Below, piece by piece: positions 1 to 64,000 of a DNA stretch of 64,000 nt. Position 1 is the stretch's first letter; each line of letters begins with the position of its first letter. Made by a program: the position numbers and the translations under genes. The stretch comes from Leisingera sp. JC1 (GTDB lineage: Bacteria > Pseudomonadota > Alphaproteobacteria > Rhodobacterales > Rhodobacteraceae): positions 23,193 to 87,192 of the forward strand of contig NZ_LYUZ01000002.1 in the NCBI RefSeq assembly GCF_001679925.1, in the 5' to 3' direction. The notes below the pieces were generated by a model. That model was not told where the DNA came from, did no database searches, and saw nothing but the letters and a program-made list of their open reading frames with translations.

Positions 1-355
1 TGGCCGCCGCGAAAACCGGGGCATACAGGCCGAAATCCGGCCAGCCGCTTGCCGCCCAGTTCAGCGCTTCGGCCGTCTGCTCTGCATCACCAAGAACACC
101 GGCTTCCAGCCCCTCCGCTTGCTCTGCCGTGATCATCTCCCAGACCACGGCCCTGGGCTTCAGCACCAGAAGGAGCTGTGCCTGCCGCTGGTGGTGCACA
201 GGGTTGTCATGAACCTCGCCCAGGATCACCACATCCGCCCCCCGCAGCGCTTCAACGACGCCGGAAAGCTCTTCCGCACGGGCACCGGACACGCAAAGCG
301 CCGCCAGGGCGGCGGCGCTTGCAATCATTTTCAGGCCATTCAATCGCTTTCTCAT
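1..355 (-). CDS. ChaN-family haem-binding/uptake lipoprotein, N-terminal part (cut by window edge)
   Basis: Translating the minus strand from ATG at 355 gives an open frame that leaves the window after 118 codons. It opens with a positively charged, hydrophobic signal sequence ending near ARA-EE. It then has ILGEVHDNPVHH, the hallmark of the ChaN/Tiki-like family (E and H residues near the haem or metal site). ChaN proteins are outer-membrane-associated lipoproteins implicated in haem or iron handling. No lipobox Cys is obvious here, so it may be a soluble periplasmic form. Its ATG overlaps the rpoH stop codon by four bases (ATGA), so translation is probably coupled to rpoH. The C-terminus is not visible. 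Confidence 0.75.
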   Translation of the reverse strand, partial: MRKRLNGLKMIASAAALAALCVSGARAEELSGVVEALRGADVVILGEVHDNPVHHQRQAQLLLVLKPRAVVWEMITAEQAEGLEAGVLGDAEQTAEALNWAASGWPDFGLYAPVFAAA

Positions 356-1230
356 GAAAGCAGTTTGTGCACCTCGCGAGATTGGCCTTCAAGGCATTTG
401 CGCATCTTCTGGAAGGCACCTGCCTCCAGCTGGCGCACCCGCTCCTTGGACAGGCCAAGTTCCAGGCCCAGACTTTCCAGCGTGCGCGGGCGTTCGCGCA
501 GCTTGCGCTCGGTGATGATGAACCGCTCGCGGTCGTTCAGCGCCTGCAGCGCACCCACCAGCCATTTGCGCAGCTGGCGGCGGTCATGGCGCTCCTGCAC
601 CAGTTCCTCGGCCTGCGACGCTTCATCCTCCAGCGCATCAATCCATTCGCGGCCCTCTTCATCGGCGGACTGGATGGCATTGAGCGAGAAGTCGGCACCG
701 GACAGGCGCCCCTCCATCATTTCAACGTCGCGCAACGGCACACCGATTTCTGTGGCGATCTTCTGGTGCAGCTGGTGCCGGTCCAGCTTCACACCCGACG
801 CCCGCGCTTCACGCTCGAACTGCGCCTGCACCCGGCGCATGTTGAAGAACAGCGATTTTTGCGACGAGGTGGAGCCGGTGCGGACCATCGACCAGTTGCG
901 CATCACATAATCCTGGATCGACGCCTTGATCCACCAGACCGCATAGGTCGAGAACCGCACCCCCCGGTCCGGGTCGAATTTGTCTGCCGCCTTCATGAGC
1001 CCCAGGCCTGCCTCCTGGATCAGGTCGTTCATCGGCGCCCCATACCGCTTGAACTTGGCCGCCATGGAAATGGCCAGACGCATATAAGCGTTGATAAGCC
1101 GGTGCAGCGACTGCACGTCGCGGTCATCCCGCCAGGCATAGGCCAGGCGCCGCTCAGTCTCTGCATCCAGAAGTTCCGCCTTCATTGCCTGTCTCGGCAA
1201 TGGGTTTTCGGCTGTTTGATCAAGTGCCAT
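352..1230 (-). CDS. rpoH: RNA polymerase sigma-32 (heat-shock) factor
   Basis: A 292-residue sigma-70-family factor. Region 2 shows DLIQEAGLGLMKAADKFDP and STYAVWWIKASIQDYV. Just after it is the RpoH box QKSLFFNMRR, which separates RpoH from other group-2 sigmas. Region 4.2 near the C-terminus has ESLGLELGLSKERVRQLE, the promoter -35 recognition helix. It should direct RNA polymerase to heat-shock and oxidative-stress promoters. Start: the frame is open to 1350, but ATG at 1230 begins a standard RpoH N-terminus (MALDQTAENPLPRQ) behind a G-rich Shine-Dalgarno. Roseobacters often carry more than one rpoH; which paralogue this is cannot be told from sequence alone. Confidence 0.95.
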   Translation of the reverse strand: MALDQTAENPLPRQAMKAELLDAETERRLAYAWRDDRDVQSLHRLINAYMRLAISMAAKFKRYGAPMNDLIQEAGLGLMKAADKFDPDRGVRFSTYAVWWIKASIQDYVMRNWSMVRTGSTSSQKSLFFNMRRVQAQFEREARASGVKLDRHQLHQKIATEIGVPLRDVEMMEGRLSGADFSLNAIQSADEEGREWIDALEDEASQAEELVQERHDRRQLRKWLVGALQALNDRERFIITERKLRERPRTLESLGLELGLSKERVRQLEAGAFQKMRKCLEGQSREVHKLLS

Positions 1231-1506
1231 TGTGATTTCCCCCCGGAAACTAATTAACAAACTGCCGCCTGCAGGCGTGCTTACAACAATTGGAGGCCCG
1301 GCATTCATAGGCCGGCAGCAACAGCGCAGCGGATAAGACTCACGGCTCATCCAAAGGCCAAAATGGAAAAGTTAAATTGTATCTTGGCCCCTGCGCAGCC
1401 TATCCCGGCCTTAATAAGTGGAACCCCGGGACGCTGCGGTCTCTTGTCTTCACCGGGCCCTGCAGTTACCCACAGGAACGGCTTCGGACTCACAGGTTAG
1501 CAAAAA

Positions 1507-2025
1507 ATGCCGTTAAATGTAACTTTTATTCTGGGGGGCGCCGCCTCGGGGAAGTCGGCATTCGCCGAGCAGCTATGCTCAACTACCGGAAAAGACAAAG
1601 TTTACTGGGCAACCGCACAAATTTTCGACGCCGAAATGCGCGAAAAAGTGTCCCGGCACCTCGAACAAAGAGGGGGCGGCTGGCTGACTTTTGAAGAACC
1701 GGAAACGGCCGCGCAGGTTCTTGACCCTCTCAACTCCGGTCAAATCTGCCTGATGGATTGCGCAACGATGTGGCTGACAAACCATTTGCTGGCGGAGCAC
1801 GACCTGAACGCCGCCACCGAAGAATTGCTATCTGCCGTGGAACGCTGCCAGGCTGATCTGGTGATTGTCTCCAATGAAACCGGGCTGGGCATTGTGCCGG
1901 AAAACACGCTGGCCCGCCGTTTCCGCGAGGCCCAAGGACGACTGAATATCGCGCTGGCCGCACGCGCGGACACCGTGGTTCAGGTCACGGCCGGGCTGCC
2001 ACTGGTTCTGAAGGGCACGCTGTGA
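1507..2025 (+). CDS. cobU: Adenosylcobinamide kinase / adenosylcobinamide-phosphate guanylyltransferase
   Basis: A 172-residue cytoplasmic enzyme of cobalamin nucleotide-loop assembly. It phosphorylates adenosylcobinamide and then transfers GMP to it. Visible motifs are the P-loop GGAASGKS (residues 10-17), the YWATA segment, the His expected to carry the GMP (H51, in RHLEQR), and SNETGLGIVPEN, matching the family NExGxG signature. The length is normal (about 170-180). It overlaps the following phosphatase gene by GTGA, so the pair forms a coupled B12-related unit. The gene faces away from rpoH across 276 bp. The rest of the cobalamin pathway is not in the window. Confidence 0.95.
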   Translation: MPLNVTFILGGAASGKSAFAEQLCSTTGKDKVYWATAQIFDAEMREKVSRHLEQRGGGWLTFEEPETAAQVLDPLNSGQICLMDCATMWLTNHLLAEHDLNAATEELLSAVERCQADLVIVSNETGLGIVPENTLARRFREAQGRLNIALAARADTVVQVTAGLPLVLKGTL

Positions 2026-2603
2026 TCACCCGGCTGTTCCTGGTGCGGCATGGGCCAACCCATGCGAAATGCATGGTGGGCTGGTCCGATCTGCCTGCGG
2101 ATTTGTCGGACACAGCAGCCCTTTCCCGCTTGTCGGATTACCTGCCCGCCAAGGCGCTGGTGGTGTCCTCGGACCTGTCCCGGGCGGTGGAAACCGCCAG
2201 TGCAATCCAAGGCAGCCGGGAACGCCTGCCCCACGCTGAGGCGTTGCGCGAAATCCATTTCGGCGCCTGGGAACTGCGCAGCTGGGCCGAAGTGGATGCA
2301 GAGGACCCTGAGCGCATCCGGGCCTATTGGGAAACACCAGGCGACGTGACACCGCCGGGCGGTGAAAGCTGGCACCAGGTTTGCAGCCGTGTAAACACAG
2401 CGATCGACGGGCTTATCGGCGCGCACCGGGGCCGTGACCTGATCGTGGTCGGCCACTTCGGCCAGATCCTGACTCAGATCCAGCGGGCTGAGATGCTGAC
2501 AGCGGAAGAGGCCTTTGCCCACCGGATCGACAACCTGTCAGTCAGCGAAATCTCCCTTGGGCCGGATGGCTGGAAGGCCGGAAAGATCAATCACACTCCG
2601 TGA
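2022..2603 (+). CDS. Histidine phosphatase family protein (CobC-like, probable alpha-ribazole phosphatase)
   Basis: A 193-residue phosphoglycerate-mutase-superfamily hydrolase. The catalytic RHG lies at residues 9-11, the conserved acid is in the FGAWE segment (around residue 84) and the second catalytic His is H145 in VVGHFG. GTG at 2022 overlaps the cobU stop (GTGA), so the two are translationally coupled. That position argues for CobC activity, removing the 5'-phosphate of alpha-ribazole or adenosylcobalamin phosphate in the last steps of B12 assembly. Many enzymes share this fold, so the substrate is inferred from the neighbour and not from specificity residues. Confidence 0.8.
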   Translation: MITRLFLVRHGPTHAKCMVGWSDLPADLSDTAALSRLSDYLPAKALVVSSDLSRAVETASAIQGSRERLPHAEALREIHFGAWELRSWAEVDAEDPERIRAYWETPGDVTPPGGESWHQVCSRVNTAIDGLIGAHRGRDLIVVGHFGQILTQIQRAEMLTAEEAFAHRIDNLSVSEISLGPDGWKAGKINHTP

Positions 2604-2661
2604 CGTGTTCCATCACAAACATTCCATTTTGAAATGCGCGGCCCCGCGCTAGCCTCCTGCC

Positions 2662-3345
2662 ATGGCTTATGAAATCTATATTGGCGACCGCATGTATTCC
2701 AGCTGGTCATTGCGCGGCTGGCTCATGCTCGAAAAATTCTCCCTGCCCCATACGGTGCATATGGTGGGGCTTTATTCCGGAACCATGGCGCAGGAAATGG
2801 CGCATCTGACCCCGGCACGGCTGGTGCCCGCGCTGCGCACTCCGGAGGGGCTGGTGGTGGGCGAAAGCCTGGCCATTGCCGAAACCCTGGCCGAACGACA
2901 CCCGGATGCCGGCCTCTGGCCCGCGGATCCGGCGCAGCGCGCAACGGCGCGCTGGCTGGCAGCGGAAATGGTTGGCGGCTTCTCGGCCTTGCGCGGTGAA
3001 TGCCCGATGCAGCTGGCGCATATCTACGAAGGCTTCGAGGTGTCGCGCGAAGTAAAGGCCGACCTGGACCGGATTGAGGCGCTGTTTGCCCACGCCCGAA
3101 AGATTTCCGGCCTTGGCAGCGGTTACCTGTTCGGGGAATATTCTCTGGCAGATGTGTTCTACACGCCGGTTGCGGCCCGGATCGTGGGATATGGCCTGCC
3201 CGTGTCCGCAGAAACCCGCGCCTATTGCAAGCTCCTGCTGTCCGACCCGGCGGTCCTGCACTGGCAAACCCTGGCGCAGGAGGTCAGCTATGACCCGGAA
3301 CCCTATGCAATGGACCTGCCGAAGCGGCCCTGGTCGCTGGACTGA
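2662..3345 (+). CDS. Glutathione S-transferase family protein
   Basis: A 227-residue protein with an N-terminal thioredoxin-like GST domain (residues 1-80: YSSWSLRGWLMLEKF with the candidate thiol-activating Ser, then ARLVPALRTPEGLVVGESLAIAE with the cis-Pro and the Glu-Ser glutathione-binding pair). An all-helical C-terminal domain follows, including FGEYSLADVFYTPVAARI. It should bind glutathione in the cytoplasm and act in detoxification or isomerisation; the substrate is unknown. It starts 58 bp after the phosphatase gene, so co-transcription is possible but not shown. No clear Shine-Dalgarno precedes the ATG. Confidence 0.85.
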   Translation: MAYEIYIGDRMYSSWSLRGWLMLEKFSLPHTVHMVGLYSGTMAQEMAHLTPARLVPALRTPEGLVVGESLAIAETLAERHPDAGLWPADPAQRATARWLAAEMVGGFSALRGECPMQLAHIYEGFEVSREVKADLDRIEALFAHARKISGLGSGYLFGEYSLADVFYTPVAARIVGYGLPVSAETRAYCKLLLSDPAVLHWQTLAQEVSYDPEPYAMDLPKRPWSLD

Positions 3346-3460
3346 ACCGGCAGCCTGCGCGAAATCTGCGTGAATTCGCGGGGTGCACCCGGTCACGTTA
3401 ACCAATCAGAAACCACGATTGCCAAGCATCTCTCCCTGACCTTTCAGAAGGCGGGGAGAG

Positions 3461-4963
3461 ATGACAGCACGGTCCTACACAGTTGCTTTTCAAGGCGTCG
3501 AAGCCCGCCAGGTCGAAGTGCAATGCGCCGTTGCCCCCGGATTGCCCGCCTTCTCGGTGGTCGGCCTGCCGGACAAGGCGGTGCAGGAAGCCCGTGAAAG
3601 GGTACGGGCCGCCTTTGCGGCAATGTCCATCGCCCTGCCCTCACGCCGGATCACCATAAACCTGTCGCCCGCCGACCTGCCCAAGGAGGGCAGCCATTTC
3701 GACCTGCCGATTGCGCTGGCTCTGCTGGCGGCCATCGGCATCGTTCCGGCGGAAAAAGCTGAGGAAACCATTGCCCTTGGAGAACTGTCGCTCGACGGTC
3801 AGCTGATGCCGGTGGCCGGGGCCCTGCCCGCTGCGGTCACGGCAGCTGAGGAAGGCAGGATGCTACTTTGCCCGAAGCCCTCAGGGCCGGAGGCCGCCTG
3901 GGTCGACGCGGCGCAGGTGATCGGCGCAGCCACCCTGACAGAGGTGGTGCAGCATTTCACCGGCCAGCGTCGCATCGAACCTGCCACGCCGGGTGAGGCC
4001 ATTACCGGTCTGGGCGGCAAGGACCTGCGCGATGTGAAAGGACAGGAGATCGCAAAACGGGCGCTGGAAATCGCCGCCGCCGGGCGCCATCACATGCTGA
4101 TGGTCGGCCCGCCAGGGTCGGGCAAGTCGATGCTGGCGGCGCGGTTGCCCTCGATCCTGCCGCCGCTCACGCCGGCGGAGGCGCTGGAAACCTCGATGAT
4201 CCATTCCCTCTGCGGGCTGATCGACGAGGGCGGCATCAGCCGCGCCCGCCCTTTCCGCGAGCCGCACCACACGGCCTCCATGGCCGCAATTGCGGGCGGC
4301 GGGCGTCGGGCGCAGCCGGGCGAAATCAGCCTGGCCCACAACGGCGTGCTGTTTCTGGACGAGCTGCCGGAGTTCGGCCGCCCGGTGCTGGAAACCCTGC
4401 GCCAGCCTCTGGAAACCGGAGAGGTGATGGTGGCGCGCGCCAATGCCCATGTGAAATACCCCAGCCGCTTCATGCTGGTGGCAGCCGCCAACCCCTGCAA
4501 ATGCGGCTATCTGGCCGATGCCAACCGCGCCTGCTCTCAAGCCCCAATTTGCGGGGCGAACTATCTGGGCCGGATTTCAGGCCCTCTGCTGGACCGCTTC
4601 GACCTGCATCTGGACGTGCCGCCAGTGGATGTGGCCGACCTGGAGCTGCCGCCCAGCGCCGAGGGTTCTGCCGAGGTTGCGCAGCGCGTGGCGATTGCCC
4701 GGGAGATGCAGACCGCCCGTTTCCAGGGCCATCCCGGCCTGCGCCAGAACGCCGATGCCGAGGGCGCGCTGCTGGAGGAAATTGCCGCCCCTGACGCCGA
4801 AAGCCGCGACCTGCTGGTTCGCGCGGCGGAACGTTTCGGCCTCAGTGCGCGCGGCTACCACCGGGTGCTGCGGGTCGCGCGCACCATTGCGGATCTGGCC
4901 TGCGAGGAACAGGTGCAGCGCAAGCATTTCGCCGAGGCGCTGAGCTTCCGGCTGCCGGGTTGA
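3461..4963 (+). CDS. comM: YifB/ComM-family AAA+ ATPase (Mg-chelatase-like)
   Basis: A 500-residue protein. The N-terminal Lon-like/ChlI domain (about 1-170) carries VVGLPDKAVQEARERVRAA. The AAA+ core has Walker A GPPGSGKS at 216-223 and Walker B VLFLDELPEF near 300. A short zinc-knuckle-like segment CKCGYL...C...C and the Mg_chelatase_C helical domain follow. ComM is a hexameric helicase that promotes branch migration during natural transformation in Vibrio and other bacteria; YifB homologues are also widespread in non-transformable species. The ATG follows GGCGGGGAG directly. It converges with gshB, with only 19 bp between the stops. Confidence 0.92.
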   Translation: MTARSYTVAFQGVEARQVEVQCAVAPGLPAFSVVGLPDKAVQEARERVRAAFAAMSIALPSRRITINLSPADLPKEGSHFDLPIALALLAAIGIVPAEKAEETIALGELSLDGQLMPVAGALPAAVTAAEEGRMLLCPKPSGPEAAWVDAAQVIGAATLTEVVQHFTGQRRIEPATPGEAITGLGGKDLRDVKGQEIAKRALEIAAAGRHHMLMVGPPGSGKSMLAARLPSILPPLTPAEALETSMIHSLCGLIDEGGISRARPFREPHHTASMAAIAGGGRRAQPGEISLAHNGVLFLDELPEFGRPVLETLRQPLETGEVMVARANAHVKYPSRFMLVAAANPCKCGYLADANRACSQAPICGANYLGRISGPLLDRFDLHLDVPPVDVADLELPPSAEGSAEVAQRVAIAREMQTARFQGHPGLRQNADAEGALLEEIAAPDAESRDLLVRAAERFGLSARGYHRVLRVARTIADLACEEQVQRKHFAEALSFRLPG

Positions 4964-4982
4964 CCCGGAGCCGGAGCACACG

Positions 4983-5915
4983 TCAGACCTTCGCTTCGAT
5001 CGCCTGCCAGACCTTCTCTGCGATATTCACACCGTCAAAACGCTCCAGCTCTTGAATACCGGTGGGCGAGGTCACGTTGATCTCGGTCAGGTAGTCGCCA
5101 ATCACGTCGATACCGACAAAAATCTGGCCCTTCTCGCGCAGCAGCGGGCCGATCGCCGCGCAGATCTCCAGGTCACGCTCGCTCAACCCGATCTTCTCGG
5201 GACGGCCGCCCACATGCATGTTCGACCGGGTCTCGCCCGCCGCGGGCACACGGTTGATCGCCCCCACCGGCTCGCCGTCAACCAGGATCACCCGCTTGTC
5301 GCCGTTGCTGACGTCCGGCAGGAATTTCTGCACGATCAGCGGCTCGCGGCTGAAGCCGGTGAACAGCTCATGCAGCGAGGTGAGGTTGCGGTCATTGGCA
5401 TCCAGCCGGAACACTCCCGCGCCGCCATTGCCGTAAAGCGGCTTCAGGATCACGTCGCCATGCTTTTCCTTGAACGCCTTGATGGTCTGCAGGTCGCGGG
5501 CGATTGTCGTGGGCGGGGTCAGCTCCGGGAAGTTCAGCACCAGCAGCTTTTCCGGGTAGTTGCGCACCCAGAACGGATCGTTCACCACCAGCGCTTTGCC
5601 CTTCAGCATGTCCAGCAGGTGGGTCGAGGTGATGTAGTGCATGTCAAACGGCGGGTCCTGGCGCAGCCAGACCACGTCGAATTCCGCCAGATCAACCTCG
5701 CGTTCAGGCCCCAGCACCGCCGGGGCGCCTTCCACCCGCTGCACGGCCATATCATGTCCGCGGGCAGTGATGCGGCCTTCCTGATAGGCCAGCTGGTCGG
5801 GGCCGTAATAAAACAGCTCATGGCCGCGCGCCTGGGCTTCCTCGGCCAGGCGGAAGCTGCTGTCGGCGTTGATGTTCACGCCCATGACCGGGTCCATCTG
5901 GAAGGCGATTTTCAT
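4983..5915 (-). CDS. gshB: Glutathione synthetase
   Basis: A 310-residue ATP-grasp ligase that joins gamma-glutamylcysteine and glycine. Visible are the N-terminal [14 protein letters not shown] segment (typical GshB opening), [15 protein letters not shown] (nucleotide-binding loop), [20 protein letters not shown], and [15 protein letters not shown] near the C-terminus with the Mg-binding Glu and Asn. The start was set at ATG 5915, not the upstream in-frame ATG at 5954, because the family begins at MKIAFQ. It is the last member of a minus-strand series after rsmI and yraN. Confidence 0.97.
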
Positions 5916-5986
5916 GGCAGTATCCCTCGTAAGCTGCCCGAATACATGGCCCACAGAACGCCGGGGTTCAATGGGGCAGCTGCGGA

Positions 5987-6361
5987 TCAGTCAAAGCCGA
6001 TGGCGTTTTCGATAATCTCCACCGCGCCAGTGCCATCGACCAGCGCCGCGTCGAACCGGACCGGCGTCAACTGGCCCTTGGGTTCATTTTCGAGATACTG
6101 CCCGGCGCTGGCATAGATCCGCTCCGCCTGCCGCGGTGTGATGCGCAGCGCCGCGTTGGCGCTGGTGGCACTGTGCTTCACCTCCACAAACACCAGTTCT
6201 TCGGGGCCGCGCAGGATCAGGTCGATCTCGCCGCCCGGCCCCCGCCATCGGCGCTCGGCCACGGTGTAGCCGCGGTTTTCATAGTGGCGCGCGACGATTT
6301 CTTCCGCCGCTTCACCGGCCAGATGCGCGCGGGCACCGCGGTGCTGGCGGGTGCGGCTCAT
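5987..6361 (-). CDS. YraN/UPF0102 family protein (putative endonuclease fold)
   Basis: A 124-residue protein with the restriction-endonuclease-like core of UPF0102: [21 protein letters not shown] holds the D...ExK triad, preceded by [19 protein letters not shown]. The cellular role is not established. Some family members are proposed Holliday-junction-resolvase-like nucleases. It starts 3 bp after the rsmI stop, the usual neighbour of yraN across proteobacteria, so the two are one transcription unit, probably continuing into gshB. Confidence 0.9.
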
Positions 6362-6364
6362 AGT

Positions 6365-7222
6365 TCACGCGCCCTTCGCCAGTTGCAGCGCCAGCTGATA
6401 AACCTTGCGCCGGGGCAGCCCGTGCATCTCCGCGACGATCCCGGCGGCGTCCTTGACCGAATTGCCCTGCAAGGCCGCCTGCAGGTCGCTTTCCAGGTCG
6501 CCCTCGCTGATCTCAGCCTCCTGCGCGCGGTCAACCAGCAGCACGATCTCGCCCTTGACCGGGGTCTCCTCCAGCCCGGCAGCCAGTTCCATCAGCGGTG
6601 CGCGGCGCACCTCTTCGAATTTCTTGGTCAGTTCGCGGCACAGCGCGGCAGGTCGGTCGCCCAGCACCGCCGCCATATCGGAAACCGAAGCCGCCACCCG
6701 TTTCGGGGATTCATAGAAAATCAGCGTGCCGGGGATTTCCCGCAACTCCTCCAGCCGCTTGCGCCGGGCGCCGGAGGCATTGGGAAGGAAACCGGCAAAA
6801 AAGAACGCATCCGTCGGCAGCCCCGCCAGCGTCAGCGCGGTAGCCGCAGCAGAGGCGCCGGGAGCGCAAGTGACGGAATGGCCTGCCTCCGCTGCAGCAC
6901 GGCTGAGGTCAAATCCGGGATCAGCAATCAGCGGCATCCCGGCCTCAGACGCATAGGCAACCGATTTACCCTCTGCTATCGCCTCCAGCAGTTTCGCCCG
7001 CGCACCGGTGCCGCTGTGGTCGTGGTAGGCGATGATCCGCCGTCCGCCCAGCGGCACGCCGTGAATCTCCATCAGCTTGCGCAGCGAGCGTGTATCCTCA
7101 GCCGCGAGCACATCGGCCGAGGCCAGCACATCCAGCGCCCGCAGGGTAATGTCGCGGGCGGTGCCGATCGGCGTGGCAACAAAGTAAAGCCCGGGGGACA
7201 ATATGACATTCTGGTGATTCAA
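6365..7222 (-). CDS. rsmI: 16S rRNA (cytidine(1402)-2'-O)-methyltransferase
   Basis: A 285-residue SAM-dependent methyltransferase of the tetrapyrrole-methylase fold that 2'-O-methylates C1402 in the decoding centre of 16S rRNA. The N-terminus shows GLYFVATPIGTARDITLRALDVL (SAM-binding loop) and AAEDTRSLRKLM. IPLIADPGFDLSRAA-type sequence and FAGFLPNASGARRKRLEEL (family FxGFLP) follow. The start is TTG at 7222 preceded by AAGGCGGG. No ATG lies close upstream in frame. It is divergent from the LpoA-like lipoprotein gene, with 87 bp between. Confidence 0.95.
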   Translation of the reverse strand: MNHQNVILSPGLYFVATPIGTARDITLRALDVLASADVLAAEDTRSLRKLMEIHGVPLGGRRIIAYHDHSGTGARAKLLEAIAEGKSVAYASEAGMPLIADPGFDLSRAAAEAGHSVTCAPGASAAATALTLAGLPTDAFFFAGFLPNASGARRKRLEELREIPGTLIFYESPKRVAASVSDMAAVLGDRPAALCRELTKKFEEVRRAPLMELAAGLEETPVKGEIVLLVDRAQEAEISEGDLESDLQAALQGNSVKDAAGIVAEMHGLPRRKVYQLALQLAKGA

Positions 7223-7309
7223 CGCTGGACCCGCCTTTTTGGTCGTTTATGATCCGCCCTAAAACCCACACGGCGCTGACGCGCCGGGAGAACGGAGTTT
7301 CAAGCCATT

Positions 7310-8476
7310 ATGTTTGCTGTTTTCAAACGCGCCCGCAAGGCGGCTCTGACAGCCGCCGCGGCCATTTCCGCCATCGCCCTGACCGCCTGTGACCCGATTG
7401 CCGTCGGCACCGGGCCGACCATCAACACCTCCAAGCCGGTTCCGGTGGCGCTGCTGGTGCCGCGCGGCTCTGCCCAGCAGGGTGACGCCGTGCTGGCAAA
7501 GAGCTTGGAAAACGCAGCCCGCATGGCCATCGCCGATCTGGACGGGGTGCAGATCGACCTGCGGGTCTATGACACCGCAGGCAGTCCCGAAGTGGCCTCT
7601 GGCGCCGCGCAGCAGGCGCTGAAGGACGGGGCCCGCGTGATCCTCGGCCCGGTTTACGCCGAGGCGGCCAACGCCGCCGGTATCGCGGCGCGTCAGCGCG
7701 GCGTGAACGTGCTGGCGTTTTCGAACAACCCGGCAATTGCAGGCGGCAATGTCTTTATCCTTGGGCCGACCTTTGACAATACAGCCCGCCGGCTGACCAG
7801 CTTTGCCGCCCGCAACGGGAAGCGCAACATTCTGGTTGTTGGCGGCAATGACGCTGCAGGCAGCGCCGGGCGCAGCGCAATCCAGCGCGCTGCAGGCCAG
7901 AGCGGCGTGAGCATCGCCGGCAGCGTCGGTTACGAGCTGTCGCAACAGGGTGTGATCAATGCCATTCCCAGCATCCGTTCCCAGGCGGCCGGTGCGGATG
8001 CGGTTTTCCTGACCTCGACCACCGCAGGCGCGCTGCCGCTGCTGGCCCAGCTGCTGCCGGAAGCCGGTGTTGACCCGGCAGAAAAGCAGTACATTGGCCT
8101 GACCCGCTGGGACATCCCGCCCCAGACCCTGGCCCTGCCCGGCGTTCAGGGCGGCTGGTTTGCGCTGCCGGACCAAAGCAAGGTCCAGCAGTTCAGCGCC
8201 CGCTACCAGGCCAGCTACGGCGCCGCGCCGCATTCCATCGGCAGCCTGGCTTATGACGGCATTGCCGCCATCGGCGCGCTGGTTGCGGCCGGAAAATCCG
8301 ACGCGCTGACCGCGGGCGCCCTGACCCAGGGCGCAGGCTTCCAGGGGGCTGGCGGCATTTTCCGCCTGCGGCCCGATGGCACCAATGAGCGCGGGCTGGC
8401 CGTTGCCACCATCCAGGAACAGAAGGTCGTGATCATTGACCCAGCCCCAAGCAGCTTCGGCGGCGCAGGCTTCTGA
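7310..8476 (+). CDS. Penicillin-binding-protein activator, LpoA-like lipoprotein (periplasmic-binding-protein fold)
   Basis: A 388-residue exported lipoprotein. It has a Lys/Arg-rich start, a hydrophobic stretch and a lipobox LTAC with Cys at about residue 27. The remainder resembles a type-1 periplasmic binding protein: VALLVPRGSAQQGDAVLAKSLENAARMA, ARVILGPVYAEAANAAGIAARQRGVNVLAFSNNP. The fold matches the LpoA C-terminal domain and the Leu/Ile/Val-binding family. In gammaproteobacteria LpoA activates PBP1A; in alphaproteobacteria this role is only annotated by homology. Nearness to murJ fits an envelope role. Its 3' end overlaps the proposed glnD start by 41 bp. Confidence 0.85.
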   Translation: MFAVFKRARKAALTAAAAISAIALTACDPIAVGTGPTINTSKPVPVALLVPRGSAQQGDAVLAKSLENAARMAIADLDGVQIDLRVYDTAGSPEVASGAAQQALKDGARVILGPVYAEAANAAGIAARQRGVNVLAFSNNPAIAGGNVFILGPTFDNTARRLTSFAARNGKRNILVVGGNDAAGSAGRSAIQRAAGQSGVSIAGSVGYELSQQGVINAIPSIRSQAAGADAVFLTSTTAGALPLLAQLLPEAGVDPAEKQYIGLTRWDIPPQTLALPGVQGGWFALPDQSKVQQFSARYQASYGAAPHSIGSLAYDGIAAIGALVAAGKSDALTAGALTQGAGFQGAGGIFRLRPDGTNERGLAVATIQEQKVVIIDPAPSSFGGAGF

Positions 8477-11273
8477 GCCCGCCGCCCTGGCACAGCCCTC
8501 AGTTACCGGCCATCCTGAACCGCTGGGCCCGCTGATCTGCGGCCCGGCGGAGATTTTTGACGCGGGCGGCATCCGCTCGCAGATCAAAGCGCTGGCAGAA
8601 GACACTTCCCCTGCGGCCCTGCGCGCGGAAACCGTGAAGATCCTCAAGGCTGCGAACAAGACCGGCCGCGCAGCCATTGCCGAAGCTTTCGCGGACAAAC
8701 CCTTTGCGGCGCGGGACCTGACCCGCTCCTACACGTTTCTCACCGACGGGCTTGTGACCACAGCCCTGTACGTCGCAAGCGAGCTGCTGCACCCGCTGGC
8801 AACCCCGACCCGCGGCGAACGGATCGCTGTCATGGCCGTTGGCGGCTACGGGCGCGGCGAAATGGCACCGGCCTCGGACGTCGATCTGCTGTTCCTGACC
8901 CCCTACAAGATCACCGCCTGGGCTGAGAGCGTGATCGAATCCATGCTTTACATCCTATGGGACCTGCGGCTGAAGATCGGCCATTCCAGCCGCACCATCA
9001 AGGATTGCATCCGGCTTGGCGGCGAGGATTACACCATCCGCACCGCAATGCTGGAGCACCGGTTTCTGGCCGGCCACGCCCCCTTGGCCCAAGAGCTGGA
9101 CAAGCGCTTGAAAAAGGAGCTGTTCTCCCAGGACGCGCCGGAGTTCGTCGAGGCCAAGCTGGCAGAACGCGATGCCCGCCACCTGAAACAGGGCCAGCGC
9201 TATATGGTTGAGCCCAACGTGAAGGAGGGCAAGGGCGGCCTGCGCGACCTGCAGTCGCTGTTCTGGATCGCCAAGTACCTCTACCAGGTAAAGGACGCCA
9301 GAGAACTGGTGCCGCTCGGCCTGTTCCGCGCTGAAGAGATGGAGTTGTTTACCAAGGCCGCCAATTTCCTGTGGGCAGTTCGCTCACACCTCCATCTGGC
9401 AACCGGGCGCGCCACCGAACAGTTGACCTTTGACCTGCAGGTCGAGGTAGCCAGCCGCATGGGATACGAGGACAAGGCAGGCCGCCGCGGCGTGGAAGTC
9501 TTCATGCAGGAGTATTTCCGCCACGCCACCCGCGTCGGCGACCTGACCCGCATCTTCCTGACCAAGCTGGAGGCCAGCCAGCAGAAGAACGCGCCGCTGC
9601 TGGAGCGGATCTTCCGCCGCCGCCCGCGGATCAAGCCGGGCTACAAGGTGGTGCACAACCGGCTGGACGTGATCGATCCCAAGGCGTTCCTGCAAGACAG
9701 GCTGAACCTCCTGCGGCTGTTCGAGGAAGCCCTGCGCACCGGCATGCTGATCCACCCGGACGCAATGCGGCTGGTGACCGCCAACCTGCATCTGATCGAC
9801 GAGGACATGCGCAACGACAAGGAGGCGCGGAAGCTCTTCCTCGACCTGCTGCTGAAACACGGCAACTCCGAGCGCGCGCTGCGGCGGATGAACGAACTGG
9901 GGGTGCTGTCGGCCTTCCTGCCGGAATTCGAACCCATCGTGGCGATGATGCAGTTCAACATGTACCACTCCTACACGGTGGATGAGCACACCATTCAGGT
10001 GATCGCCAACTTTGCCGCTATCGAGCGCGGCGAGCTGGAAGATGAGCTGCCGCTGTCCTCGGAAATCCTGCGCAAAGGTCTTAACCGCAAGGTGCTGATG
10101 GTGGCGATGCTGCTGCACGACATCGGCAAGGGCCGCGAGCAGGACCATTCGATCCTGGGCGCTCAGATCGCCCGCAAGGTGGCGCCGCGGCTGGGGCTGA
10201 AGCCCTCGGAATGCGAAACCGTGGAATGGCTGGTGCGCTATCACCTCCTGATGTCCGACATGGCACAGAAGCGCGACATTGCCGACCCGCGCACGGTGCG
10301 CGATTTCGCCAAAGCGGTGCAGACAGTGAAACGGCTCGACCTGCTGCTCCTGCTGACCGTATGCGATATCCGCGGCGTCGGCCCGGACACCTGGAACAAC
10401 TGGAAAGCCGCGCTGCTGCGTGCGCTCTACGGCCAGACCCGCGCCGCGCTTGAGGGCGGCATGGAGGCCTTGAACCGCGAACACCGCGGTGTATCCGCCA
10501 AGAAAGCCCTGCGCGAGGCATTGCCGGACTGGTCCAAGGCCGACCTCAAGACAGAGACCGCCCGCCACTATCCGCCCTACTGGCACGGCCTGCATGTAAC
10601 CGCACATGTGGATTTCGCCGAAATGCTGCGCGACTTCACCGCCAAGGGGAATGCGGGCGAAGTAATGATCCGGCTCTACCCGGATGAGGACCGCGACGCC
10701 ACCCGCGCCTGTTTCGTGATGGAGGACCACCCCGGCATCTTTGCCCGCATCGCCGGCGCCCTGGCGCTGGTCGGGGCCAATGTGGTTGATGCGCGCTCCT
10801 ACACCACCAAGGACGGCTATGTGACCGATGCCTTCTGGATTCAGGACAGCGAAGGCCACCCCTTTGATCCGATCCGCCTGCACCGGCTGAAGCAGATGAT
10901 CGAAAAGACCCTGAAGGGCGAGGTGATCACCCGCGACGCGCTGAAATCCCGCGACAAGATCAAGAAACGCGAGAAAGCCTTCAAGGTGCCGACCCATATC
11001 ACCTTCGACAACGAAGGATCGGAAATCTACACCATCATCGAGGTCGACACCCGCGACCGGCCCGGGCTTCTCTATGATCTGGCCAGAACCTTGGCCTCTG
11101 CCAACGTCTACATTGCCAATGCGGTGATCGCGACCTATGGCGAGCAGGTTGTGGATGCCTTCTATGTCAAGGACATGTTTGGCTTGAAATACTACGCGGA
11201 ATCCAAGCAGCGGACGCTGGAAAAGAAACTGCGCGCGGCAATTGCCGAGGGCGCAAAACGGGCGGATACATGA
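8436..11273 (+). CDS. glnD: Bifunctional uridylyltransferase/uridylyl-removing enzyme (PII sensor)
   Basis: A protein of about 945 residues that senses glutamine and (de)uridylylates PII proteins, thereby controlling nitrogen assimilation. Domains in order: nucleotidyltransferase with GGYGRGEMAPASDVDLLFL (from about residue 136), linker, HD hydrolase with LLHDIGKGREQDHS (around 557), then two ACT domains (around 765, HPGIFARIAGAL; around 874, RPGLLYDLARTL). The start is uncertain. TTG at 8436 lies inside the preceding gene; the NT domain needs only later residues, and no ATG is available near 8480. It is coupled to murJ by an ATGA overlap. Confidence 0.95.
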   Translation: MTQPQAASAAQASEPAALAQPSVTGHPEPLGPLICGPAEIFDAGGIRSQIKALAEDTSPAALRAETVKILKAANKTGRAAIAEAFADKPFAARDLTRSYTFLTDGLVTTALYVASELLHPLATPTRGERIAVMAVGGYGRGEMAPASDVDLLFLTPYKITAWAESVIESMLYILWDLRLKIGHSSRTIKDCIRLGGEDYTIRTAMLEHRFLAGHAPLAQELDKRLKKELFSQDAPEFVEAKLAERDARHLKQGQRYMVEPNVKEGKGGLRDLQSLFWIAKYLYQVKDARELVPLGLFRAEEMELFTKAANFLWAVRSHLHLATGRATEQLTFDLQVEVASRMGYEDKAGRRGVEVFMQEYFRHATRVGDLTRIFLTKLEASQQKNAPLLERIFRRRPRIKPGYKVVHNRLDVIDPKAFLQDRLNLLRLFEEALRTGMLIHPDAMRLVTANLHLIDEDMRNDKEARKLFLDLLLKHGNSERALRRMNELGVLSAFLPEFEPIVAMMQFNMYHSYTVDEHTIQVIANFAAIERGELEDELPLSSEILRKGLNRKVLMVAMLLHDIGKGREQDHSILGAQIARKVAPRLGLKPSECETVEWLVRYHLLMSDMAQKRDIADPRTVRDFAKAVQTVKRLDLLLLLTVCDIRGVGPDTWNNWKAALLRALYGQTRAALEGGMEALNREHRGVSAKKALREALPDWSKADLKTETARHYPPYWHGLHVTAHVDFAEMLRDFTAKGNAGEVMIRLYPDEDRDATRACFVMEDHPGIFARIAGALALVGANVVDARSYTTKDGYVTDAFWIQDSEGHPFDPIRLHRLKQMIEKTLKGEVITRDALKSRDKIKKREKAFKVPTHITFDNEGSEIYTIIEVDTRDRPGLLYDLARTLASANVYIANAVIATYGEQVVDAFYVKDMFGLKYYAESKQRTLEKKLRAAIAEGAKRADT

Positions 11274-12820
11274 AACCGATCAAATTGCTGTCAGGCTTCC
11301 TGACAGTTGGCTTCTGGACCCTGGCCAGCCGCCTGCTGGGCTTTGCCCGCGAAATCCTGATTGCCGCCTTCATCGGTCCGGGGCCTGTGCTGGACGCCTT
11401 CATCGTGGCCTTCCGCCTGCCCAACCTGTTCCGCCGCTTCTTTGCTGAAGGTGCCTTCAACGCAGCCTTTGTTCCGGCGTTTTCCAAACGCTACGAGGCG
11501 GGAGAAGACCCTGCGGGGTTTGCCCAGCAGGCCTTTAATCTGCTGGCGGCTGCGGTACTGGGCCTTGTCGGCCTGGGCATGGTGTTCATGCCAGGATTGG
11601 TCTGGCTGACAGCCGGCGGCTTTGTTGGTGACGCACGGTTCGATATGGCCGTGGGATACGGCTACATCGTCTTTCCCTACATCCTGTTCATGTCGCTGGC
11701 GGCGCTGTTTTCCGGCGTTCTGAACGCCACCGGGCGGTTTGCAGCGGCCGCTGCTGCGCCGGTGCTGCTCAACATTTTCACCTGCGCCGCAATGACAGCC
11801 GGCGCTGTCCTGGGCGGTGACGTTGTCGTCTGGCTGGTCTGGACCATCCCGGTTGCAGGTGTGGCGCAGCTGGCCCTGGTCTGGGCCGCGGCTGAACGGG
11901 CGGGCATCTCCCTGCGGCCCGGCCTGCCGCGCTGGAATACCGAGATGAGCGATCTGATGCGGGTGGCGCTGCCAGCGGCGCTTGCCATGGGGGTCACCCA
12001 GATCAACCTTGTCGTCGGCCAGTATGTGGCCTCGGACATCGAAAAGGCCGCCAGCTGGCTGTTCATCGCCGACCGCCTGTACCAGCTGCCCTTGGGGGTC
12101 GTGGGCATCGCGGTCGGTATCGTTCTGCTGCCCGCCCTGTCGCGCCGCCTGCGCGCCGGCGACAGCGCCGGATCCCAAGACGCCCTGTCCCGCGCCGGAG
12201 AGTTCTCGCTGCTTCTGGCCGTCCCCTCCGCCGTGGCCTTCATCACCGTGCCCGTGCCGCTGGTCTCCGTGCTTTACGAGCGCGGCGCCACCGGCCCCGA
12301 AGACGTTGCCGCAATTGCCGTTGCCGTCGCCGTCTACGGCGCGGGCCTGCCGGCCTTCATGCTGCAAAAGGTGCTGCAGCCGCTGTACTTCGCGCGCGAG
12401 GACACCAAGACCCCGTTCCGCTACGCGCTGGTGGCCATGCTGGTGAATGCAGGACTGGCCTTTGGGTTGAAACCGGTACTGGGATGGATTGCCCCCGCCA
12501 TTGCCGCCTCTGCCGCCGGCTGGGCGATGGTGGCGCTGCTGGGGCTCGGAGCCCGCAGCATGGGTGAGGAAGCCCGGTTCGACGCCCGCTTCCGCCGCCG
12601 GGCTTGGCGCATCCTCGCAGCCTCCGCGGTGATGGGAGCGGTGCTCTATGCTGCGGCTGCCTCCGCAGGCTGGCTGTTCACCCTTCCCTACTGGCGCTAT
12701 CTGTCGCTGCTGGGCCTAGTGGTGCTGGGCGGCGCAGTCTACTTCACTGCAGGCCAGGCGTTTGGTGCCTTCCGCCTGTCGGAATTCCGCAGCGCCCTCA
12801 GCCGCCGGAAGCAGGCATGA
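11270..12820 (+). CDS. murJ: Lipid II flippase MurJ
   Basis: A 516-residue inner-membrane protein of the MOP superfamily, with about 14 hydrophobic segments. The N-terminal block GFWTLASRLLGFAREILIAAFIG and the signature LPNLFRRFFAEGAFNAAFVPAF are typical MurJ/MviN, with Arg residues of the central cavity. It moves lipid-linked peptidoglycan precursor across the cytoplasmic membrane. The ATG overlaps the glnD stop (ATGA), a common glnD-murJ arrangement in alphaproteobacteria. The length is normal. Confidence 0.96.
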   Translation: MKPIKLLSGFLTVGFWTLASRLLGFAREILIAAFIGPGPVLDAFIVAFRLPNLFRRFFAEGAFNAAFVPAFSKRYEAGEDPAGFAQQAFNLLAAAVLGLVGLGMVFMPGLVWLTAGGFVGDARFDMAVGYGYIVFPYILFMSLAALFSGVLNATGRFAAAAAAPVLLNIFTCAAMTAGAVLGGDVVVWLVWTIPVAGVAQLALVWAAAERAGISLRPGLPRWNTEMSDLMRVALPAALAMGVTQINLVVGQYVASDIEKAASWLFIADRLYQLPLGVVGIAVGIVLLPALSRRLRAGDSAGSQDALSRAGEFSLLLAVPSAVAFITVPVPLVSVLYERGATGPEDVAAIAVAVAVYGAGLPAFMLQKVLQPLYFAREDTKTPFRYALVAMLVNAGLAFGLKPVLGWIAPAIAASAAGWAMVALLGLGARSMGEEARFDARFRRRAWRILAASAVMGAVLYAAAASAGWLFTLPYWRYLSLLGLVVLGGAVYFTAGQAFGAFRLSEFRSALSRRKQA

Positions 12821-13055
12821 TACCGCTTGCCAATCCCGTGTCAGTGGCCGCTCAAGCGGCCGCGCCGCAGGCGCGGTTACCCCTTGAGGCGGGGCGGGCC
12901 TGACCGGCAAGACACTGGATTAGGTGCCTTCAGGACAAACCTGCCGGTGAAACGCTTCTCAGCAGCTCTTCCCGCCGCGCGTCTGCGCGGCCTGGCCCAA
13001 CGGCTGGCGATGCCCCGCCAGGGGTGTCACCAGCGGGCGGGAGCAGCCCGGGGCT
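12821..13055. other. Intergenic region between murJ and the rhomboid gene with overlapping GC-rich hairpins
   Basis: This stretch has no convincing gene. Just after murJ lie GGCCGCT/AGCGGCC (arms 12846-12852 and 12855-12861) and, sharing two bases, CCGCGCC/GGCGCGG (12860-12866 and 12870-12876). The two foldings are mutually exclusive at their junction. Neither is followed by a T-tract, so simple intrinsic termination is not supported. They sit between convergent genes. Confidence 0.5.
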
Positions 13056-13742
13056 TCAATCGTGGCGGATGCGGTTCCTGATCCGCGCCCAGCCGCCCGG
13101 CGCAAGGAAGAACGACAGGCCAAAGCCGGTGGCGAAACCTGCCAGATCCGCCACCCAGTCCTTCTGGCCGCCAAACAGCAGCCCGAACAGCAGCTGCGCC
13201 CCCATCAGAAAGGCAATCAGCGTGAAGGCGCGGCTCTGCTGCGCCCCGACCGAGGCCAGCGAGCGCCACAGCAGGAACGTGAACGCCCCGATGAGCCCGT
13301 AAACCGCCGGAAAACCGCCCACCAGCGGCGCCGGCGAGTTGACCAGCAGCGCATAGCCCAGTGCCCCGCCGGCACCGGACAGCAGGAAGATGATTACCAT
13401 CGCCAGATCGCCCATCACCTCGCCCACCATCTTGCCCATCGCCAGCACAAAGACGCAGACAAACAGCGCATGGGTAAAGGCGCCATGCACAAAGATATAG
13501 GACAGGAAGCGCATCAGATGCTCCGGCAGCCAGCGCCCGCTTTCCTGCATCCACCAGAAAATGTCGCTGGAAAACGCATAGGACTGGATCGCCTCCAGCC
13601 GCCAGCCGATCGCCTCAGGCCCGCCCAGGATTCCGCGGGCGCCCAGCGAGAACACCGCCTCGATGCCGATGATAATCAGCACCAGCGCCACCACGGCGGC
13701 GGGCAGCGGGTTGACGGGGGCATTATGGGGCTCACTGCTCAT
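13056..13742 (-). CDS. Rhomboid-fold membrane protein, probably proteolytically inactive
   Basis: A 228-residue protein with about six hydrophobic segments and the rhomboid layout. The L1-loop-like stretch WLPEHLMRFLSYIFVHGAFTHALFVCVFVLAMGKMV keeps the family's HxxxxHxxxN-like pattern only loosely. The catalytic serine site, normally GxSG, reads VGGFPAVYGLIGA, so Phe-Pro replaces Ser-Gly. The catalytic His helix, normally AHLGGF, reads VADLAGFATG, so Asp replaces His. I checked the Phe-Pro codons on the DNA (around 13300-13320). It is therefore more like an inactive rhomboid (iRhom/Derlin-type) than a protease. The start is ATG 13742, which gives MSSEPHNAP; the frame stays open far upstream inside trpS but that is not coding. 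Confidence 0.85.
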   Translation of the reverse strand: MSSEPHNAPVNPLPAAVVALVLIIIGIEAVFSLGARGILGGPEAIGWRLEAIQSYAFSSDIFWWMQESGRWLPEHLMRFLSYIFVHGAFTHALFVCVFVLAMGKMVGEVMGDLAMVIIFLLSGAGGALGYALLVNSPAPLVGGFPAVYGLIGAFTFLLWRSLASVGAQQSRAFTLIAFLMGAQLLFGLLFGGQKDWVADLAGFATGFGLSFFLAPGGWARIRNRIRHD

Positions 13743-13841
13743 GCGGACTCCTTGCGGCACGGAATGCCCCGCGCCTGTTGACCTATCCTGGCCCCATGGG
13801 TAAGCGACGATGGTGCATAATTCCAGACGGGAGTTTCCGCG

Positions 13842-14870
13842 ATGAGCGAAACCAGCTTCACCCCGCGCGTGTTTTCGGGGATCCAGCCTTCGGGCAACCT
13901 GCACTTGGGGAATTACCTCGGTGCATTGAAGCGCTTCGTCGACTGGCAGGCCAAGGACGTTGAGACCATCTACTGCATGGTTGACCTGCATGCGATCACC
14001 GTCTGGCAGGATCCCGCGGATCTCAAGAAGTCCACCCGCGAGCTCTGCGCCGGTTTCATCGCCGCGGGCATCGACCCCGAGGATTCGATCCTGATCAACC
14101 AGTCCCAGGTGCCTGAGCACGCGCAGCTGGCGTGGGTGTTCAACTGCGTCGCCCGCATGGGCTGGATGCAGCGGATGACCCAGTGGAAGGACAAGGCGGG
14201 CAAGAACCAGCAGAACGCCTCGCTGGGCCTGTTTGCCTACCCGGCGCTGATGGCAGCTGACATCCTGGTCTACCACGCCACCCATGTGCCGGTGGGCGAG
14301 GACCAGAAGCAGCACCTGGAACTGACCCGCGACATCGCGATCAAGTTCAACCACGACTACGGCGTCAACTTCTTCCCGGAGACCGAGCCGGTGATCGAGG
14401 GCGCAGCCACCCGCGTCATGTCCCTGCGCGACGGCTCCAAGAAGATGTCGAAATCCGATCCTTCGGACGCCAGCCGCATCAACCTGACCGATGATGCCGA
14501 CGCCATCGCCAAGAAAATCCGCAAGGCCAAGACCGATCCCGAGGCGCTGCCTTCCGAAGTCAAAGGCCTGGAAGACCGCCCCGAGGCCCGCAACCTTGTG
14601 AACATCTACGCGGCCCTGAACGAGCAGACCGTGGAAGAGGTTCTGGCTGATGTGGGCGGCCGCCAATTCTCGGAATTCAAACCGATGCTGGCGGATCTTG
14701 CGGTTTCCAAGCTGGCGCCGATCTCCACCGAGATGGCGCGGCTGATGCAGCAGCAGGACGAGATCGACAAGATCCTGGCCCGCGGCGCCGAACGCGCCCG
14801 CGCGATCACCGCACCGATCCTGCGCCAGACTTATGACATCATCGGCATGGTGCCGCCGCCGGCGGTCTGA
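13842..14870 (+). CDS. trpS: Tryptophan--tRNA ligase
   Basis: A 342-residue class I aminoacyl-tRNA synthetase that charges tRNA-Trp. The HIGH motif appears as [14 protein letters not shown] (residues 15-28). The KMSKS motif is exact ([10 protein letters not shown], near 200). [17 protein letters not shown]-type sequence lies in the Trp pocket region. A good Shine-Dalgarno (GGGAG) precedes ATG. It is divergent from the rhomboid gene with 99 bp between, and is followed by a clear intrinsic terminator. Confidence 0.98.
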
Positions 14871-14900
14871 CGCTCAGCCGCAAGCGGATATCAGCCTGAC

Positions 14901-14935
14901 AAAAGCCGTCCCAGACCGGGGCGGCTTTTCTTTTT
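14901..14935 (+). terminator. Intrinsic terminator after trpS
   Basis: A 12-bp stem with arms AAAAGCCGTCCC (14901-14912) and GGGGCGGCTTTT (14918-14929, one G-T pair) and a 5-nt loop, followed by CTTTTT. It lies 30 bp after the trpS stop. Confidence 0.9.
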
Positions 14936-15013
14936 GCCGCACGATGCGCAACTAACCCGGAGTTTATCCGTTATCCTTGTGCGGCCATGTGCCGGAACAA
15001 GAAAGGAACCGTA

Positions 15014-17029
15014 ATGAAACCGGGAATTTTCAAATCATCCACGGCGCTGGCAGTGATGATCTCGCTGGCGGCCCCGCTTCCCGCCCTGTCGCAAAACCAG
15101 GGCGGCAAGCAGATTGACCTCAGCCAGATGTCCGCCGCAGAAATCGGCGATCTGGTGGACCGCTGCCGCAAGCGGGCCGAACGGCGGCAGAAGAAGCTGG
15201 AAGCCGGTGAAGAAATCGAACAAAAGAACGGCAAGGTAGCACAGTTCTGCCAGGCATATGGCGCCGGCGCATTTGACCCCGCCCTGCCCGCGGACCTCCA
15301 ATCCGCCAGTGTTCTGGCAGGCATCGGTGCTTCGGAGGCAGAGGTCTCGGCAGCCACAGAACAGGCAGCCGGGGCGCAGGCAGAAGCTGTAGCGGAAGCC
15401 CAGACCGAAACCGTCAGCGAAGACCAGCCCCAGGCTGAAGCTGCGGCGGAAGCCACCGGACAGCAGGACGCGCAGGAACAGCCTGCAGAGGCCGAAGCGC
15501 AAGTAGAGGCCGAAGCTCAGGCTGCAGCCGAAGCGCAGGCACTGGCAGAGGCTTTGGCACAAGAAGAAGCCGAAGCGCAGGCCGCAGCGGAACAACAAGC
15601 ACAGGCTGAGGCCGAAGTTCAAGCCGCAGCAGAAGCACAGGCCGCGGCTGAAGCCGAGGAACAAGCCGCAGCGGAACAAGCTCAAGCGGAAGCGGCGGCG
15701 CAGGCTGCAGCCGAGGAACAGGCCCAGGCAGAGGCACAGGCCGAAGCACAGGCAGAGGCTGAGATTCAAACCGACCCCCAGGCTGATAGCAGCGGTGAGG
15801 CATCCGCCGGCGCCAGCGCCGGGGAAATCGCTGCGGACCTTGCCCAGTCACAAGGCGGGACGGCTGAAGAAACGGACAATCCGGAACTGGTGGAACAGGA
15901 CAGCCAGGCGCAGGCTGATGCCCTGGCCGAGGAAACCAGCGAACCTGCTGCCGCCGCCGCGGCAGCTGCAGACGGCGCTGTTTCCGAAGGCGAGGCGGAA
16001 GTGACCGAAGAAGTGGTCACCGAGGACACCGCGCGCAGCTCTGACGAGGAATTCGAAACCGGGGTCAATGAAAACGCCCAGGCAGAAGCCCAAGTGACCG
16101 CGCCGCAGGCCAATGCCGCCACTGAGGACGACAGCGGCCTGTCGACCCGCGAACGCAACGCCCTGCTCGGCCTTGGCGCGCTGGCGATCGGCACCCTGCT
16201 CAACAACGGCGGCAAGGTGGTGTCCAACTCAGGCGACCGCGCCATTGTCGAGCAGGACGGCCAGTACCGCGTCCTGAAAGACGACGACGCGCTGCTGCGC
16301 CAGCCGGGCTCGAACGTGACCACCTACCGGTTCCAGGACGGCTCCACCCGCACCGTGGTGGTGCGCGAGAACGGGGTTGAGGTGGAAACCATCCGCTCCG
16401 CCGAGGGCCGGGTGCTGCGCCGCACCAAACTGCTGCCCGATGGCCGCAGCGTGGTTCTGTTTGATGACACCCAAAAGGCCGAGCGAGTGGTGGTCAATGA
16501 GCTGCCGCAGGTGCAGGACAACCGCCGCGCCTTCTCCAGCACCGGCGCGGTCTCGGCCGAAGACCTGGCCGCGGCGCTGGCTGCACAGGAAGCCAAGACG
16601 GTGGACCGCCGCTTCTCGCTGGCGCAGATCCGCAACATCGACGCGGTGCGCCGCCTGACGCCGGTGATCAACGTGGATTCGGTCAATTTCGACACCGGCT
16701 CCTCGGTGATCCGACCTCAGGAGGCAGAGGAACTGGCGACGCTGGGCAACGCGCTGCGCGAGCTGATTGACCGCAACCCGGGCGAGGTGTTCCTGATCGA
16801 AGGCCACACCGATGCGGTGGGCGCCGCGACCTATAACCTGGCCCTGTCGGACCGGCGCGCCGAAACCGTGGCGCTGGCGCTGACGGAGTATTTCGGCGTG
16901 GCACCGGAAAACATGGTGGTGCAGGGCTACGGCGAAAGCGACCTGGCGGTCAGCACCCTGGCAGCCGAACGCGCCAACCGCCGCGTCGCGGTGCGCCGCA
17001 TCACCCAGCTTCTGGGCAATCCGGGCTGA
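15014..17029 (+). CDS. Large OmpA-family protein with Ala/Glu/Gln-rich repeat region
   Basis: A 671-residue exported protein. A signal peptide (to about residue 27, ALSQ) is followed by a short domain with DLVDRCRKRAERRQKK. A low-complexity region of Ala, Glu and Gln (about 115-265) follows, then an acidic linker, a hydrophobic glycine-rich segment (NALLGLGALAIGTLL, near 385-400) that may insert in the membrane, a beta-rich part, and a C-terminal OmpA domain. That domain contains VNFDTGSSVIRPQEAEEL and EGHTDAVGAATYNLALSDRRAE, the peptidoglycan-binding pattern. It probably tethers the envelope to peptidoglycan. The start was set at ATG 15014 after GAAAGGAACC, not the in-frame ATG at 14987 that lacks this site. 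The repeat region may be variable in length between strains. Confidence 0.85.
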   Translation: MKPGIFKSSTALAVMISLAAPLPALSQNQGGKQIDLSQMSAAEIGDLVDRCRKRAERRQKKLEAGEEIEQKNGKVAQFCQAYGAGAFDPALPADLQSASVLAGIGASEAEVSAATEQAAGAQAEAVAEAQTETVSEDQPQAEAAAEATGQQDAQEQPAEAEAQVEAEAQAAAEAQALAEALAQEEAEAQAAAEQQAQAEAEVQAAAEAQAAAEAEEQAAAEQAQAEAAAQAAAEEQAQAEAQAEAQAEAEIQTDPQADSSGEASAGASAGEIAADLAQSQGGTAEETDNPELVEQDSQAQADALAEETSEPAAAAAAAADGAVSEGEAEVTEEVVTEDTARSSDEEFETGVNENAQAEAQVTAPQANAATEDDSGLSTRERNALLGLGALAIGTLLNNGGKVVSNSGDRAIVEQDGQYRVLKDDDALLRQPGSNVTTYRFQDGSTRTVVVRENGVEVETIRSAEGRVLRRTKLLPDGRSVVLFDDTQKAERVVVNELPQVQDNRRAFSSTGAVSAEDLAAALAAQEAKTVDRRFSLAQIRNIDAVRRLTPVINVDSVNFDTGSSVIRPQEAEELATLGNALRELIDRNPGEVFLIEGHTDAVGAATYNLALSDRRAETVALALTEYFGVAPENMVVQGYGESDLAVSTLAAERANRRVAVRRITQLLGNPG

Positions 17030-17062
17030 CCGGCCTGAAACCGGCCAAATCTGAAAAGAAAC

Positions 17063-17093
17063 AACACCCGGCGGGACATTCCGCCGGGTGTTT
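17063..17093. terminator. Bidirectional intrinsic terminator between ompA-family gene and small ORF
   Basis: A perfect stem CACCCGGCGG/CCGCCGGGTG (17065-17074 and 17081-17090), extended by A-T pairs, with a 6-nt loop. There are T residues on the plus-strand side and AAAGAAACAA on the other. It separates two convergent genes and could serve both. Confidence 0.85.
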
Positions 17094-17098
17094 CACTG

Positions 17099-17308
17099 TT
17101 ACTCCGCCGGTGTCCTCTTGCGCGACAGCAGCCCGTATTTCAGCGCAAACCGTTTCCAGGAAAACCGCATCCTGCCGCCGGCCGCCTTCTGCTTGCCCGC
17201 TGTGCGGTCGAACTCATACATGTCGATGGCCCGTTCAGCGCAGCCGCAGGCCTCGCCCAGTCCAACCTTCTTGTAATAGAAATTCTCGAAGTTCTCAGGT
17301 TTCTGCAT
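17099..17308 (-). CDS. Small conserved-looking protein of unknown function, downstream of the paa regulator
   Basis: A 69-residue protein (MQKPENFENFYYKKVGLG...). It has no signal peptide or membrane segment, is basic at the C-terminus (RKRTPAE) and contains a Cys-Gly-Cys. I do not recognise a family. Support for it being real: a strong GGAGG six bases before the ATG, a frame ending just ahead of a strong terminator, and codon use like its neighbours. It lies 63 bp after the TetR gene on the same strand and may be the last gene of the paaG-paaI-paaK-tetR unit. Confidence 0.65.
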   Translation of the reverse strand: MQKPENFENFYYKKVGLGEACGCAERAIDMYEFDRTAGKQKAAGGRMRFSWKRFALKYGLLSRKRTPAE

Positions 17309-17371
17309 GGCATCCTCCGATCACATGGGCAGGGTAACCCGGAAAGGCGGATACGCAAAACCGCGCCGCTG

Positions 17372-17968
17372 TCAGAGCCCCTTGACCCCGCTCAGCGTCA
17401 GGTCTGCGACCAGCCCGGCGTAATCCTCGCGCGCCTTTGACCCGGCGCCGGAATTCCACATGTAATACCAGTTCAGCATGCCAAAGACCGACATCGTGGC
17501 GCCGCGCAGCTTGGCAGCATCGCCATTGAAAATCTCCGGCGCCACGTCCTTCAGCGCATCGCTCATGAACTGCACCATCTCGCGCTGGTAGCCGCGCAGA
17601 TGCTTCTGCTGCTCCTCCGGCAGCGCCCCCATCGCGCCCAGCTGCACCTGGTGCTCATGGTCGGCGCCCTGATAGGCCAGCATGATCTCCGACACGATAC
17701 GGCGCAGCCGGTCCTCAGCGCCTAGGCCTTCCAGGTCCACACCGCACACCCGGTCGCGCAGCTCGCAAAGATAAGTATCAAGGAGGCCGTAGAGCACGGC
17801 ATCCTTGCTGTCATAATAGTGGTAGATGTTTGCCTTGGAGATCCCGCACTCGCGCGCCAGCTGGGTCATCGACGCCCGGTCGTAACCGGACTCGGCAAAC
17901 ACCTTTGCCGCCGACTTCAGGATCTGCGCGCGTTTCTCATCGTGGTCTTTTGCGATCGTGCGGGCCAA
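17372..17968 (-). CDS. TetR-family regulator of phenylacetate genes (PaaR-type)
   Basis: A 198-residue TetR regulator. The N-terminal helix-turn-helix contains KSAAKVFAESGYDRASMTQLARECGISKANIYHYYDSK, and a C-terminal ligand-binding domain follows. It sits 16 bp after paaK in the paaG-paaI-paaK series. By analogy with PaaR of other proteobacteria it likely represses paa genes and is released by phenylacetyl-CoA; this is inference from position. The start is TTG 17968 behind GGGAG. A candidate site, GACCGGACGGTC, lies in the paaG-paaZ intergenic region. Confidence 0.85.
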   Translation of the reverse strand: MARTIAKDHDEKRAQILKSAAKVFAESGYDRASMTQLARECGISKANIYHYYDSKDAVLYGLLDTYLCELRDRVCGVDLEGLGAEDRLRRIVSEIMLAYQGADHEHQVQLGAMGALPEEQQKHLRGYQREMVQFMSDALKDVAPEIFNGDAAKLRGATMSVFGMLNWYYMWNSGAGSKAREDYAGLVADLTLSGVKGL

Positions 17969-17984
17969 GGCTCACTCTCCCGGG

Positions 17985-19295
17985 TCAGGACTTGCTGCGG
18001 TTGTCGACGACGCGCTTGGCCTTGCCCTGGCTGCGCTCGACGGACCCCGGGTCGCCTACAATGATCTCGGTCGAAACGCCAACCATATCCTTGATCCGCT
18101 TGGTCAGCATCCGCGCCGCAGCGGTCTTGCTCAGCTCGTCAGTGGCATCCGGATTGGCCTCCACAAACACCCGCATCGCATCCATGCGGCCGGATTTGTA
18201 CAGCTCGATCTGGTAGTAGGGTGCCAGGCCGCCGGTCGCCAGCAGCTGCTCCTCCACCTGGCTGGGGAAGACGTTTACGCCGCGCAGGATGATCATGTCG
18301 TCGCTGCGCCCGGTGATCTTCTCCATCCGCCGCATCGAGCGTGCGGTGCCCGGCAGCAGGCGGGTCAGGTCGCGGGTGCGGTAGCGCACCATCGGCAGGC
18401 CTTCCTTGGTCAGCGTGGTGAACACCAGCTCACCCAGTTCCCCGTCAGGCAGCACTTCGCCGGTCTGCGGGTCGATGATCTCCGGCAGGAAGTGGTCCTC
18501 CCAGATCACCGGGCCATCCTTGGTCTCAACGCATTCATTGGCGACGCCCGGCCCCATGATCTCGCTGAGGCCGTAGATATCGACCGCGTGCATGTCAAAG
18601 GCCTCCTCGACCTCCTTGCGCATTGCATCGGTCCAGGGTTCAGCGCCGAACACGCCCACCTTCAGAGAGCACTCCCGCGGGTCCATGCCGACCTTGTGGT
18701 ACTGTTCCAGGATATTGAGCATGTAGGAGGGCGTCACCATGATCCCATCGGGTTTGAAATCGGTGATCAGGCCAACCTGCTTTTCGGTCTGGCCGCCCGA
18801 CATCGGAACGACAGTGGCGCCCAAGCGCTCAATCCCGTAGTGCGCACCCAGGCCGCCGGTGAACAGGCCATAACCATAGGCGTTATGCACCATGTCGCCC
18901 TTGCGCAGGCCCGAGGCCCGCAGGGACCGGGCAACCAGATCGGCCCAGTTCGAAATGTCATTGGCGGTATAGCCCACAACCGTCGGCTTGCCGGTGGTAC
19001 CGGAGGACGCATGCAGGCGGATGATTTCACTGCGCGGTACTGCAAACAGGCCAAAGGGGTAATTGTCCCGCAGGTCGTTCTTGTAGGTGAAGGGGAACTT
19101 GGACAGGTCCTTCAGCTCCCGCAGGTCGTCCGGATGCACGCCCGCCTCGTCGAACCGCTGCTTGTACATCGGCACGTTGTCATAGGCATGGCGCAGCGAC
19201 CACTTCAGCCGCTCCAGCTGCAGGCTGCGGATTTCGTCGATCGAGGCGATCTCGATCGGGTCCAGTTCACCCTTCTTGGGGCTCAGGTCTTCCAT
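17985..19295 (-). CDS. paaK: Phenylacetate--CoA ligase
   Basis: A 436-residue adenylate-forming enzyme that activates phenylacetate to phenylacetyl-CoA, the entry step of the paa pathway. The AMP-binding P-loop HASSGTTGKPTV lies at residues 95-106; YGLSEIMGPGVANEC and TREGLPMVRYRTRDL-like motifs follow, and GRSDDMIILRGVNVFPSQVEE marks the C-terminal lid. The start is ATG 19295, which has GGAGG seven bases upstream. A GTG at 19307 would place the Shine-Dalgarno inside the coding region. It is 15 bp after paaI. Confidence 0.97.
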   Translation of the reverse strand: MEDLSPKKGELDPIEIASIDEIRSLQLERLKWSLRHAYDNVPMYKQRFDEAGVHPDDLRELKDLSKFPFTYKNDLRDNYPFGLFAVPRSEIIRLHASSGTTGKPTVVGYTANDISNWADLVARSLRASGLRKGDMVHNAYGYGLFTGGLGAHYGIERLGATVVPMSGGQTEKQVGLITDFKPDGIMVTPSYMLNILEQYHKVGMDPRECSLKVGVFGAEPWTDAMRKEVEEAFDMHAVDIYGLSEIMGPGVANECVETKDGPVIWEDHFLPEIIDPQTGEVLPDGELGELVFTTLTKEGLPMVRYRTRDLTRLLPGTARSMRRMEKITGRSDDMIILRGVNVFPSQVEEQLLATGGLAPYYQIELYKSGRMDAMRVFVEANPDATDELSKTAAARMLTKRIKDMVGVSTEIIVGDPGSVERSQGKAKRVVDNRSKS

Positions 19296-19310
19296 GGGGT
19301 CCTCCACACC

Positions 19311-19736
19311 TTATTCGTCAAACAACTGGCCTTTGACCGCCCGGGAGAAGCCCCGGAACTCGGCGATCTGCTGGCCGTCCTGGTTGGTCACTGTCACGTC
19401 ATAAATACCACTGCGCCCGGTCAGGGAAATCTCGCGCGCCGTGGCAATCAGCTTGTCGCCCAGCCGTCCGGGCGCGGTGAAGCTGATCACATTGTGCTGC
19501 GCCACGGTCGACTGGTTGCGGCTGTTGCAGGCAAAGGCAAAGGCGCTGTCGGCCAGCATGAAGGTCATGCCGCCGTGGCAGATGCCGTGGCCGTTGCAGT
19601 GGTGCTGCGCGATGGTCAGCTCAAGCGTGGCCTCGCCCTCGTCCACATGGGTGATCTCCATCCCCGCCCATTTGGACGCATGATCTTCGGCCCACATGGC
19701 CGCGGCGGATTTTTCAGCACGTTCTTTCGGGGTCAT
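19311..19736 (-). CDS. paaI: Hydroxyphenylacetyl-CoA thioesterase
   Basis: A 141-residue hot-dog-fold thioesterase. HCNGHGICHGGMTFMLADSAFAFACN contains the PaaI signature, with the catalytic Asp at about residue 63. It is thought to release CoA from dead-end acyl-CoA intermediates of phenylacetate breakdown. It is only 2 bp from the paaG stop, so the genes are co-transcribed. ATG 19736 fits the family N-terminus (MTPKERAEKSAAAMW). Confidence 0.95.
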   Translation of the reverse strand: MTPKERAEKSAAAMWAEDHASKWAGMEITHVDEGEATLELTIAQHHCNGHGICHGGMTFMLADSAFAFACNSRNQSTVAQHNVISFTAPGRLGDKLIATAREISLTGRSGIYDVTVTNQDGQQIAEFRGFSRAVKGQLFDE

Positions 19737-19738
19737 GG

Positions 19739-20524
19739 TCACTTGCCCTTGAACACAGGCGCGCGCTTTTCCAGGAAACTGGCCACGCCTTCGGCATAAT
19801 CCGCGCTCTCGCCGCAGGTCTTCATCGCGTCCGCCTCGATCTCCAGCTGGTCCGACAGCGTGTTGACCGCCGCCGCCTGAATGCACTGCTTGGTCAGCCC
19901 CAGCCCCAGCGTCGGGCCATTGGCAAAGCGCTCCGCCATGGCGCGGGCCTCAGCCATCAGTTCTCCGTCCGGCAGCGCCTTCCAGATCAGCCCCCAGTCC
20001 TCGGCCTTCTTCGCGGGCAGCGGCTCTGCGGTCAGCGCCAGCCCCTTGGCCCGCGCTTCACCCAGCAGCCGCGGCAGATGCCAGCTGCCGCCGGTGTCCG
20101 GGATCAGGCCGACCTTGGAAAACGACTGGATGAACTTGGCGCTTTCGGCTGCCAGCACCATGTCGCAGGCCAGCGCCAGGTTGGCGCCCGCCCCAGCCGC
20201 CACGCCGTTCACCGCGCAGATCACCGGGAAGTTCAATTCACGGATCAGCCGCACCAGCGGCGCATAAAAAGTCCGCACGGTCTGGCTCAGATCCGGCGGC
20301 CCGTCCATCTTGCGCGGGTCGCGGTCGCCCAGGTCTTGCCCGGCGCAAAAGCCGCGCCCGGCTCCGGTCAGCAACACCGCGCGGGCGCCGCCGTCGCGCG
20401 CGGCCTCCAGCGCTGCGCGCAAGGCGTTGTGCATCTCCTCGTTGAAACTGTTCAACCGGTCCGGGCGGTTCAGGGTGATCTCCACCCAGGTGCCGTGGTC
20501 CTCAACCAGAATCATATCGCTCAT
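19739..20524 (-). CDS. paaG: 1,2-epoxyphenylacetyl-CoA isomerase (enoyl-CoA hydratase family)
   Basis: A 261-residue crotonase-fold enzyme. The oxyanion-hole segments GAGRGFCAGQDLGDRDP (residues 54-70) and NGVAAGAGANLALACD (106-121) are clear. In the paa pathway PaaG turns ring-1,2-epoxyphenylacetyl-CoA into oxepin-CoA and also isomerises later intermediates. It is the first gene of the minus-strand paa unit and is divergent from paaZ. ATG 20524 gives the standard start (MSDMILVEDHG). Confidence 0.95.
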   Translation of the reverse strand: MSDMILVEDHGTWVEITLNRPDRLNSFNEEMHNALRAALEAARDGGARAVLLTGAGRGFCAGQDLGDRDPRKMDGPPDLSQTVRTFYAPLVRLIRELNFPVICAVNGVAAGAGANLALACDMVLAAESAKFIQSFSKVGLIPDTGGSWHLPRLLGEARAKGLALTAEPLPAKKAEDWGLIWKALPDGELMAEARAMAERFANGPTLGLGLTKQCIQAAAVNTLSDQLEIEADAMKTCGESADYAEGVASFLEKRAPVFKGK

Positions 20525-20574
20525 CGCTCCCTCACCCTGTCTACGGCGCATTTGACAAACTTCTTGCATAAACC

Positions 20575-20586
20575 GACCGGACGGTC
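20575..20586. promoter_or_regulatory. Candidate TetR/PaaR operator in the paaG-paaZ divergent promoter region
   Basis: GACCGGACGGTC is a 5+2+5 inverted repeat set in ACCGACCGGACGGTCAAT. It resembles the ACCGACCG-type half-sites known for PaaR-like TetR regulators. It lies 51 bp before the paaG start and 66 bp before paaZ, and so could control both directions. Binding is inferred only. Confidence 0.6.
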
Positions 20587-20651
20587 AATATATCTCAGCA
20601 TCGGATTCCAGCCAGCCGGCCCCGCGCCGGCCTGATGAAAAGGACGACAGG

Positions 20652-22682
20652 ATGAGCCTTCTAGAGATTTCCAGCTTTGCAGCGGGTCAATGGGTCGCAC
20701 CGGGCGCAGGTGCCCGCAACATCGCCAGCGCCATCACCGGCGAGGTGATTGCGTCAGCGGGCAACGACGCGCTCGACGTGCAAGGAATGCTCGACTACGC
20801 CCGCACCGTGGGCGGCACCAACCTGCGCAGGCTGACCTTCCACGACCGCGCCCGGATGCTGAAGGCGCTGGCGGGCCACCTGAACCAGCACAAGCAGGCG
20901 CTTTATGACCTGTCGTTCAACACCGGCGCCACCCAGTCCGACCATATGATCGACATCGACGGCGGCATCGGCACCATGTTCGTCTTTGCCTCCAAGGGCC
21001 GCCGCGAAATGCCGGACGCCCATGTCTACCTCGACGGCGACGTGGAGCAGCTCAGCCGCAACGGCACCTTCCTGGGCCAGCACATCTGCACCCCGCTGCG
21101 CGGCGTCGCGGTGCACATCAACGCCTTCAACTTCCCGGTCTGGGGCATGCTGGAAAAACTCGCCCCCACCCTGCTGGCAGGCGTCCCGGCCATCGTGAAA
21201 CCTGCCACCAACAGCTGCTACGTGACGGAGCTGGCGGTGAAACTGATGCTGGAGTCAGGTATCCTGCCCGAGGGCGCGCTGCAGCTGGTCTCCGGCGGCC
21301 TCGGCGACATGCTGGACCACCTGACCATGCAGGACGTGGTCAGCTTCACCGGCTCCGCCAGCACCGCGCTGAAACTGCGCGCCAACCCGGTGATCCTGGA
21401 AAACTCGGTCCGCTTCGTGGCCGAACAGGACAGCCTCAACGCCTCGATCCTCGGTCCCGACGCGCAGCCCGGCACGCCGGAGTTTGACCTCTTCGTCAAG
21501 GAAGTCAGCCGCGAGATGACCACCAAGGCGGGCCAGAAATGCACCGCCATCCGCCGCATTATCGCGCCGCAGGCTCAGGTGGACGCGGTAATCGAAGCGC
21601 TCTCTGCCCGCCTGGCAAAAACCCAGATCGGCGATCCGCGCCTGGAAACCACCCGCATGGGCGCGCTGGTCTCCAACAGCCAGAAACGCGACGTGCTGGA
21701 GAAGGCAGCGATCATCGGGCAGGAAGCGGAGCGCGTCTTTGGCGACCCGGACAGCTTCACCGTCGACGGCGCCGACGCCGAGAAAGGCGCCTTTGTCCCG
21801 CCGATGCTGTTCCACTGCGCCGACCCGGACAACGCCAGCCGCGTGCACGACACAGAGGCCTTCGGCCCCGTCTCTACCATCATGGGTTACCGCGATCTGG
21901 ACCACGCCATCGATCTGGCCAACCGCGGCCAGGGCTCGCTGGTGGCCTCTGTCATCACCCATGACCCGGCCGTTGCGCGCGAGGTCGCCATCGGCGCCGG
22001 CGCCTACCACGGCCGCCTCTACTTCAACAACCGCGACTCGATGAAGGAATCGACCGGCCACGGCTCCCCCCTGCCCCACATGGTGCATGGCGGTCCGGGC
22101 CGTGCCGGCGGCGGCGAGGAAATGGGCGGCGTGCGCGGCGTCAAACACTACATGCAGCGCACCGCCATCCAGGGTTCGCCCGACATCCTGTCGGCAATCG
22201 GCGAGAAATGGGTCCCCGGCGGAACCGAGATCGAAGGCCCGGCACACCCCTTCACCCGCAAGTTCGGCGAGCTGTCCATTGGCGAGACCCTGCACACCGC
22301 CCCGCGCACCGTCACACTGGAGGATATCGAGACCTTCGCCCATTTCACCGGCGACACCTTCTATGCCCACATGGACGACGACGCCGCCAAGCGGAACCCT
22401 TTCTTCCCGGGCCGCGTGGCACATGGCTACCTGCTGTTGTCCTTCGCCGCAGGTATGTTCGTGCAGCCGGACGAGGGACCGGTTCTGGCCAACACCGGCC
22501 TCGACAATCTGCGCTTCATGAAGCCGATTTCGGCGGGCGAAAGCATCAAGGTCCGCCTGACCGTCAAGAAGAAGACCCCTCGCAATGAGGAATACGGAGA
22601 AGTGCGCTGGCACGTCACCCTTACCAACCAGGATGATGAGATCGCAGCAGAGTATGAACTGCTGACAATGAACGCCTTTTGA
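20652..22682 (+). CDS. paaZ: Oxepin-CoA hydrolase / 3-oxo-5,6-dehydrosuberyl-CoA semialdehyde dehydrogenase
   Basis: A 676-residue bifunctional ring-cleaving enzyme of the phenylacetate pathway. The N-terminal aldehyde dehydrogenase domain (about 1-520) keeps the general-base Glu at about 258 (AEQDSLN) and the nucleophile Cys at about 297 ([11 protein letters not shown]). The C-terminal MaoC-like hydratase domain has [29 protein letters not shown] with the catalytic Asp (about 568) and His (about 573). Both activities should therefore be present. AAGGACGACAGG precedes the ATG. The ring epoxidase genes paaABCDE are not in this window. Confidence 0.97.
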
Positions 22683-22720
22683 AACTGCGCAAAAGTGGTA
22701 GGCGGCGGTAACGCAGCCGT

Positions 22721-22751
22721 GCGCCCGGACTGGTCTATCCAGTCCGGGCGC
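22721..22751. promoter_or_regulatory. Perfect 13+13 bp inverted repeat before paaX
   Basis: Arms GCGCCCGGACTGG (22721-22733) and CCAGTCCGGGCGC (22739-22751) are separated by TCTAT. The repeat starts 38 bp after the paaZ stop and ends 3 bp before the first possible paaX start. No T-tract follows. It could be an operator, an mRNA hairpin controlling paaX translation, or a transcript-end structure. Confidence 0.8.
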
Positions 22752-22754
22752 ACT

Positions 22755-23567
22755 ATGTTTATCCCCATGAACGAACAGCATAACCCCTGGTTTGACGCCG
22801 CCGTCCAACAGCTGAACGACCCGCAGAACCAGCGGGTCTGGTCGGTGATCGTGTCGCTGTTCGGTGATCTGGCGCAGGACAAGGGAGCCCAGATCAGCGG
22901 CGGGGCGCTGACCCGCATCATCACCCCGATGGGGATCAAGCCCGAGGCCATCCGCGTGGCCCTGCACCGGCTGCGCAAAGACGGCTGGATCGAAAGCGAA
23001 CGCGCGGGCCGCGCCTCGGTCCACTACCTGACCGAATACGGCCGCAAGCAATCCGCCTCGGTCACCCCGCGGATCTATGAACGCCGCGCGGCTGTACCAG
23101 GCGAATGGCACTTGCTAATCGCCGAGGACGGCGCCGGCCAGTCCACCCTGGACGAGGTGCTGCTGCTGCCCAGCTATGTAGCGGTGAACCGCACCACCGC
23201 TCTCGGCCGCGGTCCTGTGCCGCAAAACCTGGATGATCTGCTGGCAGCCGGCGTGAGCTCCATTGCAGTACCGGATTGGCTGAAATCACGCCTGTTCCCG
23301 GACCACCTCTGCGACGCCTGCGCCGCCCTGCAGCGGGACTTGCAGCAAATCTCTGCACCGCCCGCCGTCCTGACACCGGTGCAGACCGGCACCCTGCGGA
23401 CCCTGATTGTGCACCGCTGGCGCCGCGTGGTCTTGCGCCACCCGGATCTGCCGTCCGGTTTCCACCCGGCGGACTGGACCGGCGAGTCTTGCCGCGCCCT
23501 GGTGTTCGCCCTGCTGGACCAGCTGCCGCGCCCGGACCTCGCGGCCCTGGACAGCCTGTCCGAATAA
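22755..23567 (+). CDS. paaX: PaaX-family transcriptional repressor
   Basis: A 270-residue GntR-like regulator. The N-terminal winged helix contains WSVIVSLFGDLA and IKPEAIRVALHRLRKDGWIESERAGRASVHYLTEYG, typical of PaaX, followed by the long C-terminal PaaX domain. PaaX represses paa promoters and responds to phenylacetyl-CoA. The start is either ATG 22755 or ATG 22767 (MNEQHNPWFDAA); neither has a good Shine-Dalgarno. The gene lies in line with paaZ and downstream of the large inverted repeat. This locus thus has two regulators (TetR and PaaX). Confidence 0.9.
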   Translation: MFIPMNEQHNPWFDAAVQQLNDPQNQRVWSVIVSLFGDLAQDKGAQISGGALTRIITPMGIKPEAIRVALHRLRKDGWIESERAGRASVHYLTEYGRKQSASVTPRIYERRAAVPGEWHLLIAEDGAGQSTLDEVLLLPSYVAVNRTTALGRGPVPQNLDDLLAAGVSSIAVPDWLKSRLFPDHLCDACAALQRDLQQISAPPAVLTPVQTGTLRTLIVHRWRRVVLRHPDLPSGFHPADWTGESCRALVFALLDQLPRPDLAALDSLSE

Positions 23568-23760
23568 GCACTGCCGCCTTCCGTCGGCCCGCACCGCAAC
23601 CGCGGCCCTGATGGATAGCACCCGGCCCCATACGCGACCAACCCACTGAAATATATATGACATTCCTATCGCGGCGAAAAATCTCAGAAGAATCCGGGAA
23701 TCTTCCGCTTTTCTGCTTGACCCGGCTGGCGGCATTCCGTAAATCGCCTCCACACAGAGC

Positions 23761-23837
23761 GGCGGAGTAGCTCAGTTGGTTAGAGCAGCGGAATCATAAT
23801 CCGCGTGTCGGGGGTTCAAGTCCCTCCTCCGCTACCA
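23761..23837 (+). tRNA. tRNA-Met (anticodon CAT, elongator type)
   Basis: A 77-nt cloverleaf: acceptor GGCGGAG/CTCCGCT (first pair G-T), D-arm AGCTCAGTTGGTTAGAGC, anticodon stem GCGGA/TCCGC with loop ATCATAA (anticodon CAT), T-arm GGGGG-TTCAAGT-CCCTC, and an encoded CCA end. The 5' G-U pair and the lack of initiator features point to elongator methionine. A lysidine-modified Ile-tRNA(CAU) is the alternative that a tRNA classifier should exclude. Confidence 0.93.
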
Positions 23838-23960
23838 CTTTCCCGAAATGACAGAATGCACACCAGCACAGCTTGTGTTGATGCGGACGCGTTTCACCTG
23901 CCGCTCGGCGGTTTTTCCAGATGCATCAACGGGCGCGCGAACCGCGCAAGCGAACTGCCC

Positions 23961-24944
23961 TCAGAACGGCCGCTCCTGATGCGGGGACTTGCCGAAATAG
24001 CGCCGGTAGACCTTGGCGAAATGGGTCTGGCTGTTGAAGCCCGAGGCCAGCGCCACATCGATTATCCGCATGTTGGTCTGCAACAGCAGGCTGCGCGCGT
24101 AGTCCAGCCGCAGCTTGGTGTAATAGACTTTGGGCGTGGTCTGCAGATATTTCGAGAACAGCCGCTCCAGTTGGCGCACTGACAGGCCAACCAGATCGGC
24201 AATGCCGCCGGGAGTTAGCGGCTCCTCCAGATTGCTGCGCATCAAACCCAGCGCCGCAGCCAGTTTTTCGTGCCGCACACCCGCGCGCCCGAACTCCGAA
24301 ACCGTCTGGTCCTGGCTGCCTTTGCGGGCCGAGGAGCAAACCATCAGGTCCGCAGCCGCGGTTGCCACGTCCGAACCGTGGTGATCCGAAATCAGGTTCA
24401 GCATCATGTCGACGGTTGCAGTGCCGCCTGCGCAGGTGATCAGCTTGCCGTCGATAGTGAACAGCGAGTTTTTCACCCCCACATCCGGGTGCATCTCTGC
24501 CAGCGTCGCGCGCTGCGCCCAATGGGCCGAGGCCTGACGCCCGGACAGGAGACCCGCCCGCGCCAGCGCCATGATGCCGCCGCCAAGCGCTACCATCGGC
24601 AGCCCCATGCGCTGCGCCTTCCTGAGCCAGCCCAGCACCTTCAGCGAGATGCCCGGCTCCACCCCCTGACCGCCGCAGATAAACACCATGCTGCCGCGCG
24701 ACAGTTCCGGCAGGCCGCCATCGACGGTCACGCCCAGCCCGTTCGGGGCGGTGACCGCCTGCCCGTCCTCGCTGACCACGCGCCAGTCATAACGCGCACT
24801 CCCGCCGTGTGTGTTCGCCGCTTCCAGCGCCGCCACCGCACTGGACAGGTCCAGCGGCGAGAAGGTCGGCAGCAGCAGGAAGATGCAGCGGCAGGCCGGC
24901 ATGGCCTCAGCCGCTTGGGGGAGCATCCGCATGGGTTTGGTCAT
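23961..24944 (-). CDS. GlxA-family AraC-type transcriptional regulator
   Basis: A 327-residue regulator. The N-terminal DJ-1/PfpI-like amidotransferase fold has FLLLPTFSPLDLSSAVAALEAAN and CAGGTATVDMMLNLI. The C-terminal AraC helix-turn-helix pair has GGIADLVGLSVRQLERLFSKY and DVALASGFNSQTHFAKVYRRYFGKSPHQER. Relatives such as GbdR and CdhR control glycine betaine or carnitine catabolism. It lies 22 bp after the dehydrogenase gene, which supports a role in methylated-amine metabolism. The ATG at 24944 follows GGGGAGCGG. Confidence 0.88.
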   Translation of the reverse strand: MTKPMRMLPQAAEAMPACRCIFLLLPTFSPLDLSSAVAALEAANTHGGSARYDWRVVSEDGQAVTAPNGLGVTVDGGLPELSRGSMVFICGGQGVEPGISLKVLGWLRKAQRMGLPMVALGGGIMALARAGLLSGRQASAHWAQRATLAEMHPDVGVKNSLFTIDGKLITCAGGTATVDMMLNLISDHHGSDVATAAADLMVCSSARKGSQDQTVSEFGRAGVRHEKLAAALGLMRSNLEEPLTPGGIADLVGLSVRQLERLFSKYLQTTPKVYYTKLRLDYARSLLLQTNMRIIDVALASGFNSQTHFAKVYRRYFGKSPHQERPF

Positions 24945-24966
24945 GGCTTCCGCTCCCCTGCCCGGC

Positions 24967-27441
24967 TCAAGCGCGCATGTTGGCGCCGTTGGCGTCATAG
25001 ATCGGCGCGCCCAGCACCTCGGCGTCATACATCTCGCCCAGGATCTCCACCTGCAGTTTGGTGCCGGCCGCGGCGTGCTCTGCCGAGACATAGCCCATCG
25101 CCATGGATTTCCGCGCGTGATGCGCATAACCGCCGGAGGAGATGTAGCCAACGGCCTCGCCGTCCTTCAGGATTGCCTCGTCGTTCGACACATCAATGCC
25201 GTCCACCTCGATGGTCATGGTGACCAGCTTGCGGCTCGGACCGGCCTCACGGGCCTTCAGCGCGGCCTCCTTGCCGGTAAAGTCCTTCTTCCAGTTGATG
25301 AAGACATCCATGCCGCTTTCCGCCGCGTCGAAATCGGGGCGGAAGTCCAGCGTCCACACACCCCAGCCCTTTTCCAGCCGCATCGACATCAGCGCCCGTG
25401 CCCCGTACCAGCGGTAGCCCAGATCAGCGCCCGCCTCCTCGATCGCCTCCGCCAGGCGCAGCAGATACTGCGGCTTGCAGTAGATCTCGTAACCCAGCTC
25501 GCCGGAGAAGCTGATCCGGTTCAGGATCACCGGCACGCCGCCCACAAAGGTCTGTCGCAGGTCGCGGAACTTCATAGCCTCGCCCGATACATCCTCGCGG
25601 GTGATCCGCTGCAACAGTTCCCGCGATTTCGGACCCGACAGCGCAATGCCGTGCCAGTCGTCGGAGACGTTCTGGTACGACACATCCGCGGGCAGGTCCT
25701 TCTCGAACCAGCGGCGGTGCGCCTCCTGCATCGCACCGGAGCCGAACAGCATGAAGTGATCCTCCCCCAGGCAGGCCACGGTCAGATCGCCATAAAGCTT
25801 GCCCTTCGGCGTCAGCATCGGGGTCAGCGTCAGGCGGCCCGGCTTCGGCACATACCCCGCCAGCACCCGGTCCAGATAGGCGCGCGCGCCCGCACCCTTG
25901 AACTCATGCTTGGCAAAGTTGGCAACTTCGATGCCGCCGACGGCTTCGCGCACAGCCTTGACCTCACGCGCCACGTAATCGTGCGAACGGTTGCGCTCGA
26001 AGGTCGGCTCTTCATGGGCGTCCTCCGGCCCGTCGGCAAACCACAGCGCGTTCTCCAGGCCAAAGCCCTGGCCCATCCGCGCGCCCTTGGCGACCAGCCG
26101 GTCATAAAGCGCAGTCGTCTTCTGCATCCGTCCCTTCGGCAGCGTCTCGTTCGGGAAGGTCATCACAAACCGGCGCTCATAGTTCTCGGTCGACTTCACA
26201 GTGCCCCAGTCGGGGGTCGCAAAGTCGCCAAAGCGCGCCACATCCATCGCCCAGACGTCGATGGACGGCTCACCGTCAATCATCCACTCCGCCATGGTCA
26301 GGCCCACGCCGCCGCCCTGGCAGAAGCCCGCCATCACGCCCACGGCGCACCAGTAGTTCTTCATGCCCGGAACCGGGCCGATCATCGGGTTGCCGTCGGG
26401 GCCGAAGGTGAAGGGCCCGTTGATCATATCCTTGATGCCCGCCTCGCCGATGGCCGGGATACGCTCAAACGACATCTCCAGACGGTCGGCAATGCGGTCC
26501 AGATCGGGCTGCAGCAGCTCATGCCCGAAATCCCAGGGCGTGCCATCCACCTTCCAGGGCGTGCCCTTCGGCTCATAGGTGCCCAAGAGCATCCCCTGCC
26601 GTTCCTGGCGGAAATAGATGTTCGCCTCATAGTCGATCCCGGCCGGCAGGCGGGTCGGGTGGTTGGCGACCGCGTCGATCTTGTCGGTGATCAGATAGTG
26701 GTGCTCCATCGGCTGCACCGGCAGGTTGATGCCCTGCATGTGGCCAACTTCCCGCGCCCACAGACCGCCGCAGTTCACAATATGCTCCGCGTTGATCACC
26801 CCGCGCGGGGTCACCACATCCCAGCTGCCGTCCGGACGCTGGGTGGTGCCAGTCACCGGCGTATGGGTGAAATACTGCGCCCCATGCACCTTGGCGGATT
26901 TGGCAAAAGCGTAGGTCGCGCCCGACGGGTCCAGATCGCCGTCCTGATCATCCCACAGCGCTGCATGGTAGTGCTTGGGGTCAATCAGCGGATGGCGCTC
27001 GGCCACTTCCTTGGGGCTGATGAATTCCTGGTTCAGACCCATGTAGCGCGCCTTGGAGCGTTCCCGCTTCAGGTAGTCGTACCAGGTCTTGTTCGACGCC
27101 AGATAGAACCCACCAGTGATGTGCAGACCCACCGAGTGGCCGGAGGTCTCCTCGATCTCCTTATAGAGGTCGATGGTATAGCTCTGCAGGCGCGAGATGT
27201 TCGGGTCCGACGAAATCGTGTGGATCTGCCCTGCCGCGTGCCAGGAGGAGCCGGAGGTCAGCTCGTCGCGTTCCAGCAGCACCACGTCCTTCCAGCCGAA
27301 CTTAGCCAGGTGGAACAGGATCGAGCAGCCAACCACACCGCCGCCGATGATCACCGCCTTGGCGTGGCTCGGCAGCTTCTTGTCGCCGGTGCTCTCCTCT
27401 TTGTGGATGTTGAGCGTCGATTGGGCAAAATTGTCTGACAT
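24967..27441 (-). CDS. FAD-dependent dimethylglycine/sarcosine dehydrogenase-like protein with GcvT domain
   Basis: An 824-residue two-domain enzyme. The N-terminal DAO-type flavin domain has AVIIGGGVVGCSILFHLAKFGW (GxGxxG) and TSGSSWHAAGQIHT; its His corresponds to the covalent-FAD His of dimethylglycine dehydrogenase. The C-terminal half is GcvT-like (SGPKSRELLQRIT, SFSGELGYEIYC, ALMSMRLEKGWG, KKDFTGKEAALKA), which transfers the released C1 unit to tetrahydrofolate. The substrate could be dimethylglycine, sarcosine or a related amine. MSDNFAQ at ATG 27441 was chosen over a longer frame opening in the G-rich repeat. It is followed closely by the GlxA-type regulator. Confidence 0.88.
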   Translation of the reverse strand: MSDNFAQSTLNIHKEESTGDKKLPSHAKAVIIGGGVVGCSILFHLAKFGWKDVVLLERDELTSGSSWHAAGQIHTISSDPNISRLQSYTIDLYKEIEETSGHSVGLHITGGFYLASNKTWYDYLKRERSKARYMGLNQEFISPKEVAERHPLIDPKHYHAALWDDQDGDLDPSGATYAFAKSAKVHGAQYFTHTPVTGTTQRPDGSWDVVTPRGVINAEHIVNCGGLWAREVGHMQGINLPVQPMEHHYLITDKIDAVANHPTRLPAGIDYEANIYFRQERQGMLLGTYEPKGTPWKVDGTPWDFGHELLQPDLDRIADRLEMSFERIPAIGEAGIKDMINGPFTFGPDGNPMIGPVPGMKNYWCAVGVMAGFCQGGGVGLTMAEWMIDGEPSIDVWAMDVARFGDFATPDWGTVKSTENYERRFVMTFPNETLPKGRMQKTTALYDRLVAKGARMGQGFGLENALWFADGPEDAHEEPTFERNRSHDYVAREVKAVREAVGGIEVANFAKHEFKGAGARAYLDRVLAGYVPKPGRLTLTPMLTPKGKLYGDLTVACLGEDHFMLFGSGAMQEAHRRWFEKDLPADVSYQNVSDDWHGIALSGPKSRELLQRITREDVSGEAMKFRDLRQTFVGGVPVILNRISFSGELGYEIYCKPQYLLRLAEAIEEAGADLGYRWYGARALMSMRLEKGWGVWTLDFRPDFDAAESGMDVFINWKKDFTGKEAALKAREAGPSRKLVTMTIEVDGIDVSNDEAILKDGEAVGYISSGGYAHHARKSMAMGYVSAEHAAAGTKLQVEILGEMYDAEVLGAPIYDANGANMRA

Positions 27442-27482
27442 GGATTTGTCCTCAGATCTGGGGCAAAGCGCGGGAATTGCGG

Positions 27483-27536
27483 CAAGTGGCACCCAGGGGG
27501 TGCACAAGTGGTGTACGGGGGGTGCACAGGGGGTGC
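27483..27536. repeat. Imperfect 22-bp tandem repeat rich in GGGGGTGCAC, before the dehydrogenase gene
   Basis: Two adjacent 22-bp units (27483-27504 and 27505-27526) agree at 17 of 22 positions by my count and both end in GGGGTGCAC. A partial third copy (GGGGGTGCC) ends at 27536. The stretch lies about 40-100 bp upstream of the dehydrogenase ATG, which is promoter distance. Confidence 0.75.
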
Positions 27537-27593
27537 CGGGGCAATCCGGCATTTCCTGCATAAGCTGTGGAAATGGGTGAAGAGTTTCTTAAC

Positions 27594-29114
27594 TCAGTAC
27601 CACGCATCCGGGATCTCCTCCTTGCGGCGGGCGACATAGGCGGCCAGTTCCTCTTTCACCGCCTCATCCATCGGCGGCGCCTGATATTCATCCAGCATCT
27701 GGTTCCAGCGTTCATAGGCGCGCTGGCGCATGTCCTTGGACCCGCCCTCTTCCCAGCTCTCGACATTCTCGCTGTCGCTCAGCTTCGGCTCAAAAAACGC
27801 GGTCTGGTAGTTGCGCATGGTATGGCCGGAGCCCAAGAAATGCCCGCCCGGCGCAACCTCGCCATAGGCATCGCGCGCCATCGCCTCATCGCTGGTATCC
27901 AGCCCCTGGCTCAGCACTTTCTGGTAGGAGCCCAGCCGGTCCGCATCCATGATCAGTTTCTCGAACCCGGTGCACAGGCCGCCTTCCAGCCAGCCCGCCG
28001 AATGCAGCACAAAATTGGCGCCTGCCAGCATGGTGGAATGCATCGAGTCGGCACTTTCATAGGCCGCCTGCGCATCCTCGATCTTGGACGCGGTCAGCGA
28101 TCCTCCGCAGCGCAAGGGCAACCCGGCCCGGCGGGCCAGCTGGCCGATGGCGTAGTTGGAAATCACCGGCTCCGGCATCCCGAATGTCGGTGCACCGGAC
28201 TTCAGCGACATCGACGACAGGACGTTGCCCAGCACAAACGGCGCACCGGGACGGACGATCTGGGCAAAGGCGCAGCACATCATCGCCTCAGCCATCGCCT
28301 GCGCAACCGAGGCGGCGGTAGAGACCGGCCCCATGGCACCCGAGAGGATAAAGGGAACAACCACAATTCCCTGATTCCGCCCGCAATAGACTCTGATTGC
28401 CTCTGTCACCACCTTGTCCACCAGAAGCGGCGAATTGGTGTTCACATTGCCCATGATCACGCAGTTTTCGTCCATGACCTCTTTGCCAAAAACGATCTCC
28501 GCCATGTCCACACTGTCCTGCGCCCGGGACATTTCGGTGATGGCGCCCAGATGCGGTTTATCGCTCAGCGTCATATGAGCAAACAGCATGTCGAAATGGC
28601 GCTTGGAGACCGGCACATCACAGGGTTCGCAGATCACAAACCCGCCGTGATGCAGGTTCGGATGCATATAGGTAAGCTTCACCAGCTTCTCGAAGCTCTC
28701 CATGTCGCCATAGCGCCGCCCGCCCTCCAGGTCGCGCACAAACGGCGCGCCATAGATCGGTGCAAACACCTGATTGCTGCCGCCAATGGTGACCGACCGC
28801 GCCGGGTTGCGGGCCAGCTGCGTGAACTCCCGCGGCGCCTTGGCGCAAAGCGACCGGATCCACTGCGCATCGGCGCGGATCGTGTCACCGTCGATCTTTG
28901 CCCCGGCCTCTTTCCAGATCCGCAGCGCCTCCGGGTCGTCGCGGAAGGCAATGCCGACCTCCTCGAAAATCCAGTCGACCTGGGCTTCCAGCTTGACCAG
29001 CTTCTCCTCGTCCAGCGCGTCAAAGAACGGCAGCGAACGCTGGATCCAGGGCGAAGCCGGAGCGCCGGCGGGGGCAGTGTTTCTGTCACGGGATGCGCGG
29101 GCGCGTCGGGCCAT
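27594..29114 (-). CDS. Trimethylamine methyltransferase (MttB) family protein, non-pyrrolysine type
   Basis: A 506-residue MttB-superfamily TIM-barrel protein. Family features are PFFDALDEEKLVKLEAQVDWIFEEVGIAFRDDPEAL near the start, VRDLEGGRRYGDMESFEKLVKL, and SLTASKIEDAQAAYESADSM followed by LHSAGWLEGGLC. The frame runs through with no in-frame stop to suggest pyrrolysine. Non-Pyl members such as MtgB demethylate glycine betaine onto a corrinoid protein. No corrinoid protein gene is nearby, so the acceptor is unknown. ATG 29114 has GGAGAG just before it; ATG 29126 is an alternative. It is divergent from the LysR gene. Confidence 0.85.
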   Translation of the reverse strand: MARRARASRDRNTAPAGAPASPWIQRSLPFFDALDEEKLVKLEAQVDWIFEEVGIAFRDDPEALRIWKEAGAKIDGDTIRADAQWIRSLCAKAPREFTQLARNPARSVTIGGSNQVFAPIYGAPFVRDLEGGRRYGDMESFEKLVKLTYMHPNLHHGGFVICEPCDVPVSKRHFDMLFAHMTLSDKPHLGAITEMSRAQDSVDMAEIVFGKEVMDENCVIMGNVNTNSPLLVDKVVTEAIRVYCGRNQGIVVVPFILSGAMGPVSTAASVAQAMAEAMMCCAFAQIVRPGAPFVLGNVLSSMSLKSGAPTFGMPEPVISNYAIGQLARRAGLPLRCGGSLTASKIEDAQAAYESADSMHSTMLAGANFVLHSAGWLEGGLCTGFEKLIMDADRLGSYQKVLSQGLDTSDEAMARDAYGEVAPGGHFLGSGHTMRNYQTAFFEPKLSDSENVESWEEGGSKDMRQRAYERWNQMLDEYQAPPMDEAVKEELAAYVARRKEEIPDAWY

Positions 29115-29207
29115 GGGGCTCTCCATCTTCAGGCGTTGCGGAACAATAAGACCCGGCGCAGATGTTGTGACGGTTGAAAATTCTGATGATTTGGATAACA
29201 CACAGTT

Positions 29208-30122
29208 ATGCAAGAACTCTGGAAACTCCTCACCAGCCCCCGCCACCTGATCGTGTTCGAAGCCGCCGCCAGGCACGGCTCTTTCACCCGTGCGTCGGAG
29301 GAATTGAACGTGCAGCAGCCTGCCGTCAGTGCGGCGGTCAAGCAGCTGGAAGCGTCTTTGGGCGTTATTTTATTCCGCCGCGGTCACCGGAAGGTGGAAT
29401 TGACCGGGGCGGGCATGCGGCTTTACACAGATGTCTCCAAAGCGCTTGAGGACATACTGTCCTCCGCCAAGGCTGTACGGCAGTTCGGGCGCAATGACCA
29501 TGTGACGCTCAATTGCTCCTCTGCTTTTGCATACTACTGGGTGATGCCAAGACTGGCCCAGCTGCATGAGGCGCACCCGGATATTGACCTTCGGCTGCAA
29601 AGCTCCGACCGGGAGCCGGACATCAACACCGAAGGCATCTCACTGGCGGTGCGGCGCGGCGACGGCAATTGGCCGGACTGCCATTCAGCCCTGATCGCGC
29701 CGGAGGTGATCTTTCCGGTGGCCAGCCCGCGGGTGATGGCCTCAGCCGTCAACCTGGCGACGGTACCCAACCTGCTGCATGAGCGGCTGATCCATCTGGA
29801 GGAACCGATCCGGGAGCGTCCCCGGTGGCAGCAGTGGTTCGCCCATTTCGGGGTCACAGGCCGGCTGCCTGCCGCAGGCCTGCGCCTCAACGACTATGCG
29901 CTGGTGCTGCAGGCAGCGATTGCAGGCGAGGGCTTTGCCTTCGGCTGGCAGCATGTGACCGAGCCGCTGATAAAACAAGGGCTGCTGGCGGCACGCAAGG
30001 AATGGTCCTGGACCACCGGATCGGGGTTCTATTTGGTGTGGTCCAAGACACAGGACCTGGTTCCTAATGCGGAACTGGTAAGGCAGTGGCTGCTGGACAT
30101 GGCAAGACCCGGAACCGCGTGA
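29208..30122 (+). CDS. LysR-family transcriptional regulator (GcvA-like)
   Basis: A 304-residue regulator. The N-terminal winged helix reads RHLIVFEAAARHGSFTRASEELNVQQPAVSAAVKQLEASLGVILFRRGHRKVELT. The C-terminal part is the usual periplasmic-binding-like effector domain. It faces the MttB-family gene across 93 bp, the classical LysR arrangement, and so probably controls that gene. The effector is unknown. Its stop is one base from the convergent sitD stop. Confidence 0.92.
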   Translation: MQELWKLLTSPRHLIVFEAAARHGSFTRASEELNVQQPAVSAAVKQLEASLGVILFRRGHRKVELTGAGMRLYTDVSKALEDILSSAKAVRQFGRNDHVTLNCSSAFAYYWVMPRLAQLHEAHPDIDLRLQSSDREPDINTEGISLAVRRGDGNWPDCHSALIAPEVIFPVASPRVMASAVNLATVPNLLHERLIHLEEPIRERPRWQQWFAHFGVTGRLPAAGLRLNDYALVLQAAIAGEGFAFGWQHVTEPLIKQGLLAARKEWSWTTGSGFYLVWSKTQDLVPNAELVRQWLLDMARPGTA

Positions 30123-30123
30123 C

Positions 30124-30984
30124 TCACGCGGCCCCCGTGGTCTCCTTGGCCCGCTGCATTGAGGTTTTGCGGGTCAGGTAGAGACGCCGCGCAAATGCCA
30201 GCACGAACAATGCGCTCAGGATCAGGACGATGGTCGGAGCAGGTGCACTGTCGAGGAAGAAACTGGCATAGGTGCCTGCCAGCATCGAGACCATGCAGAC
30301 CAGAACCGAGACCCACAGCATGGTGCTGAACTTGCGCACCACCAAAAAGGCGATGGCGCCGGGTGCAATCAGCAGGCCGATGGCCAGGATCAGCCCAGCA
30401 GCCGACAGCGTCGCCACGATGGTCAGCGACAAGGCTGCCAGCAGCCCGTAGTGCAGCACCGTGACCGGCAGGCCGGAGGCCTGCGCCTGTGCCGGGTCGA
30501 AGCTGTGCAGCAGCAGGTCTTTCCACTTCAGGACCAGCGCGGCACCAACCACCAGCGAGATAATGCCTGCGGTCCACAACTCATCCGGCTCCACGCCCAG
30601 CATATTGCCGAACAGGATGTGATCCAGATGGGCGTTGGTCTCAACCGAGACATAGAGCACGATGCCCAGCCCGAACATGCCGGAAAACACCACCCCCATC
30701 ACCGTGTCCTGCTTGACCCGGCTGTTGCCGGACAGAAACCCGGTGGCGACAGCACAGAGCATGCCGGCGGCAAAGGCGCCGACAATCAGCGGCAGCCCCA
30801 CGATATAGGCCAGCACGATCCCCGGCAGCACTGCATGGCTGACCGCATCGCCCATCAGCGCCCAGCCCTTCATCACCAGAAAACAGGACAGGAGCGCGGT
30901 GGGGACCGAGACGATCAGAGAGATCAGAAAGGCGTTCTGCATGAACGCGAACTGGAACGGCATCAGCAGAGTATCGAGATCCAT
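30124..30984 (-). CDS. sitD: Manganese/iron ABC importer permease SitD
   Basis: A 286-residue ABC-3-family integral membrane permease with about eight hydrophobic segments. ALMGDAVSHAVLPGIVLAYIVGLPLIVGAF is the typical family motif region, and the ATPase-contact loop is near the middle. It starts with a TGATG overlap with sitC and forms the second half of the permease pair. The N-terminal ATG is at 30984. It converges with the LysR gene. Confidence 0.92.
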   Translation of the reverse strand: MDLDTLLMPFQFAFMQNAFLISLIVSVPTALLSCFLVMKGWALMGDAVSHAVLPGIVLAYIVGLPLIVGAFAAGMLCAVATGFLSGNSRVKQDTVMGVVFSGMFGLGIVLYVSVETNAHLDHILFGNMLGVEPDELWTAGIISLVVGAALVLKWKDLLLHSFDPAQAQASGLPVTVLHYGLLAALSLTIVATLSAAGLILAIGLLIAPGAIAFLVVRKFSTMLWVSVLVCMVSMLAGTYASFFLDSAPAPTIVLILSALFVLAFARRLYLTRKTSMQRAKETTGAA

Positions 30985-31862
30985 CACGCAGCCCCCCCTT
31001 GTGCAGCCGGGCCGCGCTTCAGCGCCTCGCGCGCCTTGCGCTTGGCGGCAAGCAACCCGTGTTTCGGGGCGAAGACAAAGACCACAAGGAAGATCAGCGT
31101 CTGCAGCGTCACGATGATGCCGCCGGTGGCCCCGTCCAAAAAGTAGCTGGCATAGGCGCCGAAGAAGCTGGTGAGGGCGCCGATCAGCACCGAGACCAGG
31201 ATCAGCCGCGGGAAGCGGTCGCACAGCAGGTAGGCGGTCGCTCCCGGCGTCACCACCATGGCGATCACCAGGAACGCGCCAACGGTCTGCATCGCCGCCA
31301 CCACGGAGGCCGACAGCAACACGAAGAACACGGCCTTGAGCAGCCCCGGGCGCAAGCCGATGGTGCGGGCGTGGTTTTCGTCAAAGAAGGTGACCATCAG
31401 ATCCTTCCATTTCACCAGCAGCACCGCCAGCGAGACAAAGCCGATGATCGCCAACTGCAGCGTATCCTCTGGCGTGATGGCCAGGATATTGCCCATGGTG
31501 ATGGTCTGCACCGAGACGGACATCGGGCTGATTGAGACGATGAACAAGCCAAGCCCGAAAAAGGAGGTAAAGATCAGGCCGATGATCACATCGACCTTGA
31601 GACCGGAGCGTTCCGACAGGAACAGCATCGCCCCGGCAGCCAGACCGCCGGCGATGAAGGCGCCCAGCGCAAAGGGCAGCCCGAGGATGTAGGCGCCAGC
31701 CACGCCGGGCACCACTGAGTGCGAGAGCGCATCACCAATCAGGGACCAGCCCTTGAGCATCAGGTAGGCGGACAGGAAAGCGCAAACGCCGCCGACCAAT
31801 GCCGAGACCCACATCGCATTTGTCATGTAGCCGTAAGTAAACGGCTCCAGCAGGTAGTCCAT
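30984..31862 (-). CDS. sitC: Manganese/iron ABC importer permease SitC
   Basis: A 292-residue ABC-3-family permease, paralogous to the next gene: GWSLIGDALSHSVVPGVAGAYILGLPFALGAFIAGG. Several hydrophobic segments are followed by a basic C-terminus (KRKAREALKRGPAAQGG). ATG 31862 overlaps the sitB stop as TGATG; a GTG lies one codon earlier. With SitD it forms the membrane channel of the importer. Confidence 0.92.
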   Translation of the reverse strand: MDYLLEPFTYGYMTNAMWVSALVGGVCAFLSAYLMLKGWSLIGDALSHSVVPGVAGAYILGLPFALGAFIAGGLAAGAMLFLSERSGLKVDVIIGLIFTSFFGLGLFIVSISPMSVSVQTITMGNILAITPEDTLQLAIIGFVSLAVLLVKWKDLMVTFFDENHARTIGLRPGLLKAVFFVLLSASVVAAMQTVGAFLVIAMVVTPGATAYLLCDRFPRLILVSVLIGALTSFFGAYASYFLDGATGGIIVTLQTLIFLVVFVFAPKHGLLAAKRKAREALKRGPAAQGGAA

Positions 31863-32779
31863 CACTGCTGCCCTCCGCCCTCGCCCTGGCTTTCGCTGGT
31901 CTGGGTCTTTTCGCCGTACTGGACAAAGGGGCGTTCGTCGTCGGTCAGGATGGTCACCTGGCGGGTGTCGCCATCGTCATGCAGCGCATCGCCGCCCAGG
32001 GTGAAATGCCGCAGCACGCCGCCAAAGGCGTGCTCCAGGTTTTCGCGGGTGAAGGTGGTTTCGGTCGGCCCGTAGCCAAGCACGGTCCCCTTGACCAGCA
32101 CGGTACGGTCGCAGAACTCCGGCACGCTGCCGAGGTTGTGGGTCGAGACCAGCATAACACGGCCCTCGTCGCGCAACTCGCGCAGCAACGCTATGATCTG
32201 TTCCTCTGTCTTCACGTCGACACCGGTGAAGGGTTCGTCCAGCAGGATCACCTGCCCGTCCTGCGCCAGAGCGCGGGCCAGGAACACCCGCTTGCGCTGA
32301 CCGCCGGACAGCTCGCCGATCTGGCGGTGACGGAAGTCTTGCATGTTGACCCGGCGCAGTGCCTGATCGACCGCCTCGTGATCGGCCGCCTTGGGACGGC
32401 GCAGGAAGCCCATATGGCCGTAGCGGCCCATCATCACCACATCCTCGACCAGCACCGGAAAGGCCCAATCGACCTCCTCCGACTGCGGGACATAGGCCAC
32501 CAGGTTCTTGCGCAGTGCGTCCTTGACCGTCATGCCAAGGATACGGATTTCGCCTTGTGCGGCCGGAACAAACCCCATGATCGCCTTGAACAGGGTCGAT
32601 TTGCCGGCCCCGTTCACCCCCACCAGCGCTGTCACAGTGCCGCGGGGAATGGCAAAGCTGGCATCCCACAGCGCAGTGTGGCCGTTGCGGTAAGTGACCG
32701 TGACGTTGCTGGCGGCAATCCCGCCATTCAGAGGCGCGGCGCTGGTGTTCATGGTGCGGGTCTCGCTGGCATCAAGCAT
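31862..32779 (-). CDS. sitB: Manganese/iron ABC importer ATPase SitB
   Basis: A 305-residue ABC ATPase: Walker A GVNGAGKS, signature [15 protein letters not shown], Walker [13 protein letters not shown], and the switch His in MLVSTHNLG. It energises SitCD. About 55 extra residues past the core include an acidic, Glu/Gln-rich tail. The start was set at ATG 32779 after AGGA; ATG 32752 is a weaker alternative. A stem-loop separates it from sitA. Confidence 0.93.
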
Positions 32780-32828
32780 GGGCTGTCCTGCTGAGTTACA
32801 CACAGAAATTGTGTTTTGTGAAATGAAA

Positions 32829-32854
32829 CGCCCCGCAACATCAGCTGCGGGGCG
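32829..32854 (-). terminator. Stem-loop between sitA and sitB
   Basis: Arms CGCCCCGCA (32829-32837) and TGCGGGGCG (32846-32854) form a perfect 9-bp stem with an 8-nt loop. On the minus strand it is followed by TTTCATTT. It may act as a partial terminator or a 3' stabiliser that gives more binding protein than transporter. Confidence 0.7.
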
Positions 32855-32874
32855 TCCGGGTTTGAAATGCGGTC

Positions 32875-33777
32875 TTAGTTGGTAACCTCTGTCAAACCGC
32901 GGGCAACGGTTTCCGATGTGACCTTGAGCAGATCCAGATAGGTGGGCACCGGGCCGTCCGCCTCGCTGAGCGAGTCGACATAAAGCTCCCCGCCGTAGGC
33001 CACGCCGGTTTCCCGGGCGACCTGTTCAGCCGGGGCGGTGTTCACTGTGCTTTCGCAGAACACCACCGGGATGTCATTTTCGCGCACACTGTCGATGACG
33101 CTGCGCACCTGCTGAGGGGTGCCGACCTGATCCGCGTTCATCGGCCACAGGTACAGTTCTTTCATGCCGAAATCGCGGGCCAGGTAGCTGAAGGCGCCTT
33201 CGCAGGTCACCAGCCAGCGCTTGTCTTCGGGAATCTCCGCGATGGAACGGCGCAGCGGCTCGATAGTGGCGCGCAAACGGTCTTTGTACTCGCCTGCGTT
33301 CTTGACATAGACCGCGGCGTTTTCCGGGTCATGCTCGGCAAAGGCTTCGACGATGTTGTCGATATAAATCAGCGCGTTATCCAGGCCCATCCAGGCGTGC
33401 GGGTTCGGCTTGCCTTCGTAAGAGCCGGCCGCGATCGGGATCGGGTCGATGCCGTCGGTCAGGGTGACAGAGGGCACATCCTGCATGTTAGACAGGAATT
33501 GCTCGAACCACAGCTCCAGGTTCATGCCGTTCCACAGGATCAGGTCCGCATCGGACGCCCGGACAATGTCGCGCGGGGTCGGCTCGTAGCCGTGGATCTC
33601 GGCGCCGGGTTTGGTGACCGAGACGACCTCAGCCGCGTCACCCGCCACATTGGCCGCCATATCGGCCAGAACGGTGAAAGTGGTGACGACCTTCATCTTG
33701 TCTCCGGCCATTGCCGCGCTGGCGGCAACGGCCATGATGGCAGCAACGGATACGGTCTTGAGCAAATTCGGAAACAT
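32875..33777 (-). CDS. sitA: Manganese/iron ABC importer substrate-binding protein SitA
   Basis: A 300-residue cluster A-I (ZnuA/TroA/PsaA) binding protein with a Sec signal peptide cut near AAMAGDK. Metal ligands expected from the family are visible: His62 (EIHGYEP), His127 (NPHAWMG), Glu193 (TCEGAFSY) and Asp268 (LYVDSL). Glu at the third position is typical of Mn/Fe binders, whereas zinc binders have His. There is no long His-rich loop. It is the first gene of sitABCD and lies behind a perfect inverted repeat that probably binds a Fur/Mur regulator. Confidence 0.94.
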
Positions 33778-33815
33778 CCGATTCTCCCTTTGAAGGCACA
33801 GTTGACGTACTGTTA

Positions 33816-33861
33816 TTGCAAATCATTCTCAACTGTCAATGAAATTGAGAATGATTTGCAA
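33816..33861. promoter_or_regulatory. Paired Fur/Mur-type operator upstream of sitABCD
   Basis: Arms TTGCAAATCATTCTCAA (33816-33832) and TTGAGAATGATTTGCAA (33845-33861) are exact reverse complements, 17 bp each, with a 12-bp AT-rich spacer. Each arm contains a GAGAATGATTTGC-like Fur-family core. The site lies 39-84 bp upstream of the sitA ATG and close to the end of the convergent-facing sulfatase gene. Alphaproteobacterial sitABCD is normally repressed by the manganese sensor Mur. Confidence 0.85.
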
Positions 33862-33886
33862 AAGCGGGACGCTCCTGCCTGACGGC

Positions 33887-35437
33887 TTACTGCGGATACC
33901 GCGGCCTGCTGCGGGGGCCGTCACCCGTGATGGCTGTAAGCGACAGCGTATGATCCATATTTTTCATCCGGTGCCGCAGCATGAGCCGGGTCAGCCGGCT
34001 AAGGTCACTTGCATAAGCTGCCTGCCCGGCCACGTTCTCCATTTCTCCCTGCCCCTCACTGTCAAACAGCATCGGCGGCAGGTCGGCGGCGAACTCTACT
34101 AGGGTGAACCTCTCATCCCGCAGAATGCCCAGGCAAGAATCGCTGGCGGTGGTGCCCAGCTCCTGCTGCCACAGGGTCGGCTCCAGCGGATCCGAGAAGT
34201 CCAGCTCCGAGAAGGAATACTGCCGCCAATCCTGTGGCGCCTTCCCGCGCAACAGCGGCAGCAGCGACCGTCCGTCCATGGAGTTCGGCACCTCCTGCCC
34301 TACCCATTCCAGGATGGTCGGCGTCACGTCGACTGACTCGGTAATGTGATTGAGGCTGGTGCCTGCGTGCTCCTCGTTACCCGGCATCCGGATGATGAGC
34401 GGCGTGTGAAAGGCGGCGTCATAGACCGTCATCTTGCCCCAAGAATGCCGGTCGCCCAGCATCTCGCCATGGTCAGCAGTCAGCACAACCATGGTGTTGC
34501 CGTACTGCCCGCTGTCCTTCAGGAACCGGATCACGCGCCCGACATGATGATCCACTTCCGTTGCAAGGCCCAGGTAGACCGCACGCAGGGTTTGGATGTT
34601 TTCATCCGTCGGCTCCAAATCCGGGAAGCCCTCGACAAAGCTGGCGGCGGTGCTCTTGCGCAGCAGCGGACCGAAGAAGGGGTGCTGTGCGCCTTCCTCT
34701 TCCGGCTTTGCCAGCCGCCGCGGCAGCGGCAGGCTGGCCGGGTCGTACATGCTGTTAAAGGGCGCCGGCGCCACCAGCGGCGGATGCGGGCGGATGTAGG
34801 TCAGATGCGCAAACCAGCTGTCCTTGCCGTGGGCCGGCATCGTATTCAGGAATGAGTTTGTGAGGAAGGCGGTATCGCTGTCCTCTGCCGCATACAGCGC
34901 CGGATCATTCAGCCGGGGTGCGCCGCCCTCGGGTGAAACCGGCTTGTAGACGTCCCAGTAGTTTTCGAAGTCATAGCCCTGGCGCATCAGATGCGACTGC
35001 CACGGGTAGGACATCTCCAGCCGCATCTCGGTCACTTCATGAAACCCGTTCATCGGGTATTCGTAAGTCCGTAACGCCGGGTCGTTGGCGTCAAAAGCGC
35101 GGGGGTCCTGCGATGTGTCGGTATAGCCGAACAGCATCGGCAAATAGCCGGCCTTGCGCATCTCGGTGGCGATATTCGGTGTATCGTGGCGCAGGGGCGT
35201 GCCATTGCGGACCGAGCGGTGGTTCATGGCGTACTGCCCGGTCAGGATCGAGGCGCGCGACGGCCCGCAAGGGTTGGTTACCGAGAAATGCCGGTTGAAC
35301 GATACCGCCTCCTGCATGAAGGCGCGGATGTTCGGCAGGTCCACATGCTCTGCCAGCGCGCCCGTCAGGCAGTCCGCGCGCAACTGGTCAATGATGATGA
35401 ACAGGACATTCCGGTTTTCGGGGCGTGCGGCAGGCAT
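33887..35437 (-). CDS. Sulfatase-superfamily hydrolase, phosphonate monoester hydrolase-like
   Basis: A 516-residue alkaline-phosphatase-fold enzyme without a signal peptide. The formylglycine motif C-x-P-S-R is present (NPCGPSRASILTG, Cys near 57); the Cys should be matured to formylglycine. Metal-binding IIIDQLRAD lies at the N-terminus and LTADHGEMLGDRHSWGK in the C-terminal half. The stretch TGQYAMNHRSVRNGTPL and the overall layout resemble cytoplasmic phosphonate monoester hydrolases/phosphodiesterases more than choline sulfatases. The true substrate is not determinable. No formylglycine-generating enzyme is nearby. Confidence 0.85.
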   Translation of the reverse strand: MPAARPENRNVLFIIIDQLRADCLTGALAEHVDLPNIRAFMQEAVSFNRHFSVTNPCGPSRASILTGQYAMNHRSVRNGTPLRHDTPNIATEMRKAGYLPMLFGYTDTSQDPRAFDANDPALRTYEYPMNGFHEVTEMRLEMSYPWQSHLMRQGYDFENYWDVYKPVSPEGGAPRLNDPALYAAEDSDTAFLTNSFLNTMPAHGKDSWFAHLTYIRPHPPLVAPAPFNSMYDPASLPLPRRLAKPEEEGAQHPFFGPLLRKSTAASFVEGFPDLEPTDENIQTLRAVYLGLATEVDHHVGRVIRFLKDSGQYGNTMVVLTADHGEMLGDRHSWGKMTVYDAAFHTPLIIRMPGNEEHAGTSLNHITESVDVTPTILEWVGQEVPNSMDGRSLLPLLRGKAPQDWRQYSFSELDFSDPLEPTLWQQELGTTASDSCLGILRDERFTLVEFAADLPPMLFDSEGQGEMENVAGQAAYASDLSRLTRLMLRHRMKNMDHTLSLTAITGDGPRSRPRYPQ

Positions 35438-35546
35438 CCGGGCTTCCTCGCTGGAGCAAATCAGGTTTCCGGAGACAATCTGTGGCAGCCTGCGCGCGGA
35501 TTACAAGCGCAGACTGTACCGCTCCCGTGGGGCAGCCTGCCGCAGG

Positions 35547-35560
35547 TTGCCAGCTGGCAA
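35547..35560. promoter_or_regulatory. 14-bp perfect palindrome upstream of the sulfatase gene
   Basis: TTGCCAGCTGGCAA lies about 110 bp before the sulfatase ATG and 21 bp past the stop of the racemase-family gene. It could be an operator for the sulfatase or part of the 3' end of the upstream operon. No matching regulator is adjacent. Confidence 0.45.
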
Positions 35561-35580
35561 TTCCCTGACAATTTTAGCGG

Positions 35581-36336
35581 TCAGCCTGCCATGGGCAGAG
35601 TGAACAGCTTACCGAACTGCGGTTGAGGATCTGTCACGCCTGCCAGCCGCAGCATGTGCCAGCCCAGCGCCTGGTTGCTGGAGATCACTGGCACACCGGT
35701 CTGCGCCTCAATCTCAGGTATGATCCGCAGGCAACGCAGGTTGGTACAGGAGATCACGATCGCATCGCAGTCTCCCTGACCGGCGACCTGTCTGGCTGCT
35801 TCGGCAATGGCCGCCTCGGTGATCCGGGCCACAACCCGGTCGTCCATCTGCTCAAACGAGCCGAAACCTGCAATTTCAAACCCTGCCGCTTCCAGCTTGG
35901 CGCGCATCTGCGCCGAAACCTCTGGAAGGTACGGCGTGACAAATCCAAACCTGGCAGCGCCCAGCGCCTTGCCGGACGCAATGATGGCAGCCAGCGGGTC
36001 GGTCACCTTGGCATTCGGCAGAACGGTCTGAACCGCCTCAGCCACTTTGGCGGAGCCGATCACGGTCGAGGCCGAGGTGCAGCCATAGCCGATCACATCG
36101 AAGTCCGGAGTGGAGGGAAACAGCCGGGTCGAGGCCGGCAGATCCGCCTGCATCTGCGCCAGCGTCTCAGGCCGCACCTCAGGCACCATCGGAATGCGGC
36201 TGTGATAGAGCGCCACGCCCTCCTGCGCCATCATCCGGGAGAATTCAGGCTCCAGTGTCTCGTCGGTTTCCAGCACAATCACGCCTAAGGTGGCGCGGGT
36301 GCCGATGCCTGCGTCCGTCTCATAGGGGAGCTTCAT
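35581..36336 (-). CDS. Asp/Glu racemase-superfamily protein (maleate isomerase/EutA-like)
   Basis: A 251-residue protein with the two catalytic-type cysteines of the superfamily: Cys86 in GYGCTSASTVIG and Cys197 in VISCTNLRCL. The family includes aspartate racemase, maleate cis-trans isomerase, arylmalonate decarboxylase and the ectoine-utilisation protein EutA. It is the last gene of a four-gene minus-strand operon with a peptidase, an ammonia-lyase and an amidohydrolase. Likely an isomerase or racemase acting on the operon's substrate; the reaction is unknown. Confidence 0.82.
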   Translation of the reverse strand: MKLPYETDAGIGTRATLGVIVLETDETLEPEFSRMMAQEGVALYHSRIPMVPEVRPETLAQMQADLPASTRLFPSTPDFDVIGYGCTSASTVIGSAKVAEAVQTVLPNAKVTDPLAAIIASGKALGAARFGFVTPYLPEVSAQMRAKLEAAGFEIAGFGSFEQMDDRVVARITEAAIAEAARQVAGQGDCDAIVISCTNLRCLRIIPEIEAQTGVPVISSNQALGWHMLRLAGVTDPQPQFGKLFTLPMAG

Positions 36337-36351
36337 GGCCCGGGGCCTCCT

Positions 36352-37518
36352 TCAGATCACCGGCAGTTCCGGCGCGGCACGGACGGTCAGCAGTTCAGCG
36401 CCACCCGCACGCACCACGATGTTTTCTTCATGCACCATGATACGGCCATCGCCGTAGCCCAGCGAGGGTTCAAGCGTCAGCACCATGTTCTCTTCGATCA
36501 CCGTCTCGTCAAAGGCGGCATGGGAGGGCCATTCGGTCAGCTGCATTCCCAACCCATGGCCGAGCCGCCCAACGTCGCCGCCCTGATCGTCCATTTCCGC
36601 AATCACCGACTGCATCGCCTGGAACAGGTCACGGCAGGTGGCACCGGGTTTGGCGGCGGCAATGCCGGCCTCTGTCGCGCGCCACAGCACATCATGGGCG
36701 CGGCGCGACAGGTCGTCGGCGCGGCCGATGGCAAAGTTGCGGTCGAAGTCACAGAAATAACCATCCCAGGTCGCGCCGGTATCCAGCATCACGATGTCAC
36801 CAGCCTGCAGCGGCCGCGTGGTCGGCGGCGAAATCACGTCGCTGTAACCGCCCTGATCGGCACCGCCGACCAGATAGGGCACATCGTCTGCGCCCTGCGC
36901 CAGCGCCTCGCGCCGGAAGGCGCGGAACAGATCCTCGAACGGCAGACCCTCGCGGGCGATCTGCGGCACCTGGGCAAAGGTGCGGGAGCCGATACCGCAG
37001 ATATGCGCCAGCTTTTCGATTTCGGCGGAAGACTTCACCATCCGCAGGCCCCGGACCAGCGGCGTGGCATCGGCCACGTTCAGCCCGGGCAGCCCTGCCA
37101 TCAGCCGCTCGTAGTCGCCCAGCGGCATCCTCAGCGAGGTCTCGTGCCCTTTCATCAATCCGATGGAGCCGCCACGCCCGGCAATCGGCGACAACAGTTC
37201 TGTCAGCAGGCTGATACCGTCGTCCTGCGGCGCAGGCGCGCTCCAGGTGCGGATGTCCTCGATCCAGGTCCGGCGCATAAGGTCGGCGCCGATCTCCGGT
37301 ATGATGGCAATGGGCTTGCCTGCAAGCGGCACGAACAGGAACCAGGGCCGGGTCGGGCTTTGCCAGAACAGCGTGTGGAAGCCACTGAAGTAGCGCACTT
37401 CCGGCTCGGTCAGCAGCAGCAGCCCGTCGAGCCCCTGCGCCGCCATCAGCGCCTGCGCCTTATCGGTGCGGGCGGCGAATTCAGCCTCAGGGAAACCGCG
37501 CGCGGGCTCTTCAGACAT
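36352..37518 (-). CDS. M24-family (Xaa-Pro aminopeptidase/creatinase-like) hydrolase
   Basis: A 388-residue pita-bread-fold protein. The N-terminal creatinase domain (LLLTEPEVRYFSGFHTLFWQ) is followed by the catalytic domain with all five metal ligands in place: Asp in MLDTGATWDGYFCDFDR (two), His in GHGLGMQ, Glu in LTLEPS and Glu in VHEENIVV. Members include dipeptidases, creatinase and the ectoine hydrolase DoeA; this sequence does not start like DoeA. It overlaps the ammonia-lyase gene by 8 bp (ATG 37518), so translation is probably coupled. Confidence 0.85.
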   Translation of the reverse strand: MSEEPARGFPEAEFAARTDKAQALMAAQGLDGLLLLTEPEVRYFSGFHTLFWQSPTRPWFLFVPLAGKPIAIIPEIGADLMRRTWIEDIRTWSAPAPQDDGISLLTELLSPIAGRGGSIGLMKGHETSLRMPLGDYERLMAGLPGLNVADATPLVRGLRMVKSSAEIEKLAHICGIGSRTFAQVPQIAREGLPFEDLFRAFRREALAQGADDVPYLVGGADQGGYSDVISPPTTRPLQAGDIVMLDTGATWDGYFCDFDRNFAIGRADDLSRRAHDVLWRATEAGIAAAKPGATCRDLFQAMQSVIAEMDDQGGDVGRLGHGLGMQLTEWPSHAAFDETVIEENMVLTLEPSLGYGDGRIMVHEENIVVRAGGAELLTVRAAPELPVI

Positions 37519-38701
37519 CGCCCTTACCTTCCATGATCGCGGCAAAGATCGCCGGGTCGGTGACACCTTCAGAGCCGATCAGCAGCACGCGGGAGGTTTC
37601 GTCCAGCCCCAGGGTTTGCTTCATTTGCGCCGACTGGCAGGCGGCGATCAGGGCAGACAGGCCGGCCACCGCGCTTTCGCCTGCCTCCACCTCCGGGTCG
37701 CCGGATTCACCATTGGCCAGCAGCCGCACCGCGGGGGCCACGATGCTGTCGGGGATGGTCACGAAATCCGCGGCTTCCTCGGCCAGGATTTCCCAGGCCA
37801 TTTCCGAAGGCTCGCCGCAGGAGAGGCCAGCCATTATGGTTTCTTCCTGAATGGCAAAATTGGTGGCCTTGCCCGCCTTGGCGCTGTCGAACAGGCAGGC
37901 TGCCAGTTCCGGCTCGACAATCACCACCCGCGGCGAAGCCTCGCCGTAGTACTGCCGCAGCGCCGCCGCGACCGAGGCCGCCAGCCCGCCGACGCCGCCC
38001 TGCAGGAACACATGGGTCGGCGCCTGCTCCAGCGCCTCGCAGGCCTCGCGGGTCATCACGCTGTAGCCAGCCATAACGTCGCGCGGCGGCTCGGTGTAGC
38101 CTTCCCAGGAAGTGTCAGAGACCACGAACCAGCCGTTTTCCTCCGCCTCTTTCTTGGCCAGAAGGACGGATTCGTCATAGTCGCCCGTGATGCGGATTAC
38201 TTCGGCGCCCAATTCACGCATCGCCACAGCGCGCCCCTCGCTGACCTCAGCGTGGATGTAGATGCGGCAAGGCGCGCCGAAGCGCTGGCAGCCCCAGGCT
38301 AGCGAGCGGCCATGATTGCCATCCGTGGCAGAGACCAGGGCGATCCCGGCGCAGGCGTCCTTGTGGGCTCCGTTGCGGATTTCCTCCAGGCTGACCTCCC
38401 GGCCCAACTGCTTGCTCAGCTCCCGCTGCAGCACCCGCAGGGCCGCATAAGATCCGCCCAGCGCCTTGAAGCTGCCAAGGCCGAACCGCGGGCCCTCGTG
38501 CTTGTAATCGACACGCGCCACACCGATCTGGCCGGCCAGACCCGCCAGGGACACCAGCGGCGTCGCCTCATAACCCTCCCAGGCGGTGATTTCCGCCTGC
38601 GCGTTCGCAAAATCCTGTTCGGACAAGACCGAATAGGCGGCCTCGCCGGTGTTTGGGTTTCCTGCCGCGTGGCGGATGGCAACGTCAAATTTCTCAAGCA
38701 T
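37511..38701 (-). CDS. Diaminopropionate ammonia-lyase
   Basis: A 396-residue fold-type II PLP enzyme. The PLP lysine is in FGLGSFKALGGSYAAL (Lys79). SATDGNHGRSLAWGC and the phosphate-binding loop LQGGVGGLAASVAAAL match the DpaL family, which turns 2,3-diaminopropionate into pyruvate and two ammonia. The length is typical (about 400). Lying between an amidohydrolase and a peptidase, it probably degrades an amino acid released from a conjugate. A serine/threonine dehydratase-like activity is a less likely alternative. Confidence 0.9.
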   Translation of the reverse strand: MLEKFDVAIRHAAGNPNTGEAAYSVLSEQDFANAQAEITAWEGYEATPLVSLAGLAGQIGVARVDYKHEGPRFGLGSFKALGGSYAALRVLQRELSKQLGREVSLEEIRNGAHKDACAGIALVSATDGNHGRSLAWGCQRFGAPCRIYIHAEVSEGRAVAMRELGAEVIRITGDYDESVLLAKKEAEENGWFVVSDTSWEGYTEPPRDVMAGYSVMTREACEALEQAPTHVFLQGGVGGLAASVAAALRQYYGEASPRVVIVEPELAACLFDSAKAGKATNFAIQEETIMAGLSCGEPSEMAWEILAEEAADFVTIPDSIVAPAVRLLANGESGDPEVEAGESAVAGLSALIAACQSAQMKQTLGLDETSRVLLIGSEGVTDPAIFAAIMEGKGDV

Positions 38702-38703
38702 GG

Positions 38704-39849
38704 TCAGTCCTTTCCCACGGGCAGCCGGTCACGCACGAGCTGCACCCAGAACTCTGCACCGATAGGCAGCAGAGCGTCGTTGAAATCATAGTCCGCCGAA
38801 TGCAGCGGCTGGCCGCATGGCCCCTCTTCGCCGTTGCCCAACAGCAGGAAGCAGCCCGGAACGGCTGCCGAGAAATGAGCGAAATCCTCGGAAAAGCTCA
38901 TTGGCGGGCGGTTGCGGACCACATCGCAGCCTGCAGCCTCGCCCGCACGGTAGACAGCCTCAACCGGCCCGTCGGCGTTGATAGTCTCGACGAACTCGGT
39001 ATTGAAGCTCACATCAGCCTCGACCCCATGTGTCGCGGCAACACCACCTGCGATCTGGCGCATGAAGCACTCTATCGCCTCGCGGTCTTCGGGAACCCGC
39101 GCGCGCACGTCGCCTTTCAGAACCGCATGGCCCGGCAGCACATTGCGTTGGCCGTCGGTCAGAAACTCGGTCACAGATACCACCGCCCCGGACCCAGGCG
39201 CCAGTTTGCGCGATACGATAGTCTGCAGCGCCAGCACCATTTCGGCACCGACAGTGATGGTATCCACCCCTGCCTGCGGCATTGAGGCGTGGCCGCCTTG
39301 GCCTTGAATTGCGATTTCAAACAGGCTCTCGCTGCTGCAAATCTGGCCGGAGCGGGTTGAGATCTGCCCGACAGGCGCACCCGGAAGATTGTGGATCGCA
39401 TAAATCTCTTCAATCGGGAAACGTTCCAGCACTCCCTCGGCAATCATCGCCTGGGCACCCAGCCCGTGTTCCTCGTTCGGTTGGAAAATCAACACGACGG
39501 TGCCATCGAACCCCTGCTCCTGCACCAGCCGTTCAGCAGCGCCCAGGAGCATTGCCATATGACCGTCATGGCCGCAGGCGTGCATCTTGCCCGGCGTTTC
39601 CGAGACATAGCCGTGTGTTGAGCCTTCGGTGATCGGCAGCGCATCCATGTCCGCCCGCAGGCCGATGGCACGGTTTCCGTTGCCAGCCCGCAGCAGCCCT
39701 ATAACGCCAGCGCCTTCATGCACCTCCAGCCCCAAGTTGCGCAGATGCTCCGCAACCTTCGCCCTGGTGCGCTCCTCCTGAAAGCCAAGCTCAGGGTGGC
39801 GGTGAAAATCCCGGCGCAGTGTGGTCAGGCGGTCCAGAAATGTGGTCAT
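38704..39849 (-). CDS. M20-family metal-dependent amidohydrolase (aminoacylase/hippurate-hydrolase-like)
   Basis: A 381-residue peptidase M20 protein. Visible are DFHRHPELGFQEERT, LRADMDALPITE, metal site ACGHDGHMAMLLGAA, QPNEEHGLGAQAMI with the catalytic Glu pair, and the dimerisation domain with GQGGHASMPQAGVD. It hydrolyses an N-acyl amino acid or similar amide. It is the first gene of the operon, 2 bp before the ammonia-lyase. ATG 39849 after GGAG was chosen because the family starts near LDRLTTLRRDFHRHPE; two upstream in-frame starts exist (39879, 39906). Confidence 0.9.
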   Translation of the reverse strand: MTTFLDRLTTLRRDFHRHPELGFQEERTRAKVAEHLRNLGLEVHEGAGVIGLLRAGNGNRAIGLRADMDALPITEGSTHGYVSETPGKMHACGHDGHMAMLLGAAERLVQEQGFDGTVVLIFQPNEEHGLGAQAMIAEGVLERFPIEEIYAIHNLPGAPVGQISTRSGQICSSESLFEIAIQGQGGHASMPQAGVDTITVGAEMVLALQTIVSRKLAPGSGAVVSVTEFLTDGQRNVLPGHAVLKGDVRARVPEDREAIECFMRQIAGGVAATHGVEADVSFNTEFVETINADGPVEAVYRAGEAAGCDVVRNRPPMSFSEDFAHFSAAVPGCFLLLGNGEEGPCGQPLHSADYDFNDALLPIGAEFWVQLVRDRLPVGKD

Positions 39850-39991
39850 GCGCGCGCTCCAAGCCGTTTGCAGCGACATTAGGCTGCGAACTGTGACTTG
39901 GCGCATAGAATTCAGGCCATCAGGAGACGATTTTCATCCTTGTTTCAGCATTTCGTGTCGAAACTCGTACTTGTGCCTGAGGCCACTGCCG

Positions 39992-40516
39992 TTAGATTTC
40001 CTCACCCTTTTCCAGCAGTTCCTCGATCAGCTGCCGCTGGATGCCCGGACTGTCACCTCCGCCGAATTGCAAGGCTCCGCCGGTGTAGAGCGTGCCGTAG
40101 GTGCGTGCGATATTGACCGTCTGACCCAGCGAAGAAATTAGCTGATCCTTCTTCAGCGGCGACAGCGGATGAATGAACACCGCCCACAGCTGCCCCTTGG
40201 CCACCGCATAGCGTGCGTCCAGGGCGGTGTCGAAATTCGCCTGCATCATCCGCATCAGTTCCTCTGCCGTCAGCCCCTCAGACGGGCGAAGCGGCACCAT
40301 CGCCCGCATCCGGTCTGCCGCTGGATCCGTGACAACCAGCATCGGAACATCCGAGATTGTGAGCTGGAAACCACGCCCGACCGGCTGCGCTGCATCGTCA
40401 AGGGCAAAGAGGATCCGGCCCAGCCGCTCATAGCTCATCGGCGGCTCGGGTTCCTCCTGCGCCAACGCAGGCGCCGCCAGAATACCCGCCAGCAAAATTG
40501 TCCTCAGCCAAGCCAT
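39992..40516 (-). CDS. Exported protein of unknown function (possible YbjN-like fold)
   Basis: A 174-residue protein with a clear Sec signal (WLRTILLAGILAAPALAQEE). The mature part has alternating strands and helices (RGFQLTISDVPMLVVTDP, MRAMVPLRPSEGLTAEELMRMMQANFDTALDARYAVAKGQLWAVFIHPLSPL) that resemble type III chaperone/YbjN-like domains. This is a visual impression, not a match. ATG 40516 has AAGGAG upstream; ATG 40537 lacks proper spacing. It stands alone between cmk and the M20 operon. Confidence 0.75.
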   Translation of the reverse strand: MAWLRTILLAGILAAPALAQEEPEPPMSYERLGRILFALDDAAQPVGRGFQLTISDVPMLVVTDPAADRMRAMVPLRPSEGLTAEELMRMMQANFDTALDARYAVAKGQLWAVFIHPLSPLKKDQLISSLGQTVNIARTYGTLYTGGALQFGGGDSPGIQRQLIEELLEKGEEI

Positions 40517-40737
40517 GGAAACACTCCTTTTCAGCATTCCCTCTCAGGCTAATGCGCTCCTGCCCAAGCCGCTATGCACAGATAGGTGAGCCGCGAACCG
40601 CTGATGCAGCGTGCAGTTGGAAGCGTTCTGCACAATCAGCCGAACGGACAAAAGGCGGGCGAGTCTGAAACTTCGTCCTGTCCACCGCTGGACCGCAGCT
40701 GGTGCGTCAGCTGCAGGCCTTGCCGATCAACTGGCCC

Positions 40738-41370
40738 TTAGGGCAGTTTCTCGCCTGCCTCGCGGCGGGCCTCAATCACGGCCATCGCCTTGGCCAGTGC
40801 TTCCTCGATGCTCAGATCGCTGGTGTCGATCAAAATCGCATCCGCCGCCGGGCGCAGCGGGGCCTCGGCCCGGTTCATGTCACGGTCGTCACGGGCCTTC
40901 ACGTCACCCAGCACTTCCTCAAGGGTTGTCACCTTGCCTGCCGCGGCCAGTTCCAGGAACCGGCGCCGGGCGCGCACTTCAGCGCTGGCGGTGACGAAGA
41001 ACTTCACCTGCGCGTAGGGGCAGATCACGGTGCCGATATCACGCCCGTCCAGCACCGCGCCGCCTGCCCGCCGGGCAAAGGCGCGCTGAAAATCGACCAG
41101 TGCGGCGCGCACCTCGGCGATCACCGCCACCTTGGATGCGGCCTGCGCCACCTCCGGCCCGCGCAGATCGTCACGCGCCAGATCCTCTGGTGTCAGGTTC
41201 TGCGCGGCCTCTACCGGTGCGGCACCATCCAGCATCCTGGCCCCGACCACCCTGTAAAGAAGGCCGGTATCCAGATGGCCGAAACCATAGTGGGCCGCGA
41301 GCGCCTTGGACAGTGTGCCCTTTCCAGCGGCGGCGGGGCCGTCGACGGCTATGGTGAAGCTCTCGCTCAT
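40738..41370 (-). CDS. cmk: Cytidylate kinase
   Basis: A 210-residue P-loop kinase ([15 protein letters not shown], residues 9-23) that phosphorylates CMP and d[17 protein letters not shown] and [13 protein letters not shown] are family motifs. It overlaps aroA by ATGA, the usual aroA-cmk pairing. In many proteobacteria rpsA follows cmk; here a 221-bp gene-free gap and an unrelated exported protein follow instead. Confidence 0.96.
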
Positions 41371-42713
41371 GTGCGCTCCAGCTTGGCGCCGAGGCTGCCC
41401 ATCAGGCTCTCAAAAATCGGGAAGGAGGTGGCGATCGGGCTGCCGTCGTCGACAGAGACCGGGTTCCTTGCCCCCATGCCCATCACCATGAAGGACATGG
41501 CGATACGGTGGTCCAGGAAGCTCTCGCAGGTGCCGCCGCCGGGCACGCCATCGATGCCCAGGCCGGTGACCTCCCACCAGTCCTCGCCTTCTTCGACGGT
41601 GACGCCATTGGCGCGCAGGCCCTTGGCCATCGCGTCGATGCGGTCGCTCTCCTTGACCCGCAGTTCCTTGACGCCCGCCATCATGGTCTTGCCTTCCGCG
41701 AAGGAAGCCACAACCGACAGCACCGGGTATTCGTCAATCATTGAAGCTGCGCGCTCCGGTGGTACTTCGATGCCCTTCATGTTCGGCGAGTACTTGGCGC
41801 GCAGATCGGCCACTGGCTCGCCGCCCTCTTCGCGCATGTTCTCGAAGGTCAGGTCGGCACCCATGTCCTGCAGGGTGTAGTAGAGGCCCGCGCGGGTCGG
41901 GTTCAGGCCGATGTTCGGCACCAGCACGTCAGAGCCTGGGGTGATCAGTGCGGCACAGACCGGAAATGCAGCGGAGGACGGATCGCGCGGCACGGCGATT
42001 ATCTGCGGTTTGAGCTCAGGGCGGCCGGTCAGGGTGATGACGCGGCCCTCATCGGTTTCTTCAGTGGTGATCTCTGCGCCAAAGCCTGCCAGCATCCGCT
42101 CGGTATGGTCGCGGGTGGCTTCCTTTTCGATCACCACGGTTTTTCCGGGCGCGTTGAGGCCGGCAAACAGTACCGCGGATTTCACCTGCGCCGACGGCAC
42201 CGGCACCTCGTAGCGGACCGGCACCGGATCAGCGGCGCCAACGATGGTCATCGGCAGGCGGCCGCCGGAACGGCCAACGGACTGGGTGCCGAACAGCGCC
42301 AGCGGGTCAGTCACACGTGCCATCGGGCGCTTGTTCAGGGACGCATCGCCAGTGAAGGTCGCTGTAATCGGAGAGGTCGCCATCACCCCCATGATCAGCC
42401 TCACTCCGGTGCCGGAATTGCCGCAGTCGATCACGTTGTCCGGTTCCGCAAAACCACCGACGCCGACGCCGAACACCGACCAGCTGCCGCCGCCGTGGTT
42501 CACCACCTCTGCGCCAAAGGCCTGCATCGCCTTGGCTGTGTCCAGCACATCCTCGCCCTCCAGCAGGCCCGAGATCTTCGTCTCCCCCACCGACAGCGCG
42601 CCCAGGATCAGCGAGCGGTGCGAGATCGACTTGTCGCCGGGCACCTCTGCCACGCCCTTGAGCGGGTCAGCACGGTGAGAGGTCATCGGGATGGGCGTGC
42701 CGTGTCCGGACAT
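41367..42713 (-). CDS. aroA: 3-phosphoshikimate 1-carboxyvinyltransferase (EPSP synthase)
   Basis: A 448-residue enzyme of the shikimate pathway joining shikimate-3-phosphate and phosphoenolpyruvate. Visible are [33 protein letters not shown] (the LxxGNSGT region), [20 protein letters not shown], and [12 protein letters not shown] near the C-terminus. The spacing of these elements and the Ala in the GVMAT segment look like the class II type. ATG 42713 follows GGAAG; ATG 42686 is possible. Confidence 0.97.
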
Positions 42714-42799
42714 GGGGCTTCCTTCGTCTGTCGGTCGTTCGTCTGTTCGTTTGCGCTATCGGTAACGGATTGGATCTGGCCGGTCCAGCGTAATTGGCC

Positions 42800-43576
42800 T
42801 TACCCCAGGCGGCGGAAGGTCAGGTAATGCGGGGTGCGCCCCTCGCGCAGGGCCTTCTGCTCATAGCGGGTGGAGATCCAGTCGTCCCACGGCTGGCGCC
42901 AGTCATTCGGGCCTTCGGCCAGCCATTCGAAACCCGCTTTCGGAACCTCTTCCAGCGTTTGCCGGACGTAGTCGGGGATATCGGTCGCAACACGGAAGAT
43001 TGCGCCGGGCTTAAGGCAGCGGGCCAGCGGCTCCAGATGCTCCTGCGTCACAAACCGGCGGCGGTGGTGGCGGGCCTTGGGCCAGGGATCGGGGTACAGC
43101 AGAAAGGCACGGGAAATGGACGCCTCAGGCAGCACATCCATCAGGTCGCGCGCATCGCCGGGGTGCACGGCGATATTGTCCGCGCCCGAATTGCGGATTT
43201 TGCCCAGCAGCATCGCCACACCGTTGATGAAGGGTTCGGCGCCGATGATACCCGCGTCCGGATTGCTGACGGCCTGATGCACCAGATGCTCGCCGCCGCC
43301 AAAGCCGACCTCCAGCCAGACATCCTTGCCGCCGAACAGCGCTCCAAGATCCAGCGGCGTGCGGTCCGGGTTTTCCTCCCAGCCGACGGCACCGGGGCTG
43401 AGGCTCGCCAGATCCTCATCCAGGTACCGTTTCTGGCTGTCCTTCAGGGTCTTGCCCTTGAAACGGCCATAGAAGTTGCGCCAGGGCGCGCCGCTGGCGT
43501 GTTTGTCGGCCGCATTTTCTGCTGAGGGCCGGGCATCCTTGGACTGGTCGTCGCGGGGCTTCTGGTCGCCGGACAT
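42800..43576 (-). CDS. trmB: tRNA (guanine(46)-N7)-methyltransferase
   Basis: A 258-residue SAM-dependent methyltransferase modifying G46 of tRNA. The SAM loop is WLEVGFGGGEHL and IIGAEPFINGVA follows. The signature YPDPWPKARHHRRRFV is unmistakable. The N-terminal 35 residues are polar and probably disordered. ATG 43576 follows GGAGG. It is part of the metK-trmB-aroA-cmk series. Confidence 0.96.
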   Translation of the reverse strand: MSGDQKPRDDQSKDARPSAENAADKHASGAPWRNFYGRFKGKTLKDSQKRYLDEDLASLSPGAVGWEENPDRTPLDLGALFGGKDVWLEVGFGGGEHLVHQAVSNPDAGIIGAEPFINGVAMLLGKIRNSGADNIAVHPGDARDLMDVLPEASISRAFLLYPDPWPKARHHRRRFVTQEHLEPLARCLKPGAIFRVATDIPDYVRQTLEEVPKAGFEWLAEGPNDWRQPWDDWISTRYEQKALREGRTPHYLTFRRLG

Positions 43577-43647
43577 GCGTCTGGCCTCCTGTTCAGGGCA
43601 TCTACGAAAAAGGCTGGCCGCTCCTCTGCCGCAAGCAAGCCGCCGGG

Positions 43648-44388
43648 TCAACCCGGCGAAGGCAGCTGCCCTGCATCCGAAGGCAACAGCTGTGCAGGCG
43701 GCTGGCCAGGGAGAAGGCCCTGTTCAGTATCCTCCTCTGGAAGACCGGGCCGGAACTCCCGCAGTACCCCCGCCGCGATCAGGCGCAGCCTGCTCGGGTA
43801 CCATTCCCGGTCTGAACCGGTGCGCAGAGTCTCGATTGCAAAACCGGGGTCAACCCCACGCGCCACCATATAGCTCAAATGGTCGTGAATCTCGCGCTGT
43901 GTGTCTGCATAGATCCATGCGCCGAACTCGAACGGTGTTGCCCAGCGCTGTTCCTTGCGTTCACTCCGGTAATAATCATGCACAGCCGGGGCGGGCCAAC
44001 TCCGCTGGTGAAACCCGATCCGCGAGTCCTCGGTCATACGCCGCCGATTGCCGGCCAGGAACACATCGACACAAGCGCTGACACATTCCCCGTCAACCAG
44101 AGTATCCAGATCATAGGCCATCACCAGCCCGGCGATTTCCTCGCCACCGTACACGCTGCCGCCCACACTATTGAGTTGCAGTTCGGAAATGGCTGGATTC
44201 TCCGCCAGAATGCGGCGCAGCCGGTCGGCGTCCACGTCAGTGATCTCTGCGGCTTCCCCCGGCTCCTTAATGTCGGTGTCATAGACAAGCGTGGTGCCCT
44301 GCAGGCTGAATTTGCGCGGCAGTGTGTCCTTCGCGGCCAGTTGCAGCGGCAAGAGCAGACAAAAGAGAATGCACATCAAACGCAGCAT
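43648..44388 (-). CDS. Exported ClpP/crotonase-like protein of unknown function (COG3904-type)
   Basis: A 246-residue protein with an N-terminal signal (LMCILFCLLLPLQLAAKD). The core ISELQLNSVGGSVYGGEEIAGLVMAYDLDTLVDGECVSACVDVFLAG and RIGFHQRS follow the ClpP-like pattern of predicted periplasmic proteins, with a Ser in the nucleophile position (CVSAC) and a candidate His in GFHQ. It may be a periplasmic serine hydrolase, but activity is unproven. It sits between metK and trmB. The C-terminus is Pro/Gln-rich. Confidence 0.75.
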   Translation of the reverse strand: MLRLMCILFCLLLPLQLAAKDTLPRKFSLQGTTLVYDTDIKEPGEAAEITDVDADRLRRILAENPAISELQLNSVGGSVYGGEEIAGLVMAYDLDTLVDGECVSACVDVFLAGNRRRMTEDSRIGFHQRSWPAPAVHDYYRSERKEQRWATPFEFGAWIYADTQREIHDHLSYMVARGVDPGFAIETLRTGSDREWYPSRLRLIAAGVLREFRPGLPEEDTEQGLLPGQPPAQLLPSDAGQLPSPG

Positions 44389-44600
44389 CACGCCCCCGGT
44401 GGCTGGTTATCACCCCCCGTAGTATGGCGCAGCCTGCCCGTATGCTCCAGATTTTTCAGCGCAGCAGAATTGCCCAAGATTTCCCGCGCAATATGTGCTT
44501 CAACTTTCTTGGTCATAGCGCACCGCCGCGGGCTTTGACCGATTGAGAAGCGGGGCATTCTTGAAGGCAGCGGCGGAGGCAAGGGCCTGACCTGCATAGA

Positions 44601-44626
44601 AAAAGCGGGCCTTCCGGCCCGCCTTG
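44601..44626 (-). terminator. Intrinsic terminator after metK
   Basis: On the minus strand GCGGGCC and GGCCCGC arms (plus-strand 44605-44611 and 44616-44622) close a 4-nt loop and are followed by TTTTTCTAT. It starts about 20 bp past the metK stop. It splits metK from the COG3904-type gene. Confidence 0.9.
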
Positions 44627-44644
44627 GTTCTTTTGAGCGCTGTC

Positions 44645-45826
44645 TCAAACTGCCTTTTTCAGAGCCTCAACCAGGTCCGTGCGCTCCCAGCTGAAGCCGC
44701 CGTCGGCTTCCGGATCGCGTCCGAAATGGCCATAGGCTGCAGTGCGCTGGTAGATCGGTTTGTTGAGGCCGAGATGGGAGCGGATGCCACGCGGGGTCAG
44801 GTCCATAACCTGGTCAATTGCGCGTTCGATCGCCGCCGGATCAACCTCGCCTGTGCCATGGGTTTCAGCATAAATCGACAGCGGCTTGGAGACGCCGATG
44901 GCATAAGACAGCTGGATGGTGCATTTCTCAGCCATGCCCGCGGCCACCACGTTCTTGGCCAGATAACGCGCAGCATAGGCGGCCGAGCGGTCCACCTTGG
45001 TCGGATCCTTGCCGGAGAAGGCGCCGCCGCCGTGCGGAGCCGCGCCACCATAGGTGTCGACGATGATCTTGCGCCCGGTCAGGCCTGCGTCGCCATCCGG
45101 GCCGCCGATCACGAATTTACCGGTCGGGTTCACGTGCCACTGGGTGGCATCTGTCAGCCAGCCTTCGGGCAGGGTTTCGCGGATGTAAGGCTCGACAATG
45201 GCGCGGATATCCGCAGAGGTCAGGCTTTCGTCCAGATGCTGTGTCGACAGCACCAGCGAGCTGACCCCAACCGGCTTGCCATCTTCATAAACCACCGACA
45301 GCTGGGATTTCGCGTCCGGACCAAGCACCGGTTCGGTACCGTTCTTGCGCACTTCGGCCAGACGGCGCAGAATCGCATGGCTGAACTGGATCGGGGCTGG
45401 CATCAGAGCGTCGGTTTCATTGGTGGCAAAGCCGAACATGATGCCCTGGTCGCCGGCGCCTTCGTCCTTTTCACTGGAAGCGTTGACGCCCTGTGCAATA
45501 TGGGCGGACTGTTCGTGCAGCAGATTTGTCACTTCCACGGTTTCGTGGTGGAACTTGTCCTGCTCGTAGCCGATGTCCTTGATGCATGCGCGGGCGATGT
45601 CTTCAATCCGGCCCATGTAATCGTGCAGCTTGTCCTGATCGGACAGCCCGACCTCCCCCCCGATGACAACACGGTTCGTGGTAGCGAAAGTCTCAGCCGC
45701 CACGCGCGCTTCGGGCTCTTCCGCCAGGAAAGCGTCGAGAACCGCGTCGGAAATGCGGTCGCAGACCTTGTCCGGGTGGCCTTCGGAAACCGATTCCGAA
45801 GTGAAGGTGTAGTTCGTACGGGTCAT
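44645..45826 (-). CDS. metK: S-adenosylmethionine synthetase
   Basis: A 393-residue enzyme making SAM from methionine and ATP. Family blocks are [76 protein letters not shown] and [19 protein letters not shown]. The leader carries a SAM/SAH riboswitch, so expression should fall when SAM is high. It is preceded by lnt on the same strand with 116 bp between, and is closed by an intrinsic terminator. Confidence 0.98.
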
Positions 45827-45831
45827 GAAAA

Positions 45832-45879
45832 GTGCTCCATTGGTTTATCCATGCCACGCCAGGAAGCCGTTGTGGCAGG
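45832..45879 (-). promoter_or_regulatory. SAM/SAH riboswitch in the metK leader
   Basis: Read on the minus strand, TGCCAC (45877-45872) pairs with GTGGCA (45857-45852) around AACGGCTTCCTGGC. The downstream segment ATGGAGCA (45840-45833) can pair with the CTTCC loop as an H-type pseudoknot. The conserved elements CACAACGGCTTCCTGGCGTG and TGGAGCA match the SAM-SAH motif known from Rhodobacterales metK leaders. GGAG in the pseudoknot is also the Shine-Dalgarno, with about eight bases to the ATG, so ligand binding should block translation. Confidence 0.88.
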
Positions 45880-45942
45880 TATCAAGCCGCAGTACGCGGC
45901 CCATCCGCGCGGGTCAATCTATATTCCAATAGAGTTAAGCTG

Positions 45943-47442
45943 CTATGACCGCGGCGCAAGAGCGCGGGGCAGAAAGATTGCCGCACCTGCAATAAAGAAA
46001 CACAGCAGCAGAACCGGCCAGTCCCCGGTCCGGCTGTAAAGCGTCGGCGGCAGCGGAGCAGGCAGAGCTGCATCGATAAAGCCTGCCTCTCCCAGCGGCA
46101 GCTGGTCCATCATCGCCCCGTCCGGCCCAATCATGGCCGAGACACCGGTGTTGGCTGCCCGGATTATCGGCAATCCCTGCTCCAGTGCCCGCATCCGCGC
46201 CTGTACAAGGTGCTGATAAGGGCCTGAACGGGTGCCGAACCAAGCGTCATTGGTGATCTGCACCAGCATGTCCGGACGGGTATCGGCGGCGTTCACATCC
46301 TGGGGGAAGACTGCCTCATAGCAGATCAGCGGCAAGGCACTGCCAATGGGCAGTTCCAACACCCGGGCACCCGGGCCAGCGGCGTAACCTGCCCCGGCCT
46401 GGGAGGCGAACCCGTGGATCCCGAAGCGGGCCATAAAGTCGCCAAAGGGCACATACTCCCCGAACGGCACCAGATGCGCCTTGTCATATGCAGCGGCTGG
46501 CAGCCCGTCTGAATCCAGAAGCACCGCAGAATTATAGTAGGCACCGCCCTCCTCTCGCTGGATACCCAGCAAGACCGGGACACCGCCGGCCCGTTCGGAA
46601 ATGGCCTGAAGCGTGTCTCCGGCATAATTCAGCAACTGCGGCACCGCGGTTTCCGGCCAGACGATCATGTCAGGTCGCGGCTCCTCGGCTGAGAATGCCA
46701 GCGCACGGCGGACGAACTCCCACCTGTGTTCAGGGTGCCATTTCAGGTTTTGCGGCGCATTGGGCTGAACGATACGCACGACACGATCCGTCCGCACGGT
46801 CTCCCCGGGGGCGGGAACTCCAACAGCTGCAGCCAACGCCAACCCCAGCGGCAGCAAGGCGGCTGCAGGATGCGTCCGTAGCAATGCGAGCGGCAAAAAC
46901 GCCACAAGCGTCAGCAGCGCCAGCCCCTGCGGCCCGGTCCACGGCAGCAGATTGGCGGCTGGCGTATCAATCCAGAACTGGCCGAATGCGGCCCAGGGAA
47001 AACCGGTCAGCAGATAGGCGCGGGCAAATTCTGCCAGCGACCATAGCGCCACCAGCATCGGAAGGCGCACCACCCCACGGCTGAGACGGGCGGAAATGCC
47101 AAAGGCAGCCCCCCAAAAAAGAGCAAGGCCAGCGGCAAGGAAGACCAGCGCAAAGGGGGCCATCCAGGCGTGGCGTTCGGGGTCGACCTGAAACGGCTCA
47201 ATGATCCAGGAGAGGCCGAAAGTGAAATACCCCAGTCCGAACAGCCAGCCTGCCAGAGCAGCGGTGCGGGCGGACGAAGCATGCAAAATCAGCCAGCCAG
47301 CCGCGGCCAGCGCGAACGGCAGCCCGATCAGCATGTGCCAGGGAGCCAGCGCCAAGGACAGCAGCGCACCGCTGCCAAGAGCCAGCCCCGCCAGGGCTAG
47401 GCGAAGCTGGCGCGCAGCCTGCCGCAACCCCAGTGACATCAT
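45943..47442 (-). CDS. lnt: Apolipoprotein N-acyltransferase
   Basis: A 499-residue inner-membrane protein: several N-terminal hydrophobic segments, then a periplasmic nitrilase-fold domain. The catalytic triad is visible as Glu in VWPETAVPQ, Lys in AYDKAHLVPFGEYVPFGD and Cys in PLICYEAVFP. It adds the third acyl chain to lipoproteins. Its ATG overlaps the corC stop (ATGA). Starts at 47442 and 47439 are both possible. Confidence 0.96.
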   Translation of the reverse strand: MMSLGLRQAARQLRLALAGLALGSGALLSLALAPWHMLIGLPFALAAAGWLILHASSARTAALAGWLFGLGYFTFGLSWIIEPFQVDPERHAWMAPFALVFLAAGLALFWGAAFGISARLSRGVVRLPMLVALWSLAEFARAYLLTGFPWAAFGQFWIDTPAANLLPWTGPQGLALLTLVAFLPLALLRTHPAAALLPLGLALAAAVGVPAPGETVRTDRVVRIVQPNAPQNLKWHPEHRWEFVRRALAFSAEEPRPDMIVWPETAVPQLLNYAGDTLQAISERAGGVPVLLGIQREEGGAYYNSAVLLDSDGLPAAAYDKAHLVPFGEYVPFGDFMARFGIHGFASQAGAGYAAGPGARVLELPIGSALPLICYEAVFPQDVNAADTRPDMLVQITNDAWFGTRSGPYQHLVQARMRALEQGLPIIRAANTGVSAMIGPDGAMMDQLPLGEAGFIDAALPAPLPPTLYSRTGDWPVLLLCFFIAGAAIFLPRALAPRS

Positions 47443-48338
47443 GCAGCGGCGTCCGGCAGCCGCACCCGCAGCCGCTTGATCCGGCGCGGGTCGGCATCCA
47501 TGACTTCAAACTCGGCGCCTTCGGGGTGTTCGATCACCTCCCCGCGGGCAGGCACCCGGCCGGACAGCATGAAGACCAGCCCGCCAAGCGTGTCGATCTC
47601 TTCCTCGTCCACGTCATCGTGGCTGGTCAGCGAATGGCCGGTCTCAGCCTCGAACTCCGGCAACGAGGTGCGGGCCAGCGCGATGTAGCAGCCGGGTTTT
47701 TCCTCGAACCAGGTCTGATGTTCGTCGGCGTCATGCTCATCCTCGATCTCGCCCACCACCTGTTCGATCAGGTCTTCGATGGTGACCAGCCCGTCCACAC
47801 CGCCGTATTCGTCGATCACCAGCGCCATGTGACGGCGTTCAGCCTGCATCTTGGTCAGCAGAACCCCGATCGGCATCGAGGGCGGCACGAACAACAGCGG
47901 CCGCAGCATTTTTGACAAGTCAAACTCAGAGGTGCCGCCGTTAAAGCCGTGTGTCAGCGAGAAATCCTTGAGGTGAACAAAGCCCAGCGGCGTGTCGAGT
48001 GTGCCCTCGTAAACGGGAATGCGGGTGAAGCCGCTTTGCCGGAAAATGCCGACCAGATCATCCTTGGCGACAGTGACCGGCACAGCGGCAATTTCGGCAG
48101 AGGGGATGGCGACGTCTTCAACCCGCATCCGGCGCAGGTTAATCATGCCATGCGGAGCAGTGCCCGGCGCTGGCTGTTCGCCGCCGGTGTCCTGTCCGTC
48201 CTGCGGATCGGGGCTGAACACGCTGCGCAGCCGCGTCCACAATCCGGTATTTTCAGAAGCCGGCGCATCCGCCGCCGTGCCATTGATGTCCTGCAGCGCG
48301 CCTTGCGCCGCGTTAGAACTGCCTTCTATGTCGCCCAT
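47439..48338 (-). CDS. CorC/HlyC-family CBS-domain protein
   Basis: A 299-residue soluble protein without the DUF21 membrane domain. It has two CBS motifs (VEDVAIPSAEIAAVP... and PPSMPIGVLLTKMQAERRHMALVIDEYGGVDGLVTIEDLIEQVVGEIEDEHD) followed by the CorC_HlyC C-terminal domain. Short cytosolic CorC-like proteins next to ybeY and lnt are common in proteobacteria; roles in magnesium handling or envelope homeostasis are proposed. ATG 48338 gives MGDIEGS. Confidence 0.92.
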   Translation of the reverse strand: MGDIEGSSNAAQGALQDINGTAADAPASENTGLWTRLRSVFSPDPQDGQDTGGEQPAPGTAPHGMINLRRMRVEDVAIPSAEIAAVPVTVAKDDLVGIFRQSGFTRIPVYEGTLDTPLGFVHLKDFSLTHGFNGGTSEFDLSKMLRPLLFVPPSMPIGVLLTKMQAERRHMALVIDEYGGVDGLVTIEDLIEQVVGEIEDEHDADEHQTWFEEKPGCYIALARTSLPEFEAETGHSLTSHDDVDEEEIDTLGGLVFMLSGRVPARGEVIEHPEGAEFEVMDADPRRIKRLRVRLPDAAA

Positions 48339-48360
48339 CTTTCCATTCCAAAAACCCCGG

Positions 48361-48873
48361 TTACGGGGCGTCCTCACTTATATATGGGTTCGCGATACCC
48401 AGTTTGCCAAGTAGCAGGATCTCAATCCCTTCCATCAATGCGGCATCGCGGTCACGAATGTGATCATAGCCCAGAAGATGCAACAGTCCGTGAATGATCA
48501 GATGGCGGGTATGATCGGCCAGGGGTTTCCCCGCCTCGGCAGCTTCGCGGGCGCATGTGTCAAAGGAGATGGCAATGTCGCCCAGCGGGATTTCCCCAGT
48601 AAAATCAGCCTCTGGCCGGAGCGGCGTGCCGCCGTCTTCTTCTGCTGCCAGCTCCTCTGCCGGCCAGCTGAGAACGTTGGTAGGCTGCGGCTTTTCGCGG
48701 AACTCAGCGTTCAGGTCCGCAACACGCGGATCATCGCAGGCCAGCAGCGAAATTTCGCACATCCCGGCGTCCAGGCCAAAATGCTCCAGAACAATTGCAG
48801 CGGCCTCTTCCGCCAGCGCCGAAAGTCCGGCGTCCTGCCAGCGGCTGTCTTCGATGGTGATGTCGAGCGTCAT
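48361..48873 (-). CDS. ybeY: Endoribonuclease YbeY (16S rRNA maturation)
   Basis: A 170-residue metal-dependent RNase with the zinc motif HGLLHLLGYDH and upstream LADLN...PTNVLSWP family blocks. It takes part in 16S rRNA 3'-end maturation and 70S quality control. It lies between phoH and corC, as in most bacteria. ATG 48873 gives MTLDITIED. Confidence 0.96.
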   Translation of the reverse strand: MTLDITIEDSRWQDAGLSALAEEAAAIVLEHFGLDAGMCEISLLACDDPRVADLNAEFREKPQPTNVLSWPAEELAAEEDGGTPLRPEADFTGEIPLGDIAISFDTCAREAAEAGKPLADHTRHLIIHGLLHLLGYDHIRDRDAALMEGIEILLLGKLGIANPYISEDAP

Positions 48874-48949
48874 GGTACGGTTGCACAAACGGGGGACAGC
48901 CCCCGCACCCCCGGAGTATTTTCACAAAGATGAAGCCCGATTGCTTTTT

Positions 48950-49960
48950 TCAGGCCGGTGTCGAATCCGCGTCATAGGCTTCAATGATCGCGGCCACAAG
49001 CGGGTGACGCACCACATCGCGGGCGGTGAAGTAGTTGAAGCTGATCTTGGGGATGGTTTTCAGCAGCCGCTCAGCGTCGGCCAGGCCCGACTGCACTCCA
49101 CGCGGCAGGTCCACCTGCGAGCGGTCGCCGGTGATCACCATGCGCGAGCCCTCGCCCAAGCGGGTCAGAAACATCTTCATCTGCATGGTGGTGGCGTTCT
49201 GCGCCTCGTCCAGAACCACAAAGGCGTTGGACAGCGTGCGGCCGCGCATGAAAGCCAGCGGCGCAATTTCGATCCGCTTGTCCTCGATCAGCTTGGCCAG
49301 CTGCTTGCCCGGCAGGAAGTCATTGAGTGCATCGTAGAGCGGCTGCATGTAGGGGTCGACCTTGTCCTTCATGTCGCCAGGCAGGTAACCGAGCTTCTCC
49401 CCGGCCTCCACTGCGGGGCGGGACAGGATGATGCGGTCGACATGGCCGGTGATGAACATGGAAACGCCCACAGCGACGGCCAGATAAGTCTTGCCGGTAC
49501 CAGCGGGGCCGATACCAAAGGCCAATTCGTGTTCAAACAGGGATTGCACATAGGCTTTTTGCGCCTCGGTGCGCGGCTCTACCAGTTTCTTGCGGGTCTT
49601 GATCTCCACCCGGCCGCCGCGGAACATCTGCAGCTGTCCATCGGGCTCGGCATCGTCGCTGTCCGCTCCCATGCGCAATTCGCGGTCAATGTCGCCGCTT
49701 TCGACACTGCGGCCGGTTTCCAGGCGGTCATAAAGTGCCGTCAGCACTCCTGCAGCCTGCTCCCGCGCGGAATGCTCGCCCATTACGGACAGCTGATTGC
49801 CGCGGCGGACAATCTGTACCCCCAGTTTTTGTTCAATGTCAGCCAGGTTGCGGTCATATTCGCCGCACAGGTCGATCAGCAATCGGTTGTCAGGAAATTC
49901 CAGCAGCACTTCGTGGGTTGCGGTCTGGGTCTGCGGGTCATTCAGGGCGCTGATGGCCAA
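48950..49960 (-). CDS. phoH: PhoH-like P-loop ATPase
   Basis: A 336-residue protein. The N-terminal KH-like region is followed by the PhoH ATPase domain with Walker A GPAGTGKTYLA, RPAVEAGEKLGYLPGD, Walker B FVVLDEAQNAT and TGDRSQVDLPRG. Probably RNA-related, given its constant pairing with ybeY. No ATG fits. The best start is TTG 49960, with GAGGAG seven bases before it; upstream codons (Cys/Arg-rich) do not look like protein. Confidence 0.93.
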   Translation of the reverse strand: MAISALNDPQTQTATHEVLLEFPDNRLLIDLCGEYDRNLADIEQKLGVQIVRRGNQLSVMGEHSAREQAAGVLTALYDRLETGRSVESGDIDRELRMGADSDDAEPDGQLQMFRGGRVEIKTRKKLVEPRTEAQKAYVQSLFEHELAFGIGPAGTGKTYLAVAVGVSMFITGHVDRIILSRPAVEAGEKLGYLPGDMKDKVDPYMQPLYDALNDFLPGKQLAKLIEDKRIEIAPLAFMRGRTLSNAFVVLDEAQNATTMQMKMFLTRLGEGSRMVITGDRSQVDLPRGVQSGLADAERLLKTIPKISFNYFTARDVVRHPLVAAIIEAYDADSTPA

Positions 49961-50051
49961 GCTGATCTCCTCAATCTGGCGTTGCCCCTTCAGTCTGCAT
50001 CTGCAGCAGCGTTTGCGCAAGCAGGCGCTTCGCAAAATCACATTTTTGAAA

Positions 50052-50080
50052 CAAAAACAGCCGCCCCTGAGGGCGGCTGC
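50052..50080 (-). terminator. Intrinsic terminator after the OmpA/lipoprotein pair
   Basis: A 9-bp stem CAGCCGCCC/GGGCGGCTG (50058-50066 and 50071-50079) with loop CTGA, followed on the minus strand by TTTTTG. It ends the two-gene unit and makes phoH transcription independent. Confidence 0.9.
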
Positions 50081-50101
50081 AAATCAGGCAAGACTCAAAT
50101 T

Positions 50102-50407
50102 TCAGATCGGGTCGCCAAAGGTCGAACCGTCCTTGAACGGGCCGGTCGCCAGGGTGGGCGGAATGTCGCTGTTGCAGACCGGCTTCCCGTCGGGCGTGCG
50201 GCGCAAGTCGGCGTAGCCCTCAAGGCCATCGTCGATGATCCAATGTTCACAGCCGTTCGGGTCAACCCAGATACCGGCCGTCAGGTTGGACAGATGATTG
50301 TTGCTGCCATCGCCAACGTGGGCATCACGGGTTTTATCCAATGCTTCGGTGCAGGCTCCAAGCAGGGAAATCACCGCAACAAGACCAAGCGTTCTTTTCA
50401 TCATCAT
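50102..50407 (-). CDS. Small lipoprotein with GCEHW module
   Basis: A 101-residue protein with a signal peptide and lipobox (LLGAC, Cys near 19). The mature part contains IWVDPNGCEHWIIDDGLEGY and RRTPDGKPVC, nearly the same as the N-terminal module of the adjacent OmpA protein. No family name comes to mind. GAGGGG lies before a run of three ATGs. It probably sits in the outer membrane. It arose from, or donated, the module in the neighbouring gene. Confidence 0.85.
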   Translation of the reverse strand: MMMKRTLGLVAVISLLGACTEALDKTRDAHVGDGSNNHLSNLTAGIWVDPNGCEHWIIDDGLEGYADLRRTPDGKPVCNSDIPPTLATGPFKDGSTFGDPI

Positions 50408-50419
50408 GATTTTTTCCCC

Positions 50420-50998
50420 TCAGCGCAGGCAATAGATTTCGACACGGCGGTTCTGCGCCATGTTGGCCGCGCTGGTGTTGGGCACCCGCGGATCGCGCTC
50501 GCCGTAGGCCCGCACGCCTGCAATACGCGCACCGGCCGAACGGCCAACCGCAGCCACGGCATTTGCACGGCGCTCGGACAGGCGGATGTTGTATTCATCC
50601 GACGCTCTGCTGTCGGTATGGCCTGCAACGATGAAAGAGCGCGCACCGTTGCTCCTCGCCTGCTGGAAGAACTGGCGCAGGCGCTGTTTGCCTGCTGCAT
50701 TGATGTAATGCCTGTCAGTGGCAAAGAACTGGTCCGTCGGCATCACGCCGCAGATATTGCCGCGGCGGCAAACGGGTTTGCCATCTGGTTTCACATGCGG
50801 AGTCATATAGCCTTCAGCGCCATCGTCCATCACCCAGTGCTCACAGCCATCCGGGTCGACCCAGATGGTCGGCACATAGCGTTCGCCTTTGATGGTTCGC
50901 TGCTGTGATTGGGCGCTCGCAGGCGCAGCGGCGATGCTGAGCGCAGCCGCGGCAGCAGCGGCCAGCGCAATCGCCTTGTGCAGTTTAAATGTCAACAC
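50420..50998 (-). CDS. OmpA-family protein with N-terminal GCEHW module
   Basis: A 192-residue exported protein. After the signal peptide (APASAQSQQ) comes the module IWVDPDGCEHWVMDDGAEGY...VKPDGKPVC. A C-terminal OmpA-like peptidoglycan-binding domain follows (FFATDRHYINAAGKQRLRQFF, VAGHTDSRASDEYNIRLSERRANAV). GTG 50998 with AAGGA upstream is the best start; longer readings lack a signal sequence. It is 12 bp from the lipoprotein gene. Confidence 0.88.
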   Translation of the reverse strand: MLTFKLHKAIALAAAAAAALSIAAAPASAQSQQRTIKGERYVPTIWVDPDGCEHWVMDDGAEGYMTPHVKPDGKPVCRRGNICGVMPTDQFFATDRHYINAAGKQRLRQFFQQARSNGARSFIVAGHTDSRASDEYNIRLSERRANAVAAVGRSAGARIAGVRAYGERDPRVPNTSAANMAQNRRVEIYCLR

Positions 50999-51274
50999 AA
51001 CCGAAATTCCTTCACCTAAGTCCCCCCAGGGAGCTGTCTCAAACCTGGCCACCCCATAGGCCATAAGAGTAAATCTATCTGAATTTAAGTTAAAACGTTC
51101 CCAAAATCGGACGAATGCACAAGCAGATTAAACGCCTTCGCAGGACACTCCGCTCAGCTCCCGGGAATTGTTGCTGAACGCGAAGCAATCGCGCCAGGAG
51201 AATTTTCCGGAGCGCCCCGGACTTGGGACTGCCCCGGCCCGCCGCCGGGGCGATTCGCCGAGCGGAACAAGGTC

Positions 51275-52597
51275 TCAGCTGATCAGCTCACCTGCCAGGG
51301 AGTTTGCTCCGGAAGACACAATACGCACCCGGGCAAGTTCACCAATCCCGCGGCTGCAATCAGCGACATGCACAGCATGCAGGTAGTCGGATTTCCCCAC
51401 CATCTGTCCGGGCAAGCGTCCCGCCTTTTCAAACAGCACCCCGACTTCACGGCCAACCATGCTGTCCTGCACTTCGCGCTGCTGACGGGTCAGCAAGGCT
51501 TGCAGGCGCTGCAGCCGGTCATCTGCCGCCGCCGAGTCCACCTGCGCGCGCTCCGCCGCGGGGGTGCCGGGGCGGGTCGAGTATTTGAAGGAATAGGCAG
51601 TGCCGTATTTCACCTCCTCCACCAGGTCCATGGTGGCCTGGAAGTCTTCCTCGGTCTCTTCCGGAAAGCCGACAATAAAATCGCCGGAGATCAGGATGTC
51701 GGGACGCGCGGCGCGGATGCGCTCAATCAGGCGGATGTAGCTTTCGGCGGTATGCGAGCGGTTCATCCGCTTGAGGATCTTGTCGGACCCCGCCTGCACC
51801 GGCAGATGCAGATAGGGCATCAGCTTGGCACAGGTGCCATGCGCCTCGATCAGATCGTCCTGCATGTCGTTGGGGTGCGAGGTGGTGAAGCGGATGCGCT
51901 CCAGCCCGTCGATCTTGTCGAGTTCCCAAATGAGCTGCGCCAATGTCAGGTCACCGTTCGGGCCTGCGCCGTGATAGGCGTTCACGTTCTGGCCCAGCAG
52001 GGTGATTTCGCGCACGCCGCGCTCCACCAGATCCTGCGCCTCGCGCAGGATACGGTCTGCCGGGCGCGAGACTTCGGCACCGCGGGTATAAGGCACGACA
52101 CAGAAGGCGCAGAACTTGTCGCAGCCTTCCTGCACCGTCAGAAACGCCGTCGGGCCGCGCTTGGCCTTGGGGCGGTTTTTCAGTTTCTCGAACTTGTCTT
52201 CCTCGGGAAAATCGGTGTCCAGCACCTTCTCACCTGCCCGCGCCTTGGCCTCCATCTCCGGCAGGCGGTGGTAGCTCTGCGGTCCGACAACCAGATCGAC
52301 CAGCGGCTGGCGGCGCATGATCTCCTCGCCTTCGGCCTGGGCAACGCAGCCGGCGACACCGATCTTCAGATCCGGTTTCTCTGCCTTCAGCCCTTTGAAA
52401 CGGCCGAGTTCGGAATACACCTTTTCAGCCGCCTTTTCGCGGATGTGGCAGGTATTGAGCAGGATCATATCGGCGTCATCTGCCGATTTCGTCTCAATGT
52501 AACCTTCCCCGCCCAGCGCCTCGGCCATACGTTCGCTGTCATAGACATTCATCTGACAGCCATAGGTCTTGATAAACAGCTTTTTCGGGGCGCTCAT
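51275..52597 (-). CDS. miaB: tRNA-2-methylthio-N6-dimethylallyladenosine synthase
   Basis: A 440-residue radical-SAM methylthiotransferase acting on A37 of tRNAs. The N-terminal cluster-binding domain opens with [14 protein letters not shown]. The radical-SAM motif is [15 protein letters not shown] and a C-terminal TRAM domain closes the protein. ATG 52597 fits the family start. Downstream (51231-51251) a GCCCCGGC/GCCGGGGC stem without a T-tract lies between miaB and the OmpA gene, which has its own leader. Confidence 0.97.
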
Positions 52598-52723
52598 GCA
52601 GGTCAGCCTTCCAGCCAGGGTGGGTAAACAGCGGCTTGCAATACAGGCAAATGCCGCTGCTTGCAATGGAGCGGCATTTACCCGATTTTGACTGCAAAGG
52701 CCAGAAAGGCAGGGCAGACCAGC

Positions 52724-53593
52724 ATGATGTATTCCTCGCTGAAGGATTTCCTGAAACAGGGCAAACCACTACTGGCCAAGGGACCGGTGGCGCTGGTCTT
52801 CATTGAAGATGAAACAGAGACAGCCACCACACTGCGCCACCACCTTCAATGCGGCTTCAAGGCCGTGGCGGCTTTGATGCCGGATGCATTTGACCTGCCG
52901 CCGGATGTGCGCGCCATGGTGCATCGGGTGCCTTTTGACTGCGGATCGGAAGGGGCAGTCACAGGCGCCGTCAATGCCGTTATCGCTGCGGCTGAACCAG
53001 GCTGCTGGCTCTACTACTGCTATAACGCGGAATACCTGTTCTACCCGTTTTGCGAGTCGCGCGGGATCGGAGAGATGCTTGCTTTCCACACCGAGGAACG
53101 CCGGGATGCGATGCTCACCTATGTGATCGACCTCTATGCCGGCGATCTGAATGCCTGCCCCAGTGCAGTGTCGCTTGAAGAGGCATATCTCGACAAATCC
53201 GGTTACTATGCGCAGTCGCGGCAGGATCCGGAAACCGGACACCCGCGCGAGCGGCAGCTGGATTTCTTCGGCGGTGTTCGCTGGCGCTTCGAAGAACACA
53301 TCCCCGCGGCCAGCCGCAAAATCGACCGGATTTCACTGTTCCGCGCCAAACCGGGTCTGCAACTGCAGCTGGATCACACTTTCAACGATCAGGAATACAA
53401 CACATATGCGTGCCCCTGGCACCACAACCTGACTGCCGCCATCTGTTCTTTCCGCACCGCCAAGGCGCTTAAGCGGAATCCAGGTTCCACTTTCGATATC
53501 GAAACCTTCCGCTGGCATAATTCCGCGCCGTTTGAATGGCATTCGCGCCAGCTTCTGGATCTGGGGCTTATGGAACCGGGTCAATGGTTCTAA
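52724..53593 (+). CDS. Protein of unknown function, resembles roseobacter glycosyltransferase-2-like proteins
   Basis: A 289-residue protein without a signal peptide. It has an alpha/beta N-terminal half ([34 protein letters not shown]) and a Tyr-rich centre ([18 protein letters not shown]). The C-terminal half contains [23 protein letters not shown] and a conserved-looking [13 protein letters not shown] end. The layout suggests a nucleotide-sugar-transferase-like fold, but no DxD motif is certain. It is monocistronic, divergent from miaB with 126 bp between. ATG 52724 or 52727 are both possible. Confidence 0.75.
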
Positions 53594-53762
53594 GGCGGGC
53601 GCATCAATCTCCTCTCGCCGGGTTTTCAATCCCGGCACGCGGTGAAACCCGCCTTCATCTGCCCTCTCGCAAGTTGCATGGTTTTTCAACACAACTGGTG
53701 GAGCTTCAGAGCGCCAATTGAAGAAGCCGCACCCTGAGGACGCAGCATGCGGCATCTTCGCA

Positions 53763-55280
53763 TTACCTTTTCCCAGCCACAATCCGGTCGAGGATCAGGG
53801 CGCAGAACAAGATTGCCAGACCGGCCAGAATACCTTGGCCGGCGGCGGCATATTGCAGCGCTTCCAGCACATCCTCACCCAGCCCCTTGGCACCGATCAG
53901 CGAAGCCACCACAACCATAGCCAATGACAGCAGGATGGTCTGGTTGACGCCGGCCATGATTGTCTTGCGGGCCAGCGGCAGGTCGACCCGCCACAGGAGG
54001 TAGCGCGGGGTGGCGCCGAAGGCGAGCGCGGCCTCGCGCACGGTTTCGGGCACCTGCTGCAGGCCCAGCACGGTGAAGCGGATCACCGGCGGGCTGCCGA
54101 AGATCATGGTGGCGACCACGCCCGCGGGCTTGCCGGAGCCGATGAAGGCGACCACCGGGATCAGGTAGACGAAGGAGGGCATAGACTGCATGAAATCAAG
54201 GACAGGCCGCACCACCGCGAACACCTTGGGGCGGCGGGCGCAGTAGATGCCGAGCGGAATGCCCAAGGTGATCGAGATCAGCGCCGCGGCGCCCAGGAGG
54301 GCAATGGTGGTCATCGCCTTTTCCCAGAAGTCCAAGAGGCCCAGGTAGGCCAGTGCTGCGCCGGTGAAGATCGCCACCCTTGCGCCTGCCGACAGGTAGG
54401 CCAGCATCACAATGACCAGCGCCACCACCGGCCAGGGGGTATCGACCAGCACCACTTCGATCCAGTCCAGAAGCGTGCGCATGCCGGCGGTCAGCCCGTC
54501 GAAGAAGCCGCGCCCGGAGGTCTTGGTCCAGTCGAACGCCGCCTGCACCCCGTCGCCGACGTTCAGCCGCCAGTCGCGGTTGGTGGGGAAGGCGTTCAGC
54601 AGCGAGAAGGCATCGGGCATCGCAAATTTCAGCGCCGACAGCACAACCACGGCGGCTGCCAGCACGGCGGAGACGATCAGCCGCGGCAGCGACCAGCCGC
54701 TGGCGACGCGGCGGTCGGATCGCCAGCGGGCAAACTGCCCCTCCAGCGTCCAGTTCGCAAGCGAGGACGCCAGAAACTTGACCGCCAGCAGCAGCGCCGC
54801 GCCGGCAATCAGGTAGATAGTGCCGCTGGCATTGGCGGCTGCTGCGGCCTGCTGCGCGCCTGCCAGCGCCGCCTCCAGCGACTCTGCCGCGCGTTTCAGA
54901 GAGTCCAGCGAGGAGGAACCGGAAGCCTCCGCCGCGGCGATCTGCTGGTGCCGCAGGTCGAGCGTCTGGGCGATCTGCTCGGCGCGCAGGCGGGAGTCCC
55001 GGCCGAGGTCGCCGAACAGCCCCATCGCGATCTGGATATAGGCGAGCGTTTCCAGCAGCAGGAAGCCCAGGAACCAGGACCACAGGCCCCGCGCGCCGAA
55101 CCAAACCGGCCCCAGCAGCGCGGCGGCACGGTTCAGGGTGAAGCGGTAGCCGGGCGCCTCCATCATGTAGGAGAAAACGCGCTGGTAATAGGCCTGCGAC
55201 TGGCCGGTGAATTCCGCCACCAGCGCATTCAAGCGCCCGGCGGTTTCCGGTTGGATCTGTGATTGGTCGATGTATTTCAT
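53763..55280 (-). CDS. Glycine betaine/proline-type ABC permease with long N-terminal extension
   Basis: A 505-residue membrane protein. The C-terminal 250 residues are an OpuAB/ProW permease (ALISITLGIPLGIYCARRPKVFAVVRPVLDFMQSMPSFVYLIPVVAFIG, and the ATPase loop EAALAFGATPRYLLWRVDLPLARKTIMAGVNQ). The first 230 are unusual: an amphipathic start, a hydrophobic pair (AALLGPVWFGARGLWSWFLGFLLLE) reminiscent of DUF2628, a likely coiled coil (LRAEQIAQTLDLRHQQIAAAE...) and another membrane span. It is 11 bp after the ATPase gene. Confidence 0.88.
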   Translation of the reverse strand: MKYIDQSQIQPETAGRLNALVAEFTGQSQAYYQRVFSYMMEAPGYRFTLNRAAALLGPVWFGARGLWSWFLGFLLLETLAYIQIAMGLFGDLGRDSRLRAEQIAQTLDLRHQQIAAAEASGSSSLDSLKRAAESLEAALAGAQQAAAAANASGTIYLIAGAALLLAVKFLASSLANWTLEGQFARWRSDRRVASGWSLPRLIVSAVLAAAVVVLSALKFAMPDAFSLLNAFPTNRDWRLNVGDGVQAAFDWTKTSGRGFFDGLTAGMRTLLDWIEVVLVDTPWPVVALVIVMLAYLSAGARVAIFTGAALAYLGLLDFWEKAMTTIALLGAAALISITLGIPLGIYCARRPKVFAVVRPVLDFMQSMPSFVYLIPVVAFIGSGKPAGVVATMIFGSPPVIRFTVLGLQQVPETVREAALAFGATPRYLLWRVDLPLARKTIMAGVNQTILLSLAMVVVASLIGAKGLGEDVLEALQYAAAGQGILAGLAILFCALILDRIVAGKR

Positions 55281-55291
55281 CACCCTTCTCC

Positions 55292-56341
55292 TTACGCCTG
55301 ACTGTCCTGAATGGCGCGGATCAGGCCCGCGCGGTTGATCACCCCGACGGTGGCGCCATCATCCGCCACCTTGACGATGCCGTGGCCGTCTACTGCCAGC
55401 TCCATCAGGTCGCTGAGGTCCATGTCGGGCCGCGCCTCCCTCGCGTCGGCGGGCAGGGCACCGTAGGCGGCCTCGAACTCGGCAACGGGTTTCATCACCG
55501 AATGGGCGAAAATCATGTTGAGCTTGGAGATGCCGGCCACGAAATCCGCCACGTAGCCGTCCGCCGGGTTGAGGATGATTTCCTCCGGCGTGCCGATCTG
55601 CACGATGCGGCCGTCCTTCATAATGGCAATGCGGTGGCCGATGCGGATCGCCTCATCCAGGTCATGGGTGATGAACATGGTGGTCTTGCCCAGCTTGCGG
55701 GACAGCTCCATGAACTGGTCCTGCAGCTGCTTGCGGATCAGCGGATCAAGCGCTGAAAAGGGCTCGTCCATCAGCAGGATCTCAGGGTCGGAGGCGATGG
55801 CGCGGGCAAGCCCCACCCGCTGCTGCATGCCGCCCGACAGCTCATGGGCGTATTTGTCCTCCCAGCCCGACAGCTCCACCAGCTCCAGCACCCGGTCGGC
55901 TTCCTCCCAGCGGCGGGCCTTGCCGGTGCCGCGGATTTCCAGCGGCATCGCCACATTGTCGCGCACCGTGCGGTGGGGCATCAGGCCGAAGTTCTGGAAC
56001 ACCATGGCAACCCGGCGGTTACGCAGGTCGCGCAGCCCCTCGGCGTTCAGCCCCATCACATCATCGCCATTGATGTAGATATGGCCGTCGGTCGGCTCCA
56101 GGAGCCGGTTCACATGGCGCACCAGCGTCGATTTGCCGGAGCCCGACAGGCCCATCACGCAGAACAGCTCGCCGCGTTCGATCTGGAAGCTGGCATCGGC
56201 GACGCCAACCACGCAGTTGAACCGCTCCAGCACCTGCGGCTTGGTCAGCCCTTCGGCGTGAATGGCCTTGAGCGCCTCGGCGGAGCGCGCGCCGAAGATC
56301 TTCCAGACGCCGCGTGCGTCGATTGCAATTTCCTTTTCCAT
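55292..56341 (-). CDS. Glycine betaine/proline-type ABC ATPase
   Basis: A 349-residue OpuAA/ProV-type ATPase: Walker A GLSGSGKS, Q-loop VFQNFGLMPH, signature LSGGMQQRVGLARAIA and Walker B ILLMDEPFSALDPL, then His in FITHDLDEA. A C-terminal CBS-like domain (LMELAVDGHGIVKVADDGATVGVINRAGLIRAI) could sense ionic strength as in OpuA. It energises the uptake of the substrate bound by the next gene's product. Confidence 0.94.
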   Translation of the reverse strand: MEKEIAIDARGVWKIFGARSAEALKAIHAEGLTKPQVLERFNCVVGVADASFQIERGELFCVMGLSGSGKSTLVRHVNRLLEPTDGHIYINGDDVMGLNAEGLRDLRNRRVAMVFQNFGLMPHRTVRDNVAMPLEIRGTGKARRWEEADRVLELVELSGWEDKYAHELSGGMQQRVGLARAIASDPEILLMDEPFSALDPLIRKQLQDQFMELSRKLGKTTMFITHDLDEAIRIGHRIAIMKDGRIVQIGTPEEIILNPADGYVADFVAGISKLNMIFAHSVMKPVAEFEAAYGALPADAREARPDMDLSDLMELAVDGHGIVKVADDGATVGVINRAGLIRAIQDSQA

Positions 56342-56370
56342 CCGGACCCCCGTCTAACTTAAGGAAGGTA

Positions 56371-56395
56371 CCCCGGCGGCAGGCCGCAGCCGGGG
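56371..56395 (-). repeat. GC-rich stem-loop between binding-protein and ATPase genes
   Basis: Arms CCCCGGC (56371-56377) and GCCGGGG (56389-56395) around an 11-nt loop that can pair further. It lies directly after the binding-protein stop. It has no T-tract and probably protects the upstream mRNA segment. Confidence 0.65.
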
Positions 56396-56415
56396 CGCAC
56401 GTGTGGGAGGGCGCG

Positions 56416-57384
56416 TTATTTCAGGCCGAGCCAGGTATCGACGGTGTCGCCATTGGCGGCGATCCAGTCTGCAACAACCGCGTCGATCTCATTGCCTTTG
56501 ACCACCACCTCGTAGGTGAGTTCGGACAGGGCTTCGGCGCTCATGTCGATGCTGGACAGAAAGGAGGCTGCGGCCGGGTTGCGGTCCTTCAGCGAGCTGG
56601 AATAGGCCACGGTCACAGTCTTGACCGGCTCGCCGGTGGAGATGTGCGAGTTGTTGTACCAATCGGCATCCTGATCCGGCTGCACCATCTTGTAGGTATT
56701 TGCGTCATGCTCCGGCTCTTCCAGGATAGTCACGTCATAGAGCGCATGAACATAGTGCGGCGCGTAGCAGTAGAAGGCAGCGCCTTTCTCCTGGTCGACC
56801 AGGTCCTTGAGCCGGGAATAGAACACGGTTTCGTCTTCGGTGGTCGGGGTCAGGAAGGTCTCGATGCCGTAGTCGCGCACCCGCACCTTGAAAGTATTGG
56901 TCGAGGCCCAGCCGGAGGCACCGACCCAGACCTCCCCCATGCCGTCGCCGTCGCTGTCAAACAGCGCCTGCGCTTCGGGAGTGGCAAGGTCGAAGATCGA
57001 TTTTATGTTGTGATTCTCGACCATGTAGTTGGGCACGCAGATGCCCGCGCGGCCTTCGTAGCTGCCGGAGGACAGCGCCACGGTGCCTTTCTGATCGACA
57101 TATTCGTCGGTGAAGGAGGCCTGGTTCGGCAGCCACACATCCGGGTGCACGTCGATGTCGCCGCGGCCGCCGTCCATCGAGGCGAAGATCACCGCGTTGG
57201 CGCCGGGGGCGTAGCCGGCCTCGCTGCCGAGGCGGGTTTCGATCACCTGGCCGATGATCCGGCTCATGATCTTGGCGCCGGGCCAGCTGGGCTCGCCCAC
57301 CATGACTTTCTCCTGTGCCGTGGCACTGGTGGCCGCGGCTGCGCCCAAGGCGGTAACGGCGGTGGCGAAGATGATATTTTTCAT
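56416..57384 (-). CDS. Glycine betaine/choline-type ABC substrate-binding protein (OpuAC/ProX family)
   Basis: A 322-residue secreted protein with a signal peptide (ALGAAAATSATAQEK). VMVGEPSWPGAKIMSRIIGQVIETRLG is the ligand-binding N-lobe with the aromatic Trp. Further Trp and Tyr residues (DVHPDVWLPNQ, VGASGWAST, YCYAPHYVH) could build a cation-pi cage for a quaternary ammonium or sulfonium ligand. It follows the DUF1989-GcvT gene by 37 bp. ATG 57384 is chosen over an in-frame start at 57420 that lacks a signal sequence. Confidence 0.9.
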   Translation of the reverse strand: MKNIIFATAVTALGAAAATSATAQEKVMVGEPSWPGAKIMSRIIGQVIETRLGSEAGYAPGANAVIFASMDGGRGDIDVHPDVWLPNQASFTDEYVDQKGTVALSSGSYEGRAGICVPNYMVENHNIKSIFDLATPEAQALFDSDGDGMGEVWVGASGWASTNTFKVRVRDYGIETFLTPTTEDETVFYSRLKDLVDQEKGAAFYCYAPHYVHALYDVTILEEPEHDANTYKMVQPDQDADWYNNSHISTGEPVKTVTVAYSSSLKDRNPAAASFLSSIDMSAEALSELTYEVVVKGNEIDAVVADWIAANGDTVDTWLGLK

Positions 57385-57421
57385 CGATTTCTCTCTCCTG
57401 TTGGTGTTTGTTTCAAGCACC

Positions 57422-59737
57422 TCAGGCGCGCGCCCGCTTGCGCTGCGGGTCTATGAAGGGGATGCCGGTGACGGTGGCGCCGAGGCGCTTCATCCGGCCG
57501 TCGAGCTGGCCGATTTCCAGCCGGGTGCCGTTTTCCGCGTGCTCGACACCCAGCCGGGCGATGGCGATGGCGTGTTCCAGCATCGGCGAGCGGGTGGCGG
57601 AGGTGACGGTGCCGACCTGCCGTTCGCCGGCATAGACCGGGCTGCCGTGCAGCGGCACGTCATTGCAGCCCAGCAGCAGGCCCTTGAGCAGCCGGCGCGG
57701 CGCACGCGCGTTGCGCTCCAGCGCCGCCTTGCCGGTGAAATCGGCTTTAGTCAGGTCGATGGCAAAGCCGAGGCCTGCCTCAAATGCATCCACGCCCGGT
57801 GCGAATTCGGCGTTGGCGGCGGCCAGCCCGGCCTCGATCCGGATGATTTCCAGCGCGGCGGAGCCCATCGGAGTGATCCCGAATTCCCCGCCTGCCTCCA
57901 TCACTGCGTCCCAGATATCCAAGGCGTGGGCCTGGGAGCAGAAAATCTCATAGCCCAGCTCGCCGGTGTAGCCGGAGCGCGACAGCATGAAGGGCGCGCC
58001 TTCGCGGTCGTGCAGCCGCGCCACGGTGACGCCGAACCATTTGAGCTGGTCCAGCTGCGGCACATGCGGCTGGTTAAAGGCGATCTTGCGCAGGAGGTCG
58101 CGCGATTTGGGACCTTGGATCGCCAGATTGGGCATCGCGCCGCGCATGTCGTGAATGCGGACCTGCAGGCCCATCTGCTGCGCCAGCGTTTCCAGCAACC
58201 GGCCGCTTTCCTCGGAGCCGCAGCACCAGCGGAACAGGTCAGGGGCGAGCCGGAACAGGGTACCGTCGTCGATCACCGAGCCACCCTCATCACACATCAG
58301 CGTGTAGGAGCCGCGCCAGACCGGCAGCTTGGCGACGTTGCGGGTGGTGGCCTGCTGCAGCAGCGTCTCAGCATCGGGGCCGGCGATGTCGTATTTGCGC
58401 AGCCCGCTCATGTCCTGCACCGTCACCGCGTTGCGGCAGGCCCAGTATTCGCCGGTGGTGCCGTGCGAGGGGAAGCTTACCGGCGCCCAGAGATCGCGCG
58501 CGGGGGCGAAATGCTGGGTCAGCGGCTCCAGCCGCGCGTGAAAGGCGGAGTTCTGGCTGATCGACATCGGGGCGTCTTCCTTTTCGCGGTAGGCAACAGC
58601 GCGGCGCAGGGGTGTTTCGGGGCGGTAGATGCGGACATGCACGTCTGTCGGGTTCCAGCCGTTGATCGGGTCGATATCGTCCGGGCAGGCGGTGGAGACG
58701 CAGACCAGATCCTCCAGCGCCCGCATCGCCATGTAATCGCCGGGGCGGGAGTGGGATTCCTCGGTCAGGATGTGGTGCGAATGCGGATCGACCCAGGTGT
58801 TCCAGAAAAAATTGATGGCAGGCCAGGCTGCACGCGGCGCCACGCCGTAGGGGGCCAGCGCATGGGACATGTTGTCGGAGCAGTTCACATGGCCGGGGAA
58901 GCCGCGCTCCTCGTACCCGCGCGCGGTGCAGGCGAGGCCGAAAGTGTCGTGGCGGCCGCAGGTGTCCTGGATCACGTTCAGCATCGGGTGCATGCCGGGG
59001 TCGAAGAACTTGTCCAGCAATCCCGGCCCCGGATAGGCGCGACGAACCATCGAGCGGGTCGCGGTGCTGTCGATCATCAACTCTTCGCCGCGCTCCAGCC
59101 CGGCGGCGCGGAAGGCGGTGAAGTCGGAGCACTGCTGCCCTTCCACGTCGATGATCTGGATAATCTCGCCTTTCTTCACCTCGTAGGCGCAGCCGGTGCC
59201 GCGGCTGACGGTGAACTCGTCGCGGGTGTCGCCGAGCAGCGGCGGCAGCAGCGGCGCGGTGCCCGGTCCGGGCTGCCAGGTGATTTCCATCCCGCCCGAA
59301 ACGGTGCCGTGCACCAGATCCTGGGGACGGGCCGGGCGGAAGATCCAGACGGTGGCCCGGGCGGCGGCTTTCAGTATCAGCGGCTCCTCCGCGGCAGTGA
59401 GGGTGCAGGCCGGGATTTCAGCGGTGCTGTCACCGCCGCGGGCATTGATCCAGCCCAGCAGCACGGCAGGGTCGCATTCCGCCAGGCGCAGCGCGCCGTC
59501 CGCCGTCAGCCCCAGTGTGGCCAGCGCCGGGCGGCCGGCCGCGTCAAACGCCGCGATCTGGCACTCGGTTCCGGCCAGTGACAGCAGATCCCCCGGCCGC
59601 ATCTCCTGCATCAGGCCTTGGCGCGGGGCGAGACGGTGCGTCACGCCTTCGAGGGGCTTGGGGAAGCCAGGGAAGGACCGGGCTGGGGTTCTGAACCCCA
59701 TGTTGTCGAAATCGCGCAGGACTGCGTAGCGGGTCAT
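57422..59737 (-). CDS. DUF1989-GcvT fusion protein (putative C1 demethylase)
   Basis: A 771-residue two-part enzyme. Residues 1-150 are an undefined region. Residues about 165-375 are DUF1989, with KKGEIIQIIDVEGQQCSDFTAF as the recognisable block. Residues about 395-765 are GcvT-like, with SGLRKYDIAGPDAETLLQQATTRN, LMCDEGGSVIDDGTLFRL, LSRSGYTGELGYEIFC and KADFTGKAALERN. GcvT-type proteins include DMSP demethylase and sarcosine or dimethylglycine C1 transferases. It is the first gene of the unit that continues into the ABC importer, and is divergent from the LacI gene across two operators. The substrate is unknown. Confidence 0.88.
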   Translation of the reverse strand: MTRYAVLRDFDNMGFRTPARSFPGFPKPLEGVTHRLAPRQGLMQEMRPGDLLSLAGTECQIAAFDAAGRPALATLGLTADGALRLAECDPAVLLGWINARGGDSTAEIPACTLTAAEEPLILKAAARATVWIFRPARPQDLVHGTVSGGMEITWQPGPGTAPLLPPLLGDTRDEFTVSRGTGCAYEVKKGEIIQIIDVEGQQCSDFTAFRAAGLERGEELMIDSTATRSMVRRAYPGPGLLDKFFDPGMHPMLNVIQDTCGRHDTFGLACTARGYEERGFPGHVNCSDNMSHALAPYGVAPRAAWPAINFFWNTWVDPHSHHILTEESHSRPGDYMAMRALEDLVCVSTACPDDIDPINGWNPTDVHVRIYRPETPLRRAVAYREKEDAPMSISQNSAFHARLEPLTQHFAPARDLWAPVSFPSHGTTGEYWACRNAVTVQDMSGLRKYDIAGPDAETLLQQATTRNVAKLPVWRGSYTLMCDEGGSVIDDGTLFRLAPDLFRWCCGSEESGRLLETLAQQMGLQVRIHDMRGAMPNLAIQGPKSRDLLRKIAFNQPHVPQLDQLKWFGVTVARLHDREGAPFMLSRSGYTGELGYEIFCSQAHALDIWDAVMEAGGEFGITPMGSAALEIIRIEAGLAAANAEFAPGVDAFEAGLGFAIDLTKADFTGKAALERNARAPRRLLKGLLLGCNDVPLHGSPVYAGERQVGTVTSATRSPMLEHAIAIARLGVEHAENGTRLEIGQLDGRMKRLGATVTGIPFIDPQRKRARA

Positions 59738-59755
59738 TTTTTGCCGAATCTGGTT

Positions 59756-59771
59756 ATGTAACTGGTTACAT
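59756..59771. promoter_or_regulatory. LacI-type operator O1, DUF1989-GcvT/lacI intergenic
   Basis: ATGTAACTGGTTACAT has 7-bp arms ATGTAAC/GTTACAT around two bases. It lies 19 bp before the DUF1989-GcvT start and so overlaps its promoter or leader. Confidence 0.85.
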
Positions 59772-59776
59772 GGTTG

Positions 59777-59792
59777 ATGAAACTAGTTACAT
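59777..59792. promoter_or_regulatory. LacI-type operator O2, DUF1989-GcvT/lacI intergenic
   Basis: ATGAAACTAGTTACAT differs from a perfect palindrome at one pair. Its centre is 21 bp from that of the first operator, two helical turns, which would allow two dimers on the same face. Confidence 0.8.
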
Positions 59793-59846
59793 CTGTCAAG
59801 ATTTTCGTTAACCATGAGGCCGGAGCGGAAAAGGAAGGCAGGCGGA

Positions 59847-60869
59847 ATGCAGCGGAACACATCCAGGAAACGCGCCAACCTGCGGGATGTTGCAGCAGCC
59901 GCCGGAGTTTCAGTTGCGACGGTATCCCGCGTCATGAACGCACCGGAAACCGTGGCGGAAGCAACCCGCAAAAAGGTCGAAGAGGCGATGAACAGCCTGC
60001 ACTGGGTGCCCAGTGCAGCAGCCCGCGCCATTAACACCGGACGTACACGGTTTGTAGGGGCGCTGGTACCGACACTGGACAATGCCATCTTTGCCAGGAT
60101 GCTTGCCAGCATGGAGAGCCGGCTGGCCACCCACCGGCTGTCGCTGGTGGTGGCGACAACCGATAATGATCCAGCCCGGGAGGCGGAGAAAGCCAAGGGG
60201 CTGGTCGATATCGGTGCCGAGGGGCTGATTGTCTCCGGTGTCACCCATGCGCCGGAGTTCTACAGTCTGATCGAGCGCTGTCAGCTGCCGGTTGTTTCCA
60301 CATCCTTTTACGATCCGCACTATCAACTTCCTACCATCGGCTATGACAATGCCGCAGCGGCGCGCACCGCCTTGGCCCACCTGACAGACCTTGGCCACAG
60401 CCGGGTTGCAGTGGTGCATGGGCCAAGCGCCAGCAACGACCGGACACAGGCGCGTATTGCCGGACTTGAGAACCACAGCCCCAAAAGCGATCTGAGTTTT
60501 TATGAAGTTCCGCTGTCCATTGCCGGCGGTTGTGAGGCAGGCCGCAACGTTCTGCAGGCGGAAAAACAGCCGACCGCCATCTTGTGCTTGTCAGACGTGC
60601 TGGCATCCGGCGTGCTGTTTGAACTGCAGCGTCAGGGAGTGTCCGTGCCGCAGGAGAAATCCGTGATGGGCCTCGACGACTTGGCCGGCTCAGCCCATTT
60701 GTTTCCCGAGTTGAGCACCGTTCACTTGCCGGTTTCGCGGATGGGGGCGGCGGCAGCGGATGCAATTGCCGCCTGGGTTGAAACCCAGAAAGTGCCGGCG
60801 GCATGCCTATTGAGATCAGATCTCGTCATCAGGGCTTCAACGGCTGCGGCGGCGTCAGACGGCGGCTAA
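59847..60869 (+). CDS. LacI-family regulator of the DUF1989-GcvT/ABC unit
   Basis: A 340-residue LacI repressor: helix-turn-helix NLRDVAAAAGVSVATVSRVMN, hinge helix (AARAINTGRTRFVGALVP) and a periplasmic-binding-like sensor domain. Divergent from the DUF1989-GcvT gene, with the two operators between. ATG 59847 is preceded by GGAAGGCAGGCGG; ATG 59814 is an alternative adding a basic tail. The inducer is probably the imported substrate or a product of it. Confidence 0.93.
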   Translation: MQRNTSRKRANLRDVAAAAGVSVATVSRVMNAPETVAEATRKKVEEAMNSLHWVPSAAARAINTGRTRFVGALVPTLDNAIFARMLASMESRLATHRLSLVVATTDNDPAREAEKAKGLVDIGAEGLIVSGVTHAPEFYSLIERCQLPVVSTSFYDPHYQLPTIGYDNAAAARTALAHLTDLGHSRVAVVHGPSASNDRTQARIAGLENHSPKSDLSFYEVPLSIAGGCEAGRNVLQAEKQPTAILCLSDVLASGVLFELQRQGVSVPQEKSVMGLDDLAGSAHLFPELSTVHLPVSRMGAAAADAIAAWVETQKVPAACLLRSDLVIRASTAAAASDGG

Positions 60870-60921
60870 AGCTTTACCGGCGGCACGGGTGCAGATTTCA
60901 ACAAACAGCCTTTCGACAAAA

Positions 60922-61944
60922 TTAGCCATGCTGCTCTGCCAGCGAGCAGCGGTTCACAAGCTTTGTACCGATACAGATAGACCGGCCTTCCGATTTCCCT
61001 TCAACCATTGCAGTCAATTCGCGCGCAGCCTTGCGCCCCATTTCCCGGTGGGGCACATGCACAGTGGTCAGCGCGGGACTAACGATCTCAGCCAGTTCTA
61101 TGTCATCAAACCCTGTTACAGAGACCTGCTCAGGCACACGGATCCCCAGCCTTCCGGCTTCTCGCAGAGCTCCCGCCGCCAGCACATCGTTGCCGCACAT
61201 GACTGCCGTCGGCCTCGGGACAAATGCCATAAGCTGCCGAAAGGCCTCGGCCCCTCTTTCAATCTCATAATCCGTTTCAATCAGCGCTAGGGTATTTGCA
61301 TCCAGGCCGCTGTCTGCCATCGCCCGCCTGACACCCTCCACCCGGCCTTGCGCCCGGTCATTCCCCTCTGTGATGCCGGAGATCATGGCAATCCGCCGGT
61401 GGCCAGCTGCAATCACGCTCTGCGCCAGTTCGCACATGGCGTCTGCGTTGCTGAAACCGACAGAGGGCCGCTGTGCCTCGGGGTCGTAGGACCATGCGAC
61501 CAGTGACGGAACCTGATGGCGTTCCAGATATTCATAGATTCCAGCATCACGCGCATGCCCGATCAGCAGCAGCCCATCTGCGCCGCGGGCGACAAGGGTG
61601 CGGATCTGCTCGCGTTCCGCCTCAGGGTCATAGGCAGAGCTGGACACCAGCAGCGTATAGCCATCCTCGCGCAGCTGGTCCTGAAACGCCTGAAGGCCGC
61701 GGGCAAAGATCGCGTTGTCCATGGTGGGGATGATGGCGCCGATGGTGAAACTGCGTTTGGCCGCCATCACGCGGGCCGCGAAATTCGGCGTGTAACCCAG
61801 TGATTCGACCGCATCCATCACCCTCTGGCGGGTTGCCTCGATCACCCGGTCCGGGGAATTCAGGCACCGCGACACCGTGGCGGTGGAAACGCCCGCCGCC
61901 TCGGCAACATCGTTAAGTGTTGGAGCTGAACGGGTTTTTCCCAT
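60922..61944 (-). CDS. LacI-family regulator facing the TRAP transporter
   Basis: A 340-residue LacI regulator: TLNDVAEAAGVSTATVSRCLNSP helix-turn-helix, hinge helix NFAARVMAAKRSFTIGAIIP and a sensor domain (VSVTGFDDIELAEIVSPALTTVHVP). Divergent from the small membrane protein and dctP, with TGTAAGCGCTTACA-type operators between. ATG 61944 places the HTH at the usual distance; ATG 61977 is possible. It is convergent with the first LacI gene (52 bp). Confidence 0.93.
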   Translation of the reverse strand: MGKTRSAPTLNDVAEAAGVSTATVSRCLNSPDRVIEATRQRVMDAVESLGYTPNFAARVMAAKRSFTIGAIIPTMDNAIFARGLQAFQDQLREDGYTLLVSSSAYDPEAEREQIRTLVARGADGLLLIGHARDAGIYEYLERHQVPSLVAWSYDPEAQRPSVGFSNADAMCELAQSVIAAGHRRIAMISGITEGNDRAQGRVEGVRRAMADSGLDANTLALIETDYEIERGAEAFRQLMAFVPRPTAVMCGNDVLAAGALREAGRLGIRVPEQVSVTGFDDIELAEIVSPALTTVHVPHREMGRKAARELTAMVEGKSEGRSICIGTKLVNRCSLAEQHG

Positions 61945-62007
61945 GTGACGTCTGCCATTTCCTTTGCCCCTCGTCATACCACAAAATCCAGCGCTTGCCA
62001 GCCACCC

Positions 62008-62023
62008 ATGTAAGCGCTTGCAT
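62008..62023. promoter_or_regulatory. LacI-type operator O1 of the TRAP locus
   Basis: ATGTAAGCGCTTGCAT is a near-perfect palindrome around AAGCGCTT. A weaker AGCGCT half-site lies at 61990-61995. Confidence 0.85.
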
Positions 62024-62029
62024 TATTGA

Positions 62030-62043
62030 TGTAAGCGCTTACA
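62030..62043. promoter_or_regulatory. LacI-type operator O2 of the TRAP locus
   Basis: TGTAAGCGCTTACA is a perfect 14-bp palindrome whose centre is 21 bp from the first operator. It lies 34 bp before the small ORF. Confidence 0.9.
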
Positions 62044-62076
62044 AATAGGGTTGGGATAACAAATCGGGAACTTGCG

Positions 62077-62262
62077 ATGTTTCTCTGGGCTGCCTCTGCC
62101 GTCTTTACCGTGTTCTTTGCCAATGTCGCCATGGGCGCCTTTGGCGGCGGCGGCTTCCTGGGCGATGTCGGAGAGATGCTGGTTCTGTTCGCTGCTTCGA
62201 TCCTGTTCGTAGCGGCCATTCTCAAGCGCGAGGCTGACCACAAGAACAACAACGGCAGCTGA
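62077..62262 (+). CDS. Small two-span membrane protein, first gene of the TRAP unit
   Basis: A 61-residue protein with two hydrophobic helices (LWAASAVFTVFFANVAMGAFG and a second at MLVLFAASILFVAAIL) and a charged tail. I do not recognise the family. It lies between the LacI operators and dctP, 22 bp from it. Its Shine-Dalgarno is modest (GGGAA). It may be an accessory subunit of the TRAP system. Confidence 0.75.
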   Translation: MFLWAASAVFTVFFANVAMGAFGGGGFLGDVGEMLVLFAASILFVAAILKREADHKNNNGS

Positions 62263-62284
62263 CGGATCTTAAGGGAGGAAAACT

Positions 62285-63430
62285 ATGACGAATGGCAAGG
62301 ATGGCCTCAAATCTGCTGAGCGCCGGAATTTTCTGAAACTGGCCTCGGTCGGCTCATTCACCGCGGCGCTGGTGGCTGGTGCGGGCGGGGTGCTGTGGTC
62401 GTCCGAAGCGGCTGCGCAGACCGCAAAGGAAGAGAAAGAGCGCGAGCGCGCGGCGGAACATATCATGACGGTTGCCACCGCCTATGTGCTGGGAGCGTCA
62501 CGCAGCTATCCGATCATGCAGCTGGATCTCAAAGAGAACATCCAGAACGCCACCAACGGCAAGATCTATGTAAAGCTGGCCCCCGGCGGACAGCTGGGTG
62601 CAGGCGGCGCATTGGTGCAGAAGGTTCAGGGCGGCACCATTCAGGCAGCGCAGCATTCGCTGTCGAATTTTGCCCCCTTCGCTTCGACCGTCGACCTGAT
62701 CAACATGCCCTATCTCTGCGGGTCAAATCAGCGGTTCACCAATCTGGTGAACTCCGACTTCTGGAAGGCGGAAGTGCATCCCAAAGTGGAGGCCGCCGGC
62801 TTCAAGGCGCTGTTCTATGTGAACATCGACCCCCGCGTCGTGGCGGTGCGTAAGGGAGGCAATGCGGTGATGTCGCCAGGCGACATGGCCGGTGTGAAAT
62901 TCCGGGTGCCGGGATCCAAGATGCTGCAGCAGTATTACCGCATGGTTGGTGCCAACCCGACGCCGGTGGCTTGGGGCGAGACGCCCTCCGCCATCAAGCA
63001 GGGGGTAGCTGATGCGCTCGACCCCTCCGTCGGGGCACTGTATGTATTTGGCTTCAAGGATATCCTGAGCCATGTGACCTTCACCCAGGCGGTGCCGGAC
63101 AGCCAAGTCTATTCCTGCAATCTGGAATGGTTCAACTCACTGCCTTCCGACGTGCAGGACGGCGTGATGTGGGGATCGGAAATGACCGCGCATCAGAACC
63201 TGTCCAAAGTGCCCTCCGCCCGCGCCTATGCGATGGCGGAGCTGGCCAAGGCCGGTGTCGAATTTCATACCCTCAGCGACGATCAACTGGGCGAGTGGCA
63301 AGAGGCCGGCGGCTATCAGCGCAGCGAGTGGGATTCCTTCAAGACCGAGCTTGCAGGCTCGATGGAGAGCTTCGCCAAGCTGGAAGAGGCCGCGGGCACC
63401 CAGGGCAAATACTTCGTTCACGACGCCTGA
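62285..63430 (+). CDS. TRAP transporter substrate-binding protein (DctP family)
   Basis: A 381-residue secreted protein with a twin-arginine signal (ERRNFLKLASVGSF, Arg13-Arg14), so it is probably exported folded. The DctP fold is shown by GGQLGAGGALVQKVQGGTIQAAQHS, the Arg-containing VKFRVPGSKMLQQYYRMVGANPTPVAWGE segment and the C-terminal helix region. It should bind a carboxylate; the conserved Arg (KFRVPGS) normally contacts it. The ligand is unknown. AGGGAGGAAAA precedes the ATG. Confidence 0.94.
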   Translation: MTNGKDGLKSAERRNFLKLASVGSFTAALVAGAGGVLWSSEAAAQTAKEEKERERAAEHIMTVATAYVLGASRSYPIMQLDLKENIQNATNGKIYVKLAPGGQLGAGGALVQKVQGGTIQAAQHSLSNFAPFASTVDLINMPYLCGSNQRFTNLVNSDFWKAEVHPKVEAAGFKALFYVNIDPRVVAVRKGGNAVMSPGDMAGVKFRVPGSKMLQQYYRMVGANPTPVAWGETPSAIKQGVADALDPSVGALYVFGFKDILSHVTFTQAVPDSQVYSCNLEWFNSLPSDVQDGVMWGSEMTAHQNLSKVPSARAYAMAELAKAGVEFHTLSDDQLGEWQEAGGYQRSEWDSFKTELAGSMESFAKLEEAAGTQGKYFVHDA

Positions 63431-63539
63431 GCCGCACTAGGCGGGGCGCCTTCATCCGGCCCCCGCAATTTTCAACAGCAGCCTTCGCAACAGCCCGCCG
63501 AGCTGGCTGCGGGGGCGTGCCTGAACCCCGGGAACGGCA

Positions 63540-64000
63540 ATGCACATCCTGCGAAACATCGACAAGAACGCGGAGCGCTGGCTGCTCCTGGTGTTCTACG
63601 TGATGCTGGTCATCACTATGGCGATCGAAGTGATCCGGCGCGAGCTGTTTGCCTTCTCCTCGATCTGGGGTGAGGAGATAGTCCGCTATTCCTTTATCTA
63701 CCTCGCCTGGATCGGCGCCGCAGCGGCAGTCAAGGAACGCGCCCATATCCGTATCGACGTGATCCTGCATTACCTGGGGCCCCGCCCCAAGGCGCTGATC
63801 TATATCTTCGGCGACCTGGTGATGTTCATCGTGGCATTGGTGGCGCTTTACTGGTCGTTCGAGACGGTGCTGGTCTCGGCCAAGTTCGGATCGGTGAGCC
63901 ACGGGCTGCGGGTGTCGATGGTCTGGTTCCTGATGGCGGTGCCCGCGGGCTTTGCCCTGATGATCTGGCGCCTGCTGCAATCATTCCTGCGTGACTACCG
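63540..64000 (+). CDS. TRAP transporter small permease (DctQ family), 3' end outside window
   Basis: Open from ATG 63540 to the window edge, 153 codons. It has four hydrophobic segments; GEEIVRYSFIYLAWIGAAAAVKERAHIRIDVI is the typical DctQ block. It is the small membrane subunit and should be followed by the large DctM permease beyond the window. It begins 109 bp after dctP. Confidence 0.92.
   Translation, partial: MHILRNIDKNAERWLLLVFYVMLVITMAIEVIRRELFAFSSIWGEEIVRYSFIYLAWIGAAAAVKERAHIRIDVILHYLGPRPKALIYIFGDLVMFIVALVALYWSFETVLVSAKFGSVSHGLRVSMVWFLMAVPAGFALMIWRLLQSFLRDY

What the first reader, a model, noticed from the sequence alone, without database searches (positions are those of the whole stretch)
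53763..60869. DUF1989-GcvT fusion enzyme linked to an OpuA-like importer and a LacI regulator: candidate new osmolyte demethylation system
One unit holds a GcvT-type C1 transferase fused to DUF1989 and a complete quaternary-amine-type ABC importer whose binding protein is rich in Trp/Tyr. A divergent LacI gene lies behind paired operators. GcvT homologues include DMSP demethylase and N-methyl amine C1 transferases. The inference is uptake plus demethylation of a methylated sulfonium or ammonium compound, with DUF1989 handling a second step.
Basis: partly seen in the sequence, partly recalled or inferred. Interest (0 to 1): 0.8.

Follow-up and report, generated by a model that had tools for sequence, protein, structure and literature searches.

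The report
Second TMAO-demethylase-like osmolyte system
Some marine bacteria carry, alone or beside the known enzyme for breaking down the fish-odour precursor TMAO, a related enzyme with its own importer and its own repressor switch, which probably strips methyl groups from a different, still unidentified salt-balancing compound.

Summary
In detail: a LacI gene diverges from an operon of DUF1989-GcvT enzyme, OpuA-type binding protein, ATPase and permease, across two palindromic operators. The fusion itself is not new. The enzyme is a paralogue of TMAO demethylase (Tdm; PDB 9q59) with all metal ligands kept, but it falls in a separate clade and below NCBIfam's Tdm cut-off. The same genome has a true Tdm, a TmoX orthologue beside TorT/TorR-like genes, and a Dmm-type (PF11927) protein. 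Genomes with only the window or sister clade lack the high-scoring Dmm-type protein (0 of 34 handles). The binding protein has lost the TmoX glutamate that contacts TMAO and has polar residues near the carboxylate site of its relatives. The operator matches only this locus in the genome, and LacI and operator go together in 77 of 78 loci. In a few relatives the unit sits beside a dimethylglycine-dehydrogenase-like enzyme with ETF, FolD and PurU, or taurine-type genes, or cysteate sulfo-lyase. Best reading: uptake and demethylation of an acid-bearing methylated ammonium compound (or its N-oxide), not TMAO. The substrate is not identified; no experiment was possible. New variant of a known kind.

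The parts
57422..59737 (-). Tdm-paralogue demethylase (DUF1989-like + DUF1989 + GcvT), 771 aa; first gene of the operon
   Evidence: Pfam DUF1989/GCV_T/GCV_T_C; PDB 9q59 E 1.2e-184; NF053776 1039.5 bits, cut-off 1100; metal ligands conserved; own clade
56416..57384 (-). periplasmic substrate-binding protein, OpuAC family (ATG at 57384; the listed frame runs from GTG 57420)
   Evidence: PF04069 141.4 bits; pocket comparison with 4xz6 and 7yle; tree
55292..56341 (-). ABC ATPase, ProV/ChoV type
   Evidence: TIGR01186 349.2 bits over cut-off 326.6
53763..55283 (-). ABC permease, ProW/ChoW type, 506 aa
   Evidence: PF00528; TIGR03416 266.2 bits, below cut-off 363
59814..60869 (+). LacI-family repressor, divergent
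   Evidence: PF00356 and Peripla_BP_3; operator present in 70 of 70 loci with a LacI gene within 1.4 kb upstream
59756..59771 (.). operator 1, ATGTAACTGGTTACAT, nearer the enzyme gene
59777..59792 (.). operator 2, ATGAAACTAGTTACAT, between the -35-like element and operator 1
59794..59799 (-). TTGACA, -35-like element of the enzyme operon, seen by eye; TTGAC lies within 12 bp of the first operator in 55 of 78 loci. The consensus scan found no full sigma-70 promoter here
56342..56415 (-). 74-nt gap between binding-protein and ATPase genes with a G+C-rich inverted repeat, seen by eye; not folded

Best explanation
The unit is a second, dedicated Tdm-type osmolyte demethylation system. Shown by sequence: a Tdm paralogue with the full Zn/Fe site, its own OpuA-type importer whose binding pocket differs from TmoX, and a LacI gene with two operators that match nowhere else in the genome. 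Inferred: the importer brings in an acid-bearing methylated ammonium compound (carboxylate or sulfonate; a betaine or a tertiary-amine N-oxide), not TMAO. The DUF1989 Fe/Zn centre removes one methyl as formaldehyde, the GcvT domain helps pass it to tetrahydrofolate, and remaining N-methyl groups are oxidised by dimethylglycine/sarcosine-dehydrogenase-type flavoproteins feeding ETF, FolD and PurU. LacI is lifted by the substrate or an early product. The exact substrate is not known; the taurine and glycine readings below are sub-cases of this one.
For: Clade: window clade 99, sister clade A2 99, Tdm clade with MsTDM 100 (SH-aLRT, quick search, 66 of 114 rows). Against NF053776 (cut-off 1100) 9 of 9 scored window-clade and A2 proteins get 1026-1055 and 3 of 3 Tdm-clade proteins 1203-1269. 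Same genome: Tdm on C149 (65.5% to MsTDM, against 42.7% for the window protein), TmoX orthologue (E 6.9e-170 to 4xz6) beside TorT/TorR-like genes, PF11927 protein on C114. PF11927 at 218 bits or more: 16 of 16 genomes with Tdm at 67% or more, 3 of 7 with only the 55-57% Tdm group, 0 of 34 with window/A2 clade alone (Fisher p 3e-13 on 16/16 against 0/33 distinct; relatedness ignored, 7 of the 16 are Leisingera or the window's Leisingera-like genome). Pocket (read from the alignments): W34, W84, W159 kept; TmoX F106 to Q88, E131 to A113, F220 to Y205, W222 to Y207; N63 invariant where DmpX has its carboxylate-binding Thr64. Operator and LacI. Of 80 loci, 4 have the DMGDH-like/ETF/FolD/PurU set next door and 2 part of it; 6 have taurine-type genes; 3 have CuyA.
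Against: The metal ligands match Tdm (D198, C263, H276, C279, C343 in 85 of 85 window-clade rows; D346 in 82), so TMAO activity is not excluded, and NF053776 is still the best family. The DMGDH-like gene is common anyway: 95 of 149 family genomes; 8 of 8 with the clade against 87 of 141 without, one-sided p 0.024; the own genome keeps it on another contig, and 'DMGDH-like' is my label, as no curated cut-off was reached. Neighbours and transporters vary between lineages, so the substrate may too. Four window-clade-only genomes (Roseibium/Labrenzia) have a PF11927 protein at 165-188 bits that I could not classify; the other hits in that group are at 171 bits or less. No ligand, activity or expression data.
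Confidence: 0.6

Rival explanations
1. A redundant TMAO system: the enzyme is a Tdm isozyme and the importer a second TMAO importer, used under other conditions through LacI.
For: The Zn/Fe residues and the three-domain build are those of Tdm; NF053776 is the top family, hit by 20 of 20 aligned members.
Against: TmoX E131 and F106 are not kept in the binding protein, and the matching Glu-to-Ala change abolished TMAO binding in SAR11 TmoX (PMC8918994 passage); separate clades; no high-scoring Dmm-type protein in 34 of 34 clade-only handles; TmoX and Tdm elsewhere in the genome.
Confidence: 0.2
2. Sub-case of the best reading: a system for N-methylated taurine (taurine betaine, N,N-dimethyltaurine or its N-oxide), feeding taurine catabolism.
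For: Taurine-type genes (MocR/TauR-like regulator, class III aminotransferase, taurine-type ABC importer) flank the LacI-enzyme pair in 6 of 80 loci in two orientations; CuyA (cysteate sulfo-lyase) in 3 of 80; acid-binding pocket; DMGDH-like partners.
Against: 71 of 80 loci show neither within the fetched flanks; the six come from two groups (Paracoccus; Roseibium/Labrenzia); the taurine names rest on matches below curated cut-offs; in L065 CuyA has its own LysR gene between it and the enzyme.
Confidence: 0.2
3. Sub-case of the best reading: glycine betaine, dimethylglycine N-oxide or a similar glycine compound is demethylated towards dimethylglycine or sarcosine.
For: FAD-GcvT enzymes with ETF, FolD, PurU beside the unit; R. 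pomeroyi DMGDH and SARDH have neighbouring locus tags, SPO3400 and SPO3396 (PMC4744692 passage); a WLPN motif as in OpuAC.
Against: Glycine betaine has no N-O bond for redox-neutral Tdm chemistry (recalled chemistry); linkage is in few lineages.
Confidence: 0.25
4. A demethylase of dimethylsulfoxonium propionate (DMSOP), the sulfur analogue of an N-oxide, giving methylmercaptopropionate and formaldehyde.
For: Redox-equivalent to TMAO demethylation (my reasoning); Y205 matches DmpX Tyr200; whether DmdA could demethylate DMSOP is named as a future priority (PMC10686828 passage).
Against: DmpX Glu113 is lost; the neighbours point to nitrogen compounds; no DmdA over its cut-off in 12 of 57 genome handles.
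Confidence: 0.04

Closest known systems
Tdm, TMAO demethylase (Methylocella silvestris, PDB 9q59)
   Same: Three-domain build, length, Zn/Fe ligands, GcvT domain with the same two folate contacts replaced
   Different: 42.7% identity; separate clade; below the NCBIfam equivalog cut-off; clade-wide changes around the metal motif (MsTDM Y237F, Y267G, Y273F, N284S, F305W); not accompanied by the high-scoring Dmm-type protein when alone
TmoXWV, TMAO importer (TmoX 4xz6)
   Same: OpuAC-type ABC importer; three cage Trp kept
   Different: E131 and F106 lost, F220/W222 to Tyr; apart in the tree
DmpXWV, DMSP importer (DmpX 7yle)
   Same: Cage Trp residues, Ala153 and the Tyr200 position
   Different: Glu113 to Ala, Trp202 to Tyr, Thr64 to Asn
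DmdA and GcvT
   Same: GcvT-type C-terminal half
   Different: DmdA model 140.2 bits against cut-off 410; GcvT 167.4 against 235.85
TmoR and TmaR, regulators of methylamine genes in R. pomeroyi
   Same: Regulators of a methylamine demethylation pathway
   Different: Here a LacI protein with its own palindromic operator pair; TmoR is a GntR protein, and TmaR's tree is rooted with AraC (PMC13390433 abstract and sections 3 and 20)

Membership tests
Tdm (NF053776, TMAO demethylase equivalog) | Score over the curated cut-off of 1100 bits | tested here: not met
   1039.5 bits; 8 further window-clade and A2 proteins 1026-1055; own C149 protein 1237.9
Tdm (NF053776, TMAO demethylase equivalog) | Zn ligands C263/C279/C343 and Fe-site residues D198/H276/D346 | tested here: met
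   residues named in PMC12560246
Tdm (NF053776, TMAO demethylase equivalog) | Groups with characterised MsTDM | tested here: not met
Tdm (NF053776, TMAO demethylase equivalog) | Occurs with a Dmm-type PF11927 protein | tested here: not met
   0 of 34 clade-only handles at 218 bits or more; one genome is counted twice (G063 = G176). Not an absolute mark of Tdm: only 3 of 7 genomes with the 55-57% Tdm group have it
Tdm (NF053776, TMAO demethylase equivalog) | Converts TMAO to dimethylamine and formaldehyde | not testable with these tools
   needs an assay
TmoX (TMAO binding protein) | Pocket W55, W102, F106, E131, W177, F220, W222 | tested here: not met
   3 of 7 identical, 2 aromatic swaps, E131 and F106 lost
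OpuA/ProU-type betaine importer | OpuAC binding protein, ProV-type ATPase, ProW-type permease in one operon | tested here: met
   PF04069, TIGR01186 over cut-off, PF00528
OpuA/ProU-type betaine importer | Binds a betaine | not testable with these tools
   needs ITC or similar
DmdA (DMSP demethylase) | NF009133 over 410 bits | tested here: not met
   140.2 bits
GcvT aminomethyltransferase | TIGR00528 over 235.85 bits | tested here: not met
   167.4 bits
LacI repressor | LacI HTH plus ligand domain with palindromic operator at the target promoter | tested here: met
   DNA binding itself untested

The most novel reading that the evidence does not exclude
A dedicated catabolic system for a methylated compound whose demethylase is not known to me: an N-methylated taurine (taurine betaine or dimethyltaurine N-oxide) or a glycine-type amine N-oxide, handled by a Tdm-derived Fe/Zn enzyme with its own importer and LacI switch, found mainly in marine Rhodobacterales and feeding DMGDH/SARDH-type enzymes.
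Probability: 0.3. Interest if true: 0.75.

Novelty: new variant of a known kind. Interest (0 to 1): 0.55.

Why it matters
Proteins of this clade share the three-domain build and metal ligands of TMAO demethylase and hit the Tdm model with E = 0, so loose annotation or metagenome counts could take them for TMAO demethylase. If the substrate differs, such surveys mix two pathways. It would also show that Tdm chemistry reaches beyond TMAO, and the single-locus LacI switch gives a ready genetic handle for finding the compound.

Tried and rejected
Rejected: 'new fusion' (it is Tdm architecture); DmdA or GcvT membership; TmoXWV membership; a wider LacI regulon (exact 14-mer over 51 genome handles: found in 39, 49 positions, 48 beside the enzyme gene and 1 elsewhere, counted by hand; the reversed control pattern occurs once in each of 8 handles; the duplicate pair G063/G176 is counted twice); DMSOP as main reading.

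Led nowhere: DmdA co-occurrence (45 of 57 over cut-off) does not discriminate. Several neighbours looked unrelated (antiporter-type protein, PfkB, SGL, Hint, Dps, HtrA). A 332-aa plus-strand frame in L065/L070/L074 was first taken for a gene; in L065 the opposite strand encodes a LysR protein, and I assume the same for the other two. ArgH-like genes beside three Roseobacter loci were not followed. A structure model of the enzyme came out at mean pLDDT 63.5 with much of the metal region under 50 and was not used; the binding-protein job was interrupted once and had not finished at the last poll. No fold search was run.

Rows dropped: 10 of 123 enzyme frames (short or identical) before the residue counts, then 48 of 114 before the tree; 2 of 80 loci without upstream DNA; L077's genome is not held; 50 of the 80 loci were given, because of a cap. 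G063 and G176 are one genome.
Full report
What is there. The window lies in a 5.19-Mb draft genome; apart from one MAG, the nearest relatives of the enzyme found are in Leisingera (94% identity).

The enzyme. Its best solved relative is TMAO demethylase (9q59, E 1.2e-184). PMC12560246 (passages read) describes Tdm as a DUF1989-like domain, a DUF1989 domain with Zn and Fe, and a GcvT domain lacking two folate contacts. The window protein has the same DUF1989 and GcvT parts and aligns from residue 54 on. In 113 relatives, D198, C263, H276, C279 and C343 of MsTDM are the same in every row and D346 in all but 3. Folate side: E. coli GcvT Arg223 has no Arg here and Tyr101 is Phe, while Glu597 and the YTGE motif are kept, much as reported for Tdm.

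It is not Tdm proper. On the tree, 40 window-clade rows, 6 sister rows (A2) and 20 Tdm rows separate with SH-aLRT 99, 99 and 100. The 9 window-clade and A2 proteins whose NF053776 scores I saw lie below its cut-off of 1100; the 3 Tdm-clade proteins lie above it. Forty-nine alignment positions carry different residues in more than 85% of the rows on each side, among them MsTDM Y267 to Gly and Y273 to Phe, between Zn ligand C263 and Fe ligand H276. In 149 family genomes, 8 carry the window or A2 clade at 53% or more; the other hits at E 1e-150 or better are at 49% or less. In 385 genomes drawn from the class, 3 have a copy at 63% or more; two at 51-52% were not placed.

The genome already has TMAO genes. 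Tdm is on C149. A TmoX orthologue (E 6.9e-170 to 4xz6) lies about 20 kb from the enzyme on the same contig, outside the window, beside a TorT-like protein (over its cut-off) and a TorR-like regulator (just below its cut-off); all seven TmoX pocket residues are present in it, read by eye. A PF11927 protein of 229.8 bits is on C114. In a Rhizobium plasmid a DUF3445 gene and a gene annotated as DmmA family lie about 6-8 kb from the tdm homologue. Across 57 genome handles, PF11927 at 218 bits or more is in 16 of 16 with Tdm at 67% or more, 3 of 7 with only a 55-57% Tdm, and 0 of 34 with neither. G063 and G176 are one genome, and 7 of the 16 are Leisingera or Leisingera-like. Four of the 34 (Roseibium/Labrenzia) have a 165-188-bit PF11927 protein of unclear kind; the rest have hits of 171 bits or less, or none.

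The importer. Aligned to TmoX and DmpX by a profile, the binding protein family keeps the three cage tryptophans (W34, W84, W159; 30 of 30 sequences) but has Q/H/W at TmoX F106, A/S/T/Q at E131, Tyr at F220, and Tyr (21 of 30) or Trp (9) at W222; N63 is invariant where DmpX has Thr64, a carboxylate contact. The tree puts it with the importers of other window-clade loci and one A2 locus, apart from TmoX, DmpX and ProX, with support 94 for that group; long branches make the deeper joins unsure. A Tdm-clade locus (L137) carries a TmoX orthologue next to its tdm. So in the loci seen, the two enzyme clades go with different OpuA-type importers; no importer frame was recognised on the 9.6-kb contig of the own Tdm, C149.

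The switch. TGWAACYRGTTWCA (up to 1 mismatch) occurs upstream of the enzyme in 71 of 78 loci, 57 of them with two copies, spaced 21 or 22 bp in 47. LacI just upstream and operator go together: 70 with both, 7 with neither, and 1 (L040) with an operator only; in L040 a 47% LacI homologue lies downstream of the permease gene. In the own genome there is no other copy at up to 2 mismatches. An A2-clade locus also has the site (G134).

Neighbours as clues. Beside the unit stand a DMGDH-like FAD-GcvT enzyme, EtfB, EtfA, FolD and PurU in L012, L036, L045 and L069, the first and last of these in L010, and PurU at a contig end in L051. In the two Roseibium/Labrenzia loci fetched, the DMGDH-like gene and a second FAD-GcvT enzyme lie about 8-13 kb off. 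The own genome has such a pair on C92 (74% and 66%, about 5.6 kb apart). Taurine-type genes stand beside it in six loci and CuyA in three. Of six A2 loci, three have a TRAP importer just upstream and one more a DctP gene nearby. These fit an acid-bearing N-methyl compound, but each is seen in a minority of loci. Against it, the DMGDH-like gene is widespread (95 of 149 genomes), so only the linkage counts.

Mechanism. Shown: gene content, metal ligands, operator, clade separation, pocket changes. Inferred: chemistry (Tdm-like, redox-neutral, which calls for an N-O bond; recalled chemistry), formaldehyde to THF, further N-demethylation, LacI induction. If the chemistry is unchanged, a tertiary-amine N-oxide with an acid group fits best; if it has shifted, a betaine.

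Literature. Three papers in the held library contain 'DUF1989'; passages were seen in two of them and a listing of the third. The listings of the other searches (and 15 of 228 papers) showed no paper on a second Tdm clade with a LacI regulator. The original Tdm papers did not appear in those listings and were not read. Other papers were read as passages, abstract or named sections, as cited.

Noticed in passing
60922-63998: A second LacI gene (60922-61977, -) lies divergent from a TRAP-type DctP gene (62285-63430) and a further frame from 63540 that runs off the window (DctQ by position, not scanned); a separate system next door.
   Followed up: no
L124:11388-17262 (about 15-21 kb beyond the enzyme gene on the same contig, outside the window): TorT-like and TorR-like genes sit beside a TmoX orthologue, with a 976-aa frame between them (possible TorS, not identified), suggesting two-component control of TMAO import in this organism.
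   Followed up: partly
L134:8676-10923: The Paracoccus seriniphilus plasmid copy of the enzyme is annotated as two overlapping reading frames, so it may be broken there.
   Followed up: no
L148, L150, L151: Sister-clade (A2) enzymes follow a TRAP importer (DctP, a small middle gene, DctM) with a LysR regulator instead of an OpuA-type importer (families scanned in L148; the others by similarity).
   Followed up: partly
L065, L070, L074: CuyA (cysteate sulfo-lyase) stands between the enzyme and an OpuA-type importer followed by an alpha/beta hydrolase; in L065 a LysR gene lies before CuyA on the other strand.
   Followed up: partly
L044, L047, L060: An ArgH-like lyase gene (scanned in L044, 550 aa) lies downstream of the unit in three Roseobacter loci.
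   Followed up: no
G160:C1:4687825: The only exact operator copy found away from an enzyme gene in 51 genome handles.
   Followed up: no
52661-53593: Reading frame with only a sub-threshold glycosyltransferase hit.
   Followed up: no
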